The notes under the pieces were generated by a model that made no database searches, had not been told where the DNA came from, and was given only the letters and a program-made list of their open reading frames with translations. Shown here in pieces: positions 1-38,154 of a DNA stretch of 38,154 bases. Made by a program: the position numbers and the translations under genes. This DNA comes from Candidatus Sabulitectum sp. GTDB lineage: Bacteria; Fermentibacterota; Fermentibacteria; Fermentibacterales; JCC-6. The DNA is taken from assembly GCA_023139045.1 (NCBI GenBank), contig JAGLOJ010000090.1, positions 1 to 38,154 of the forward strand, in the 5' to 3' direction. Every line of letters begins with the position of its first letter. Within the stretch, counting starts at the first letter, position 1.

Positions 1-63
1 TAAGGCCAACGAAGCCACCAGGCCGCAGGACTCCTCGGGGTCAACTGAATTTGCTGGTTATAA
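1..63 (+). other. attC-like site, 3' arm (5' arm at 38014)
   Basis: The 3' arm at about 29-60 contains CTCCTCGGGGTCAACTG and ends TGCTGGTTA. It is complementary to the 5' arm at 38014-38043 (TAACGCCG...CAGCTGACCCGAGGAG), with one extra G and a mismatch. The two arms sit on opposite sides of the window junction, which supports circularity. The predicted crossover GTTA is 57-60, inside a reading frame. Confidence 0.75.
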
Positions 64-223
64 ACCTGGATGGTATTGGATGACTTGTGTTAGTGAAGGT
101 GACACTTGGTACCCGATATATATTAACGAGAAATATTACTTAATGGATGGCAAGCCGCGATATGAGCTTGACGACCTGAAAAACATGATAGTTAAGCCGG
201 CAATTATGCCTACTGGTTTATAA
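1..223 (+). CDS. C-terminal part of junction-spanning cassette protein
   Basis: Codons run open from base 2 to the TAA at 221-223. Joined to 38051-38154 the frame gives a 108-residue protein: a cysteine-rich N-terminal module, a linker ending STEFAGY, and a C-terminal part rich in Trp and Tyr (PGWYWMTCV, WYPIYINEKYYL). The GTTA of the attC-like site lies at 57-60, inside codons for Gly-Tyr, so everything after it belongs to the next cassette. The stop codon forms the first bases of the following site. I do not recognise the function. The variable domain is about 53 residues and looks like a folded soluble domain. Confidence 0.7.
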   Translation, partial: KANEATRPQDSSGSTEFAGYKPGWYWMTCVSEGDTWYPIYINEKYYLMDGKPRYELDDLKNMIVKPAIMPTGL

Positions 224-411
224 CGTTGAAGCTAAGACGACAAAAGGGGAATGAGGAGGGAATAACGTGAAATGTGGATCAAAAGCCTGTTGCCCGCACT
301 ACAGGCGAATATTTGACGACTGTTTGCTTGACGACGGAAGCTGTACTTTGCAGGTTGGCGAAGCCCCGAAAAACCCGACCCCTTTTGGTCTGCTTGAGCG
401 GCTGGTTAAGT
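221..411 (+). other. attC-like site with gene start in its loop
   Basis: The 5' arm begins TAACGTTGAAGC and reaches CAAAAGGGG near 249. The 3' arm (about 379-408) is CCCCTTTTGGTCTGCTTGAG...GTTA. CAAAAGGGG pairs perfectly with CCCCTTTTG, then pairing continues with bulges. The loop of about 130 nt holds a GGAGGG ribosome-binding site, a GTG start and about 38 codons. GTTA at 405-408 falls in phase 0 of the reading frame. Confidence 0.7.
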
Positions 412-563
412 GGCTAAAAGCTGATTTTGAAATGACCATGTATAGAGTAAGACCTTTGCGGTACTGTAAAGGCCATGGCTGCTATGTGCAAACGCCAGGG
501 CGGAAAGATGGTGTGCCATACTGCCTTGCTTGTAGGGAAGAAAATAACAGCTTGGCCACTTAA
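267..563 (+). CDS. cassette protein with Cys-rich N-terminal module (98 aa)
   Basis: It starts at GTG 267 with GGAGGG six bases upstream. Residues 1-28 carry cysteines at 3, 8, 9, 19 and 26 (KCGSKACCPH, DDCLLDDGSC), then a linker EAPKNPTPFG, then the crossover codon GTT (Val46). The C-terminal part has a second cysteine set (CKGHGCYVQT, PYCLACREE) that looks like a zinc knuckle. The TAA stop at 561 starts the next attC-like site. Function unknown; metal binding is inferred from the cysteine spacing. It shares its N-terminal architecture with the proteins at 612, 2101, 2420 and 38051. Confidence 0.7.
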   Translation: MKCGSKACCPHYRRIFDDCLLDDGSCTLQVGEAPKNPTPFGLLERLVKWLKADFEMTMYRVRPLRYCKGHGCYVQTPGRKDGVPYCLACREENNSLAT

Positions 564-757
564 CGTTTGAGATCAGGAGAACAGCCGAAACTAGAAAGGA
601 GATAAACGACCATGTGTAATAAGCCGAATAATTGCCGAAGTAAGGCTGATTGCCCTGCCGCAACATTTGGGTGCTGGCTGAAGGAGTGCTATGTAGAAGA
701 GACCGTAAGCCCCCAGGCCGGAACCGAGGCTGGTTCTGCTGAATTGGCTGGTTATGC
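561..757 (+). other. attC-like site with gene start in its loop
   Basis: The 5' arm is TAACGTTTGAGATCAGGAGA followed by ACAGCCG (561-587). The 3' arm (about 724-754) reads CCGAGGCTGGTTCTGCTGAA...GGCTGGTTA. Its GGCTG(G)TTCT segment pairs with AGGAGAACAGCC allowing one extra G. The loop holds AAGGAG and the ATG at 612. GTTA at 751-754 is in phase 1 of the reading frame. Confidence 0.65.
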
Positions 758-908
758 CAAGTTTGACCGGGAAGAGTATATAGAAAAGCTTTGGACTTGC
801 TACCAGAAAGGCATTGGCGAACAGGATCTACCGGCAGAAGATTTGTTTAAGGCCTTGATAAATGATTTGCTGGAGCAAATTGTGGACGGTAAAACTGTAA
901 GGGCATAA
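612..908 (+). CDS. cassette protein with Cys-rich N-terminal module (98 aa)
   Basis: ATG 612 follows AAGGAG by about ten bases. The N-terminal module has cysteines at 2, 8, 14, 21 and 26 (MCNKPNNCRSKADCPAATFG, then CWLKEC), then a linker ending SAELAGY encoded by the 3' arm of the site. The C-terminal part (FDREEYIEKLWTCYQKGIGE and AEDLFKALINDLLEQIVDG) is predicted helical and resembles a small helical bundle. I do not recognise it. The stop at 906 opens the next, canonical attC site. Confidence 0.7.
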   Translation: MCNKPNNCRSKADCPAATFGCWLKECYVEETVSPQAGTEAGSAELAGYAKFDREEYIEKLWTCYQKGIGEQDLPAEDLFKALINDLLEQIVDGKTVRA

Positions 909-989
909 CGATTGAGATAACCAGCGGCCCCCGGACTACGGAATAGGCCGCATAAGATCCAGCCGTCTGCGTTTATTGGCTGGTTATGA
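906..989 (+). other. canonical attC site
   Basis: TAACGATTGAGATAACCAGC followed by GGC pairs with GCC-G(T)CTG(C)GTTTA...GGCTGGTTA. The two parenthesised bases stay unpaired, as extrahelical bases do in integron sites. Length is about 84 nt, normal for attC. Its last 33 nt up to GTTA are identical to those of the site at 36747. Confidence 0.85.
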
Positions 990-1009
990 ATCACAGGAGG
1001 GTAAAGAAT

Positions 1010-1318
1010 ATGAAAACCGGAATTGAATCGATAGCTATAGAGAGGCAACGACAAATTGACGCGGAAGGGTGGACACCGAGCCATGATGACGAACATGTCC
1101 ACGGAGCTTTGTCGGCGGCAGGGGCATCATACGCCATGAATGCTTCTGAAAATATCGACAGAGCTATAGTTGGGGTGGTTGACACAATAGAAAAGCCGAA
1201 CGATTGGCCTTTCCTGCCTAAATTTTGGAAACCGACACCGAAAGATTTAGTGAGACAACTTGCCAAGGCGGGGGCATTAATAGCCGCTGAAATAGATAGA
1301 ATAAACCGTGATATATAA
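1010..1318 (+). CDS. phage-type hypothetical protein carried as a cassette (102 aa)
   Basis: I chose ATG 1010 because CACAGGAGGG lies eight bases upstream; the in-frame ATG at 986 overlaps the site's GTTA and has no ribosome-binding site. The sequence pattern IERQRQIDAEGWTPSHDDEH, a central alanine-rich helix, WPFLPKFWKP and a C-terminal LAKAGALIAAEIDRI resembles a short protein common in phages and prophages whose role is unknown to me. It is unusual to find such a gene bounded by attC sites. The TAA stop at 1316 begins the next site. Confidence 0.85.
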   Translation: MKTGIESIAIERQRQIDAEGWTPSHDDEHVHGALSAAGASYAMNASENIDRAIVGVVDTIEKPNDWPFLPKFWKPTPKDLVRQLAKAGALIAAEIDRINRDI

Positions 1319-1400
1319 CGCCCCATAATAAGGGGACGGCCCTTTGTTTGGGAATTGGCCCGCAACCGTGGCCCGTTCCCTCTTGATTATTTTGTTATAT
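1316..1400 (+). other. canonical attC site
   Basis: The 5' arm TAACGCCCCATAATAAGGGG with ACGGCC pairs with GGCC(C)GT(T)CCC...TTGATTAT...GTTA, leaving two extra bases in the 3' arm. The GTTA end lies at 1394-1397. The stop codon of the preceding gene supplies TAA. Confidence 0.85.
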
Positions 1401-1419
1401 TTTACGGAGGTGGATTGAA

Positions 1420-1632
1420 ATGGAAAGAAACGTGATAACAGACCCGTACAGAAATGAGGCGAACCAGATGTGCAGCATATTGGTAAAAGAGATTGTAAAG
1501 ACGGGTTGCTGGGCTGATATGCAGGACTGTATAAATGCCATAAATGTAATTAGGGCTAGAGAAATACCTATGAGTGCCGAGTGGGAACACCTGCACAAAC
1601 CAGATATGGGAACACCTGCACAAACCAGATAA
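1420..1632 (+). CDS. cassette protein, C-terminus altered by a 25-bp duplication
   Basis: ATG 1420 follows ACGGAGGTGG. The first part (MERNVITDPYRNEANQMCSI, then LVKEIVKTGCWADMQDCINA) looks helical and is unfamiliar. A 25-bp tandem duplication at 1582-1631 shifts the frame, so the protein now ends at TAA 1630-1632. With a single copy the frame would continue ...KPDNGNTKPVDPEI and stop at the TAA of the next attC site (1664), like its neighbours. The current protein has 70 residues; the ancestral one would have about 73. A recent frameshift of a cassette gene is the simplest reading. Confidence 0.65.
   Translation: MERNVITDPYRNEANQMCSILVKEIVKTGCWADMQDCINAINVIRAREIPMSAEWEHLHKPDMGTPAQTR
1582..1631 (+). 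repeat. 25-bp tandem duplication inside a cassette gene
   Basis: Copy one is 1582-1606 and copy two 1607-1631, both starting TGGGAACACCTG and ending CCAGATA, with no mismatch. Removing one copy restores a frame that ends exactly on the next attC stop. Confidence 0.95.
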
Positions 1633-1663
1633 TGGAAACACGAAACCTGTAGATCCTGAAATA

Positions 1664-1750
1664 TAACGCCGCTAATAACCAGCGGCACTTGAAACTTGCA
1701 GATCTTGACGCCCATGCGTGGCACCGTCTGCGTTAATTTATTTGTTAAAA
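1664..1750 (+). other. canonical attC site
   Basis: TAACGCCGCTAATAACCAGC followed by GG pairs with CCG(T)CTG(C)GTTAAT...TTTGTTA, again with a T and a C unpaired in the 3' arm. GTTA is at 1744-1747. Total length is about 87 nt. Confidence 0.85.
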
Positions 1751-1765
1751 GGCGGGAGGCCGAGC

Positions 1766-2047
1766 ATGAGTTATAAACAGGCACTAGCAGACCACAAGGT
1801 TTTATGGGGGATAGCCCCGGCTGGTGATATGAGTGGTGGATATGTTGACCAGGAAGACCTTGACCGTCTGCTGAAAAGCCCTACCAAGAAGACGGCTGAA
1901 AAATGCCTAATTAGGCAGATAGTTTATTGGTTTGAAGTAGGTATGGATAAATTTGATTACCCTGGGTCTTTTGATGATTGCGCTAAAGAACACCCAGAGA
2001 TATTGGCTATAAAGAAAAGGTACGATGCCACAAATCTTTGCTGGTGA
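1766..2047 (+). CDS. cassette hypothetical protein (93 aa)
   Basis: ATG 1766 follows GGCGGGAGG, whereas an upstream in-frame ATG at 1718 lies inside the attC site. The protein is mixed alpha/beta-like, with GIAPAGDMSGGYVDQEDLDR and KKTAEKCLIRQIVYWFEVGM segments. I do not recognise it. Unlike most cassette genes here, its TGA stop (2045-2047) precedes the next TAACG by eight bases. Confidence 0.75.
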   Translation: MSYKQALADHKVLWGIAPAGDMSGGYVDQEDLDRLLKSPTKKTAEKCLIRQIVYWFEVGMDKFDYPGSFDDCAKEHPEILAIKKRYDATNLCW

Positions 2048-2055
2048 GCGCCTTT

Positions 2056-2238
2056 TAACGCCCATAATCAGTTGCCCGTAGGGGTAGAGGGGGAAATAAC
2101 ATGGAATGCAAAGACTGCAAAAACGAACTGGAACGCCAAACAGCCTGCTACGAATGTTTAGATGGCAGCAATTTTAAGCCAGCCGAAGCCACCGAAAGCC
2201 CGACCCCTACGGGTCAAGCTGAATTTGACTTGTTAAGA
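2056..2238 (+). other. attC-like site with gene start in its loop
   Basis: The 5' arm TAACGCCCATAATCAGTTGC continues CCGTAGGGGT. The 3' arm (2203-2235) is ACCCCTACGGG(T)CAA(G)CTG...TTGTTA. Eleven bases pair without a mismatch, then CAA and CTG pair with a single unpaired base before each. The loop of about 115 nt contains a GGGGG ribosome-binding site and the start at 2101. GTTA at 2232-2235 is in phase 2 of the frame. Confidence 0.8.
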
Positions 2239-2376
2239 CGCAAACAGTTTTTAGAGATAAAATATGAGATGGCCGATTGTGACTGGATGAGGGCCGTTGT
2301 TAATGACTATACGTGCGCGAGTGTGGTGTGGCTGTTGGAAGAAGTTGAAAGACTTTATAAACTGGATGCGTCTTAA
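2101..2376 (+). CDS. cassette protein with Cys-rich N-terminal module (91 aa)
   Basis: ATG 2101 follows AGAGGGGGAA. Cysteines at 3, 6, 16 and 19 (MECKDCKNELERQTACYECL) form a CxxC...CxxC pattern typical of a zinc ribbon. The linker EATESPTPTGQAEF is encoded by the 3' arm of the hairpin. The part after the crossover (RRKQFLEIKYEMADCDWMRA and VVWLLEEVERLYKL) is predicted mostly helical. Function is unknown; zinc binding is inferred. The stop at 2374 opens the next site. Confidence 0.7.
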   Translation: MECKDCKNELERQTACYECLDGSNFKPAEATESPTPTGQAEFDLLRRKQFLEIKYEMADCDWMRAVVNDYTCASVVWLLEEVERLYKLDAS

Positions 2377-2575
2377 CGATTTAGATCAGTTGCCCGAAGG
2401 GGTAACGGGAGGGAGTGACATGGAAAAGATATGCGCCTACAGTGAGAAATATTGCCAGTTTGATGCGTGTGCAGTTGCCACTGCAGATGAAGATTGCGAC
2501 GAGAATTGTATTTACTTGGCCGAAGCCCCTGAAAAGCCGATCCCTTCGGGTCAAACTGTATCGACCTGGTTAGCC
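2374..2575 (+). other. attC-like site with gene start in its loop
   Basis: The 5' arm TAACGATTTAGATCAGTTGC continues CCGAAGGG to 2401. CCCGAAGGG (2393-2401) pairs perfectly with CCCTTCGGG (2542-2550). TTG then pairs with CAA and CAG with CTG, leaving T2551 and A2555 unpaired. The loop of about 140 nt contains GGAGGG, the ATG at 2420 and about 40 codons. GTTA at 2569-2572 is in phase 2 of the frame. Confidence 0.8.
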
Positions 2576-2734
2576 AGCCAAGACTTGGCAAATGCTTGTA
2601 AGACGAACCTTGATGCGAATTGCACTTGTTCAAAAGAATATCAAAGCCGAGCAAGGACTGACCCTAACTGTGAATACTGCACCGTGGGTAAATACATTTT
2701 GCCTTTGGCCATTAAAATTTTAGCGGCTGGCTAA
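2420..2734 (+). CDS. last array protein, Cys-rich (104 aa)
   Basis: ATG 2420 follows GGGAGGGAGTGAC. The N-terminal module has cysteines at 5, 12, 17, 26 and 30, then the linker EAPEKPIPSGQ. After the crossover codons it continues TWLASQDLANACKTNLDANC and has CTCSKEY and CEYCTVGKY cysteine pairs. It may bind metal; I do not recognise it. It is the last gene of the array: its TAA is followed by C but no GTTA partner arm follows, so it lies at the boundary with phage backbone. Confidence 0.65.
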   Translation: MEKICAYSEKYCQFDACAVATADEDCDENCIYLAEAPEKPIPSGQTVSTWLASQDLANACKTNLDANCTCSKEYQSRARTDPNCEYCTVGKYILPLAIKILAAG

Positions 2735-2772
2735 CAGAGTCATACACAGACCAAGTAATATTCGGTGAAATT

Positions 2773-3060
2773 ATGCGACATAGAAAGTTTAGCCATAAAC
2801 AAGCAATCGCTGGAGTAAAAGCTAGGCTCAGTAATCTGATTGATATACCACCACCCGAACAACTTATAGAGCGTGTGCCTGGTTATATTATCCATTTTGT
2901 TAACGGTAAATTCACGGTGGTAGGCTTGGAGCCAGAAGGGAGGTGTGATCAACACAGGGCTTTATTCAAAGGCGGTGGTAGCATTTTGTCTGGTATGGAC
3001 GGTATTCATGCTGAGATCAGGAAGATCATGCCACCGTTGAATGGGTGTTGTAACTTTTGA
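2773..3060 (+). CDS. hypothetical protein (95 aa)
   Basis: This is the first backbone gene between the array and the terminase. The ribosome-binding site is weak (TTCGGTGAAATT). The protein starts basic (MRHRKFSHKQAIAGVKARL), then PPPEQLIERVPGYIIHFVNG and a glycine-rich KGGGSILSGMDG. I do not recognise a family. Confidence 0.6.
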   Translation: MRHRKFSHKQAIAGVKARLSNLIDIPPPEQLIERVPGYIIHFVNGKFTVVGLEPEGRCDQHRALFKGGGSILSGMDGIHAEIRKIMPPLNGCCNF

Positions 3061-3069
3061 TAATAATAT

Positions 3070-3088
3070 ATGCTATTTTCCATAGCAT
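3070..3088. promoter_or_regulatory. small inverted repeat upstream of terminase
   Basis: ATGCTAT at 3070-3076 and ATAGCAT at 3082-3088 form a perfect 7-bp inverted repeat with a 5-base loop, 30 bases before the small terminase start. It could be an operator or a weak hairpin. There is no T-run, so it is not a classic terminator. Confidence 0.4.
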
Positions 3089-3117
3089 CCAGGTACAAAT
3101 AGTTGTAAAATATCACA

Positions 3118-3774
3118 ATGAGCGCAGAAAAGTTAACAAAAGGCGAATCAAAAGTAATTGCCAATTATGATGGAACCGTGAAGGGTACACATATTGCCAC
3201 CGGTTTATCATATGGCTATTGTCGAAAGGTTCTTTCGTTTGATTATATCAAAGAGGCGATTAAGGAACTTGAGAAACTGGATCCACCCGAAGAAGAAAAG
3301 AAAACCGACAAGCGGATCGGGAACAGATTCTGGGAGGCGCGTAGTTCCCACGGCAGGAAGCCGATCTTTCTCAATGCAGATAAGCTATGGGAAGCATGTC
3401 TTGAATATTTCAAATGGGTTGATGATAATCCCCTGCATGAATCTAAGCCCTTTGCTTACCAGGGAACCGTTGTTTTAAAAGAAGTCCCAAAGATGCGGGC
3501 CATGACGATAGGAGGCTTATGCCTGTTTCTTGATATCAGTGAGGATACCTGGGCTAATTACAGGAAAAGAGAAGGTTTTCTAGGAGTCACAGCCGATATC
3601 GAACGAGCAATTAAGAATCAGAAATTTACCGGGGCCGCTGCCGACCTGCTCAATGCCAATATTATTGCCCGTGATTTAGGGCTAGTTGATAAGACCGATA
3701 CCACCATATCAAACCCAGAAGGTCGCACTTTCAATATGCACTTTATACGGAGCCCGGATAAGAAGGGGAGTTGA
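3118..3774 (+). CDS. terminase small subunit
   Basis: The 218-residue protein has an N-terminal DNA-binding-like segment ([20 protein letters not shown] resembles a helix-turn-helix). A C-terminal half follows with [37 protein letters not shown] and [16 protein letters not shown], the pattern of gp3-type small terminases of tailed phages. It would recognise phage DNA and feed the large subunit. The large terminase lies about 480 bases downstream, after two small genes. No clear ribosome-binding site precedes ATG 3118. Family assignment is from memory. Confidence 0.8.
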
Positions 3775-3776
3775 GT

Positions 3777-3953
3777 ATGTCAGAGTATAGCGAAAAAATA
3801 GAACTACTCAAAAAGGAAATCATGAAAGAGGCGGAGTTCTTCTGCAATCAACTTGATTGCCTTGATGAGTCTTTGCCTGTTGTGTTGCAACACGAAATTA
3901 AAAATGAAATGAAGGGCTTCACGATATCAATTTGTGTAAAGGAATTTTGGTAG
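3777..3953 (+). CDS. hypothetical protein (58 aa)
   Basis: ATG 3777 follows AAGGGGAG by seven bases, directly after the small terminase stop. It is acidic and helical at the start (MSEYSEKIELLKKEIMKEAE). Function unknown. Confidence 0.6.
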   Translation: MSEYSEKIELLKKEIMKEAEFFCNQLDCLDESLPVVLQHEIKNEMKGFTISICVKEFW

Positions 3954-4046
3954 TTGTATTTTTGTACGCTCTGAACGGCATTCAGCGTTGATATAGCTAA
4001 ATTCAATTTTTTAATTAAATGCAGTAAAAATCAAAGGAGGGTGACT

Positions 4047-4253
4047 GTGAAATCTTTAAAACATCTTTTCTATTTTTTATTTGGTACCAAGGCAAAAACA
4101 AAAACCTCCACCGGGTATATATTTCAAGGAAGATATTTTAATAGAGATGGTTCTGTAAGTGCTGGAGATCTAGTTTGTACTATGCCAACCCACAAACCTC
4201 ATCTATTAGGACAACTAGGCACACAGCCAGAAAACCCTTGGCCTAGGGCTTGA
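4047..4253 (+). CDS. hypothetical protein (68 aa)
   Basis: AAAGGAGG at 4034-4040 favours the GTG at 4047 over the GTG at 4041, which would touch the ribosome-binding site. The N-terminus is basic and hydrophobic (MKSLKHLFYFLFGTKAKTKT) and the C-terminus is proline-rich. Its last codons overlap the TTG start of the large terminase. Function unknown. Confidence 0.55.
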   Translation: MKSLKHLFYFLFGTKAKTKTSTGYIFQGRYFNRDGSVSAGDLVCTMPTHKPHLLGQLGTQPENPWPRA

Positions 4254-5623
4254 TAACTCACGACATAGAAGTCCACGAAAAGTTTGAATTCCTGTACCTC
4301 CCCAAACGGTACAAAGTATCATGGGGTGGCCGGGGCGGCATGAAGACATGGGAATACTCCCGCGCCCTGGTCATCCTCTCCTCACAAAAGCGGCTTAATA
4401 TAGTATGTGGTCGCCAGTTCCAAACCTCAGTAAAGCAATCAGTCAAGCATTCCATCGAAGAGCAGATCATACACCTCGGTCTGGAAGATGAGTTTGATAT
4501 CCAGAAGGAGGTCATTGTCCAGAAAGTGACCGGTTCAGTTTTTGAGTTCCAAGGGCTTGATCGTAACATCATGAATGTGAAGGGCTGGGATCATGTCGAC
4601 ATCTTGTGGATCGAAGAAGCCCAGACCATGCTATCCGATAAACTTGAGATCGTGTTGCCCTCGATCAGAAAGGCCGGATCTGAGGTCTGGTTCTCTTTTA
4701 ACCGTGGGAAAAGGTCTGACGCTGTTGATAAGATGTTCCTGGCCAAAGATTCCGACTTAACCGAGGCCACGGTAGTCCAGGTAAGCTGGCAAGATAATCC
4801 AAACCATCCAGCGGAACTCGAGATCGAGCGGCAGCGATGCCTCAAGATGCACCCGGAAAGATATCCCCATATCTGGGACGGTGAGCCAGATGACACCGGG
4901 GGCAAATGGAAAGTTCTTTCTTATGCCAAGCTGCTAAAATGTGTCGATGCCCATATCAAGTTAAATTATAAACCGTCTGGCATGGTATATTCCGGGCTTG
5001 ATATAGCAGATGAGGGGAACGATACAAATTGTTGGTCTAAGCGCCAAGGGTCGTTGTTGTCCGTGGCCAGAGAATGGAAAGTTAAGTACCTCCACATGAC
5101 GGCAACCAAGGCTGACTTTCTTAATCAGGAAAGCAATGTGATCAGCATGCACTACGATGCTGGTGGTATGGGTGCCGGGATCAAATCTGATCTGTCACGG
5201 ATAAAGCACAATCCTAATTCTGGACTCGGTGCCCAGGCCAAGAGGTTTATCCCGTTCCATTTCGGTGGTAAGGTTAAGGGCTCCAACAAATACTTCATCA
5301 AGCATAAGCAGCTAAAAATAAGGAACAAAGATTATTTCAGCAAAGCCAATTCGCAATTATGGTGGAACATCAAACTGCGGGTTGAGAATACGATCAAGGC
5401 ACTAGATGGCGAAAAGGTAGATCTTGATAAATGTTTTTTTATTGATTCATCTATTGACAACCTCGATAAAATACTGTCAGAATTATCCCAATGCGTGTAT
5501 GATGATAGCAGTGGCAAGATTGTTGTGGACAAAGCGCCAGATGGTGCCGATTCCCCGAATGTAGCTGATTCAATAATTCTTGCGTATGCCAATGACATCA
5601 AAAAAGGGCTCAAGGCGGCATGA
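4250..5623 (+). CDS. terminase large subunit
   Basis: This is the 457-residue packaging motor, PBSX/SPP1-like. The ATPase domain has a Walker A-type loop GGRGGMKTW at residues 27-34 and a Walker B strand ILWIEEAQ at 118-125. The nuclease domain has acidic residues in YSGLDIADEG (Asp251), HYDAGGMGAG (Asp303) and NVADSIILAY (Asp440). A TTG start is required because the Walker A loop lies close to the N-terminus and no ATG precedes it. It translocates DNA into proheads through the portal encoded next. Headful packaging by such enzymes fits the circular layout. Confidence 0.92.
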   Translation: MITHDIEVHEKFEFLYLPKRYKVSWGGRGGMKTWEYSRALVILSSQKRLNIVCGRQFQTSVKQSVKHSIEEQIIHLGLEDEFDIQKEVIVQKVTGSVFEFQGLDRNIMNVKGWDHVDILWIEEAQTMLSDKLEIVLPSIRKAGSEVWFSFNRGKRSDAVDKMFLAKDSDLTEATVVQVSWQDNPNHPAELEIERQRCLKMHPERYPHIWDGEPDDTGGKWKVLSYAKLLKCVDAHIKLNYKPSGMVYSGLDIADEGNDTNCWSKRQGSLLSVAREWKVKYLHMTATKADFLNQESNVISMHYDAGGMGAGIKSDLSRIKHNPNSGLGAQAKRFIPFHFGGKVKGSNKYFIKHKQLKIRNKDYFSKANSQLWWNIKLRVENTIKALDGEKVDLDKCFFIDSSIDNLDKILSELSQCVYDDSSGKIVVDKAPDGADSPNVADSIILAYANDIKKGLKAA

Positions 5624-7020
5624 GTAGAAAACGCAACCGAACATCAAGGCAGCGCAAACAGGCCGTCAAGCGCCGCCGTGATAATCTGGCACAGACTCAG
5701 TATGGTTTTGTCAATCCTCTTTCCGGGGCCGGTACTTCCTTAGACAAAAATAGCGCTTCATTCTTTCAACCCACCCTCCTATTTTCAAAGAATTTTCATG
5801 AAACGATTTATGTTGAATCCTGGGCGGCGAGAAAGTTTGTCGATATTCCCGTTGATGATATGTTCGTTAAGTGGCGGCAGTTCTCCGATATGGACAACCG
5901 AAACATTGAACTGGTTGAACGAGCCGAAGTGGCCTTTGATATCCCAGGGAAATTATCTCAATCGCTTAAATCAAGTACTTTATATGGCACAGGTCTTTTT
6001 GTTATCCTGACCAAAGAGGCTACACCGGATAAGCCCTTAATCGTCAGCCGGTTGCGACCAGGAGATCTAGCCAATATAATCACTGTCGACAGGTTTGACG
6101 CTACGGTTGCCGGGGTGAACAATAACCCCTATTCGCGCAATTATTCAAAACCTGAATTCTACAAAATCAACCTGAAGCGTGGTGCCGCATTTACGGTGCA
6201 CCATTCTCGTGTGATTAGGTTTGACGGTATCAAGCCAACATCTGATAACTCTTGGCAGGTTTACGATCAGAGTTGGGGGGTGGCTTCGTTGATCCCGGTC
6301 ATCACTGAAATATTTCAGGACTCAAATGTGTCGAAAGGCGTTTCCCATTTGGTCAACGAGGCATCCATCCCAGTACAAAAGATTGAAGGGTTTGAAGATG
6401 CGTTGGCCGGTAATGGCGATGAAATGTCCATTGCTGACAGGATGGCAGAAACCACGGCTTTGCGTTCTATATACCGGACGGTATTCATGGACTCCGAGGA
6501 TGATTTCTCGCGCCACGACATTACATTTGCCGGGTTACCTGATATTCTCGATCGTAACGCCGTGAGACTTGCCGCCGCCGCCAATATTCCCCACACTAGG
6601 TTCTGGGGCAAGTCTGCTGTCGGCCTGGCCGCTACCGGTGAAGGTGACGCACGAGATTACGCATTGCAAATACAATCCAGCCAAGAGAATAAATTACCGG
6701 TTCCACTCAGTTTGATCGATTCAGTGCTGGAGCGTCATCTTGGCTTACCGGAGAATATCAATTACGAGTTCGTTTCTATTATTGATGCTTCTGAAACTGA
6801 GAAGACAGATATTTTCCTCAAGAAATCTCAAGCGGTAGTTCCCCTAGTTAACGCCGGTATTATCGATGAAGATGAGAGCCGGGCTATTCTTGATGGTGAT
6901 CAGATCGCCGGGAATCTTGATGATTTGTCCGTTGGCCAGATCAAGCCTGACGACCAGAAGAAAGCCTTGGCCGCAGCACAATCGGCACTTAGTTTAGGTG
7001 GAGCCAGTGGCCAAGCGTAA
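5620..7020 (+). CDS. portal protein (DUF1073 family)
   Basis: The ATG overlaps the terminase stop (ATGA), indicating coupled translation. The 466-residue protein opens with a very basic tail (MSRKRNRTSRQRKQAVKRRR), then ESWAARKFVDIPVDDMFVKW, the middle motif RVIRFDGIKP, and LIDSVLERHLGLPENINYEF near the end. That order is typical of DUF1073 portal proteins. It would form the twelve-fold ring at the capsid vertex. Some databases label this family Acb1-like (anti-CBASS), but the position between terminase and MuF-like protein supports the portal role. Confidence 0.88.
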   Translation: MSRKRNRTSRQRKQAVKRRRDNLAQTQYGFVNPLSGAGTSLDKNSASFFQPTLLFSKNFHETIYVESWAARKFVDIPVDDMFVKWRQFSDMDNRNIELVERAEVAFDIPGKLSQSLKSSTLYGTGLFVILTKEATPDKPLIVSRLRPGDLANIITVDRFDATVAGVNNNPYSRNYSKPEFYKINLKRGAAFTVHHSRVIRFDGIKPTSDNSWQVYDQSWGVASLIPVITEIFQDSNVSKGVSHLVNEASIPVQKIEGFEDALAGNGDEMSIADRMAETTALRSIYRTVFMDSEDDFSRHDITFAGLPDILDRNAVRLAAAANIPHTRFWGKSAVGLAATGEGDARDYALQIQSSQENKLPVPLSLIDSVLERHLGLPENINYEFVSIIDASETEKTDIFLKKSQAVVPLVNAGIIDEDESRAILDGDQIAGNLDDLSVGQIKPDDQKKALAAAQSALSLGGASGQA

Positions 7021-7804
7021 GAACCCAAAAGGTATTCGGCCTTTGCGGAAAGACGAGCGGGCCTATGAAAAGGCGATCAAGACCAATATCCTGAATCCGC
7101 TGCTTGCTACAACCAGAGACCGGCTGGCCTCCGTGCCGCAGATCAAGACTGCATATGCCAACACCGTGGCCGCTGTCTTTGAAGAATTCGACATTGATGC
7201 AGAAAGCGCCGTTGTGGTTGGTGGTTATATTGACGGCTTGAGGCGCAGCCAGAAAGCTCGTATGGCCATACAGTTTCAAGCAGCTTTAGGTGTTGATGTC
7301 GGCCCAGCCTTGACAGATCTTGCAATTAGGCCTTTAATGGATCAGGCTATTGCCACCAATATCAACCTGATCAAGAGCATCCCAGATAATTTAAAGGGAC
7401 AAGTGCTGGATCAGTTCGATACTCTGCTGGCAAAAGCCCCATTCGATCAGCAAGCGATGGTCGGCGCATTAGAGGATCGGTTTAAAGTTGCCGGTAACCG
7501 AGCCCGGACAATTGCACGAGACCAGACCGGCAAGATAGTGGGCAATCTTAACGAGGCAAGGCAAGGCCAGCTCGGGATTAAATCTTATACTTGGCAAACC
7601 TCAGAAGACGAGAGGGTTGTCGGTACACCAGGCGGAGAGTTTCCAGATGGCAACGATGTGCATGGCAATCATTTTGACAGAAACGGCAAGGAGTTCTTGT
7701 GGTCGCAACCGCCTTTTGATGGACACCCTGGAGAGCCAATCAATTGCCGATGCATAGCGATCCCGGTAATCCCTGAGTTACAGGAAGAGGAGCAAGCAGC
7801 ATGA
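7007..7804 (+). CDS. MuF/SPP1 gp7-like head morphogenesis protein
   Basis: I prefer GTG 7007 (MAKRKNPKGIRPLRKDERAY) because AGGTGGAG lies just upstream; GTG 6998 is also possible. The C-terminal third has the phage Mu F-type motif: ARTIARDQTGKIVGNLNEAR, then YTWQTSEDERV, and PPFDGHPGEPINCRCIAIPV, with His and Cys residues of the minor head protein fold. Such proteins are few per capsid and sit near the portal. It overlaps the portal gene by 14 bases and the next gene by four. Confidence 0.88.
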   Translation: MAKRKNPKGIRPLRKDERAYEKAIKTNILNPLLATTRDRLASVPQIKTAYANTVAAVFEEFDIDAESAVVVGGYIDGLRRSQKARMAIQFQAALGVDVGPALTDLAIRPLMDQAIATNINLIKSIPDNLKGQVLDQFDTLLAKAPFDQQAMVGALEDRFKVAGNRARTIARDQTGKIVGNLNEARQGQLGIKSYTWQTSEDERVVGTPGGEFPDGNDVHGNHFDRNGKEFLWSQPPFDGHPGEPINCRCIAIPVIPELQEEEQAA

Positions 7805-9060
7805 GACAAAGAACCATGACAAAACTCAGGGATTTTAATTCTGGCAAGATCCAGGTCAGCGATAACGTCACCCTGCCGGCCACCAGCACCCGTGAATTGA
7901 CTCCAGAAGGATATCTCAAAGCAACCGCCGCCATTACCATGGTCGGGGTTCAGATGTATCCAGCAAGAGACTTTGGGATTGACTCGGACGAACTTGTTGG
8001 GGTGCTCCGACCGAAGGAGACGGTATTCCACCCTGAAACTATATCGACCATCAAGCTAAAACCAATCACCCTGCATCACCCCCAGGACGATGTAGATTCA
8101 AAGAATTTCAACAGGCTGACAATTGGCACCGTTGGTGAAACGGTAGAGGCTCTTGACTCTGAACATCTTGGGGCATCAATCCAGATTATGGATGATGATG
8201 TTGTAAAAAAAGTATTGGCCCGCGAGATCGATGAATTAAGTCTTGGGTATGATGTATGGGTTATATCAGAAGAGGGTACATTTAACGGAGCAGGCTATCT
8301 TTTCAAGATGGATGGCCCCATGACTAATAATCACCTCGCCGTTGTCCCTGAAGGGCGTTGCGGCGATTCAGTAAAAATCCTAGATAAAGGAGAAAGTATT
8401 ATGTGGAAAAAACTGCAAGCGATTAAAGCGCTCAGGGACGCTGGAGTTCCCGAGGGATTAATCAAAACGTTTATGGTCGGTCAAGCCGATGACGCTGAGG
8501 TTGATGTCAAGGCCTACACCAAACTAGCGATGTCGGCCAAAGACATCGACATGACCCAGCTCATCCCCGGTATTATTGCTGAGCTGAAACCGGCGATTGA
8601 AGAGATGGTCGGTAGTGAAGAGTTCAAGGCTACTTTGGCCAAGGAAATTGCCGCTGGCATGGTTGGTGGTGCGGCTACCCCCGCGACTACCACCGAGGGC
8701 GCTGACGGTGAAGGAGAAGGTGAGCCGATGACCACTGAGCAGATCGATGCTGCTATTGTGGATGGGGCTGCAAAACGGGCCGTTCTCATTGGCACTGCCA
8801 AGCTGTTCATCACCGATGAAAATTTTGATATATCAACTGCCAGCGATCACGACATCCTTGTCAAATCCCTGGACGCTCTTGATATCAAAGGTGACGATAT
8901 CGCCGGGAAGGATGATACCTATCTTGCCGGGATGCTTGCCGTGATCAGTAAAGACCGCGCCGAGGCAGGTACTTTTATGAAGCAGGATTTCAGGGCCGCT
9001 GATGGTGTTGCCTTGGCTGCTCCCATGACCGGTATCGGGGCCCGTAAGTTAATCGGCTAG
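7801..9060 (+). CDS. DUF2213 prohead protease with scaffold-like C-terminus
   Basis: GAGGAG eight bases upstream supports ATG 7801. The first about 190 residues match DUF2213: KPITLHHPQDD, EIDELSLGYDVWVISEEGTF and TNNHLAVVPEGRCGD, with the His and Ser expected in a phage maturation protease. From residue 201 the protein changes to an acidic, helical, low-complexity region (GGAATPATTTEGADGEGEGE), typical of a scaffold. A strong internal start at 8401 would yield the scaffold alone. Protease activity is inferred from family. Confidence 0.85.
   Translation: MRQRTMTKLRDFNSGKIQVSDNVTLPATSTRELTPEGYLKATAAITMVGVQMYPARDFGIDSDELVGVLRPKETVFHPETISTIKLKPITLHHPQDDVDSKNFNRLTIGTVGETVEALDSEHLGASIQIMDDDVVKKVLAREIDELSLGYDVWVISEEGTFNGAGYLFKMDGPMTNNHLAVVPEGRCGDSVKILDKGESIMWKKLQAIKALRDAGVPEGLIKTFMVGQADDAEVDVKAYTKLAMSAKDIDMTQLIPGIIAELKPAIEEMVGSEEFKATLAKEIAAGMVGGAATPATTTEGADGEGEGEPMTTEQIDAAIVDGAAKRAVLIGTAKLFITDENFDISTASDHDILVKSLDALDIKGDDIAGKDDTYLAGMLAVISKDRAEAGTFMKQDFRAADGVALAAPMTGIGARKLIG
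8401..9060 (+). CDS. nested scaffold protein (internal start, 219 aa)
   Basis: AAAGGAGA at 8386-8393 lies eight bases before ATG 8401, in frame within the DUF2213 gene. The product (MWKKLQAIKALRDAGVPEGL...) would lack the protease domain. The arrangement parallels lambda C/Nu3, where a scaffold is translated from within the protease gene. The ribosome-binding site is as good as those of the genuine starts around it. Expression is inference. Confidence 0.6.
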   Translation: MWKKLQAIKALRDAGVPEGLIKTFMVGQADDAEVDVKAYTKLAMSAKDIDMTQLIPGIIAELKPAIEEMVGSEEFKATLAKEIAAGMVGGAATPATTTEGADGEGEGEPMTTEQIDAAIVDGAAKRAVLIGTAKLFITDENFDISTASDHDILVKSLDALDIKGDDIAGKDDTYLAGMLAVISKDRAEAGTFMKQDFRAADGVALAAPMTGIGARKLIG

Positions 9061-9098
9061 TTAATAATCAAAATCAGGTTTAACCTGGAGGAAAAAAA

Positions 9099-10049
9099 AT
9101 GCTGCAAAAAGATTACGCAAAAAAATTACAGATTGGTCAGGTTGGTTCCAATGCCCGCCCGTCTGCCCCTTGGGATATCGACCGTGGCGTTGCCGGTGTC
9201 GAGCTGAAGCCCGGCGATGGTGTCTTTTACGATGCTGCCACCAACCGGTATATCAAGCCGACCACCGCCGATACCAGAAAGCTGGTGACTCATATTGTCA
9301 CTTTCAATTCAAATTCGTTCAATACCGATATCGCGGTGCCTAGTACCAACAACACTTCCGAGGTTGTTTTTGCTATCGGCGCTGTTATGCCTCTGGCCGT
9401 TCTCGGTTCGTTCTTCGTCTTGGCTGGTGAGACTGTCGAAGCTGGTGACGCTGCCATTTTCAACGAATCAACCGGCAAGTGGATCAAATATAGCCCGATT
9501 GGTTCCGCTGCAGACCTGCGGAAAAAGGCTTTCGAGTTTTATCTGGATCCAGGCGCAACGAAAGGTGATGGTGAAATTGTCGAGGTTCGTATTCCGACCT
9601 TGAATTACGCATTCCCGGCCTTGGCAAGTGTTGATGTTACCGCTAAGGTCAGTATGACCGCTTTGGAGATCAAAGCCCTCCGGGCAACTCCGATTGAGTT
9701 GGTCGCCGCCCCTGGTGCCGATACGATCCTGCAATTTGTTTCCGCACTGTTCATATTGACTGCCGGTACTGAGGTGTTGACTGAAACGGCTGACAACATG
9801 GCTATCGAATATGATGACGGGAATGCCGCCGCCGTGACCGGTGCCATTGAATCAACCGGATTCATCGATGCCGCCGCTGATGCAATCACCAACGCCATCC
9901 CGGCTGGTGATGTAATCGATGCCTCTGCCGATATCGTCAACAAGAACCTGGTTCTGCTCAACACCGGAGACGGTGAGTTTGCTGGCAATGCTTCTGACGA
10001 TGCGGCCCTTGATGTTTACGTGACTTATCGCATTGTAAGTCTGGCGTAA
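9099..10049 (+). CDS. capsid decoration/cement protein (two-module)
   Basis: The start has TGGAGG eight bases upstream. The first half (GQVGSNARPSAPWDIDRGVA, LKPGDGVFYDAATNRYIKP, VEAGDAAIFNESTGKW) resembles DUF2190-type structural cement proteins. The second half starts SMTALEIKALRATPIELVAA, then has TILQFVSALFIL and AIEYDDGNAAAVTG, a beta-rich module often found on phage capsid decoration proteins. It sits directly before the major capsid gene, as decoration genes usually do. 316 residues is long for one module, so I read it as a fusion of two. Confidence 0.7.
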   Translation: MLQKDYAKKLQIGQVGSNARPSAPWDIDRGVAGVELKPGDGVFYDAATNRYIKPTTADTRKLVTHIVTFNSNSFNTDIAVPSTNNTSEVVFAIGAVMPLAVLGSFFVLAGETVEAGDAAIFNESTGKWIKYSPIGSAADLRKKAFEFYLDPGATKGDGEIVEVRIPTLNYAFPALASVDVTAKVSMTALEIKALRATPIELVAAPGADTILQFVSALFILTAGTEVLTETADNMAIEYDDGNAAAVTGAIESTGFIDAAADAITNAIPAGDVIDASADIVNKNLVLLNTGDGEFAGNASDDAALDVYVTYRIVSLA

Positions 10050-10123
10050 ATCTGGTTAAATAAAGATGAATGGCTCGGCTATTAATTAGCCGGGCTATCA
10101 ATTTAAAAAAAGGAGTAAGAACA

Positions 10124-11215
10124 ATGCCTGATATTTTTGGAAAAACCCAAGCTGATTACCGCATGCTTGCTGCACTGGGTAAAGCAAAAATGCTTGATTC
10201 CCATAACGTGCAGTTGCAAGCCAGGGGCAGAGTACATAACTTTGATGCCCTTCCGTCCGTTCATGCCCCGATCAATGTCCCATTGAATGACATCGAGGCA
10301 AACGCCCAGGCCGTGCATTTTGTGACGAACAACATGCAGGCTATTCAGGCCCAGATTGAGGAGATCCTTTATACTGATTTCCGGCTTGATTCCTTCTTCC
10401 CGCTCGTGACCAATATCCCTGAAGGTGCGCGGACTTATTCTTACCGGGTCGTCAATAAGTATGGCCAGGGTAAGTTCATTTCCAATTCCGGCCGGGATGC
10501 CAATAGTGCTTCTGTATCTCTCCAGAATGTGCCTTATTCCCTTGAGTATGGTGGAATTATTCCGTCATGGACTCTTGAGGATCTGCGGGCCGCTGCCTTT
10601 ACCGGTATTTCTCTGGACACCATGACCGTTGAAGCTGGTACCGAGGGTTGCATGGATCATATTGAAACTGTCGGCCTGGTCGGTGATTCCTCTTTCGGTT
10701 TCACTGGTTTGACCAATGATGCCAATATCCCGGCAGCTGCTTCGGCAAAACTGATTTCTGCCATGAGTGCTGACGAGATGGTCTCTTTTGTTCAGGACAA
10801 TGTAGCCCTGCTGATTTCCCAGACAGAGGAAGTATTCTCTCGGGTTATCCGTACCGGCCTGACCATTTACCTGCCGATTGCCCAGGAAGCGTTGATCGGC
10901 GATACCAAGCTGGCCACTGACGCATCCAAGACCGTTTGGGAATATGTCAAGGTCAACAATCAGTGGACACGCAGGACAGGTCAGGAATTGAAGATGGAAA
11001 CCGTGACCGAGATGGCTGGCGCTGGTGCTGGTTCTACTGACCGGGCACTGTTTGGCTTCAACCATGATCGCGTAATGGAAATGGCTATGCCGATCCAGCC
11101 CCGTGTCATCCAGACCATCAATACCCACTATGGCGTAGATACCCCGATGGAATACAAGGTGTCTGGCCTCAACGTAAAACGTCCTACCGCAATGCGGTAT
11201 GTCGACTCAATCTAG
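10124..11215 (+). CDS. major capsid protein (DUF2184-like)
   Basis: AAAAGGAG nine bases before ATG 10124 fixes the start and excludes the in-frame ATG at 10070. The 363-residue protein contains FRLDSFFPLVTNIPEGARTY, VPYSLEYGGIIPSWTLEDLR, RVIRTGLTIYLPIAQEAL and MAMPIQPRVIQTINTHYGVD. These follow the order in HK97-fold major capsid proteins of the DUF2184 type. It assembles the icosahedral head around the scaffold. Its position after the decoration gene fits. Confidence 0.87.
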   Translation: MPDIFGKTQADYRMLAALGKAKMLDSHNVQLQARGRVHNFDALPSVHAPINVPLNDIEANAQAVHFVTNNMQAIQAQIEEILYTDFRLDSFFPLVTNIPEGARTYSYRVVNKYGQGKFISNSGRDANSASVSLQNVPYSLEYGGIIPSWTLEDLRAAAFTGISLDTMTVEAGTEGCMDHIETVGLVGDSSFGFTGLTNDANIPAAASAKLISAMSADEMVSFVQDNVALLISQTEEVFSRVIRTGLTIYLPIAQEALIGDTKLATDASKTVWEYVKVNNQWTRRTGQELKMETVTEMAGAGAGSTDRALFGFNHDRVMEMAMPIQPRVIQTINTHYGVDTPMEYKVSGLNVKRPTAMRYVDSI

Positions 11216-11224
11216 GGTGAAATT

Positions 11225-11794
11225 TTGGGACAGGTAAAAATTAAAAATAGCGGGGCTCCCGTTGTGATCGGTGGTGTGATAGCCAACGGTTACGGGGCGG
11301 TGACTCCGGTCGATGAAGATGCCTTGAAAGATTATTGCAAGGCCGTGGCCGGTTCCCATGTCTTCACCAATTTTCTGACCGTAGTTGATGAAGATTACGA
11401 GAAGAAGAAAAAGGCCGAAGCGGCCGCACTTGAAGCCAAGGCAGTAAACGATGTTAAGGCCAAGGTGGTGGGAGAGGTTGAGAAAGAACTTAACGCCAAG
11501 ATCGGCAAGAAATACAAAGCCGAAATTGAAGGTCTCAACACCAAAATCTCCGACCTCAACCTCAAGGTTAAAATCTTGACCGAGGAGAACATGGCTCTCA
11601 AGGAGGGTAAGGTTCCTTCGGAAGAAAAAGCCAAGGCCGAAACCGGAGACGATGGTGATTTTGTTCTCGATCCTGAAAAGCACCACATTGAACATCGTGG
11701 AGCCGGGAAATGGTTTGTCATGGATCAGGAAGAAAAAGTACATGGGCCTTTGTCTGCCGATGACCGGAAGAAGTATGAGGAAATGCTTAAGTGA
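11225..11794 (+). CDS. hypothetical head protein with coiled coil (189 aa)
   Basis: It starts at TTG 11225 after TAGGGTGA. A beta-type N-terminus (GQVKIKNSGAPVVIGGVIAN) is followed by a long Lys/Glu/Ala-rich coiled coil at about residues 60-135 (YEKKKKAEAAALEAKAVNDV). A C-terminal HHIEHRGAGKWFVMDQEEKV segment could be a small beta hairpin. It lies between capsid and connector genes. I do not recognise the family; a head or head-joining role is inferred from position. Confidence 0.65.
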   Translation: MGQVKIKNSGAPVVIGGVIANGYGAVTPVDEDALKDYCKAVAGSHVFTNFLTVVDEDYEKKKKAEAAALEAKAVNDVKAKVVGEVEKELNAKIGKKYKAEIEGLNTKISDLNLKVKILTEENMALKEGKVPSEEKAKAETGDDGDFVLDPEKHHIEHRGAGKWFVMDQEEKVHGPLSADDRKKYEEMLK

Positions 11795-12165
11795 CAGCCG
11801 CCGAACTGCTACCGACATTTCGGGAACAATTTCCTGAATTCGCATCAAAAACTGACGATGCGGTATTGCTGATCATCAATTCCGCTCTGGCCATTCATGC
11901 CATATGTGAGCTTGCCACTATTTACTTGGCGGCTCATATATGCACGATTGACGCTGATAGCGGGGTTGGTGGTAGCGGTGGCAGTGTTGATGCCGGTGGA
12001 GTACGGGAGAAAACAAGCGATGCGGCGAAAAGTATTTCTGCCTCGTTTGTTTCTCTCGCTTCTAAAGAGGGTGATGCGTTTTATACCAACACCCCTTATG
12101 GCCGGATGTATATCACGTTGCGTGATGCCTGCTCGGGGCGTAGATTCTCAGTGAGGATCGGTTGA
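11791..12165 (+). CDS. head-tail connector protein (DUF4054-like)
   Basis: GTG 11791 overlaps the preceding stop. LLPTFREQFPEFASKTDDAV at the start, a central AHICTIDAD, and AFYTNTPYGRMYITLRDACS near the end match DUF4054 proteins, which occupy the adaptor position under the portal. The glycine-rich GVGGSGGSVDAGG linker is typical. 124 residues is the usual length. Confidence 0.8.
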   Translation: MTAAELLPTFREQFPEFASKTDDAVLLIINSALAIHAICELATIYLAAHICTIDADSGVGGSGGSVDAGGVREKTSDAAKSISASFVSLASKEGDAFYTNTPYGRMYITLRDACSGRRFSVRIG

Positions 12166-12605
12166 TGGGTGCTACTTTTACCGGTGGGGATAAGTTCAAT
12201 GAGTTCATCAAAAAAGCTGGGCGTGGTAGTATTCGTGGGGTTGATGTCGGTGTTTTTGCTTCTGCCAAGTATCCCAATGGAACACTCGTCGCGGCTGTTG
12301 CGGCCTGGAATGAATTCGGGACGGCGACGATCCCGGAGAGGCCAGCGTTAAGGAATGCCAACAAGTCCCATGAAAAGTCATTACTCCAGATCCTCAAGGT
12401 TAAAGTTGATCCTGAGACCATGGTTGTCACCCCCCGGATAGCCGCTCTTTTGGGGACAAGTCTCCAGGGTGCAATGCAGCAATCAATTGTTTCATTGAGT
12501 AGCCCGGCCAACGAAGACAGCACGATCAAGGGTAAGGGATCGAGTAATACGTTGATTGCTTCTGGTAACTATCTGCGGTCGATAACTTATCAGGTTAAAC
12601 GATGA
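12165..12605 (+). CDS. HK97 gp10-like tail completion protein
   Basis: ATG 12165 overlaps the previous TGA. The motif VAAWNEFGTATIPERPALRN (a xExGT...PxRPxxR pattern) is diagnostic of gp10-like or Mu-like minor tail proteins at the head-tail interface. The C-terminal LIASGNYLRSITYQVKR also fits. 146 residues. Confidence 0.75.
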   Translation: MGATFTGGDKFNEFIKKAGRGSIRGVDVGVFASAKYPNGTLVAAVAAWNEFGTATIPERPALRNANKSHEKSLLQILKVKVDPETMVVTPRIAALLGTSLQGAMQQSIVSLSSPANEDSTIKGKGSSNTLIASGNYLRSITYQVKR

Positions 12606-13003
12606 AAACAGGGACGCTTGCCTCTAAGGCTGTTTTGAGTGACCAGGCTAATATTGAGCCATTCATTTTGACCAAGCAACATCCCGGTGGGCGAGATGAT
12701 ACCGGTGAGTATATCGCAGGGTCTGACATTGTTTTTCCAAATCTGGAGGGGAGTGTTCAGCCGCTTGACGGTAAAAGTCGACTGCAGTTGCCGGAAGGTG
12801 AGCGCCTGCTCGATGCAATTTGCATTTTGTTTCACACTCTTGATCATGACGCTATTGCCCCATTAAGGATCGGTAAAAGTCAAACTGAATCCGATACCAT
12901 AACGTGGAATGGCCTTTTGTGGGCTGTGCGAGTCGTTTATGATATGGCATCTTATGGCCACCTGGAAGTGTTTGCAACTCGACTAGAGGGTCAAGATGGC
13001 TAA
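12602..13003 (+). CDS. head closure/neck protein (133 aa)
   Basis: ATG overlaps the previous stop by four bases. The protein is beta-rich (NIEPFILTKQHPGGRDDTGE, TWNGLLWAVRVVYDMASYGH). Position between the gp10-like and terminator genes suggests a stopper or neck component. I have no motif-level proof of family. Confidence 0.55.
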   Translation: MKTGTLASKAVLSDQANIEPFILTKQHPGGRDDTGEYIAGSDIVFPNLEGSVQPLDGKSRLQLPEGERLLDAICILFHTLDHDAIAPLRIGKSQTESDTITWNGLLWAVRVVYDMASYGHLEVFATRLEGQDG

Positions 13004-13547
13004 CACGCCGTTGCAAAATGATCTAAATATCATTGTCCGGGCCTTTGTTGCACTGGCAACTGGTCTTGATAGAAAGTGTGTTATTCCAGGTAATGACAAT
13101 GGCCCGGCCCCGACCGTACCTTATGCCTCTGTGCTGGATATAACAAAGCAGGGTGATGGTATAGATTCGGAGGTGGCAAGACCCGGGTCAGTACCTGAAG
13201 AGGCAAAGCTGTTTGTTTCCGGTCGCCGGAACATTGTTTATTCAGTCCAATTTTATAAGGATTGTGCGGCTGATAATGCCGAGAGCCTTTTGCAGTTTGC
13301 GGCCACCACGCCAGGCCAGATATTTCTGGGCGAAAATGGTTTAACTTGGAGAAGAGCTGGAGAGGTCAGAAACCTTGATTCTGTTATGGGATCAAAGTTT
13401 GAAGTAAGGCGTTCAGTTGATATTGAGTTCAGGTTCCAATCCAAGACAGAGATTGACGTTTTAACTATTGGATCGGTTGAGATTGATCTTACCTTATCTG
13501 CCGGATCTGATTTAACAGAAAACATTGAGGTGACAGAAGATGCCTGA
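12996..13547 (+). CDS. phage neck/tail terminator-like protein
   Basis: The 183-residue protein overlaps its neighbours on both sides. LNIIVRAFVALATGLDRKCV, IVYSVQFYKDCAADNAESLL and RSVDIEFRFQSKTEIDVLTI correspond to the LIC_12616-type neck terminator found before tail sheath genes. It would cap the tail tube at the neck. Family name is from memory. Confidence 0.7.
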   Translation: MANTPLQNDLNIIVRAFVALATGLDRKCVIPGNDNGPAPTVPYASVLDITKQGDGIDSEVARPGSVPEEAKLFVSGRRNIVYSVQFYKDCAADNAESLLQFAATTPGQIFLGENGLTWRRAGEVRNLDSVMGSKFEVRRSVDIEFRFQSKTEIDVLTIGSVEIDLTLSAGSDLTENIEVTEDA

Positions 13548-15048
13548 TATTGAAAAAATTGTCAGAGTGACAAGCCAGATTACCGGTGGCGGTGTTCTGC
13601 GCCGAGAGTTTGGGATAATGATGTTCATTACCCGCGATTCTTCGTTCCTTGGCACTGGCGCAAACAGAATAGCCGTTGTGGCTAACCCTGATGATGGGGC
13701 CGACTTATTTGCCCTTGGCACCGAGCCCCGGAGTGCGATAGATATTCTTTACCAGCAGGAGCCCTTCCCGAAGAATCTTGTTGTCGGTCGGTGGATCGAA
13801 AACGACATCGCCGCCGAGCTACTTGGCACTGACCCCGGAACATTCGCCGCGTTAAATGCCATTGCTGACGGTTCGTTTGTCTGTAAAGCCGAGGATTTTA
13901 CTGCTATTGATTTGACCCTCGCGGCTGATTTGGCCGGGATAGCTGCGGTTATTCAGACCGAACTACGCACCGGCACCGACCCTGATTTCGCTGCGGCAAC
14001 ATGCGTTTTTAATGTCGCCAAGAATAGGTTTGAAGTGACCACCGGTACCGGGGTCGGCGCTGATCAGACCTTATCGTTATTCTCGGTCACTGATCCTCTA
14101 GTCGGCACTGATATCTCGGCCCTGCTCGGGCTCGATGAAGGTGCCACACTCAACCAAGGGGCTGATGCTGAGACAATCACCGAAGCCATTGAGGCCATCA
14201 CGGCACTTGACGACTCCCCTTATTTTGTCACCATGGAAAATACCATTGTCGATTTTGCCACCATTGATGAAGTCAGGACTTGGGTGGCGTCAAGGCCATA
14301 CATGCTATTCTTGGACAACCTGGAAGTCGGAGCACTGACACCCAGTGAATCTTCCACCGTTGTCGGACAGCTTGCAGCTTTGGAGCCTCCCAGAACTGTT
14401 GCAATGTGGTCAGCTACCGACGATTACAAAGCCCTGTCTTTTGCCGGTCGATATTCATCTGTTAATTTTTCCGGGTCGAATACCGTCATAACTGGCAACC
14501 TGAAAGATCTGCCCGGAACGGTATCGGACAACATCAACACAACTGCCCAAGCAGAGCTTGAAAGGAAAAATGTCAATTATTATGCTCCTTTCTTTAGCAC
14601 TGGCTCTGAGCCGGTCAACGGAGTTTTCAACGGAACCACGATGAAACTCAACGTGTGGGCCGATGTTAGATATTTCCTTGATTGGGCAGTCAACTCAGTC
14701 CAGGTGGATGTGTTCAATTTGCTCAAGACATCCAATATCGTGCCGCAGACCGAGCCAGGTGTTACCGCTGAACATAGCGTTATCGAGGCCGTAATGCAGC
14801 AAGCCGTGAGAAATGGCGGCATAGCCCCCGGCCAAATGTCGGCGGCAACTATCCTTGATATCCAACAGACAACCGGCAATCTTGATTTTGACGGGTTCCT
14901 TACGAAAGGTTATTTGATTTATGCTCCTCCAATCTCGCAGCAGTCACAGAGCGATAGGAACCTGCGTAAATCACCTCCTTTTAAGGTTTGGATGAAGGGA
15001 TCCGGCGCAATTCACTCAGTTGAAATTGCATTAATCTTTGAAAATTAG
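13540..15048 (+). CDS. tail sheath protein (DUF3383 family)
   Basis: The 502-residue protein begins MPDIEKIVRVTSQITGGGVL, and its middle carries SPYFVTMENTIVDFATIDEV and PRTVAMWSATDDYKALSFAG. Its C-terminal part (VEIALIFEN) closes the sheath fold. DUF3383 proteins are contractile tail sheaths, so the virion is a myovirus. Immediately downstream lies the tube gene with GCAGGAGG before it, giving the sheath-tube pair expected in contractile tails. Confidence 0.88.
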   Translation: MPDIEKIVRVTSQITGGGVLRREFGIMMFITRDSSFLGTGANRIAVVANPDDGADLFALGTEPRSAIDILYQQEPFPKNLVVGRWIENDIAAELLGTDPGTFAALNAIADGSFVCKAEDFTAIDLTLAADLAGIAAVIQTELRTGTDPDFAAATCVFNVAKNRFEVTTGTGVGADQTLSLFSVTDPLVGTDISALLGLDEGATLNQGADAETITEAIEAITALDDSPYFVTMENTIVDFATIDEVRTWVASRPYMLFLDNLEVGALTPSESSTVVGQLAALEPPRTVAMWSATDDYKALSFAGRYSSVNFSGSNTVITGNLKDLPGTVSDNINTTAQAELERKNVNYYAPFFSTGSEPVNGVFNGTTMKLNVWADVRYFLDWAVNSVQVDVFNLLKTSNIVPQTEPGVTAEHSVIEAVMQQAVRNGGIAPGQMSAATILDIQQTTGNLDFDGFLTKGYLIYAPPISQQSQSDRNLRKSPPFKVWMKGSGAIHSVEIALIFEN

Positions 15049-15062
15049 CAGGAGGAATTGTA

Positions 15063-15491
15063 ATGCCTGATTTTTCGCTTGAACAATCGAGTTTTATCCT
15101 TAACGGCCACACGGTTGTTGGTTGGAGTGATGACGCTGACGCCTTGAGTTTGCCAAACATTGACCTGGCAAATGTCACACGCGGGGCTGGTGGTGGTATG
15201 GTTTCAACTAGCACTGGTGAGAAGGGTGGCCCTGTCATCTTAAAGCTGTTGCCCAACAGCCCATCCACCATATTCTTCATGAACGCCTTGGCCGCACAGC
15301 TAAAAGGCGCATCTGTAAAATGGGCCGGGGTGTACCGGGATCCGCAAAACGGTGTTACTGTCCTGGTATCTGGAGGTGTGTTGACTAATGGCCCGCTCGG
15401 GCAGACCATGGGCAAAGGTGAAACCGCAAACCGTGAATTCACCTTTGAGTTTGAGCAGGTAACGCCTGATTATCTGGCCGCTAATTTTTAA
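15063..15491 (+). CDS. tail tube protein (DUF3277 family)
   Basis: AGGAGG precedes ATG 15063. The 142-residue sequence (MPDFSLEQSSFILNGHTVVG, LPNIDLANVTRGAGGGMVST, NREFTFEFEQVTPDYLAANF) matches DUF3277, the tube partner of DUF3383 sheaths. It polymerises into the inner tail tube under the sheath. Confidence 0.87.
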   Translation: MPDFSLEQSSFILNGHTVVGWSDDADALSLPNIDLANVTRGAGGGMVSTSTGEKGGPVILKLLPNSPSTIFFMNALAAQLKGASVKWAGVYRDPQNGVTVLVSGGVLTNGPLGQTMGKGETANREFTFEFEQVTPDYLAANF

Positions 15492-15511
15492 TAGAAATGG
15501 AGTGACATTAT

Positions 15512-16012
15512 ATGTCTGATCAAGCTCAAGCCATGGCTGGAAAGGTTAAGTCATGGCTACTCAAAACAAAACTCAGCAGCCCTAAATTCAAAATCAAGGG
15601 AACCGAGTTTGTCATTTCAAAGATCCCCCCGATGCAATCTTTTGATGTGGCAGAGTTTATTAGGTTCAATCTGGCAAAGTCGGCAGACTCATTCAGCATC
15701 GACGATAAGAGCAGCGAGACAGATAACGCCATCCTGTTTTTCAAAGCAGTTCTTGGCCTTGATCCGGCGGTTGTTGCCCATATTCGTGAGGAGCTGTTCG
15801 CATATATCGAATTCACCGGGTCAGGTGTTGAAAAGGGTTACATGCCTTTGGCCGGTGCTGAAGATATGGCTTTCCAAAACTTTGAGGTTGTCCATGTTTA
15901 CGAGGTGATTGGGAGGGCCTTGTTTATAAATTTTTTCGGGTCTTTTGCCGGGATCGCGTCAGCTTTCCCCGGCGCGGAAAGTTTTATAAAGTCGCACTTA
16001 CCGAAAACATAG
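15512..16012 (+). CDS. tail assembly chaperone, short (G-like) form
   Basis: This 166-residue protein lies between tube and tape measure, the universal position of the tail assembly chaperone. It begins MSDQAQAMAGKVKSWLLKTK and has FKIKGTEFVISKIPPMQSFD in the first third. A -1 ribosomal frameshift near 15928-15937 would extend it into the overlapping frame to 16173. Chaperones of this kind wrap the tape measure protein before tube polymerisation. Confidence 0.8.
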   Translation: MSDQAQAMAGKVKSWLLKTKLSSPKFKIKGTEFVISKIPPMQSFDVAEFIRFNLAKSADSFSIDDKSSETDNAILFFKAVLGLDPAVVAHIREELFAYIEFTGSGVEKGYMPLAGAEDMAFQNFEVVHVYEVIGRALFINFFGSFAGIASAFPGAESFIKSHLPKT

Positions 16013-16173
16013 CGCCGATATTTTCAGGGCCGTTGCTGGCCGGTATGGTAAAATACTCTGATCTGATCAAACCAGGCATTGGCCTTGATGATATCTACGA
16101 TATGAACGAGATTCTTATTGTTAAAAACGAGAATGAATACCGTTCAAGCGTTGCGAACAGGGAAACTAAATAA
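15512..16173 (+). CDS. tail assembly chaperone, -1 frameshift (GT-like) form
   Basis: The -1 frame stays open from upstream of the slippery run to TAA 16171-16173. It reads FYKVALTENIAPIFSGPLLA, then GMVKYSDLIKPGIGLDDIYD and ends SSVANRETK. This segment has no start codon or ribosome-binding site of its own and ends exactly at the tape measure ATG, as T-like extensions do. The shift point is inferred, not observed; a later slip near 15985-15991 is an alternative. Confidence 0.65.
15928..15937 (+). promoter_or_regulatory. probable -1 frameshift slippery sequence
   Basis: AAATTTTTTC contains two in-phase heptamers of the X-XXY-YYZ type: A-AAT-TTT at 15928-15934 and T-TTT-TTC at 15931-15937. 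Both are read in the chaperone frame, and both allow both tRNAs to re-pair after slipping back one base. Confidence 0.55.
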
Positions 16174-17582
16174 TGGCCACCATTTTAGACACGCTAATTA
16201 CAAGACTTGGATTTGAAACCGACAAGTCTGGTCTGAAAGAAGCCGATAAAGGTCTTGGAGACTTTAAAGCCTCTGCCATTAAGATTGCTGCCAGTGTTGG
16301 CGCAATCTTGGGCGGGGGCTTATTTCTTAATGCCATTGCTAATGCCGCCGATGAGACTCTTAAATGGGCTGATGCAAACGGGATCGCCGTTGAGTCAATA
16401 GGGGAACTTGAATTTGCTGTTCAGCGTCAGGGTGGCAGTGTTGATGGCTTGCGTTCTTCGCTTGCCAATCTGAACAAATCGATAGGTGAAGTTGAGAGGG
16501 GAACCGGTCGGGCAAAGCTGGCTTTTGAAGATTACGACATAACAATCAAAAAAGCCAATGGCGATACCAAGACAGCGGATGAACTTCTTGTCGATCTCAA
16601 TAAAAAATTTGGGGATTTATCCAGGGCCAAGCAGTCAGACCTCGCGGCAAAACTCGGCATTGATAAAGGGACAATCAGGCTATTACAGACCGCCCCGGAC
16701 GAATTGGAGAGATTAACCTCTCAAGCTAAAGCACTGGGCGTTTTGTCTCGTAAGGATGCCGAAGCCGCCGCCAAATTTAATGATGGCCTGACCAACATGG
16801 CCCAGGTGATCAATGCAATTAAATTTGAGATTGGCGGTTTTGTATTTGAACCGATTTCAAAGTTTTTTAAGGCCTTAGCTGAAGGGATTGCATTTATTAA
16901 GCAGCACAAAGTTTTGACTCTTTCTTTTATAGGTATCCTTGGTCTTCTCGCCGCCGCGTATAATGCCGCAGCAATAAAGGCCGGCATCTTGTGGCTCATA
17001 TCATTGGGGCCGATTGCATTAGTAATAGCCGGAATTACTGCATTAGTCGCAGCCATAGCAATTGTCACTGAGGACTTCGTGGCGTTTTTCAAAGGGCAAA
17101 GCTCTTTCATTGGCGATTTGGTTGAAAAATGGCCATTGCTCGGAGATGTAATATTTGCCGTGCGCGATGCCGCAGTCTTTTTATTTGACAAGACTGTTGC
17201 CGGGTTCAAAATCTGGTGGGATTGGCTGGGGACAATTGGCCAAGCGATGATCGATTTCGTTATTGATCCGATAGAAACAGCCATGAAAGCGTTTAATAAA
17301 TTTTCTGGACTTTTCAAAAAAGCTCGGGGGTTTTTTGGCGGCATAGGGGGCGTATCTTTAAACCAAGAGCTTGGCATTGCAGGGGCTGGTGGCGGCATGG
17401 TAAGTCCCTCGATAATATCTGGCGGCACAAGTACCAAAATAACAAAGAGTCTGTCAGTAGGCGCTATCACCGTTGATGCCAGGGGTGGAGATGCAAAAGA
17501 AATCGCCCAGAATGTTGGCGCGGCCATGTCTGAACAATTCAAAAACACCGTTGAAGATTTTGACAGCCCGGTTGAAAAATAA
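16173..17582 (+). CDS. tail tape measure protein
   Basis: The 469-residue protein starts MATILDTLITRLGFETDKSG with repeated helical segments and a Gly/Ala-rich stretch early (SVGAILGGGLFLNAIANAA). Two long hydrophobic segments follow at about residues 245-295 (VLTLSFIGILGLLAAAYNAA and SLGPIALVIAGITALVAAIA), as in tape measures that insert into the host membrane. Tail length scales with this protein, so the tail should be short for a myovirus. It follows the chaperone directly. Confidence 0.9.
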   Translation: MATILDTLITRLGFETDKSGLKEADKGLGDFKASAIKIAASVGAILGGGLFLNAIANAADETLKWADANGIAVESIGELEFAVQRQGGSVDGLRSSLANLNKSIGEVERGTGRAKLAFEDYDITIKKANGDTKTADELLVDLNKKFGDLSRAKQSDLAAKLGIDKGTIRLLQTAPDELERLTSQAKALGVLSRKDAEAAAKFNDGLTNMAQVINAIKFEIGGFVFEPISKFFKALAEGIAFIKQHKVLTLSFIGILGLLAAAYNAAAIKAGILWLISLGPIALVIAGITALVAAIAIVTEDFVAFFKGQSSFIGDLVEKWPLLGDVIFAVRDAAVFLFDKTVAGFKIWWDWLGTIGQAMIDFVIDPIETAMKAFNKFSGLFKKARGFFGGIGGVSLNQELGIAGAGGGMVSPSIISGGTSTKITKSLSVGAITVDARGGDAKEIAQNVGAAMSEQFKNTVEDFDSPVEK

Positions 17583-18190
17583 TGACTGCATTAGTTGACA
17601 TAATATCACAGGCAAATATCGGGATATTCTCATCCAGTCCGACAGACATTGACGCAATAACCGGAGTTGTTGATTTATATTATGACGAATCTCACAGTGT
17701 CGCGGTAACTAAAACAAAATTCCAAGTAGAAGACGGATCGAGTCGGACGGACAATGCAGTTGTTGAGCCACAGCAATTGGTTCTCAAAGGCATAGTTTCA
17801 GACCTACAGGGTTTTTTGGGTGGCATTGTGAATGTGGCTGACCAGTCGAGAGGAAAAGAAGCGTGGGGGCGTATATTGGCCCTCAAAAACTCGCTTGAGC
17901 TTGTCACGGTAGTAACCACCCTTGGCGTTTATGGAAATATGATGGTTGTCGGTGCTGATGCAGTAGCCAATTCCGACACAGGTAATTCATTGTCGTTCAC
18001 GATTAACCTGGAAGAAACCCTGATAGTCGAAACCGAAACCGTTCAGCTTGCCCCTGTTAAATTATCCGGGCCTGCAGACACGAAGGGCAGCGATGCGGAA
18101 GGAGGACTCAAGCAATCGGAAGAGGCAACCGCCGAAGTTAAAACAGTCCTTCAAGAAATAGCGTCAGGTATTGGGGGAATATTTAATTAA
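17582..18190 (+). CDS. baseplate/distal tail protein
   Basis: Located straight after the tape measure, where the distal tail or hub-initiating protein is encoded. MTALVDIISQANIGIFSSSP opens a beta-rich domain with VEPQQLVLKGIVSDLQGFLG and SNSLSFTINLEETLIVETE-like strands. The C-terminus is a polar tail. Role is inferred from position and from similarity to Dit-type N-terminal domains. Confidence 0.55.
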   Translation: MTALVDIISQANIGIFSSSPTDIDAITGVVDLYYDESHSVAVTKTKFQVEDGSSRTDNAVVEPQQLVLKGIVSDLQGFLGGIVNVADQSRGKEAWGRILALKNSLELVTVVTTLGVYGNMMVVGADAVANSDTGNSLSFTINLEETLIVETETVQLAPVKLSGPADTKGSDAEGGLKQSEEATAEVKTVLQEIASGIGGIFN

Positions 18191-18528
18191 TGCAAACCAT
18201 CCCTTTGACAAATGATTTCAGTCAAAAACTAACCACAGTCCTCGGAGGTGTCTCGGTTGATATCAGAGTATGGTATCAGGATATCGGTGAAGGCTGGTTT
18301 ATTTCAATGGAGTTCACCGCCGGCGCCGGAATAGTTTCTGGCCATCGAATAAACACGGCATCGCCAATAACCATAAGCTATCTGACTGATTTTATCGGGG
18401 AAGTAATCTGCCTTCCGACAACTGAGAATAACACCGAGCCCGGAAAAGACGCGCCGTGGGGCAACACTCACCGACTGGTTTATATGACAGAAGAAGAAGC
18501 AATCGAGGCTGGTCTTGCGGATATTTAA
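18190..18528 (+). CDS. baseplate plug protein (DUF6983-like)
   Basis: The 112-residue protein reads MQTIPLTNDFSQKLTTVLGG, VDIRVWYQDIGEGWFISMEF and the terminal HRLVYMTEEEAIEAG. This is the compact beta fold of phage baseplate plugs that close the hub. It lies between the distal tail and hub genes. Confidence 0.7.
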   Translation: MQTIPLTNDFSQKLTTVLGGVSVDIRVWYQDIGEGWFISMEFTAGAGIVSGHRINTASPITISYLTDFIGEVICLPTTENNTEPGKDAPWGNTHRLVYMTEEEAIEAGLADI

Positions 18529-19315
18529 GCGGATAATCAGGATTGTAGTCGGCCAGGAAGATGGCACGGCGCTGGCCATTGAAAAGCTCTTCATGGAGAT
18601 TGAAGTTAAAAAGTTCCTGTCTGGCAAACCAAATGAAGGATTTGGGCGCATTTACAATCTGTCAGAAACGTCCGAGAACCAGATCAGGGAGAAGGGGATC
18701 AGGATACGGATATTCGCCGGATATGATGGCCAGCCAGTTTTATTGCATGACGGAGATATCAGGCGGGTCGACCGGGACGGATTTGGAAAACTCAACAGGA
18801 TAACCACAATCAATATCGGCGGGAACGTGGCCAAGTTGTCCAGCGCTTTTTTCAATAAATCATATTCAGGCCAGGTGGCAGTCAAACAAATTGTTGCCGA
18901 TGCTGTCCCATCCTTTGGCATAGACGCTATTAATATTGATCAGATACCAGACAACGCTTTCCTTTATGATTATTCATTCACCGGCAAAACAGGTGACTTG
19001 CTTGACGAGATTTTAAACCCTATTGATGTGCAATGGTTTGAGAATGACAATTTCATTAACTTCTCGTTGAAAGGATCTGCCCTGGAATCAGTCGTGGTGT
19101 TAAGCAAAAATACCGGGTTGATTGGATCACCATCGGTTACAGAAAAGGGTATTAAGTTCAAGTCGGCGCTCAATGGTAGAATAACAGTAACCAATCGTGT
19201 TAAAATAGAATCTCAAGCCGCCACAGGTGTTTACAAGGTTGGCGATATTGCCCATACCGGAGATAATCGGGCCGGTAAGTTTGAAACTAATGGGATAGGT
19301 TTAGAAATTGGCTGA
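18515..19315 (+). CDS. baseplate hub protein (gp27/gpD-like)
   Basis: TTG 18515 follows ATCGAGG by seven bases and overlaps the plug gene. The 266-residue protein has FMEIEVKKFLSGKPNEGFGR, YNLSETSENQIREKGIRIRI, YDGQPVLLHDGDIRRVDRDG and later LLDEILNPIDVQWFENDNFI. This is the arrangement of hub proteins that carry the spike in contractile tails. Confidence 0.7.
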   Translation: MRIFKRIIRIVVGQEDGTALAIEKLFMEIEVKKFLSGKPNEGFGRIYNLSETSENQIREKGIRIRIFAGYDGQPVLLHDGDIRRVDRDGFGKLNRITTINIGGNVAKLSSAFFNKSYSGQVAVKQIVADAVPSFGIDAINIDQIPDNAFLYDYSFTGKTGDLLDEILNPIDVQWFENDNFINFSLKGSALESVVVLSKNTGLIGSPSVTEKGIKFKSALNGRITVTNRVKIESQAATGVYKVGDIAHTGDNRAGKFETNGIGLEIG

Positions 19316-20018
19316 GAAAGATCCAGAAAAAGAATACGATAATCTTACCGACACGATAAAGTTTGCATTCCAATCGATGTTGGAGAAGATGTGGGTTTAT
19401 ATTCCTGGCATAATTGAATCTTACGATCAGGCAACCAAGCGTTGCACTGTACGGCCAGCAATAAATATTAAACTGAAAGACGGGGGAACTGTCGCCCCTG
19501 CGGCCATAAAAAATGTCCCTGTTATGTGGCCGTCCGGCGGCGGATTCACGATATTATCACCACTGCCAACCGGTTCACCTGTTGAGATACTTTTCTCACA
19601 ACGTGGAATTACGCAATTCAAAGAATCGTTTTCTCAGGCTGACCCGGGGAATGGGGTGTTCGCCAAAGAGGACGCTATTGTCCGGGCCGGGTTTGGTGCA
19701 AAAAGCGTGACCCCTGCTACGGCTGATGGCATGGCGATGCAGAGTGAGGACGGAAATAACTATTTGTATATTGAAAATGGTATTGTCAAAGTGGCTTCTA
19801 CCACCAAGATAATAAATGAAGCACCTGAAATTGAGTTCAACGCATCAACAAAAATAGCATTCAATACTCCGCTATTTGATCTATCTGCCGACATGGAGAT
19901 AGGTGGCAACATATCCGGGCCAACCGTATTTGGTGGTGAAGATAGCGACACCCATGGCCATGAACAGGGAACAGATTCAGATGGCGATACTCAACAAAAA
20001 ACAAATGGGCCAAGCTGA
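19308..20018 (+). CDS. baseplate spike protein (gpV/gp138-like)
   Basis: A TTG start overlaps the hub stop; no upstream ATG exists. The OB-fold-like N-terminal part contains YIPGIIESYDQATKRCTVRP and PVMWPSGGGFTILSPLPTGS, found in gpV and Gp138-type membrane-piercing spikes. The C-terminal region repeats short beta segments, then a His/Asp-rich apex (SDTHGHEQGTDSDGD) that could bind metal, as in P2 gpV. It punctures the outer membrane at the tail tip. Confidence 0.8.
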   Translation: MAEKDPEKEYDNLTDTIKFAFQSMLEKMWVYIPGIIESYDQATKRCTVRPAINIKLKDGGTVAPAAIKNVPVMWPSGGGFTILSPLPTGSPVEILFSQRGITQFKESFSQADPGNGVFAKEDAIVRAGFGAKSVTPATADGMAMQSEDGNNYLYIENGIVKVASTTKIINEAPEIEFNASTKIAFNTPLFDLSADMEIGGNISGPTVFGGEDSDTHGHEQGTDSDGDTQQKTNGPS

Positions 20019-20365
20019 TGCGGACATTATTTTTTGAAGATAGCGAGTTTAAACTGAGCTCAACTGGGAATTTTGTTATAATAAATGGCAAAGAAGGATT
20101 AGCTGAGAGGCTTGACCAGCGGTTAAAACTGTTCCGGGGTAAATATTTCATGGATATAACGAAAGGTGTGCCATATCTCGAGGATATTTTGATCAAGCCT
20201 ATCGACCCCGGCCTGGCCGCTTCAATCTTAAATGCAGAAATATTAAAAGAACCTGATGTGATCGGTATTGGTGCGGTGTCAACAGACCTTGAAGGAGACA
20301 CCAGGATTTTTAAATATAGCGCAACAGTTAAAAGCGTCTTTGGTGATGTGGAGGTCAGTTTGTAA
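20018..20365 (+). CDS. baseplate wedge protein (gp25/gpW-like)
   Basis: The 115-residue protein overlaps its neighbour by one base. LAERLDQRLKLFRGKYFMDI followed by TKGVPYLEDILIK is the GpW/gp25 signature, and the C-terminal SATVKSVFGDVEVSL strand pair fits. It initiates wedge-hub attachment and sheath polymerisation. Confidence 0.83.
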   Translation: MRTLFFEDSEFKLSSTGNFVIINGKEGLAERLDQRLKLFRGKYFMDITKGVPYLEDILIKPIDPGLAASILNAEILKEPDVIGIGAVSTDLEGDTRIFKYSATVKSVFGDVEVSL

Positions 20366-21558
20366 TGGCTCAAATAACCGATGCAGGGATAATTCCTAAA
20401 ACACTATCAGAATATCAATCCACCTTGAGAGTGGCTTTCCTTTCTGTATTTGGTGAAGATATTGACGTTGATCCTAAATCACCACAGGGGCAATGGATTG
20501 ACAATATCGCTTTAGGTATGTCTCAATCTGATGATGTCATTGTCTCGGTTGCTGGTGCTGCTAATATTTTCAGAGCATTCAAGGCCCAGCTTGAAGGATT
20601 GGGCGCATTACTTGGTATCCCTAAAAATAAAGCAGAGGCCACCATTGTTACGGGAACCATAGGCGGTACTCCGGGGGCAACCATAACCGCAGGCAGTCGG
20701 GCCAGAAGTAATGCCGGTGATCTGTATGCGCTTAAAACTGATGCCTTGATTGGTGTGGGCGGGACTGTTGACGCTACTTTCGAGGCAACGGTCACCGGGC
20801 CGATACAATTGCTGGCTGGTGAATTGACAAGCGTTGTTGATGTCGTTCCTGGTTGGGAGACCATCACAAATGCGGCTGATGGAGTTACCGGGCGGGACAT
20901 TGAGTCAGATGTTGAATACCGTAACCGGTATTTCAGAGAGTTATTCAGAAACGCCCTGTCAGTCCTTGATTCGATTGTTGCACAGGTGTCATCCCAAGAT
21001 AATGTGACTGAGGTTATCGGTGAAGAAAATGACACCGGGTCACCGCTTGTTATCCAAAATATCACCGTTGATCCTCATTCGATCGCAATTGTGGTTGATG
21101 GTGGGCTTGATATCGACATCAAGGATGCTATAAGATTAAAGAAAACCGGCGGCACTGCTACCACTGGAACAACTGTTGTTCCTGATCCGCCACATTCTGA
21201 TATCAATTTCTTTCGCGTGTCGTTCGTTAATCCAGAAGTAACCGTTACAACCACTGCTGGTGTAAATTTCCCGGCAGATGGTGTCGCTCTGATCAAACAA
21301 AGGACGTTTGATTATATCAATGGCGGATTTTTGGGATCTTCCGGGGAAGAGTTTTTTGAAATCGATGGGATGAGAATATCAGAAGACCTGCAAAAACATC
21401 GACTTTACACCCCTCTTAATTCTGTGCCAGGTCATGTTGTTTCTGGATTAACACTGGAAGACAAGGCAAGTCCCGGAGATGTAGCAATTCTAGTGGCTGA
21501 TCTTGACGAGAAAATCAAGTTTTTATCAATTGACGATATTAACGTGGTGCTGTTGTGA
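20365..21558 (+). CDS. baseplate assembly protein J
   Basis: This 397-residue protein matches the baseplate J (T4 gp6-like) family. It has DIDVDPKSPQGQWIDNIALG early, a TGTIGGTPGATITAGSRARS core, GWETITNAADGVTGRDIESD, and a domain rich in VDPHSIAIVVDGG-like strands. It joins wedges around the hub. The stop overlaps the next GTG start. Confidence 0.9.
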   Translation: MAQITDAGIIPKTLSEYQSTLRVAFLSVFGEDIDVDPKSPQGQWIDNIALGMSQSDDVIVSVAGAANIFRAFKAQLEGLGALLGIPKNKAEATIVTGTIGGTPGATITAGSRARSNAGDLYALKTDALIGVGGTVDATFEATVTGPIQLLAGELTSVVDVVPGWETITNAADGVTGRDIESDVEYRNRYFRELFRNALSVLDSIVAQVSSQDNVTEVIGEENDTGSPLVIQNITVDPHSIAIVVDGGLDIDIKDAIRLKKTGGTATTGTTVVPDPPHSDINFFRVSFVNPEVTVTTTAGVNFPADGVALIKQRTFDYINGGFLGSSGEEFFEIDGMRISEDLQKHRLYTPLNSVPGHVVSGLTLEDKASPGDVAILVADLDEKIKFLSIDDINVVLL

Positions 21559-22277
21559 CAGATATAACCGGCAACGGGAATCTATTAGAGGGTAAACCTC
21601 GCCAGAGCATTACCCTACGCGACATCGTAGATGCAATCAATTCCATTATACAAACTGAATTGATTGACCCGGTTGACGATCTTGAACAACAATTATCGAT
21701 ATTAACAGCCGCCGGGATTTGGCTTGATTACATCGGCAAGAAAGTTGATTTCCCCCGGCCACAATTAACAGTCGATGATGTGATTTGGTTTGGCTTCGAT
21801 GACGCTGGGTTAGGGTTCGATCAAGCTCCTTTTATGCCTCCTGGGGTCGATACTGTTGGAATAGATGACGAGTCATACAGGGCTTTGTTAATTGTCCGGG
21901 GTGGACAATTACTCACAGACTGTTCTATACCATCGATGAATACTACCATTGATGGGGCATTTAGCACAGGACGTTACATAGATAACGGCAATATGACAAT
22001 TGATGTTATTATTGATAGTGACTTGAGCGATGCGGTCATAATTGCCATTGCCGGTTCTGGCATTATTACAAAACCAGCCGGAGTTCGGATAAACGAGACG
22101 TTCGTGTTAAATACTTCTGGTACATTTGGGTTTGATGGTAATGGAGTTGGGTTTGATCAAGGAACATTTGTAAGAACATGGGCAGAACTACTGGAAAGTA
22201 TCATTCAGCCTGTCTTTTTGACTGATGATGTTGGTGAAGTATTGACCGACGATGCCGGGAACTTTTTAATTACTTAG
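21555..22277 (+). CDS. baseplate/tail protein (DUF2612 family)
   Basis: GTG 21555 overlaps the preceding stop. The 240-residue protein has SIIQTELIDPVDDLEQQLSI and GIWLDYIGKKVDFPRP, typical of DUF2612 proteins that replace gpI in many Mu-like and environmental myophages. Two similar segments, FGFDDAGLGFDQAPF and FGFDGNGVGFDQGTF, lie about 115 residues apart and suggest an internal duplication. It links the wedge to fibres. Confidence 0.78.
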   Translation: MTDITGNGNLLEGKPRQSITLRDIVDAINSIIQTELIDPVDDLEQQLSILTAAGIWLDYIGKKVDFPRPQLTVDDVIWFGFDDAGLGFDQAPFMPPGVDTVGIDDESYRALLIVRGGQLLTDCSIPSMNTTIDGAFSTGRYIDNGNMTIDVIIDSDLSDAVIIAIAGSGIITKPAGVRINETFVLNTSGTFGFDGNGVGFDQGTFVRTWAELLESIIQPVFLTDDVGEVLTDDAGNFLIT

Positions 22278-22284
22278 GTGATTT

Positions 22285-23271
22285 ATGACAAACAGAACAT
22301 TTGCAGATTATGCAGCAAGCGGCGAGATTGAATTAATTATATTCAATCCAGATACAGATTCTCCAGCCCATGCGGAAGGTCAATTATCATACGATAAAAC
22401 CAGCAAAACCCATACATCACACAATGATATTCCAGACACAACGTTAAATATCGGCAAGGAACAACGCATGAGGGTTGTTAATTTATCCGGTGCCGATATC
22501 GCAAACGGTAAAGCTGTGCGGCATAACGGTGTCGATCCAATTACAGGGTTGCCAAAAATTGAGCTAGCCATTGCCAATTCATTAATTAATGCTCGTGTTC
22601 TTGGCGTTGCTACCCATTTGATAGAAAACGGTGATGAGGGCGAGTTATCAACTTTCGGGAGGGCAAGCGACCTTGACACCAGTTCGATTCCTGCCGGAGT
22701 ACCTTTGTATTTGAGTGACGTTGACCCGGGTGACTATGTAGACACGCCGCCATCAATAATTACTCAAATTGGCGGGCTTCTTGTATCAGATGCGGTTGAC
22801 GGGGTTCTTTTTGTTAAAATTGCAAATATAATTGCACTACCGGCTTTATTCGGCATTCTAGAGGACATACCTGATGTTTATAATCTAACAACTTCATATC
22901 AGAGTTTGGTAAATTATCAGGTTGAAGATTCTGTTTTACTCAATACTGATAAATTAAATGGAATAATCGAAGCCCCAAACAACGGTCAATACAGGATAAC
23001 TGGCAATATCTTTATGACTGTCCCAACAGCGATTGCCACAAGAACAGTTACACTTCAAGTTTGGGATGATACCAACTCAGTTGAATTAAGAGCTTATGCA
23101 ATTACAATCCCTCGAGATACAACTGAGGTCAGTCGGTCAATGGCTTTGCCGGTAGCTGTTTTGGGAGCAATTCCGATTGATATCATTTTGCGAATCAAGG
23201 CCGATGTTGCTATCACAGGCGTGGTTTTTGATTCTATTATTTATGACATAGAGTCAATAAGCATATTGTAA
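22285..23271 (+). CDS. tail fibre / appendage protein (328 aa)
   Basis: AGGTGA precedes ATG 22285. The middle (HAEGQLSYDKTSKTHTSHND, RVVNLSGADIANGKAVRHNG) is a beta-strand module seen in phage fibre attachment regions. The C-terminal half (NIFMTVPTAIATRTVTLQVW, VFDSIIYDIESISIL) looks like a receptor-binding or capping beta sandwich. First fibre gene after the baseplate. Confidence 0.65.
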   Translation: MTNRTFADYAASGEIELIIFNPDTDSPAHAEGQLSYDKTSKTHTSHNDIPDTTLNIGKEQRMRVVNLSGADIANGKAVRHNGVDPITGLPKIELAIANSLINARVLGVATHLIENGDEGELSTFGRASDLDTSSIPAGVPLYLSDVDPGDYVDTPPSIITQIGGLLVSDAVDGVLFVKIANIIALPALFGILEDIPDVYNLTTSYQSLVNYQVEDSVLLNTDKLNGIIEAPNNGQYRITGNIFMTVPTAIATRTVTLQVWDDTNSVELRAYAITIPRDTTEVSRSMALPVAVLGAIPIDIILRIKADVAITGVVFDSIIYDIESISIL

Positions 23272-23290
23272 AAAATAACGAGGTAACCAC

Positions 23291-24400
23291 ATGGCAAGAG
23301 ATACAGATGGAATAATCCAGGAAAAATTTGCAGCGTCAGGTGATGTCGGGCTCGGTGATCTGGTTATTGACGATGGCTGGCCGATAGCATATTCAACCCC
23401 AGGCGGGAAGAACCCACAACGCTTGCAATTTAATCAGTTGTATCGAAACCTTTTTGCGTTAGCCAAAGAGTTGAATCAGAAAGGGCCGTTCTTGGAATAT
23501 TCCGCCCTGATAACCTATGCAGAGGGTGCACGGGTAATTGTCTCTGGAAATATTATGAGGTCATTATCAGGCGGCAATCTCAATAATGACCCGGCCTCAA
23601 GTCCTACAAAATGGGCTCCGGCCCATAAGTCGGCCAAGATCCAGCCTGTCGATTCTTCCATTGCGGCAAACGCTTTGACGCTGACCATCAATCCAACCGA
23701 ACTGGATTTCAGATCAGAGACATTGGCAAGCGGCACGGTAAACAGCAGGATTTTGAATGCTGCAATTTCTTTGGTTATTTCCGCTGGTTCAACTTTAGGC
23801 ACTGTCAGCACTATCCAGAGCCGCATAGCTATTTTGGCAATTGATAACGCCGGCACTATTGAGCCTGCCGCTGTCAATTTAGCCGGCGGGAACAACCTTG
23901 ACGAAACAACTTTAATCACTACCGTTGCCGAAGGTGGGGCCGGGGTCGCCGACAGCGCCAATGTAATTTATTCTGAGACTGCTCGGGCGAATGTGCCATT
24001 CAGGGTTGTTGGGTATGTGGAGTCAACCCAGCCTGTTGCGGGTACATGGGATGCTACTCCAAGCACAATCCAAGGTTATGGAGGCCAGGCTATGGCGGCG
24101 ATGTCAAGCCTCGGGTATGGCCAGACTGTGCAAGATGTTTCAGGTAGTAGGACTGACGGAGTAACGTATTATAATACCACGGGCAAACCGATAAGAGTGG
24201 ACATTGCAATGCAAGTTCCAACTGCCGGTCCTTCCACAATACAGCTAACCATAGGTGGGGTTTCTTATTTCGGGACAGGATCAGCGGTTATAGATGTTGC
24301 CATGTATGTAACTGGGATCGTTCCTCCTGGGGGGAGTTACAGTGTAGATTTAATAGGTGGAACTGGAAGTTCTATCCAATCCTGGGTTGAATTAAGATAA
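23291..24400 (+). CDS. tail fibre protein (369 aa)
   Basis: ACGAGGTAAC precedes ATG 23291. The N-terminus (LGDLVIDDGWPIAYSTPGGK, NPQRLQFNQLYRNLFALAKE) is the attachment type often found in phage fibres. GPFLEYSALITYAEGARVIV SG resembles a carbohydrate-binding CBM5/12-like hook (YSALITYAEGARVI). The C-terminal half is repetitive beta. Host range probably depends on this and the later fibre genes. Confidence 0.68.
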   Translation: MARDTDGIIQEKFAASGDVGLGDLVIDDGWPIAYSTPGGKNPQRLQFNQLYRNLFALAKELNQKGPFLEYSALITYAEGARVIVSGNIMRSLSGGNLNNDPASSPTKWAPAHKSAKIQPVDSSIAANALTLTINPTELDFRSETLASGTVNSRILNAAISLVISAGSTLGTVSTIQSRIAILAIDNAGTIEPAAVNLAGGNNLDETTLITTVAEGGAGVADSANVIYSETARANVPFRVVGYVESTQPVAGTWDATPSTIQGYGGQAMAAMSSLGYGQTVQDVSGSRTDGVTYYNTTGKPIRVDIAMQVPTAGPSTIQLTIGGVSYFGTGSAVIDVAMYVTGIVPPGGSYSVDLIGGTGSSIQSWVELR

Positions 24401-24413
24401 TAGGAGACATGCA

Positions 24414-24794
24414 ATGCCTAGTTATAAAGATCAAGATGGCAAGATACATTACATTGATGACAAACGTCACGAACATTTGCTTCCAGGTGGTTGCATAGCG
24501 ATCACCGATGCAGAAGCGGAAAGCCTACAGAATCCACCTGTGACCCTTGCAGAAGCAAAGGACAATGCAATCAACGAAGTAAAAGCAGAGGCGAATAGGA
24601 GAATTGAGAGAATTGTTCCTATCTGGAAGCAAATCAACTCTCTAGCGGATGGTGATCCTGATGATGTGTTTGCAATTACAGTCATTCCAATTAGAAATGC
24701 TTCTAATGAGATTGAGAATGAGATTAATGCCAAGCTGGAGGTTGGAACAGTTTTAGCCTTTGATATCACGAATCACAACCTATGGCCAGAATGA
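24414..24794 (+). CDS. fibre-associated protein, tail-fibre-assembly-like (126 aa)
   Basis: ATAGGAGAC precedes the start. MPSYKDQDGKIHYIDDKRHE and GGCIAITDAEAESLQNPPV resemble the start of phage proteins encoded after fibre genes. The rest is helical and resembles DUF4376-type or fibre-assembly chaperones (KDNAINEVKAEANRRIERIV). Role inferred from position. Confidence 0.6.
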   Translation: MPSYKDQDGKIHYIDDKRHEHLLPGGCIAITDAEAESLQNPPVTLAEAKDNAINEVKAEANRRIERIVPIWKQINSLADGDPDDVFAITVIPIRNASNEIENEINAKLEVGTVLAFDITNHNLWPE

Positions 24795-24813
24795 TTGAAA
24801 CCTGGGAGTAATT

Positions 24814-25167
24814 ATGAGTTGTAACAAAACAAATGCTGAATGGAGTCCCTGCATTACCCAAGGGCAGACATTTAATGACCCATTGCAAATTGCTATCAAT
24901 GGTGTGATTGGTTACGATCCTACAGATACCTTTGTCGGATGGATCACCATCCAGGAAGAAGCGGACGCAGTATTGGTCGATTACGACATGGTAAAAACTG
25001 ATCCTGTCAATGGTCTTCTAACCCCGACCCTGACACCGACCGAAACTCAAACACTCCCCCAGGGTGGTTTGTATCACAGCATTGAATGGACAAGGGTCGC
25101 TACTGGTGAGGTTATTGTTATTACTGGTCGGCCTGTGATTAAAGCGAATGCCAAGAAGAGGCCATAA
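24814..25167 (+). CDS. minor structural protein, beta-rich (117 aa)
   Basis: GGGAG precedes ATG 24814. The protein is mainly beta with an opening MSCNKTNAEWSPCITQGQTF and strands GWITIQEEADAVLVDYDMVK and GGLYHSIEWTRVATGEVIVI. It resembles BppU-like N-terminal baseplate modules. Confidence in family is low; its place among fibre genes is clear. Confidence 0.5.
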   Translation: MSCNKTNAEWSPCITQGQTFNDPLQIAINGVIGYDPTDTFVGWITIQEEADAVLVDYDMVKTDPVNGLLTPTLTPTETQTLPQGGLYHSIEWTRVATGEVIVITGRPVIKANAKKRP

Positions 25168-25905
25168 ATGGGGGACGCAATATCGATAACTATTGAAGAA
25201 AGAAAGGTAGAAGTTACTGCCTTGAGTCCAACTCTCACTCAAATTAATCTCCTAGATCCCGTTATTCTTGCCGGTGTTTCTGAAAATACAGATCACAGAC
25301 TTGGCGATGGATCAGACCATTCCGATGTGGCTGTCAATACTATCCATCGCGGGAGGCCTGATAACCCTCATGCGGTTGATAAAGCACAAGTCGGTCTTGG
25401 TAATGTAACGGACGATTCACAGTTAAAACGATCTGCTGGAGATAACCAGGCATTCACGCAAAAGATTTCCCCTGAGCTTGCGGATTCTATTCTTGGTGAA
25501 GATTCTGCTGACGGCGAGAACAAGAAGCGTTTTACCCTTGAAGGGATCAAGACATTATTCCAAGCAGCTTTCAATCTACTTTATGCTGCTATTTTCAACC
25601 GACTAAATCACGGAACAATCACCGTAAGTAAGACCCTGAACGCCACCACAGCCAGCGAACAAACCGCGGATTTTTCGACAGCATGGACAGCAACCATTGC
25701 GGGGCTAACTGCGGCAAGACCTTCGATGCTATTTCAGTTTGTTGTCAGTGGTGGCGGGTTACCAACTGTCACCGTTGCAGGTGCGACATTCACATTTGCA
25801 ACCACACAGAACTTCACTGGACTTGCTGACGGGACATATCAGGCTATTTTTTCAAGTGTTGATGATAACTCTAATGTAATTATCTATGTCAAGTTGATGC
25901 CATGA
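25168..25905 (+). CDS. tail fibre-like protein (245 aa)
   Basis: The start follows the preceding stop directly, with AAGAGG upstream. DHRLGDGSDHSDVAVNTIHR and NPHAVDKAQVGLGNVTDDSQ are motifs found again and again in phage fibre shafts (the VGLGNVTD segment is especially common). The C-terminus is a beta sandwich that may bind receptor. Confidence 0.7.
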   Translation: MGDAISITIEERKVEVTALSPTLTQINLLDPVILAGVSENTDHRLGDGSDHSDVAVNTIHRGRPDNPHAVDKAQVGLGNVTDDSQLKRSAGDNQAFTQKISPELADSILGEDSADGENKKRFTLEGIKTLFQAAFNLLYAAIFNRLNHGTITVSKTLNATTASEQTADFSTAWTATIAGLTAARPSMLFQFVVSGGGLPTVTVAGATFTFATTQNFTGLADGTYQAIFSSVDDNSNVIIYVKLMP

Positions 25906-26750
25906 ATCACCATAATTTAATAGCTCAGATGATGGAAGACGCTGGGGAGTTTCTTCTTGATTTATTCCCAGGAGCTGCTTTTGCCTTGTCATTAAGAAAA
26001 CTATCAACCCCGGCATTATTGAGTGTCCGGGTTCGGCGTAGCTCTGATGATGACGAAAAAGATATCGGGTTTGTCGGGCCAAACCTAGACTCAATTACTC
26101 TCCTAGATTTTTGTGGTGGTGGGGATGGTCTTGTTGTGAAGTGGTATGACCAGAGCGGCAACAACCGTAATGCCACTAATTTAATAAAGGTAGAACAGCA
26201 ACCCATAGTTATTTCAGGGGTTGTCCAGCTTTGCAATGGCAAGCCTGCTGTGAAAGGGACAGTTGCCACCACAGGTTATCCAACTGGATTCACCGGATTA
26301 TCTGAGAAAAGCTCGTTTTCAGTGGCTTGTGTAACCCCCGCTATCCCGCCGAGTGTAGTGTCTAGGATCGTTACTTCGTACAGTGGTGCCGGGCCTGCAC
26401 TTGATGAACTGGCTTTAAGCTATATTGAGACAAGTAACCAACTTCTTTTCGCTGATGGTGGGGTTGTTGTATCTATCGTCGCCCCGAGCAGCCAATTGTT
26501 AATATTTATTAGAAAAACTTCTCTTGGTTCCTTAGGGCTAGGCTTTAATGGCGGTTCTTTGGTCACAGGGGCAGGTAACACAAACGTAAACACCAATAGC
26601 TACGAGATAATGGAAGAGGGTGGTGGTGGTGGTGCAACTGGCATAGAAGTTCCTGAATATATGCAAGAGGAAATCATGTATCCGACAGACAGGGAGTCTG
26701 ACAGGGCAGCGATAGAAGCTGATATGAATGGATTTTACGGGGCATATTGA
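25902..26750 (+). CDS. tail fibre/receptor protein with arabinofuranosidase-like lectin fold
   Basis: Overlaps the previous gene by four bases (ATGA). Residues about 20-90 (AFALSLRKLSTPALLSVRVR, SSDDDEKDIGFVGPNLDSIT, GLVVKWYDQSGNNRNATN) match the N-terminal part of the alpha-L-arabinofuranosidase B catalytic/concanavalin-like domain that phage fibres have adopted. The rest resembles a jelly roll. A role in binding or trimming surface sugars is inference. Confidence 0.72.
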   Translation: MNHHNLIAQMMEDAGEFLLDLFPGAAFALSLRKLSTPALLSVRVRRSSDDDEKDIGFVGPNLDSITLLDFCGGGDGLVVKWYDQSGNNRNATNLIKVEQQPIVISGVVQLCNGKPAVKGTVATTGYPTGFTGLSEKSSFSVACVTPAIPPSVVSRIVTSYSGAGPALDELALSYIETSNQLLFADGGVVVSIVAPSSQLLIFIRKTSLGSLGLGFNGGSLVTGAGNTNVNTNSYEIMEEGGGGGATGIEVPEYMQEEIMYPTDRESDRAAIEADMNGFYGAY

Positions 26751-26751
26751 T

Positions 26752-27222
26752 ATGGCAGCAGGAAAAGGCGATATATTCGGCAAACGTGATGGCCAGCAGG
26801 GCTATATCTTTGAAAGTTACGGCAATATATTTATTCAAGAGGTTGGTAATCACGCCCCAACCGTCGATCAGTTATTGGAAGCTGGATGGATGAAACAGGT
26901 CGAAGTGGAATGTGACCTGTCTATCCACAAACTTGTTGTTGATTCTTGGCATGATGATGGTGTGGAGATAAAACAGAATGTGGTTGAGTTGACAGACGAA
27001 GAATTGGCAGTAATGGAAACTGCCAATTTCAGCGCAGACATGGCCGCGCTTGACGCACAGCTTACCGGACAAATGCTGGACGACATATATCGTATGGCAA
27101 CAGGTCAGATTACGCATGATGGCCTGAAGGCAGAATATAGAACGGCGGTTGACAATCCATTGGCTGAATTGCCAGTTGATATCCTGATGCAGAAAAAGAT
27201 TGATAGAAGGGATGTTGGTTGA
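26752..27222 (+). CDS. hypothetical protein after fibre genes (156 aa)
   Basis: I chose ATG 26752, immediately after the fibre stop; ATG 26728 in the same frame would overlap. The protein begins MAAGKGDIFGKRDGQQGYIF, with a central TVDQLLEAGWMKQVEVECDL and a helical DEELAVMETANFSADMAALD. Not recognised; the position suggests a fibre accessory or chaperone. Confidence 0.6.
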   Translation: MAAGKGDIFGKRDGQQGYIFESYGNIFIQEVGNHAPTVDQLLEAGWMKQVEVECDLSIHKLVVDSWHDDGVEIKQNVVELTDEELAVMETANFSADMAALDAQLTGQMLDDIYRMATGQITHDGLKAEYRTAVDNPLAELPVDILMQKKIDRRDVG

Positions 27223-27361
27223 GTTACAGAGATGGACGATTTTATCATTACGTCCAAAGGATTATAAAGAGGGGGTAGCTAAATGGCTGGTGGAAACGGA
27301 CGGGAAAAACCAAAAAGCGGGAAACAAAAACCTATCACTGGACTTCATGGTTAAATGTTAA
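27212..27361 (+). CDS. possible small protein (49 aa)
   Basis: ATG 27212 opens a frame with protein-like composition (MLVELQRWTILSLRPKDYKE, GVAKWLVETDGKNQ) that overlaps the preceding gene and the next two starts. The ribosome-binding site AGAAGG is too close to be ideal. It competes with the frame at 27283. Confidence 0.35.
   Translation: MLVELQRWTILSLRPKDYKEGVAKWLVETDGKNQKAGNKNLSLDFMVKC
27283..27354 (+). CDS. possible 23-aa peptide before membrane gene
   Basis: GAGGGGG lies seven bases before ATG 27283, and its stop touches the next ATG (27355). The peptide is basic (MAGGNGREKPKSGKQKPITG). It may be a leader coupled to the membrane protein, or the ribosome-binding site may serve only that coupling. 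Confidence 0.3.
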   Translation: MAGGNGREKPKSGKQKPITGLHG

Positions 27362-27810
27362 ATCAACTCTTAATAATAGCACTATGTTTTATCTCGTTAT
27401 TCCAACCGACAAGACAAAGGACGTTGATCGCCATGGGTTTCTCCGTGACGTGCATGGTTCATGCTATGGTTAGCAGTTATTTGTCGGACGTGCTATATTA
27501 TTTAACAGCAGGATACATGGACCTGATTATTTTGGTGTTCGTTTGCTTATTAGCTAGGCCAACTAGGTTTATTGATATGGTGATTATTGTTCTCATATCT
27601 TCAATATGTTTAAATGTGTACGGGTGGGTATTATATGAAAGTTTCTCGTCACCTATTGCATACAATAAAGCATTTTCATGTTTATATTTGATAGCAATTT
27701 ATATTTTCTTGAAAAAGGAACCGGGCAATGAAAATTCAAGTTTTAATTGGTTTCGGTTCCCTGATGTTAAGCGTGATAATCTGTGTTATTCACTACATAA
27801 AAAGGCGTAG
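27355..27810 (+). CDS. multi-pass membrane protein, lysis-region (151 aa)
   Basis: Hydrophobic segments at about residues 3-17 (NQLLIIALCFISLF), 27-50, 55-66 (DLIILVFVCLLA) and 73-90 (DMVIIVLISSICLNVYGWVL), with another near 108-118, suggest four or five membrane passes. It stands at the head of the lysis genes and may be a holin or an accessory. No family recognised. Confidence 0.6.
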   Translation: MLNQLLIIALCFISLFQPTRQRTLIAMGFSVTCMVHAMVSSYLSDVLYYLTAGYMDLIILVFVCLLARPTRFIDMVIIVLISSICLNVYGWVLYESFSSPIAYNKAFSCLYLIAIYIFLKKEPGNENSSFNWFRFPDVKRDNLCYSLHKKA

Positions 27811-27919
27811 CCATGCAAAGAGAATTGCAACAATCTGTGATGGATGTAGCGGGGAAAAATGGCGGTGTGATCAGTGCCACATTAGCGACAGTATCGAGCG
27901 GGTTGGCAAATTCTTTTGA
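27728..27919 (+). CDS. possible one-pass membrane protein overlapping lysis genes (63 aa)
   Basis: ATG 27728 follows AAAAAGGAACC. The start has one hydrophobic segment (MKIQVLIGFGSLMLSVIICV) and then basic residues, like a small spanin or holin regulator. It overlaps two other frames, so only one or two of the three may be translated. Confidence 0.35.
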   Translation: MKIQVLIGFGSLMLSVIICVIHYIKRRSHAKRIATICDGCSGEKWRCDQCHISDSIERVGKFF

Positions 27920-28076
27920 GATAATCCAGCCTATAATCGGTGGGTCAACAAGTTTGCTGGCCCTAGTCATCACTTATGTACTTTTCAGGAAAAGAGATAA
28001 GCTTCTCGAAAAGGAAATTGAATTGCGCGATGCACAGATTAAAGCAATCGGCACCAGGAAGGAAGATAAAGAATAG
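27813..28076 (+). CDS. holin-like protein (87 aa)
   Basis: A helical N-terminus, one clear membrane segment (SLLALVITYVLF, about residues 47-58) and a charged C-terminal coiled coil (RKRDKLLEKEIELRDAQIKA) are typical of small phage holins or holin partners. It lies just before the DUF5675 gene. Confidence 0.6.
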   Translation: MQRELQQSVMDVAGKNGGVISATLATVSSGLANSFEIIQPIIGGSTSLLALVITYVLFRKRDKLLEKEIELRDAQIKAIGTRKEDKE

Positions 28077-28088
28077 CGAGGTGGATCT

Positions 28089-28532
28089 ATGAAGTTGGAA
28101 CTATTAAGATATGCTGGTGGTACCGACTCGACCGGTGGCCTCTTGAAGGTAGACGGAGAGTTTTTCTGCTACACCTGCGAGGACGAAAAGCGGGAGGTTA
28201 AGGTGGCTGGGGAGACTCGGGTTCCCGAGGGCTATTATCGAGTAGTTCTGCGAGACGCTGGGGGCATGACTAAGCGGTACGCCGCTAAATATCCGTTCCA
28301 TAGGGGTATGCTGCACATACTGGATGTTCCAGGCTTCGAGTGGATCTACATACATGTTGGTAACACGGACGACCACACGGAAGGCTGTATTCTAGTCGGC
28401 TACGGCGCTAATCACCGTGGAGGTGAGAATACCGTTGCTAGGTCGGTTGACGCTTACACGGCGCTGTATATGGCTATTCTTGGCGCTATAGATCGTGGCG
28501 AAGATATAACGATATCAATTAAGGAGATATGA
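28089..28532 (+). CDS. DUF5675 protein, candidate lysis enzyme
   Basis: GCGAGGTGG precedes ATG 28089. The 147-residue protein has the DUF5675 pattern: an early GEFFCYTCEDEKRE, ETRVPEGYYRVVLR, and the motif IHVGNTDDHTEGCILVGYG with His89 and Cys100. This His/Cys arrangement resembles L,D-transpeptidase-type active sites. No other endolysin is recognisable in the genome, and it is flanked by holin-like genes, so it is the best candidate for the peptidoglycan enzyme. That role is inference. Confidence 0.75.
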   Translation: MKLELLRYAGGTDSTGGLLKVDGEFFCYTCEDEKREVKVAGETRVPEGYYRVVLRDAGGMTKRYAAKYPFHRGMLHILDVPGFEWIYIHVGNTDDHTEGCILVGYGANHRGGENTVARSVDAYTALYMAILGAIDRGEDITISIKEI

Positions 28533-28534
28533 TC

Positions 28535-29050
28535 ATGGGGTTCGATTGGAAAGCAACGGTTAAGGCGGTAGCACCAATGCTCGGTACTGCTATTGGTGGG
28601 CCGTTTGGAGGTATCGCGGCAAAGGCTGTAACTGCGGTGCTGGGCATAAGTACCACCTCTACTGATGAGCAGATAGAGGTGGCCATGCAGAACGCCACCC
28701 CAGAACAATTTGTCGCTCTGAAGAATGCTGACAACGATTTTAAGGTTCAAATGCGTGAGTTGGGGATCAAAGAAGATGCTCTTCACGCTCAAGACCGAGA
28801 TTCAGCCAGAAAAAGAGAAATTGCACTTGGTGGAGATTGGGTTGTCCAGACCCTTGCTGTGGTTATTATGATTGGTTTCCTTGTGATGTGTGGATATTTA
28901 CTAGGATTCGGTCTAGGTGATGGGGTAAGTGCTGGACTCGCAGGCACGGTGGTAGGGTATGTCTCAGCCAAGGCTGAACAGGTTTGCAGCTATTATTTTG
29001 GGTCTTCTAAGGGCAGTAAGGATAAAACCACCCTGTCGTCTTTTAAGTAG
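28535..29050 (+). CDS. three-helix holin family protein (171 aa)
   Basis: AAGGAG supports ATG 28535 (eight bases) over ATG 28529 (two bases). The N-terminus (APMLGTAIGGPFGGIAAKAV) is a Gly/Ala hydrophobic segment, followed by a charged central region and two hydrophobic segments (TLAVVIMIGFLVMCGYLLGF and GVSAGLAGTVVGYVSAKAEQ). This matches the phage 3TM holin family. It is the last gene of the late block. Confidence 0.8.
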   Translation: MGFDWKATVKAVAPMLGTAIGGPFGGIAAKAVTAVLGISTTSTDEQIEVAMQNATPEQFVALKNADNDFKVQMRELGIKEDALHAQDRDSARKREIALGGDWVVQTLAVVIMIGFLVMCGYLLGFGLGDGVSAGLAGTVVGYVSAKAEQVCSYYFGSSKGSKDKTTLSSFK

Positions 29051-29060
29051 GGAAGATAAT

Positions 29061-29093
29061 AAAAAACCCCGGGTCACTCTTCAGTGTCCGGGG
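29061..29093 (-). terminator. terminator of leftward early operon
   Basis: CCCCGG at 29067-29072 pairs with CCGGGG at 29088-29093, and CACT with AGTG inside. Six A residues at 29061-29066 become a U-run on the minus transcript, a classic rho-independent signal for the leftward operon. It may also stop rightward late transcription. Confidence 0.85.
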
Positions 29094-29179
29094 CTCATCG
29101 TCAATATGTCTGCAGAATATTCTATTTCACGATATACCTCCTATTTTTTTGTTAGTAAGGATCGCTTCATAATAAAAGA

Positions 29180-29268
29180 CTTCCTGCCCCGGAGTGGTTC
29201 AACCTCATCATTATTGCCCTGGGGAGAAGGAGGAAGTGATTCGGCATCACCACTCCGGGGCCCGGAAG
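29180..29268. repeat. long inverted repeat between convergent operons
   Basis: CCCCGGAGTGGT at 29187-29198 and ACCACTCCGGGG at 29249-29260 pair perfectly; an outer CTTCC/GGAAG extends the stem after small bulges. The loop is about 50 nt. No T-run follows. It occupies most of the gene-free stretch 29051-29294 and could be a structured RNA, a bidirectional roadblock or a protein site. Confidence 0.7.
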
Positions 29269-29294
29269 ATTAAAATACTAGGGTATCATAATTA

Positions 29295-29495
29295 TTAATT
29301 ATTGCCAATATCAGGTAAAGAGACGAATCGTTTCTTGTAATATTCGAGAAATTCCTCTGGGCTTGACACGGCTACCTCCACCCCTTTTAAGACCAGAAGT
29401 TTCTTGATACCATTCTGGAGTTGTTCTGTAGTCCCTATTGAGAATATCTTCATGGTCTTGCCAGCGACTACCAGTTTCTTGAATATAGTGGCCAT
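29295..29495 (-). CDS. hypothetical early protein (66 aa)
   Basis: On the minus strand AGGAG lies about seven bases before the ATG. The protein starts MATIFKKLVVAGKTMKIFSI and alternates short strands and helices. It is the last gene of the leftward operon. Not recognised. Confidence 0.6.
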   Translation of the reverse strand: MATIFKKLVVAGKTMKIFSIGTTEQLQNGIKKLLVLKGVEVAVSSPEEFLEYYKKRFVSLPDIGNN

Positions 29496-29515
29496 GGTTA
29501 CGCTCCTGTTATTGT

Positions 29516-29971
29516 TTAAGCATACGACCAGAACTGTTCTGCCATTTTTTCGACATCTTCTGGTGAATAGGCCTTGAAAATATGATCAAGGATGACGGTC
29601 AGCAGTGATTGGTAAACCTTGGAGAACTCTTCTTCGTCCATGCTCCCGAAAGAAAGACTTTTGGCCTCTACCCGGACAGAGCCATCAAGCCGATGGTACT
29701 GCTCGTAATGGCCGGCCAATATGGTGAGGTCTTTGCGGAACCGGTCAAAGTTTTTCAGCACTGTACCATACTGGTTGTCCAGTTCTCCCGGCTCCCAATA
29801 TTCATACGCCAAGGATAAAAGGCTCATTCCCTTACGATGGAAAGCCGGGTTCCTGGCCTGCTTAAAATCTGCCCTAATAACTGAGCTGACCTTCTTTTTT
29901 GACAACCACTCAGTAGTGGTCGGATCGAAACCCAACCAACCACTGGCGGTTTTTATTAATGCAATTTCCAT
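29516..29971 (-). CDS. DUF1367-like protein (151 aa)
   Basis: The pattern VIRADFKQARNPAFHRKGMS, LLSLAYEYWEPGE and a following helical half corresponds to DUF1367, a family in lambdoid and related phage recombination/replication regions with unclear role. It follows the exonuclease gene with two bases between stop and start. Confidence 0.75.
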   Translation of the reverse strand: MEIALIKTASGWLGFDPTTTEWLSKKKVSSVIRADFKQARNPAFHRKGMSLLSLAYEYWEPGELDNQYGTVLKNFDRFRKDLTILAGHYEQYHRLDGSVRVEAKSLSFGSMDEEEFSKVYQSLLTVILDHIFKAYSPEDVEKMAEQFWSYA

Positions 29972-29973
29972 GA

Positions 29974-30738
29974 TTAAGCCGATGGTTTATATTTTTTGTC
30001 GAGCTGCCAGAACTCAAGGGCCAGGTCAAATTTACGTAGGCCATCAACACATTCTTGTTCAGACCATTCGTAAAAATCAACTTCTGGTTTGTCGAGATTG
30101 CGGGAAATGAAAATATTGATCAGCCTTGCGCCTTGGGTTCCTACACCCCTAGCATAAGCTGATAACTGCATAATCATCTCGGGCCATTGCTTCTTGCCTT
30201 TGCCTTTAAAATCAGTAGTCTTAAAGTCGATAACTACCGAGTTTCCATTATTGTCGATGCCTTCAAAGTCTACCTTACCGCCATATCCCAAAGGCGATAC
30301 GAAAGACTTTTCCGTTGAAATGTTGACAATCCCAAGTTTAGATAAAAGCCTAGTGACCGCCAAAACCTCATCTTTAAACTCATGTTCTTGCCCGACATAA
30401 TGGCGTTCAATTGCGCCATGAATTGCTGTCCCTTTTTCTCTGGCATCTTTGCCATGCTCTCCAGCGTCAACGATAACTCTCTTGCACCAATCGTCAGTAG
30501 ACTCACCTTCGATATTCGGCAAGGTTGCGGCGGCCTGTAAGATCTGGTTTTGCTTCCATCTTTCAAGGCCCGGGGCTGCAATTACTTTCATGATCGTGGT
30601 GACAGAGGGAAAAAGATTTTTAACCCTAGCCTGTCGTAATGTAGTGTTTTTGGTTTCACCTTTAGCATTTTCATAGGTGTATGCAGGGTTCCCGTCAGAG
30701 TCGTACCAGTGGCCACTTTCCTTTGCTATTTCAGTCAT
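29974..30738 (-). CDS. PD-(D/E)XK exonuclease (RecB/Cas4-like)
   Basis: GGAGG precedes the ATG. The 254-residue protein has GTAIHGAIE (His107), GYGGKVDFEG (Asp157), VVIDFKTTD (Asp171, Lys173) and QLSAYARGV (191-199): the ordered motifs of phage PD-(D/E)XK exonucleases. It would resect linear DNA ends to give single strands for the annealing protein encoded just upstream. The pair forms a recombination module. Confidence 0.85.
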   Translation of the reverse strand: MTEIAKESGHWYDSDGNPAYTYENAKGETKNTTLRQARVKNLFPSVTTIMKVIAAPGLERWKQNQILQAAATLPNIEGESTDDWCKRVIVDAGEHGKDAREKGTAIHGAIERHYVGQEHEFKDEVLAVTRLLSKLGIVNISTEKSFVSPLGYGGKVDFEGIDNNGNSVVIDFKTTDFKGKGKKQWPEMIMQLSAYARGVGTQGARLINIFISRNLDKPEVDFYEWSEQECVDGLRKFDLALEFWQLDKKYKPSA

Positions 30739-30762
30739 TACAACAATCCTCCATTGAATTTT

Positions 30763-31461
30763 TTATTTCACACAAAAGGCATGAACCAACTTGGCCCCTG
30801 CTTCTGAACATTCTTTTATGATAGATGGCTTGTTTTCTTTCCACCACCCGACAAAAGCATCATTCTTTTTGGCTTCCTTACCTGACACCTTCCAGCCGTC
30901 TATAGCTGACTGCTGTTCCTTGGAAAACGTGGGAGGCTTCGGTAAGGCTTCAGTTTTCTTCCGGTTGTCAATATCGGCAGGGGGTAAATCATCGTCAGCA
31001 TCAACGTGCAGGTCACCCTTGTGCCAGAGGTCAAGAGCTGCCCCGAACCTCATGGCGGCGTTTCTAAGGGCGTCCCCGATCATCTCCTTGATAGCGTCAT
31101 TGCCGGTCTTATTGCCAGCATCGCCAAAACCCATTCTGGTTACACCGCATACGGTTAATTTAATCCACATCCCGTTATTGCCGTGTAGTTGGGGTTGGCC
31201 GCTATCGTCTACCGAAAAAGGCTCCCAGTTCCATTCTGGATCACAGTCAAGGAGTCTATCGGTAAGGGCTGCATGTCCGACATAATCCAAGTGAATCACC
31301 TTTGGGTGATGCCACCCTCCGCAAATATCACACCTAATCCCCTTCCTGAAATCCTTTTTGACTTCGTCGGTCTGGGCCTTTGTTGGTTTGGGGAGTTTTC
31401 CTATTTGGTTTTCGAGAAATGGTTCCCGCAATAACTCAATTCTCTTTTTTTTCTCTGTCAC
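30763..31461 (-). CDS. Rad52/Sak-like single-strand annealing protein
   Basis: GTG 31461 is the likely start because AGGAGAAAGATC sits directly before it; an ATG 54 bases upstream overlaps the neighbouring gene. The 232-residue protein has LDYVGHAALTDRLLDCDPEW early and IKEMIGDALRNAAMRFGAAL with DLWHKGDL, which resemble Rad52/Sak-type annealing proteins. A CDICGGWHH segment precedes the first motif. It would anneal strands produced by the neighbouring exonuclease. Family call rests on motif memory. Confidence 0.75.
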   Translation of the reverse strand: MTEKKKRIELLREPFLENQIGKLPKPTKAQTDEVKKDFRKGIRCDICGGWHHPKVIHLDYVGHAALTDRLLDCDPEWNWEPFSVDDSGQPQLHGNNGMWIKLTVCGVTRMGFGDAGNKTGNDAIKEMIGDALRNAAMRFGAALDLWHKGDLHVDADDDLPPADIDNRKKTEALPKPPTFSKEQQSAIDGWKVSGKEAKKNDAFVGWWKENKPSIIKECSEAGAKLVHAFCVK

Positions 31462-31480
31462 GATCTTTCTCCTGTTATTT

Positions 31481-31663
31481 TTATTCACAAAAATATTTCG
31501 TCCATTCACTGGCAATAGCCCAAAGGATAAGTCCAGCGATCACAGCCCCGACTAAAACATCTGAAAAGCGTGGTTCCCATTCTTCAAGGTCACTCCAACA
31601 TTCTGGGCACTGGTTTGATGGCTTGATCGGGATAACGTTGTGGTTGCATTGCGGGCAGATCAT
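31481..31663 (-). CDS. zinc-ribbon membrane protein (60 aa)
   Basis: CPQC and CPEC (residues 3-6 and 19-22) form a zinc ribbon, followed by one membrane segment (VLVGAVIAGLILWAIA). The start overlaps the previous gene's stop (ATGA). Function unknown. Confidence 0.6.
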   Translation of the reverse strand: MICPQCNHNVIPIKPSNQCPECWSDLEEWEPRFSDVLVGAVIAGLILWAIASEWTKYFCE

Positions 31664-31911
31664 CTTGACACCTTTTTGTTAATGACGCTTTCGCACATGA
31701 CACATTCGTATCTCCCAACCATATCTGTTCTGGCCAGGAGAGATGTTCTCTTGCATATCGGGCAGAGGTGTCCACTGAGATCCACAGCATCCCAAGCCCT
31801 CTCAACTGCCTTGGGATCTTGATCGATTATTTTTATCAGGAGTTTATGCAGAGCCCGGATATCTTTGGCCTTTTGGAATGCCTCAAGTGCTCCGCTGTGA
31901 TTGCAACTCAT
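31660..31911 (-). CDS. zinc-ribbon protein (83 aa)
   Basis: A helical N-terminal half (GALEAFQKAKDIRALHKLLI) is followed by CPICKRTSLL and YECVMCESVI, a four-cysteine zinc ribbon. Its ATG overlaps the stop of the 40-residue gene before it. Function unknown, possibly nucleic-acid or protein binding. Confidence 0.65.
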   Translation of the reverse strand: MSCNHSGALEAFQKAKDIRALHKLLIKIIDQDPKAVERAWDAVDLSGHLCPICKRTSLLARTDMVGRYECVMCESVINKKVSR

Positions 31912-32030
31912 GATCTCACCTTTCGTTTAGGGTTTGGGATACTATAAGGACAATATCGAGGGCAGGTTTCGCAAAGCTTACCGTTCTCGGTGTAAATATC
32001 AGGATCAAGCCAACATACGCAAGGGGCCAT
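31908..32030 (-). CDS. 40-aa cysteine-rich microprotein
   Basis: GAGGGA lies ten bases before the ATG at 32030. The peptide MAPCVCWLDPDIYTENGKLC continues ETCPRYCPYS, with six cysteines in about 28 residues, likely a metal cluster or zinc site. Start and stop overlap those of both neighbours by a few bases, as in the rest of this operon. Confidence 0.65.
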   Translation of the reverse strand: MAPCVCWLDPDIYTENGKLCETCPRYCPYSIPNPKRKVRS

Positions 32031-32350
32031 CACAACAAGGCTCCCTCGTTAATTGAATCGGTGATGTATGCGGCCAAGGCCGTTTCTATCTCACTGACAG
32101 TATCTCGGTCAATATCTGACATTGAAACCGGCAACATTAAATCAGGAACATCGTTTTTCTCGTCACCTTCTGCTGCATGGACATAGACAAGCTTCATATC
32201 GAATGATGCTAATCTTTCAGGGTACGGCCCTTCTGCTGGCTCTCCTGGCTCATACTCACCGTGGATGACCAACGGCACAAGAAAGCTACCTACGCTATCC
32301 ACAACAATAATGGCCGTTCCATCTTCAAATTCGTTAATTGATATTTCCAT
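32030..32350 (-). CDS. first gene of leftward operon, hypothetical (106 aa)
   Basis: GGGAGG precedes the ATG at 32350. The protein starts MEISINEFEDGTAIIVVDSV and ends in an acidic helical part (DTVSEIETALAAYITDSINE). It lies directly behind the leftward promoter. No family recognised. Confidence 0.65.
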   Translation of the reverse strand: MEISINEFEDGTAIIVVDSVGSFLVPLVIHGEYEPGEPAEGPYPERLASFDMKLVYVHAAEGDEKNDVPDLMLPVSMSDIDRDTVSEIETALAAYITDSINEGALL

Positions 32351-32392
32351 GATTGGCCTCCCCAGGCTTGAGTAATTTGATTTGTTGATTCC

Positions 32393-32421
32393 AATCTACA
32401 TAATAGGAAACTACCTGTCAA
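32393..32421 (-). promoter_or_regulatory. leftward early promoter
   Basis: On the minus strand TTGACA (32421-32416) is followed after 17 bases by TAGATT (32398-32393). It is a near-consensus sigma70 promoter about 45 bases before the first leftward gene. Confidence 0.8.
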
Positions 32422-32456
32422 GAAAAAGTTTATGCAAACAAAAGGTTTTTTTGTGC

Positions 32457-32483
32457 TTGACTTAGATAATGTTTAGATATAAC
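32457..32483 (+). promoter_or_regulatory. possible rightward early promoter
   Basis: TTGACT at 32457-32462 and TATAAC at 32478-32483 have a short 15-base spacer. The site lies in the divergent region before the ribbon-helix-helix gene, which could autoregulate here. Confidence 0.45.
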
Positions 32484-32526
32484 TTGGTCAAAACGATGTA
32501 GTTAAATCAAAACGCGGAGTGTGATA

Positions 32527-32682
32527 ATGGGTAAGCCAAAAGTTAAGACCTTCAAGGTAAATGTTACCGGTATGACTGAGGATCAATTCAAGTGGGTTAA
32601 CGAAAAAGCATTAAAGTTTGGTACCACGAGGGCCGTGATCATTAAGGGACTTATCACCGAGGCCATAGAACAAGATGGCTAA
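32527..32682 (+). CDS. ribbon-helix-helix (Arc/CopG-like) regulator (51 aa)
   Basis: GGAG lies eight bases before ATG 32527. One basic strand (KPKVKTFKVNVTG) precedes two helices (EDQFKWVNEKALKFG and TRAVIIKGLITEAIEQ), with the conserved Gly-Thr-Thr-Arg turn of ribbon-helix-helix dimers. Such small proteins bind operators as dimers. It sits between the divergent promoters and overlaps the next gene. It is the only obvious transcription-factor candidate in the genome. Confidence 0.72.
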   Translation: MGKPKVKTFKVNVTGMTEDQFKWVNEKALKFGTTRAVIIKGLITEAIEQDG

Positions 32683-33055
32683 TCCTAAAAAGAAGAAATG
32701 TAAAAACTGCGGTGAAGATAGACAGCACATGTTTCGAAAAGCTGAGAGGCATCGATGCAAAACATGTCTGGCAAAATACAGTGCCGAGTATTACCTGCGT
32801 AAGAAGAAGAAATCTGCCCTGGATCGCAGGGAGCGGCTAAGTAAATCTAAGGCGTGCCGTGATGCAGCAGGTAGTACATTCTACGGAGATGGTAGTTTTA
32901 AGCGGTTCTGCCAGGGTCGCAGAGTGATTAAGCTGTGGCGAAAAGACCAGTACACGTACTGTAATGATTGTCTTTTGCACGACAAGGTTGACCAGGGGTT
33001 TATACCTAAAGATGTTATCGTCAAGCGGTTAAGCTTGATGGCTCGATTCAACTAA
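32675..33055 (+). CDS. zinc-finger protein (126 aa)
   Basis: The start overlaps the end of the regulator gene. CKNCGEDRQHMFRKAERHRC and KTCLAKYSAEYYLRKKKK form a four-cysteine zinc ribbon with a basic helix, and a second cysteine set appears at YTYCNDCLLHDKV. The protein is strongly basic, suggesting nucleic-acid binding. Function unknown. Confidence 0.7.
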   Translation: MANPKKKKCKNCGEDRQHMFRKAERHRCKTCLAKYSAEYYLRKKKKSALDRRERLSKSKACRDAAGSTFYGDGSFKRFCQGRRVIKLWRKDQYTYCNDCLLHDKVDQGFIPKDVIVKRLSLMARFN

Positions 33056-33059
33056 AACT

Positions 33060-33087
33060 TTGACATAGCTTGTTAATGTGATATTAT
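33060..33087 (+). promoter_or_regulatory. strong rightward promoter before structured RNA
   Basis: TTGACA at 33060-33065 and TATTAT at 33082-33087 are separated by 16 bases. Transcription would start near 33094, about 40 bases before the structured RNA and upstream of the replication genes. Confidence 0.78.
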
Positions 33088-33132
33088 ACGAATGCCATGA
33101 ATACTAACATCAAATACATAAGAATTACACAG

Positions 33133-33220
33133 AGCCTTTTAAACTGTGAGCGGCGGGCAGAGATGCCCGGTGGGTCGTTAGTCCCATATGGCACCGCTCT
33201 CAGTTTAAAAGGCTTTTTTG
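33133..33220 (+). ncRNA. structured RNA / terminator-attenuator upstream of replication gene
   Basis: AGCCTTTTAAACTG (33133-33146) pairs perfectly with CAGTTTAAAAGGCT (33201-33214), then GAGCGG (33148-33153) with CCGCTC (33194-33199). Inside lie two hairpins: CGGGCA-GAGA-TGCCCG (33154-33169) and TGGG...CCCA (33171-33186). The whole forms a three-way junction about 82 nt long. A run of six T follows at 33214-33219. It could be a stable small RNA, an attenuator of replication-gene transcription, or an antitermination element. Confidence 0.75.
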
Positions 33221-33233
33221 TGCCCGGTGGCAA

Positions 33234-33989
33234 ATGAAAAAAGGTAATTGGGTGCCAATGGACAAAACATTGGTGAAAACATTGAGCAATATTAACCGGC
33301 CATTCTCACCGGTTGAGGCCATGTTTTCCTATTCTGTTGACCAGGATAATGGCAACGATGGAACGCTGCGTGGCTATGCGAAACAGTGGCAATGGTCGGT
33401 CGGGAAGGTAAAGAGATTCGTCGAATGTTTGCGGAACACTAGCGGAACAGTAGTGGAACGGAAGGGGAACGGTAGCGGAACAGCTATTCGCTTTGTTCAT
33501 GGTGGTTCTAACGGGTTAGCGGAACAGTCACGGAACAGTAGTGGAACAGTAGTGGAACGGAAGCGGGTTGCTACTATATATCCTAATCCTAAACCTGAAC
33601 CCAAAGTAGGTAAAAGCATTGTAGAAAAGCCTTCGGTTTTCAACGGACAAGTTGGAGAAATTTTCTCTTATTGGCAAACAGAATTGAATCACCCAAGAGC
33701 AAGGCTTGACGATAAGCGAAGAAAGAAAATAAACGGTTTGCTTAAAATCGGCTACACGGTAGATGATCTTAAAACAGCCATAGACGGCTGTAAATCTTCT
33801 CCATATCATCAAGGGCAAAACAAACAAGCAACCATTTACGATGACATAGAACTAATATGCCGGGATGCGTCACACGTTGACAAGTTTATTAAGACTGCCA
33901 GCCTTGCCGGATCATCCACTCAGCTTTCTGAGTATGGGAAAAGAGCCGTGCAGGTAGCCAAGAGTTGGTTGGAGAAACGCAATGAATAA
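33234..33989 (+). CDS. replication initiator (phage O-like) carrying the origin
   Basis: The 251-residue protein has an N-terminal winged-helix-like part (WVPMDKTLVKTLSNINRPFS, GTLRGYAKQWQWSVGKVKRF). A linker rich in Ser/Thr/Arg follows, encoded by 11-bp iterons. The C-terminal part starts IFSYWQTELNHPRARLDDKR and contains INGLLKIGYTVDDLKTAIDG, as in phage replication proteins. The architecture parallels lambda O, where origin iterons lie inside the gene. The next gene, overlapping by eight bases, is a P-like partner. Confidence 0.8.
   Translation: MKKGNWVPMDKTLVKTLSNINRPFSPVEAMFSYSVDQDNGNDGTLRGYAKQWQWSVGKVKRFVECLRNTSGTVVERKGNGSGTAIRFVHGGSNGLAEQSRNSSGTVVERKRVATIYPNPKPEPKVGKSIVEKPSVFNGQVGEIFSYWQTELNHPRARLDDKRRKKINGLLKIGYTVDDLKTAIDGCKSSPYHQGQNKQATIYDDIELICRDASHVDKFIKTASLAGSSTQLSEYGKRAVQVAKSWLEKRNE
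33433..33563 (+). other. replication origin: two blocks of 11-bp iterons
   Basis: GGAAC recurs exactly every 11 bases at 33433, 33444, 33455, 33466 and 33477, and again at 33521, 33532, 33543 and 33554. The fuller unit is GGAACAGTAGY. Because 11 is not a multiple of three, the repeat is kept at DNA level and not for its protein code. The spacing places each unit on one face of the helix, as in iteron origins. Confidence 0.8.
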
Positions 33990-34578
33990 ATCAGATGATA
34001 TTAAGTTTTCCGAGATAATGGCGGCGATGTCTGAGTTATACGAAATGAGTATCTCAGATGTTGTTATGGAGATTTGGTTCAAGACATTAGAGGAATTTCC
34101 AATTGACGTGATTTCACAAGCTGTCTTTAGCTACATGAAAAACCCGGACACTGGCAGGTATAAGCCGAAGCCTGCCGATATCGTCAAGATGATCAAAGGG
34201 ACAGCCAGTGACGCTGCCAGCCTTGGCTGGACGAAAGTTGATAAGGCTGTGAGGATGGTCGGCTCTTACGAGTCTGTTGTTTTTGACGACAATATAATTC
34301 ATAAGGTCATAACTGACATGGGAGGGTGGATCGGGTTCGGAGATGTTAAGGAATCTGAATGGCCTTTTGTAGCCAAGGATTTCCAGAACAGGTATCGGAT
34401 TTATTGCGGACAAGGTGAAATAGAAGCTCCGAATAAATTGATCGGTAGCCATGAAGATTACAATTTTAAGCAAGGTCTTGAGGTAAAATCTCCGGTGCTG
34501 ATCGGAGATAAAGAAAAAGCAACTCTTGTTTTGAGCGGATCTTCTTCAAAGCCATTAAGAATTTCACATGACAAATAA
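33982..34578 (+). CDS. replication accessory protein (P-like / DUF6475-like)
   Basis: Start overlaps the initiator gene. The N-terminal half (FSEIMAAMSELYEMSISDVV, MEIWFKTLEEFPIDVISQAV, YMKNPDTGRYKPKPADIVKM) is the helical fold of phage proteins encoded beside initiators and thought to help load the host helicase. The next part includes GWTKVDKAVRMVGSYESVVF. Role by analogy. Confidence 0.72.
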   Translation: MNKSDDIKFSEIMAAMSELYEMSISDVVMEIWFKTLEEFPIDVISQAVFSYMKNPDTGRYKPKPADIVKMIKGTASDAASLGWTKVDKAVRMVGSYESVVFDDNIIHKVITDMGGWIGFGDVKESEWPFVAKDFQNRYRIYCGQGEIEAPNKLIGSHEDYNFKQGLEVKSPVLIGDKEKATLVLSGSSSKPLRISHDK

Positions 34579-34861
34579 ACGAACGGCTGCTCGTTGCGAC
34601 TCGAACCAGGCAGAAATAGTCAAGGCGCTACGGGATCTTCCTGGTGTTACGGTGGCCCTAAACCATGACGATATTTTGTGTGGATACAAAGGCAAGACTT
34701 TCTGGTACGAAATAAAATCTGGCAATGCTCTTGATAAAAGTGGCAGGGTAACAATGGTAGGACTAAAAAAAACCCAGATAGATCTGATGCGTGACTGGCG
34801 TGGCCATTACCGTATTGTGAGTTCCATTGAAGATATTATCGCTGAGATTTTTAAGGAGTAA
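34568..34861 (+). CDS. PD-(D/E)XK nuclease (VRR-NUC/resolvase-like, 97 aa)
   Basis: SNQAEIVKALRDLPG (residues 12-26), DDILCGYKGKTFWYEIKSG (34-52, with Glu48-x-Lys50) and a final KKTQIDLMRDWRGHYRIVSS give the motif order of VRR-NUC-type nucleases, which act on branched DNA or as resolvases. It overlaps the accessory gene and precedes an HNH gene. Confidence 0.8.
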   Translation: MTNKRTAARCDSNQAEIVKALRDLPGVTVALNHDDILCGYKGKTFWYEIKSGNALDKSGRVTMVGLKKTQIDLMRDWRGHYRIVSSIEDIIAEIFKE

Positions 34862-34868
34862 TTCTGTA

Positions 34869-35153
34869 ATGAGTTCAGCTAGATTCAAACTATCAGCTCC
34901 GAAATATCGCAAACTACTTGAAGAAGTATCTGAAAGGGATTGGTTCTGTTGCGTTATTTGCGGAGAGCCACATCAAACACCACACCATATTGATAAACGA
35001 TCTTCTGGCGGTGGTGATTACATAGAAAACATAATTAGTCTTTGCGTCTTCCCCAATGATTGCCATGGAAAAGTTGAACGGGGAGAAATTGAAATACCGG
35101 GGACTGAATTGGAACGTGTTGGTTATTATTCCAAGAATCAGAAAAGATTATGA
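34869..35153 (+). CDS. HNH endonuclease (94 aa)
   Basis: AAGGAG supports ATG 34869. CxxC at 28-31 (CVICGEP), HHID at 39-42, an Asn in the middle and CHGKVERG near 65-72 compose an HNH motif with zinc-binding cysteines. In phages such small HNH proteins often act in recombination or packaging, or as homing nucleases. Its stop lies about 110 bases before the cassette array region. Confidence 0.82.
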   Translation: MSSARFKLSAPKYRKLLEEVSERDWFCCVICGEPHQTPHHIDKRSSGGGDYIENIISLCVFPNDCHGKVERGEIEIPGTELERVGYYSKNQKRL

Positions 35154-35271
35154 GCATGGGAAGGTATCTCTCCACCGATCTCCGGCTGAGTTTATCGCCT
35201 TGCATGGCACAGAGCTGGAGTTAGAAGTCACGCAGAAGGCTATATTGGGAGAGGTGGAACGTTTGAGCTAA
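35056..35271 (+). CDS. doubtful frame between HNH gene and array (up to 71 aa)
   Basis: The frame overlaps the HNH gene by nearly 100 bases, and no start with a ribosome-binding site is clear. The end (SPAEFIALHGTELELEVTQK) is protein-like. It may be a remnant or begin at an unusual codon after 35153. The stop lies beside a degenerate 5' arm (AACGTTTGAGCTAAGACG). Confidence 0.3.
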   Translation: MIAMEKLNGEKLKYRGLNWNVLVIIPRIRKDYEHGKVSLHRSPAEFIALHGTELELEVTQKAILGEVERLS

Positions 35272-35305
35272 GACGTAAAGAGGTAAACTAGAAAGGAGAT
35301 TGATT

Positions 35306-35686
35306 ATGTTAGATGTATTGTTGAAATGTATTGATAACTTAGCCATAGGTGGCGAACTTACCCAGAATGAAATTGAAAAGATGAAAGATATGGCAGTAAA
35401 ACTACACGACAAACACCAGACCGAACAGGCCGCTTGCGCCAGTGGTTCGGCTGGAGCGACCTTGTTGGCTGCCAAAGAAAGCGGCGAAGGGCAAGAATTA
35501 AACAAAGGACATTACCACGAAATAATTGATCGAAGCCATTTGATTTGCAGCATGATAGATGACTTTGTTATCGGCCACCCAGGTATGACCACCGAGATGA
35601 ATGAACTTTGCAGGGAGGCCCAAAGTAGGCTGTGCAAAGTCACGAACTTGGCGTGTGGAGAAGAAGACCGCAACTTTGGCAGCTAA
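35306..35686 (+). CDS. hypothetical protein at array start (126 aa)
   Basis: AAAGGAG precedes ATG 35306. Helical start (MLDVLLKCIDNLAIGGELTQ), then a low-complexity linker (ACASGSAGATLLAAKESGEG) in the same place as the linkers of other array proteins, then HYHEIIDRSHLICSMIDDFV. The stop TAA at 35684 begins the first clear attC-like site. The upstream leader shares AACTAGAAAGGAGAT with the leader of the gene at 612, so they probably have a common origin. Function unknown. Confidence 0.65.
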   Translation: MLDVLLKCIDNLAIGGELTQNEIEKMKDMAVKLHDKHQTEQAACASGSAGATLLAAKESGEGQELNKGHYHEIIDRSHLICSMIDDFVIGHPGMTTEMNELCREAQSRLCKVTNLACGEEDRNFGS

Positions 35687-35805
35687 CGATAAAGCTAACC
35701 AGTGCGAAACATGAGGTGGAACCATGTACGATGAGCGATTGGACGGCAAAATTAACGATACCAAACCGGACGTGGCAGCATCTGCCGTTGAGCGCCTGGT
35801 TATGT
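35684..35805 (+). other. attC-like site with gene start in its loop
   Basis: TAACGATAAAGCTAACCAGT followed by GC pairs with GCA(T)CTG(CC)GTTGAGC...CTGGTTA. The loop is short and holds GAGGTGG and the ATG at 35724. GTTA at 35799-35802 is in phase 0 of the reading frame. Confidence 0.6.
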
Positions 35806-35948
35806 GGGCTAAAGAACGTGCTTTGTCGGCCAAGAAAGAGGCTGATAGTAGCCGGACTGGAAAAGTGCGATACCATGAATGTGCTGCCGAATGTGCCGCA
35901 TACTCTGAGGTAGTTAGATACATTAACAACAATATTATTGAAACATAA
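35724..35948 (+). CDS. cassette protein (74 aa)
   Basis: GAGGTGG precedes the ATG. The N-terminal 25 residues (MYDERLDGKINDTKPDVAAS) have no cysteines, unlike the related array proteins; the crossover codon is Val26. After it the protein is one long basic helix region (MWAKERALSAKKEADSSRTG) with paired cysteines in HECAAECAAYSEVV. Function unknown. Confidence 0.65.
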   Translation: MYDERLDGKINDTKPDVAASAVERLVMWAKERALSAKKEADSSRTGKVRYHECAAECAAYSEVVRYINNNIIET

Positions 35949-36066
35949 CGCTAAAGTTAACCCGCCCACCGTGGCGAAACTATTAACTAATACGAGTATT
36001 AAGGAGAGCAAAGCACAACGAAAGATCGCACGTTCTCGTGGGTCGGCGTTGAACGTTTTGTTATGT
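35946..36066 (+). other. attC site
   Basis: TAACGCTAAAGTTAACCCGC plus CCAC pairs with GTGGG(T)CGG(C)GTTGAACG...TTTGTTA, with a T and a C unpaired. The loop of about 65 nt has a small inverted TATTAACTAATACGAGTATT element. GTTA is at 36060-36063. Confidence 0.85.
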
Positions 36067-36071
36067 GATTT

Positions 36072-36263
36072 ATGCCGGACAATAACAAGGTTAAAGGTGT
36101 CGTGGGTACGTGGAAAGCGATGTATCAGACCAGAAAAAACAAGCTGGCTGAGTTTGAGGGTGACCTTTCACAAAACAAAAACCTTATTGAGTACAACTTA
36201 ATGTGTTGTGAGGCCATGATGTTGTTGGAATGTATCATGGAGATTCAGGAAGCATTGGCATGA
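36072..36263 (+). CDS. cassette hypothetical protein (63 aa)
   Basis: The start lies nine bases after GTTA and has no ribosome-binding site. The protein is helical and basic first (MPDNNKVKGVVGTWKAMYQT), with a Cys/Met-rich end (LMCCEAMMLLECIMEIQEAL). It overlaps the next gene (ATGA) in the same cassette. Function unknown. Confidence 0.55.
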   Translation: MPDNNKVKGVVGTWKAMYQTRKNKLAEFEGDLSQNKNLIEYNLMCCEAMMLLECIMEIQEALA

Positions 36264-36442
36264 ACAAGTCATGTGGTAATTGCAGATATTGGTTGAAATT
36301 AAAGTCAATAAAAGGGTTGTGTGATAAGTTTGATTTGGGATGGGCTAAATCTGACCACCAAGCCTGTGATAGCTGGAAAAGAATTAGGGACGATAAAAAG
36401 CCTAGGGAAAAGTTAAAAGTCTCAGATTATTTGGACACATAA
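36260..36442 (+). CDS. cassette Cys4 metal-binding protein (60 aa)
   Basis: CGNCRYW, GLCDKFDLG and QACDSWKR give a CxxC-C-C pattern like small zinc or iron-sulphur proteins. The C-terminal half is highly charged. It is coupled to the gene before it, and its TAA begins the next attC site. Substrate unknown. Confidence 0.65.
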   Translation: MNKSCGNCRYWLKLKSIKGLCDKFDLGWAKSDHQACDSWKRIRDDKKPREKLKVSDYLDT

Positions 36443-36527
36443 CGATTGAGGCCAGCGGCGGGCCAGTGAAGCCCGCCATGAATAATGCCGCATACGTGGA
36501 CCCGTCCACTGTGCTGACTGGTTAAAA
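36440..36527 (+). other. attC site
   Basis: TAACGATTGAGGCCAGCGGC with GGG pairs with CCCG(T)CCACTG(T)GCTGACTGGTTA allowing one mismatch. Two bases stay unpaired in the 3' arm. GTTA is at 36521-36524. Confidence 0.8.
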
Positions 36528-36542
36528 GGACAGGAGGGCGGA

Positions 36543-36749
36543 ATGGATAAGAAAATAAAAATTGATCTTGAGTTAATGAGAGAATGTCGGGAGGGAAATT
36601 GGAATCTGTACGCATCCCAACGATATAACGATAAACTTCTGCGACTTTGGACAAACAGTGTTGGATATTACAAAGTTGAATATGGTGGTGAAGTTATTTA
36701 TGAAGGAAGCCAATTGACTCATATGCTTGAAGCATGGAAGTCCGTTTAA
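36543..36749 (+). CDS. cassette hypothetical protein (68 aa)
   Basis: AGGAGG precedes the ATG by six bases. The protein starts MDKKIKIDLELMRECREGNW and has a beta pair YYKVEYGGEVIYEGSQL. Not recognised. Its TAA opens the following site. Confidence 0.7.
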   Translation: MDKKIKIDLELMRECREGNWNLYASQRYNDKLLRLWTNSVGYYKVEYGGEVIYEGSQLTHMLEAWKSV

Positions 36750-36832
36750 CGACCAGCATAACCAGCGGGCCACCAAACTTGGGAGTTAGCCCGCCAAAGA
36801 TCCAGCCGTCTGCGTTTATTGGCTGGTTAACT
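36747..36832 (+). other. canonical attC site
   Basis: TAACGACCAGCATAACCAGC followed by GGGC pairs with the 3' arm CCG(T)CTG(C)GTTTATTGGCTGGTTA. Its last 33 nt are identical to those of the site at 906. GTTA is at 36826-36829. Confidence 0.88.
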
Positions 36833-36849
36833 GGTGAAGGAGGAAAAAA

Positions 36850-36987
36850 GTGGGAGACGACAAAACAACAAAATGCCCGGGATGTAATTGTGAAGAATAC
36901 ACGCATGGGGACGAGCTAGGTGATGGTTTTAGGATGTGCGCCGAATGTGGCCAGGAATGGTGGACTGACATCGACTACACCAGTTAA
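36850..36987 (+). CDS. cassette zinc-ribbon microprotein (45 aa)
   Basis: GAAGGAGG lies about seven bases before the GTG start at 36850. CPGCNC (residues 9-14) and CAEC (30-33) form a zinc ribbon around an acidic hairpin (EEYTHGDELGDGFRM), ending QEWWTDIDYTS. It fills its cassette completely and ends on the TAA of the next site. It may bind DNA, RNA or a host protein. Confidence 0.75.
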   Translation: MGDDKTTKCPGCNCEEYTHGDELGDGFRMCAECGQEWWTDIDYTS

Positions 36988-37073
36988 CGGACGTAATCAC
37001 CAGCGGCCCTAAGAGCTTGACCGCTTTAGCGCCGCCCACGTTCGCGCCGTCTGCGTGAATTTAATTGTTAAAT
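36985..37073 (+). other. canonical attC site
   Basis: TAACGGACGTAATCACCAGC followed by GGC pairs with GCCG(T)CTG(C)GTGAATT...ATTGTTA, with T and C unpaired. GTTA is at 37067-37070; GTTAAAT matches the integron core GTTRRRY. Confidence 0.88.
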
Positions 37074-37088
37074 ACCACGGAGGATAAC

Positions 37089-37301
37089 ATGATTGAATTG
37101 AGCGATGACCAGATAAGAATTTTAGGAAGGCCAAATTTTACGTGTAGGGAAATAGCTCACAGGTTGGGAGAGCTTGGCTTATACAAAGTAAGCAAAAGAT
37201 CAGAATCAGAACAGGCGGTGGCTATACATTTTTTATTAGATCAATATGACAAACATGGTGATAGCTGGCTCGAAGAGGCTAATAAAACCCTCAAGGGGTA
37301 G
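37089..37301 (+). CDS. cassette hypothetical protein (70 aa)
   Basis: GGAGG precedes ATG 37089. The sequence (MIELSDDQIRILGRPNFTCR, EIAHRLGELGLYKVSKRSES, EQAVAIHFLLDQYDKHG) is helical and resembles a small winged-helix or regulatory fold. Family unknown. Confidence 0.7.
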   Translation: MIELSDDQIRILGRPNFTCREIAHRLGELGLYKVSKRSESEQAVAIHFLLDQYDKHGDSWLEEANKTLKG

Positions 37302-37309
37302 TGTGTATT

Positions 37310-37368
37310 TAACGTTATTTATTTTGCCGCACGGCTCCTTTGTGTCGGCTGGAATATGCTGGTTATAA
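37310..37368 (+). other. short attC site
   Basis: TAACGTTATTTATTTTGCCG followed by CAC pairs with GTG(T)CGGC...TATGCTGGTTA. It is the shortest site (about 59 nt), because its loop is only a few bases. GTTA is at 37362-37365. Confidence 0.75.
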
Positions 37369-37418
37369 AGATTAGCTGAATGGCCATTAATAAGTAATAC
37401 CGATAAAAGGAGGTAGTA

Positions 37419-37964
37419 ATGAAAGGATTAACCATTGCCAATGGCGGTGATAAATCAAAAAGAAGAAAAATGGACTTTTATCCCACCCCACCAGAAGCAA
37501 CGCACGCACTTATGAAATTCTTAAAACTTGGACCTTGTTTAATATGTGAACCCGCTTGCGGCGATGGTGCTATGGCCGAAGTTTTGAAGCAATACGGGCA
37601 TGGTATAATGGCGAGTGACTTGAGACAATCTGGGTATGGTTGTGGAGGTGTAGATTTTTTACTATCGGATGGTGATTATGACGCTATTATAACAAATCCC
37701 CCATTTAATGTGAGTGAAGAATTTATTAGGCACGCTATTCCACAAGCAAGAGTTGTTGCCATGATTCTAAAATCTCAATACTGGCATGCCAAGAAGAGAA
37801 GAAAATTATTTAATGAGTTCCCTCCTGCATATGTTTTGCCACTGACTTGGAGGCCAGATTTTGGCGGCGGTGGCAGTCCTACAATGGAGGTAACGTGGAC
37901 GGTGTGGATTGAGGGGGAAGAGGACACCAGGTATAGGCAATTAAGTAAGCCTTTAAAAGTTTAA
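37419..37964 (+). CDS. cassette DNA adenine-type methyltransferase (181 aa)
   Basis: AAAAGGAGG precedes the ATG. The start (MDFYPTPPEATHALMKFL) is typical of phage SAM-dependent methyltransferases. EPACGDGAMAEVL (residues 44-56) is the SAM-binding motif I and TNPPF (92-96) the catalytic motif IV. The end carries the PLTWRPDFGGG segment. It may protect phage DNA from host restriction. No matching nuclease lies nearby. It is the only clear enzyme in the array. Target sequence unknown. Confidence 0.85.
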   Translation: MKGLTIANGGDKSKRRKMDFYPTPPEATHALMKFLKLGPCLICEPACGDGAMAEVLKQYGHGIMASDLRQSGYGCGGVDFLLSDGDYDAIITNPPFNVSEEFIRHAIPQARVVAMILKSQYWHAKKRRKLFNEFPPAYVLPLTWRPDFGGGGSPTMEVTWTVWIEGEEDTRYRQLSKPLKV

Positions 37965-37982
37965 GAACAGTGGAACAAGGCA

Positions 37983-38013
37983 GAACCAGTTTTCTTTAAA
38001 AGCTGGCTCTTTA
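37983..38013 (+). terminator. hairpin after methyltransferase gene
   Basis: GAACCAGTTTT at 37983-37993 pairs with AAAGCTGGCTC at 37999-38009 (one mismatch, one G-T pair), followed by TTTAT. It lies between the methyltransferase stop and the next site. The T-run is short, so termination would be partial. Confidence 0.5.
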
Positions 38014-38154
38014 TAACGCCGATAATCAGCTGACCCGAGGAGGTTAGAAAGTGAGTGAGAAGAAATGCGAATATTTGACAGGCAACCAGTGCGATATAAA
38101 CAAGGAATATTGTGAGATTCCCGCAGGTTTTTCTTGTAGGAACCGTGTGGCATA
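38014..38154 (+). other. attC-like site, 5' arm and gene start in loop (3' arm at 1-63)
   Basis: TAACGCCGATAATCAGCTGA continues CCCGAGGAGG and pairs with CTCCTCGGGGTCAACTG at the window start. The loop holds the GTG start at 38051 and crosses the junction. This is the site that shows the window ends belong together. Confidence 0.75.
38051..38154 (+). CDS. N-terminal part of junction-spanning cassette protein
   Basis: GTG 38051 lies about ten bases after GAGGAGG; an alternative reading is a later start. The first 34 residues (MSEKKCEYLTGNQCDINKEY, then CEIPAGFSCRNRVA) have cysteines at 6, 14, 21 and 29, the same module as in the proteins at 267, 612, 2101 and 2420. The codon split by the window end (ta + t) is completed by base 1, and the frame continues to 223. 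Confidence 0.72.
   Translation, partial: MSEKKCEYLTGNQCDINKEYCEIPAGFSCRNRVA

Follow-up and report, generated by a model that had tools for sequence, protein, structure and literature searches.

The textbook integron cassette is a unit in which a gene is followed by its attC site and which is read from a promoter next to intI. In class 1 integrons every resistance gene has an attC of its own that stays downstream of it, and in sedentary chromosomal integrons, such as those with the Vibrio VCR, one attC type recurs beside many genes, as it does in the array described here. The choice of the attC strand, and hence the recombination point, is mainly set by the extrahelical bases, which by definition lie on the R''-L'' arm; when these bases are inverted the recombination point shifts to the other attC box, and in the R' box the base that follows AAC is usually G (PMC2727003). 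Integrons have also been described in phages, and in the part of Qi et al. 2023 (PMC9892861) used here, phage CALINs and integrons are attC arrays that mostly lack IntI and carry small genes and methyltransferases, and phage attC sites are active with IntI1. The cassettes of the phage analysed here and of related phages depart from the canonical gene cassette in that the attC precedes the gene and is inverted.

An attC array in a contractile-tailed phage

The window (the whole stretch of DNA that was analysed, contig C196, 38 kb or 38,154 nt, from a MAG of 205 contigs) belongs to a contractile-tailed myovirus and encodes small and large terminase subunits, portal, major head protein, tail sheath and baseplate. 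The contig appears circular, since the 5' arm of an attC-like site at 38014 pairs with window positions 33-49 and the join is bridged by an ORF that stays in frame. The array of attC-like sites begins near 35257, crosses the contig ends and stops at 2734, in the same direction as the terminase genes that lie downstream of it on the + strand, the small subunit at 3118-3774 (PHROGs, 4.5e-53) and the large subunit at 4250-5623 (2.7e-43). Comparison of the array with phage and plasmid records by blastn gave no match, the window had zero matches in Rfam, and neither the cassette proteins nor their modules gave a Pfam match above cut-off, so that the Cys-rich modules described below are without an assigned family. 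A DNA methyltransferase-like cargo gene is found at 37419-37964 and another in related phage record G029 (L303), and a small conserved phage protein (..ERQRQI..EGWT..HDDEH..) is encoded at 1010-1318 and at about 12150 in record L070, behind unrelated attCs.

Fourteen clear attC sites, each of the form TAAC...GTTA with a paired stem, were located on the + strand, together with a fifteenth that is probable. The stem score covers 14 positions and was computed for each site with extra bases allowed in the 3' arm and, for comparison, in the 5' arm (the two scores are given in that order below). Six of the clear sites and the probable one have boxes 118-210 nt apart and carry a Shine-Dalgarno-like sequence and a start codon in the loop. 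Site 2056 (2056-2238; R' TAA|CG at 2056, R'' GTTAAGA at 2232; 14/14 versus 7/14) spans 180 nt from TAAC to the end of GTTA and is paired over 11 bp by CCCGTAGGGGT, and site 2374 (2374-2575; R' at 2374, R'' GTTAGCC at 2569; 14/14 versus 8/14) spans 199 nt and is paired over 9 bp by CCCGAAGGG, with an RBS and an ATG in the loop of each. The corresponding spans are 188 nt at site 221 (221-411; R'' GTTAAGT at 405; 12/14 versus 10/14), 194 nt at site 561 (561-757; R'' GTTATGC at 751; 13/14 versus 10/14) and 119 nt at site 35684 (35684-35805; 10/14 versus 8/14), the weakest of the set. Site 38014 has its 5' part, with the R' box and a GTG at 38051, at 38014-38154 and its 3' part at 1-63, and closes across the contig ends onto R'' GTTATAA at window 57, with a span of 201 nt (13/14 versus 11/14). 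The probable site, the first of the array (35257-35470; GAAC|G at 35257 to GTTGG at 35464), was assigned by eye only and has an ATG at 35306 in its loop. The remaining clear sites lie at 35946-36066, without an in-loop start (14/14 versus 11/14), 36440-36527 (12/14 versus 9/14), 36747-36832 (11/14 versus 9/14), 36985-37073 (13/14 versus 8/14), 37310-37368 (11/14 versus 10/14), 906-989 (12/14 versus 10/14), 1316-1400 (14/14 versus 11/14) and 1664-1750 (12/14 versus 10/14).

Stem scores of the 14 sites range from 10 to 14 and reach at least 13 in 7, a score of 13 that shuffled 3' arms attained in 0 of 300 trials. A scan of the whole window at a score of at least 13, which used a stricter box and a prefilter and hence returned 6 matches and not 7, placed all of these on the gene strand within the array and none on the other strand. 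Folding energy of the single strand does not by itself reach significance at long-loop sites (z -1.4 and -0.6), in keeping with a short stem that encloses a long loop. All 14 sites have the paired R and L boxes with the AAC / GTT core of integron attCs, and all 14 carry extrahelical bases, correctly spaced, on one arm only, the 3' arm. With 14 attC sites, where at least two define a CALIN, and no adjacent intI, the array is a CALIN and not a complete integron; indeed, contig C196 gave no match to TIGR02249 or PF00589 and is thus without IntI. Elsewhere in the MAG there is a full-length IntI gene on contig C126 (L017, 2455-3399), a second, IntI-like gene on C140 (L018, 458-1381) and a fragment on C124 (L019, 2771-3181). 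The short attC motif of the window was found on no other MAG contig, which leaves the true host or helper of the phage uncertain.

The in-loop starts open reading frames that each pass through GTTA. The frame that begins at ATG 2101 in site 2056 runs to 2376, with GTTA in codon phase 2 and its stop TAA in the next R' box, and that from ATG 2420 in site 2374 runs to 2734 and ends at TAA|CAG, the right end of the array. Site 221 opens a frame at GTG 267 (267-563, phase 0), site 561 at ATG 612 (612-908, phase 1) and site 35684 at ATG 35724 (35724-35948, phase 0, ..SAVERLV^MWAK..), while the frame from GTG 38051 continues in frame across the contig join to a stop at 223 (phase 1); the fused ORF of the probable site occupies 35306-35686. 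Cys-rich N-terminal modules are encoded by five of the six loops, among them those of sites 2374, 221 and 561, and for four modules a Cys content of 9-11% was computed. These observations bear out all that the preliminary description had noted of the sites. It had reported arms 120-205 nt apart with an in-loop RBS and start at six sites, good arm pairing at 2056 and 2374, a Cys-rich module in five of the six loops and GTTA inside the reading frame; every one of the six sites lies where it had been placed, and the probable site at 35257 was not among them.

Polarity of the sites and relatives in other phages

The orientation of each attC determines which of its boxes is predicted to be recombined. 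Each of the 14 window sites has its higher stem score when the extra bases are allowed in the 3' arm; the three extrahelical bases of that arm are at 4-nt spacing, as are G16, T20 and T24 of the VCR (PMC2727003), and G follows the 5' AAC in 14 of 14. The polarity is weak at single sites, as at 37310 with its scores of 11 and 10. Identical scoring of control sites and arrays (aadA7, the Vibrio phage Va_90-11-286_p16 with its integron fragment, Shewanella phage M16-3 and Tetrasphaera phage TJE1) returned the usual gene-then-attC orientation. As judged from the sequence, the cassette genes of the window are reversed relative to their own attCs. By the published strand-selection rules, the 3'-arm extrahelical bases together with the G after the 5' AAC predict that IntI crosses over at TAA|CG, at the stop codon of the upstream gene, and that GTTA is the R'' box. 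A crossover at R' would fall before the attC, and thus the in-loop start codon would not be cut off.

The same reversed design is present in about 30 other phage records (at least 27), which were gathered by pattern scans of viral contigs and with an IntI query. The curated set comprises 151 attC-gene units in 28 records after removal of near-duplicate records; loci that came from the too-loose pattern GGTCAAN{0,1}CTG.. were left out. AACG is found at 119 of the 151 5' boxes and at 3 of the 151 3' boxes, in a set whose detector favours the reported polarity, so that independence rests on the comparison of the two strands and on the controls. At the strict threshold hardly any sites have the opposite polarity, and in 26 of 28 records the RBS-bearing ORFs are mainly on the coding strand used here, L265 being contrary by length and G010 having none. 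A match in L060 (Sessilibacter) looks like chance and was rejected. In record L310 (virus Rctr41k, KX853513, from a methanotroph enrichment) an integrase-like gene is related to the phage IntI, and most attC-like sites follow the usual order of gene, then attC. Record G006 (L226) carries at 7424-8214 a tandem repeat of about 135 nt, with copies 76-80% identical.

Six related phage records encode an IntI above the TIGR02249 cut-off (L055 / L218, 2485-3465; also G005, G006, G007, G017 and G029). In G001 the intI gene is located at the terminase end of the reversed array, immediately before the terminase genes, and its transcription leads away from the array; it is thus placed as in canonical integrons, and there only the genes are turned round. 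The arrangement was not found in the open-access literature on phage integrons, CALINs and reversed cassettes, although an earlier description is possible outside it. The reversed phage cassette arrays with attC-encoded starts appear to be a new integron variant.

Cassette movement and the R'' junction

The attC-encoded N-terminal stretch often makes up the first 15-55 amino acids of the gene, and the same stretch can precede unrelated proteins. Among the five Cys-rich sites of the window most pairs have homologous attC and leader DNA (z up to 14), 2 of the 10 pairs being weak (z 1.7 and 2.6), whereas the C-terminal DNA is at background (z at most 1.9). Two of these five leaders thus have little in common with some of the others. 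The 50 nt before GTTA match at up to 37 positions between window sites, against a random-pair 99th percentile of 23, and the 50 nt after it at no more than 20. For the Cys-module proteins of the window itself, the search for close relatives gave only one chance match (L315, without an array), and the exchange of those exact modules therefore rests on the comparison within the window. In other phages, the MTTxATPGALGSNDQ^ leader occurs at L239:2502 and L247:4343, with attCs 98% identical, and the MSExxTQAVGAPLERQV^ leader at G008:28224 and L247:3869, with attCs 89% identical; in both cases the proteins are unrelated. The translated 3' arm reads APLERxV^RP in many high-GC phages, at the place of which window sites 35684 and 221 read VERLV and LERLV. 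A recurrent stretch follows R'' in high-GC phages (L265, G029 and G018 among them), GTTAGGC..TG..CCGAAGCGAGGAAA..ATG, as a 5' leader or translated as ..PER...

Across the phage set, 156 attC pairs are at least 75% identical and downstream genes are homologous in 2 of them; conversely, attC identity is near background in most of the 27 pairs of homologous genes. Several homologous cassette genes carry different attCs in G007, G029 and G030. In the 24 attC pairs of at least 85% identity, from which the duplicate in G022 was left out, identity is high through GTTRRRY and at background beyond about +7, and on the other side it drops upstream of the R' box. Homologous recombination inside attCs was considered as a cause of gene exchange and is disfavoured, since the break is at the box, at the end of the attC, and not inside it.

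The segments that are shared between loci are informative on movement. Among 137 shared stretches, 62 cover the attC only, 6 run from inside a gene to R', 1 covers a gene only (R'' to R') and none runs from R'' to R''. Record G022 holds a complete recent duplicate of an attC-gene unit in which attC and gene are both identical, and in G001 (99%) and in G003 (100%) the duplicated segment runs from a contig edge to TAA|C. One gene is identical from GTTA to TAAC in G003 and G007, where the upstream attCs differ. Whole cassettes most likely move at TAA|C, to judge from these segments, and the R'' junction has been remade many times in evolution, apart from whole-cassette movement; among the candidates for the joining of attCs to new genes at R'' is IntI action on the opposite strand. 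The preliminary description had predicted the same leader before unrelated C-termini with identity breaking at GTTA, and this pattern is seen in and outside the window. It had also taken GTTA as the crossover point; here the extrahelical bases and the post-AAC G point to TAA|CG, outside the gene, and the duplications end at TAA|C with no R''-R'' segment. Of the protein-diversifying integron that it proposed, the shared N-module with different C-termini thus stands, while the crossover at GTTA is not the most likely mechanism, though R'' may be used at low frequency.

We put the probability of the reversed-cassette reading as a whole, with attC before the gene, IntI acting at TAA|C, starts supplied by the loop and turnover at R'', at about 0.78. 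In the direction of the gene, the cassette would read R' (TAA|C-G), 5' arm, loop, 3' arm, R'' (GTTA), gene and TAA, and the attC, leader and gene would travel as one unit. IntI, which would act in trans here and is phage-encoded in some relatives, is proposed to act on the folded coding strand and to recombine it at TAA|C; the TAA stop of the upstream gene corresponds to the G|TTA core site in antisense. Roughly one cassette in three has its RBS and start codon, together with an N-terminal leader or module, supplied by the loop, and translation of the 3' arm would yield a linker, for example ..APLERxV^RP... Transcription would come from phage read-through towards the terminase genes and not from a canonical Pc. 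Turnover of the attC-gene junction at R'', by a process that we can only infer, would put one leader on unrelated proteins.

Two other accounts deny that the loops encode protein starts or that the hairpins are attCs. In the former, the in-loop frames are accidental and genes start after GTTA, as they indeed may at 33 of the 41 sites with loops shorter than 65 nt, which have a post-GTTA start, and leader codons are without a clear third-position excess, for which there are few pairs. We regard this as very unlikely, since 51 of the 60 in-loop starts of the phage set that have an RBS and are open to GTTA continue for at least 40 codons beyond it (85%), compared with 12% of other frames, and since fused starts concentrate in long loops (1 of 41 sites with loops below 65 nt, 22 of 32 with loops of at least 100 nt) and about half of the fused ORFs stop exactly at the TAA|C of the next site (22 of the 41 that have one). 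That the hairpins are terminators or other phage repeats would fit the unexceptional folding energies of the long-loop sites, but is hardly credible given the R and L boxes, the three extrahelical bases at attC spacing, the close likeness to the aadA7 bottom strand and the TIGR02249 integrases beside such arrays.

The point of exchange is less clear-cut. An IntI crossover at an intragenic GTTA, by which the C-terminal domain is swapped while start and N-module stay in place, would explain why identity breaks just after R'', why one leader is found on unrelated C-termini and why G003 and G007 share a gene exactly from GTTA to TAAC behind different attCs, and recombination of the opposite strand can be measured, though its frequency is low (PMC2727003, PMC9892861). 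It is unlikely nevertheless: the extrahelical bases and post-AAC G indicate TAA|C, recent duplications follow TAA|C with none from GTTA to GTTA, and within the window GTTA is seen in each of the three codon phases, so that a precise exchange there would in many cases cause a frameshift. We are doubtful, if slightly less so, of a mixed scheme in which IntI uses both attC boxes and the attC with its leader and the gene body are separately mobile, building new fusion proteins. The chances are about even for a refinement of the reversed-cassette reading, in which a putative non-IntI process joins genes to attCs at R'' and later movement takes place only at R', cassette genesis being treated as a separate process (PMC8352920). 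It accords with the lack of linkage between attC and downstream gene across phages, with the sole complete recent duplicate, which keeps both, and with a break at the end of the attC; on the other side, different genes follow attCs that are up to 99% identical, and the process would therefore have to be frequent or recent.

Comparison with known systems

These arrays would represent a widespread class in phages: all their cassettes are reversed, crossover would fall at the stop codon, and part of the recombination site would be read as an N-terminus. One half of a site is predicted to be coding and the other non-coding. As attCs and genes seem to join and separate at a precise point, they also offer material for the long-open question of how a gene acquires an attC.

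Diversity-generating retroelements and other phage protein-variation systems yield varied proteins with a constant part, and the outcome is possibly alike here; the retroelements differ in that no reverse transcriptase or template repeat is implied here, and variation consists of different bodies on one start module. Compared with class 1 cassettes, attCs and genes are unlinked in the phage arrays described here and the attC is upstream. The site itself is close to a class 1 attC: the R'-L' arm of aadA7 is nearly superimposable on that of the window (TAACGCTTGAGTTAAGCCG versus TAACGCTAAAGTTAACCCG), and the 5' arm of the window sites is almost the same as the aadA7 bottom strand. The genes of TJE1, Vibrio p16 and Shewanella M16-3 precede the attC in the usual orientation, whereas those of the window are reversed. 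The Vibrio VCR arrays have extrahelical bases spaced as in the window (PMC2727003), but their genes run the opposite way relative to attC and no gene start lies inside the attC. The phage CALINs of PMC9892861, in the part of that report used here, are like the window in being attC arrays, mostly IntI-less, with small genes and methyltransferases; no attC-encoded starts are reported in that part for the phage integrons, whereas the window has such starts.
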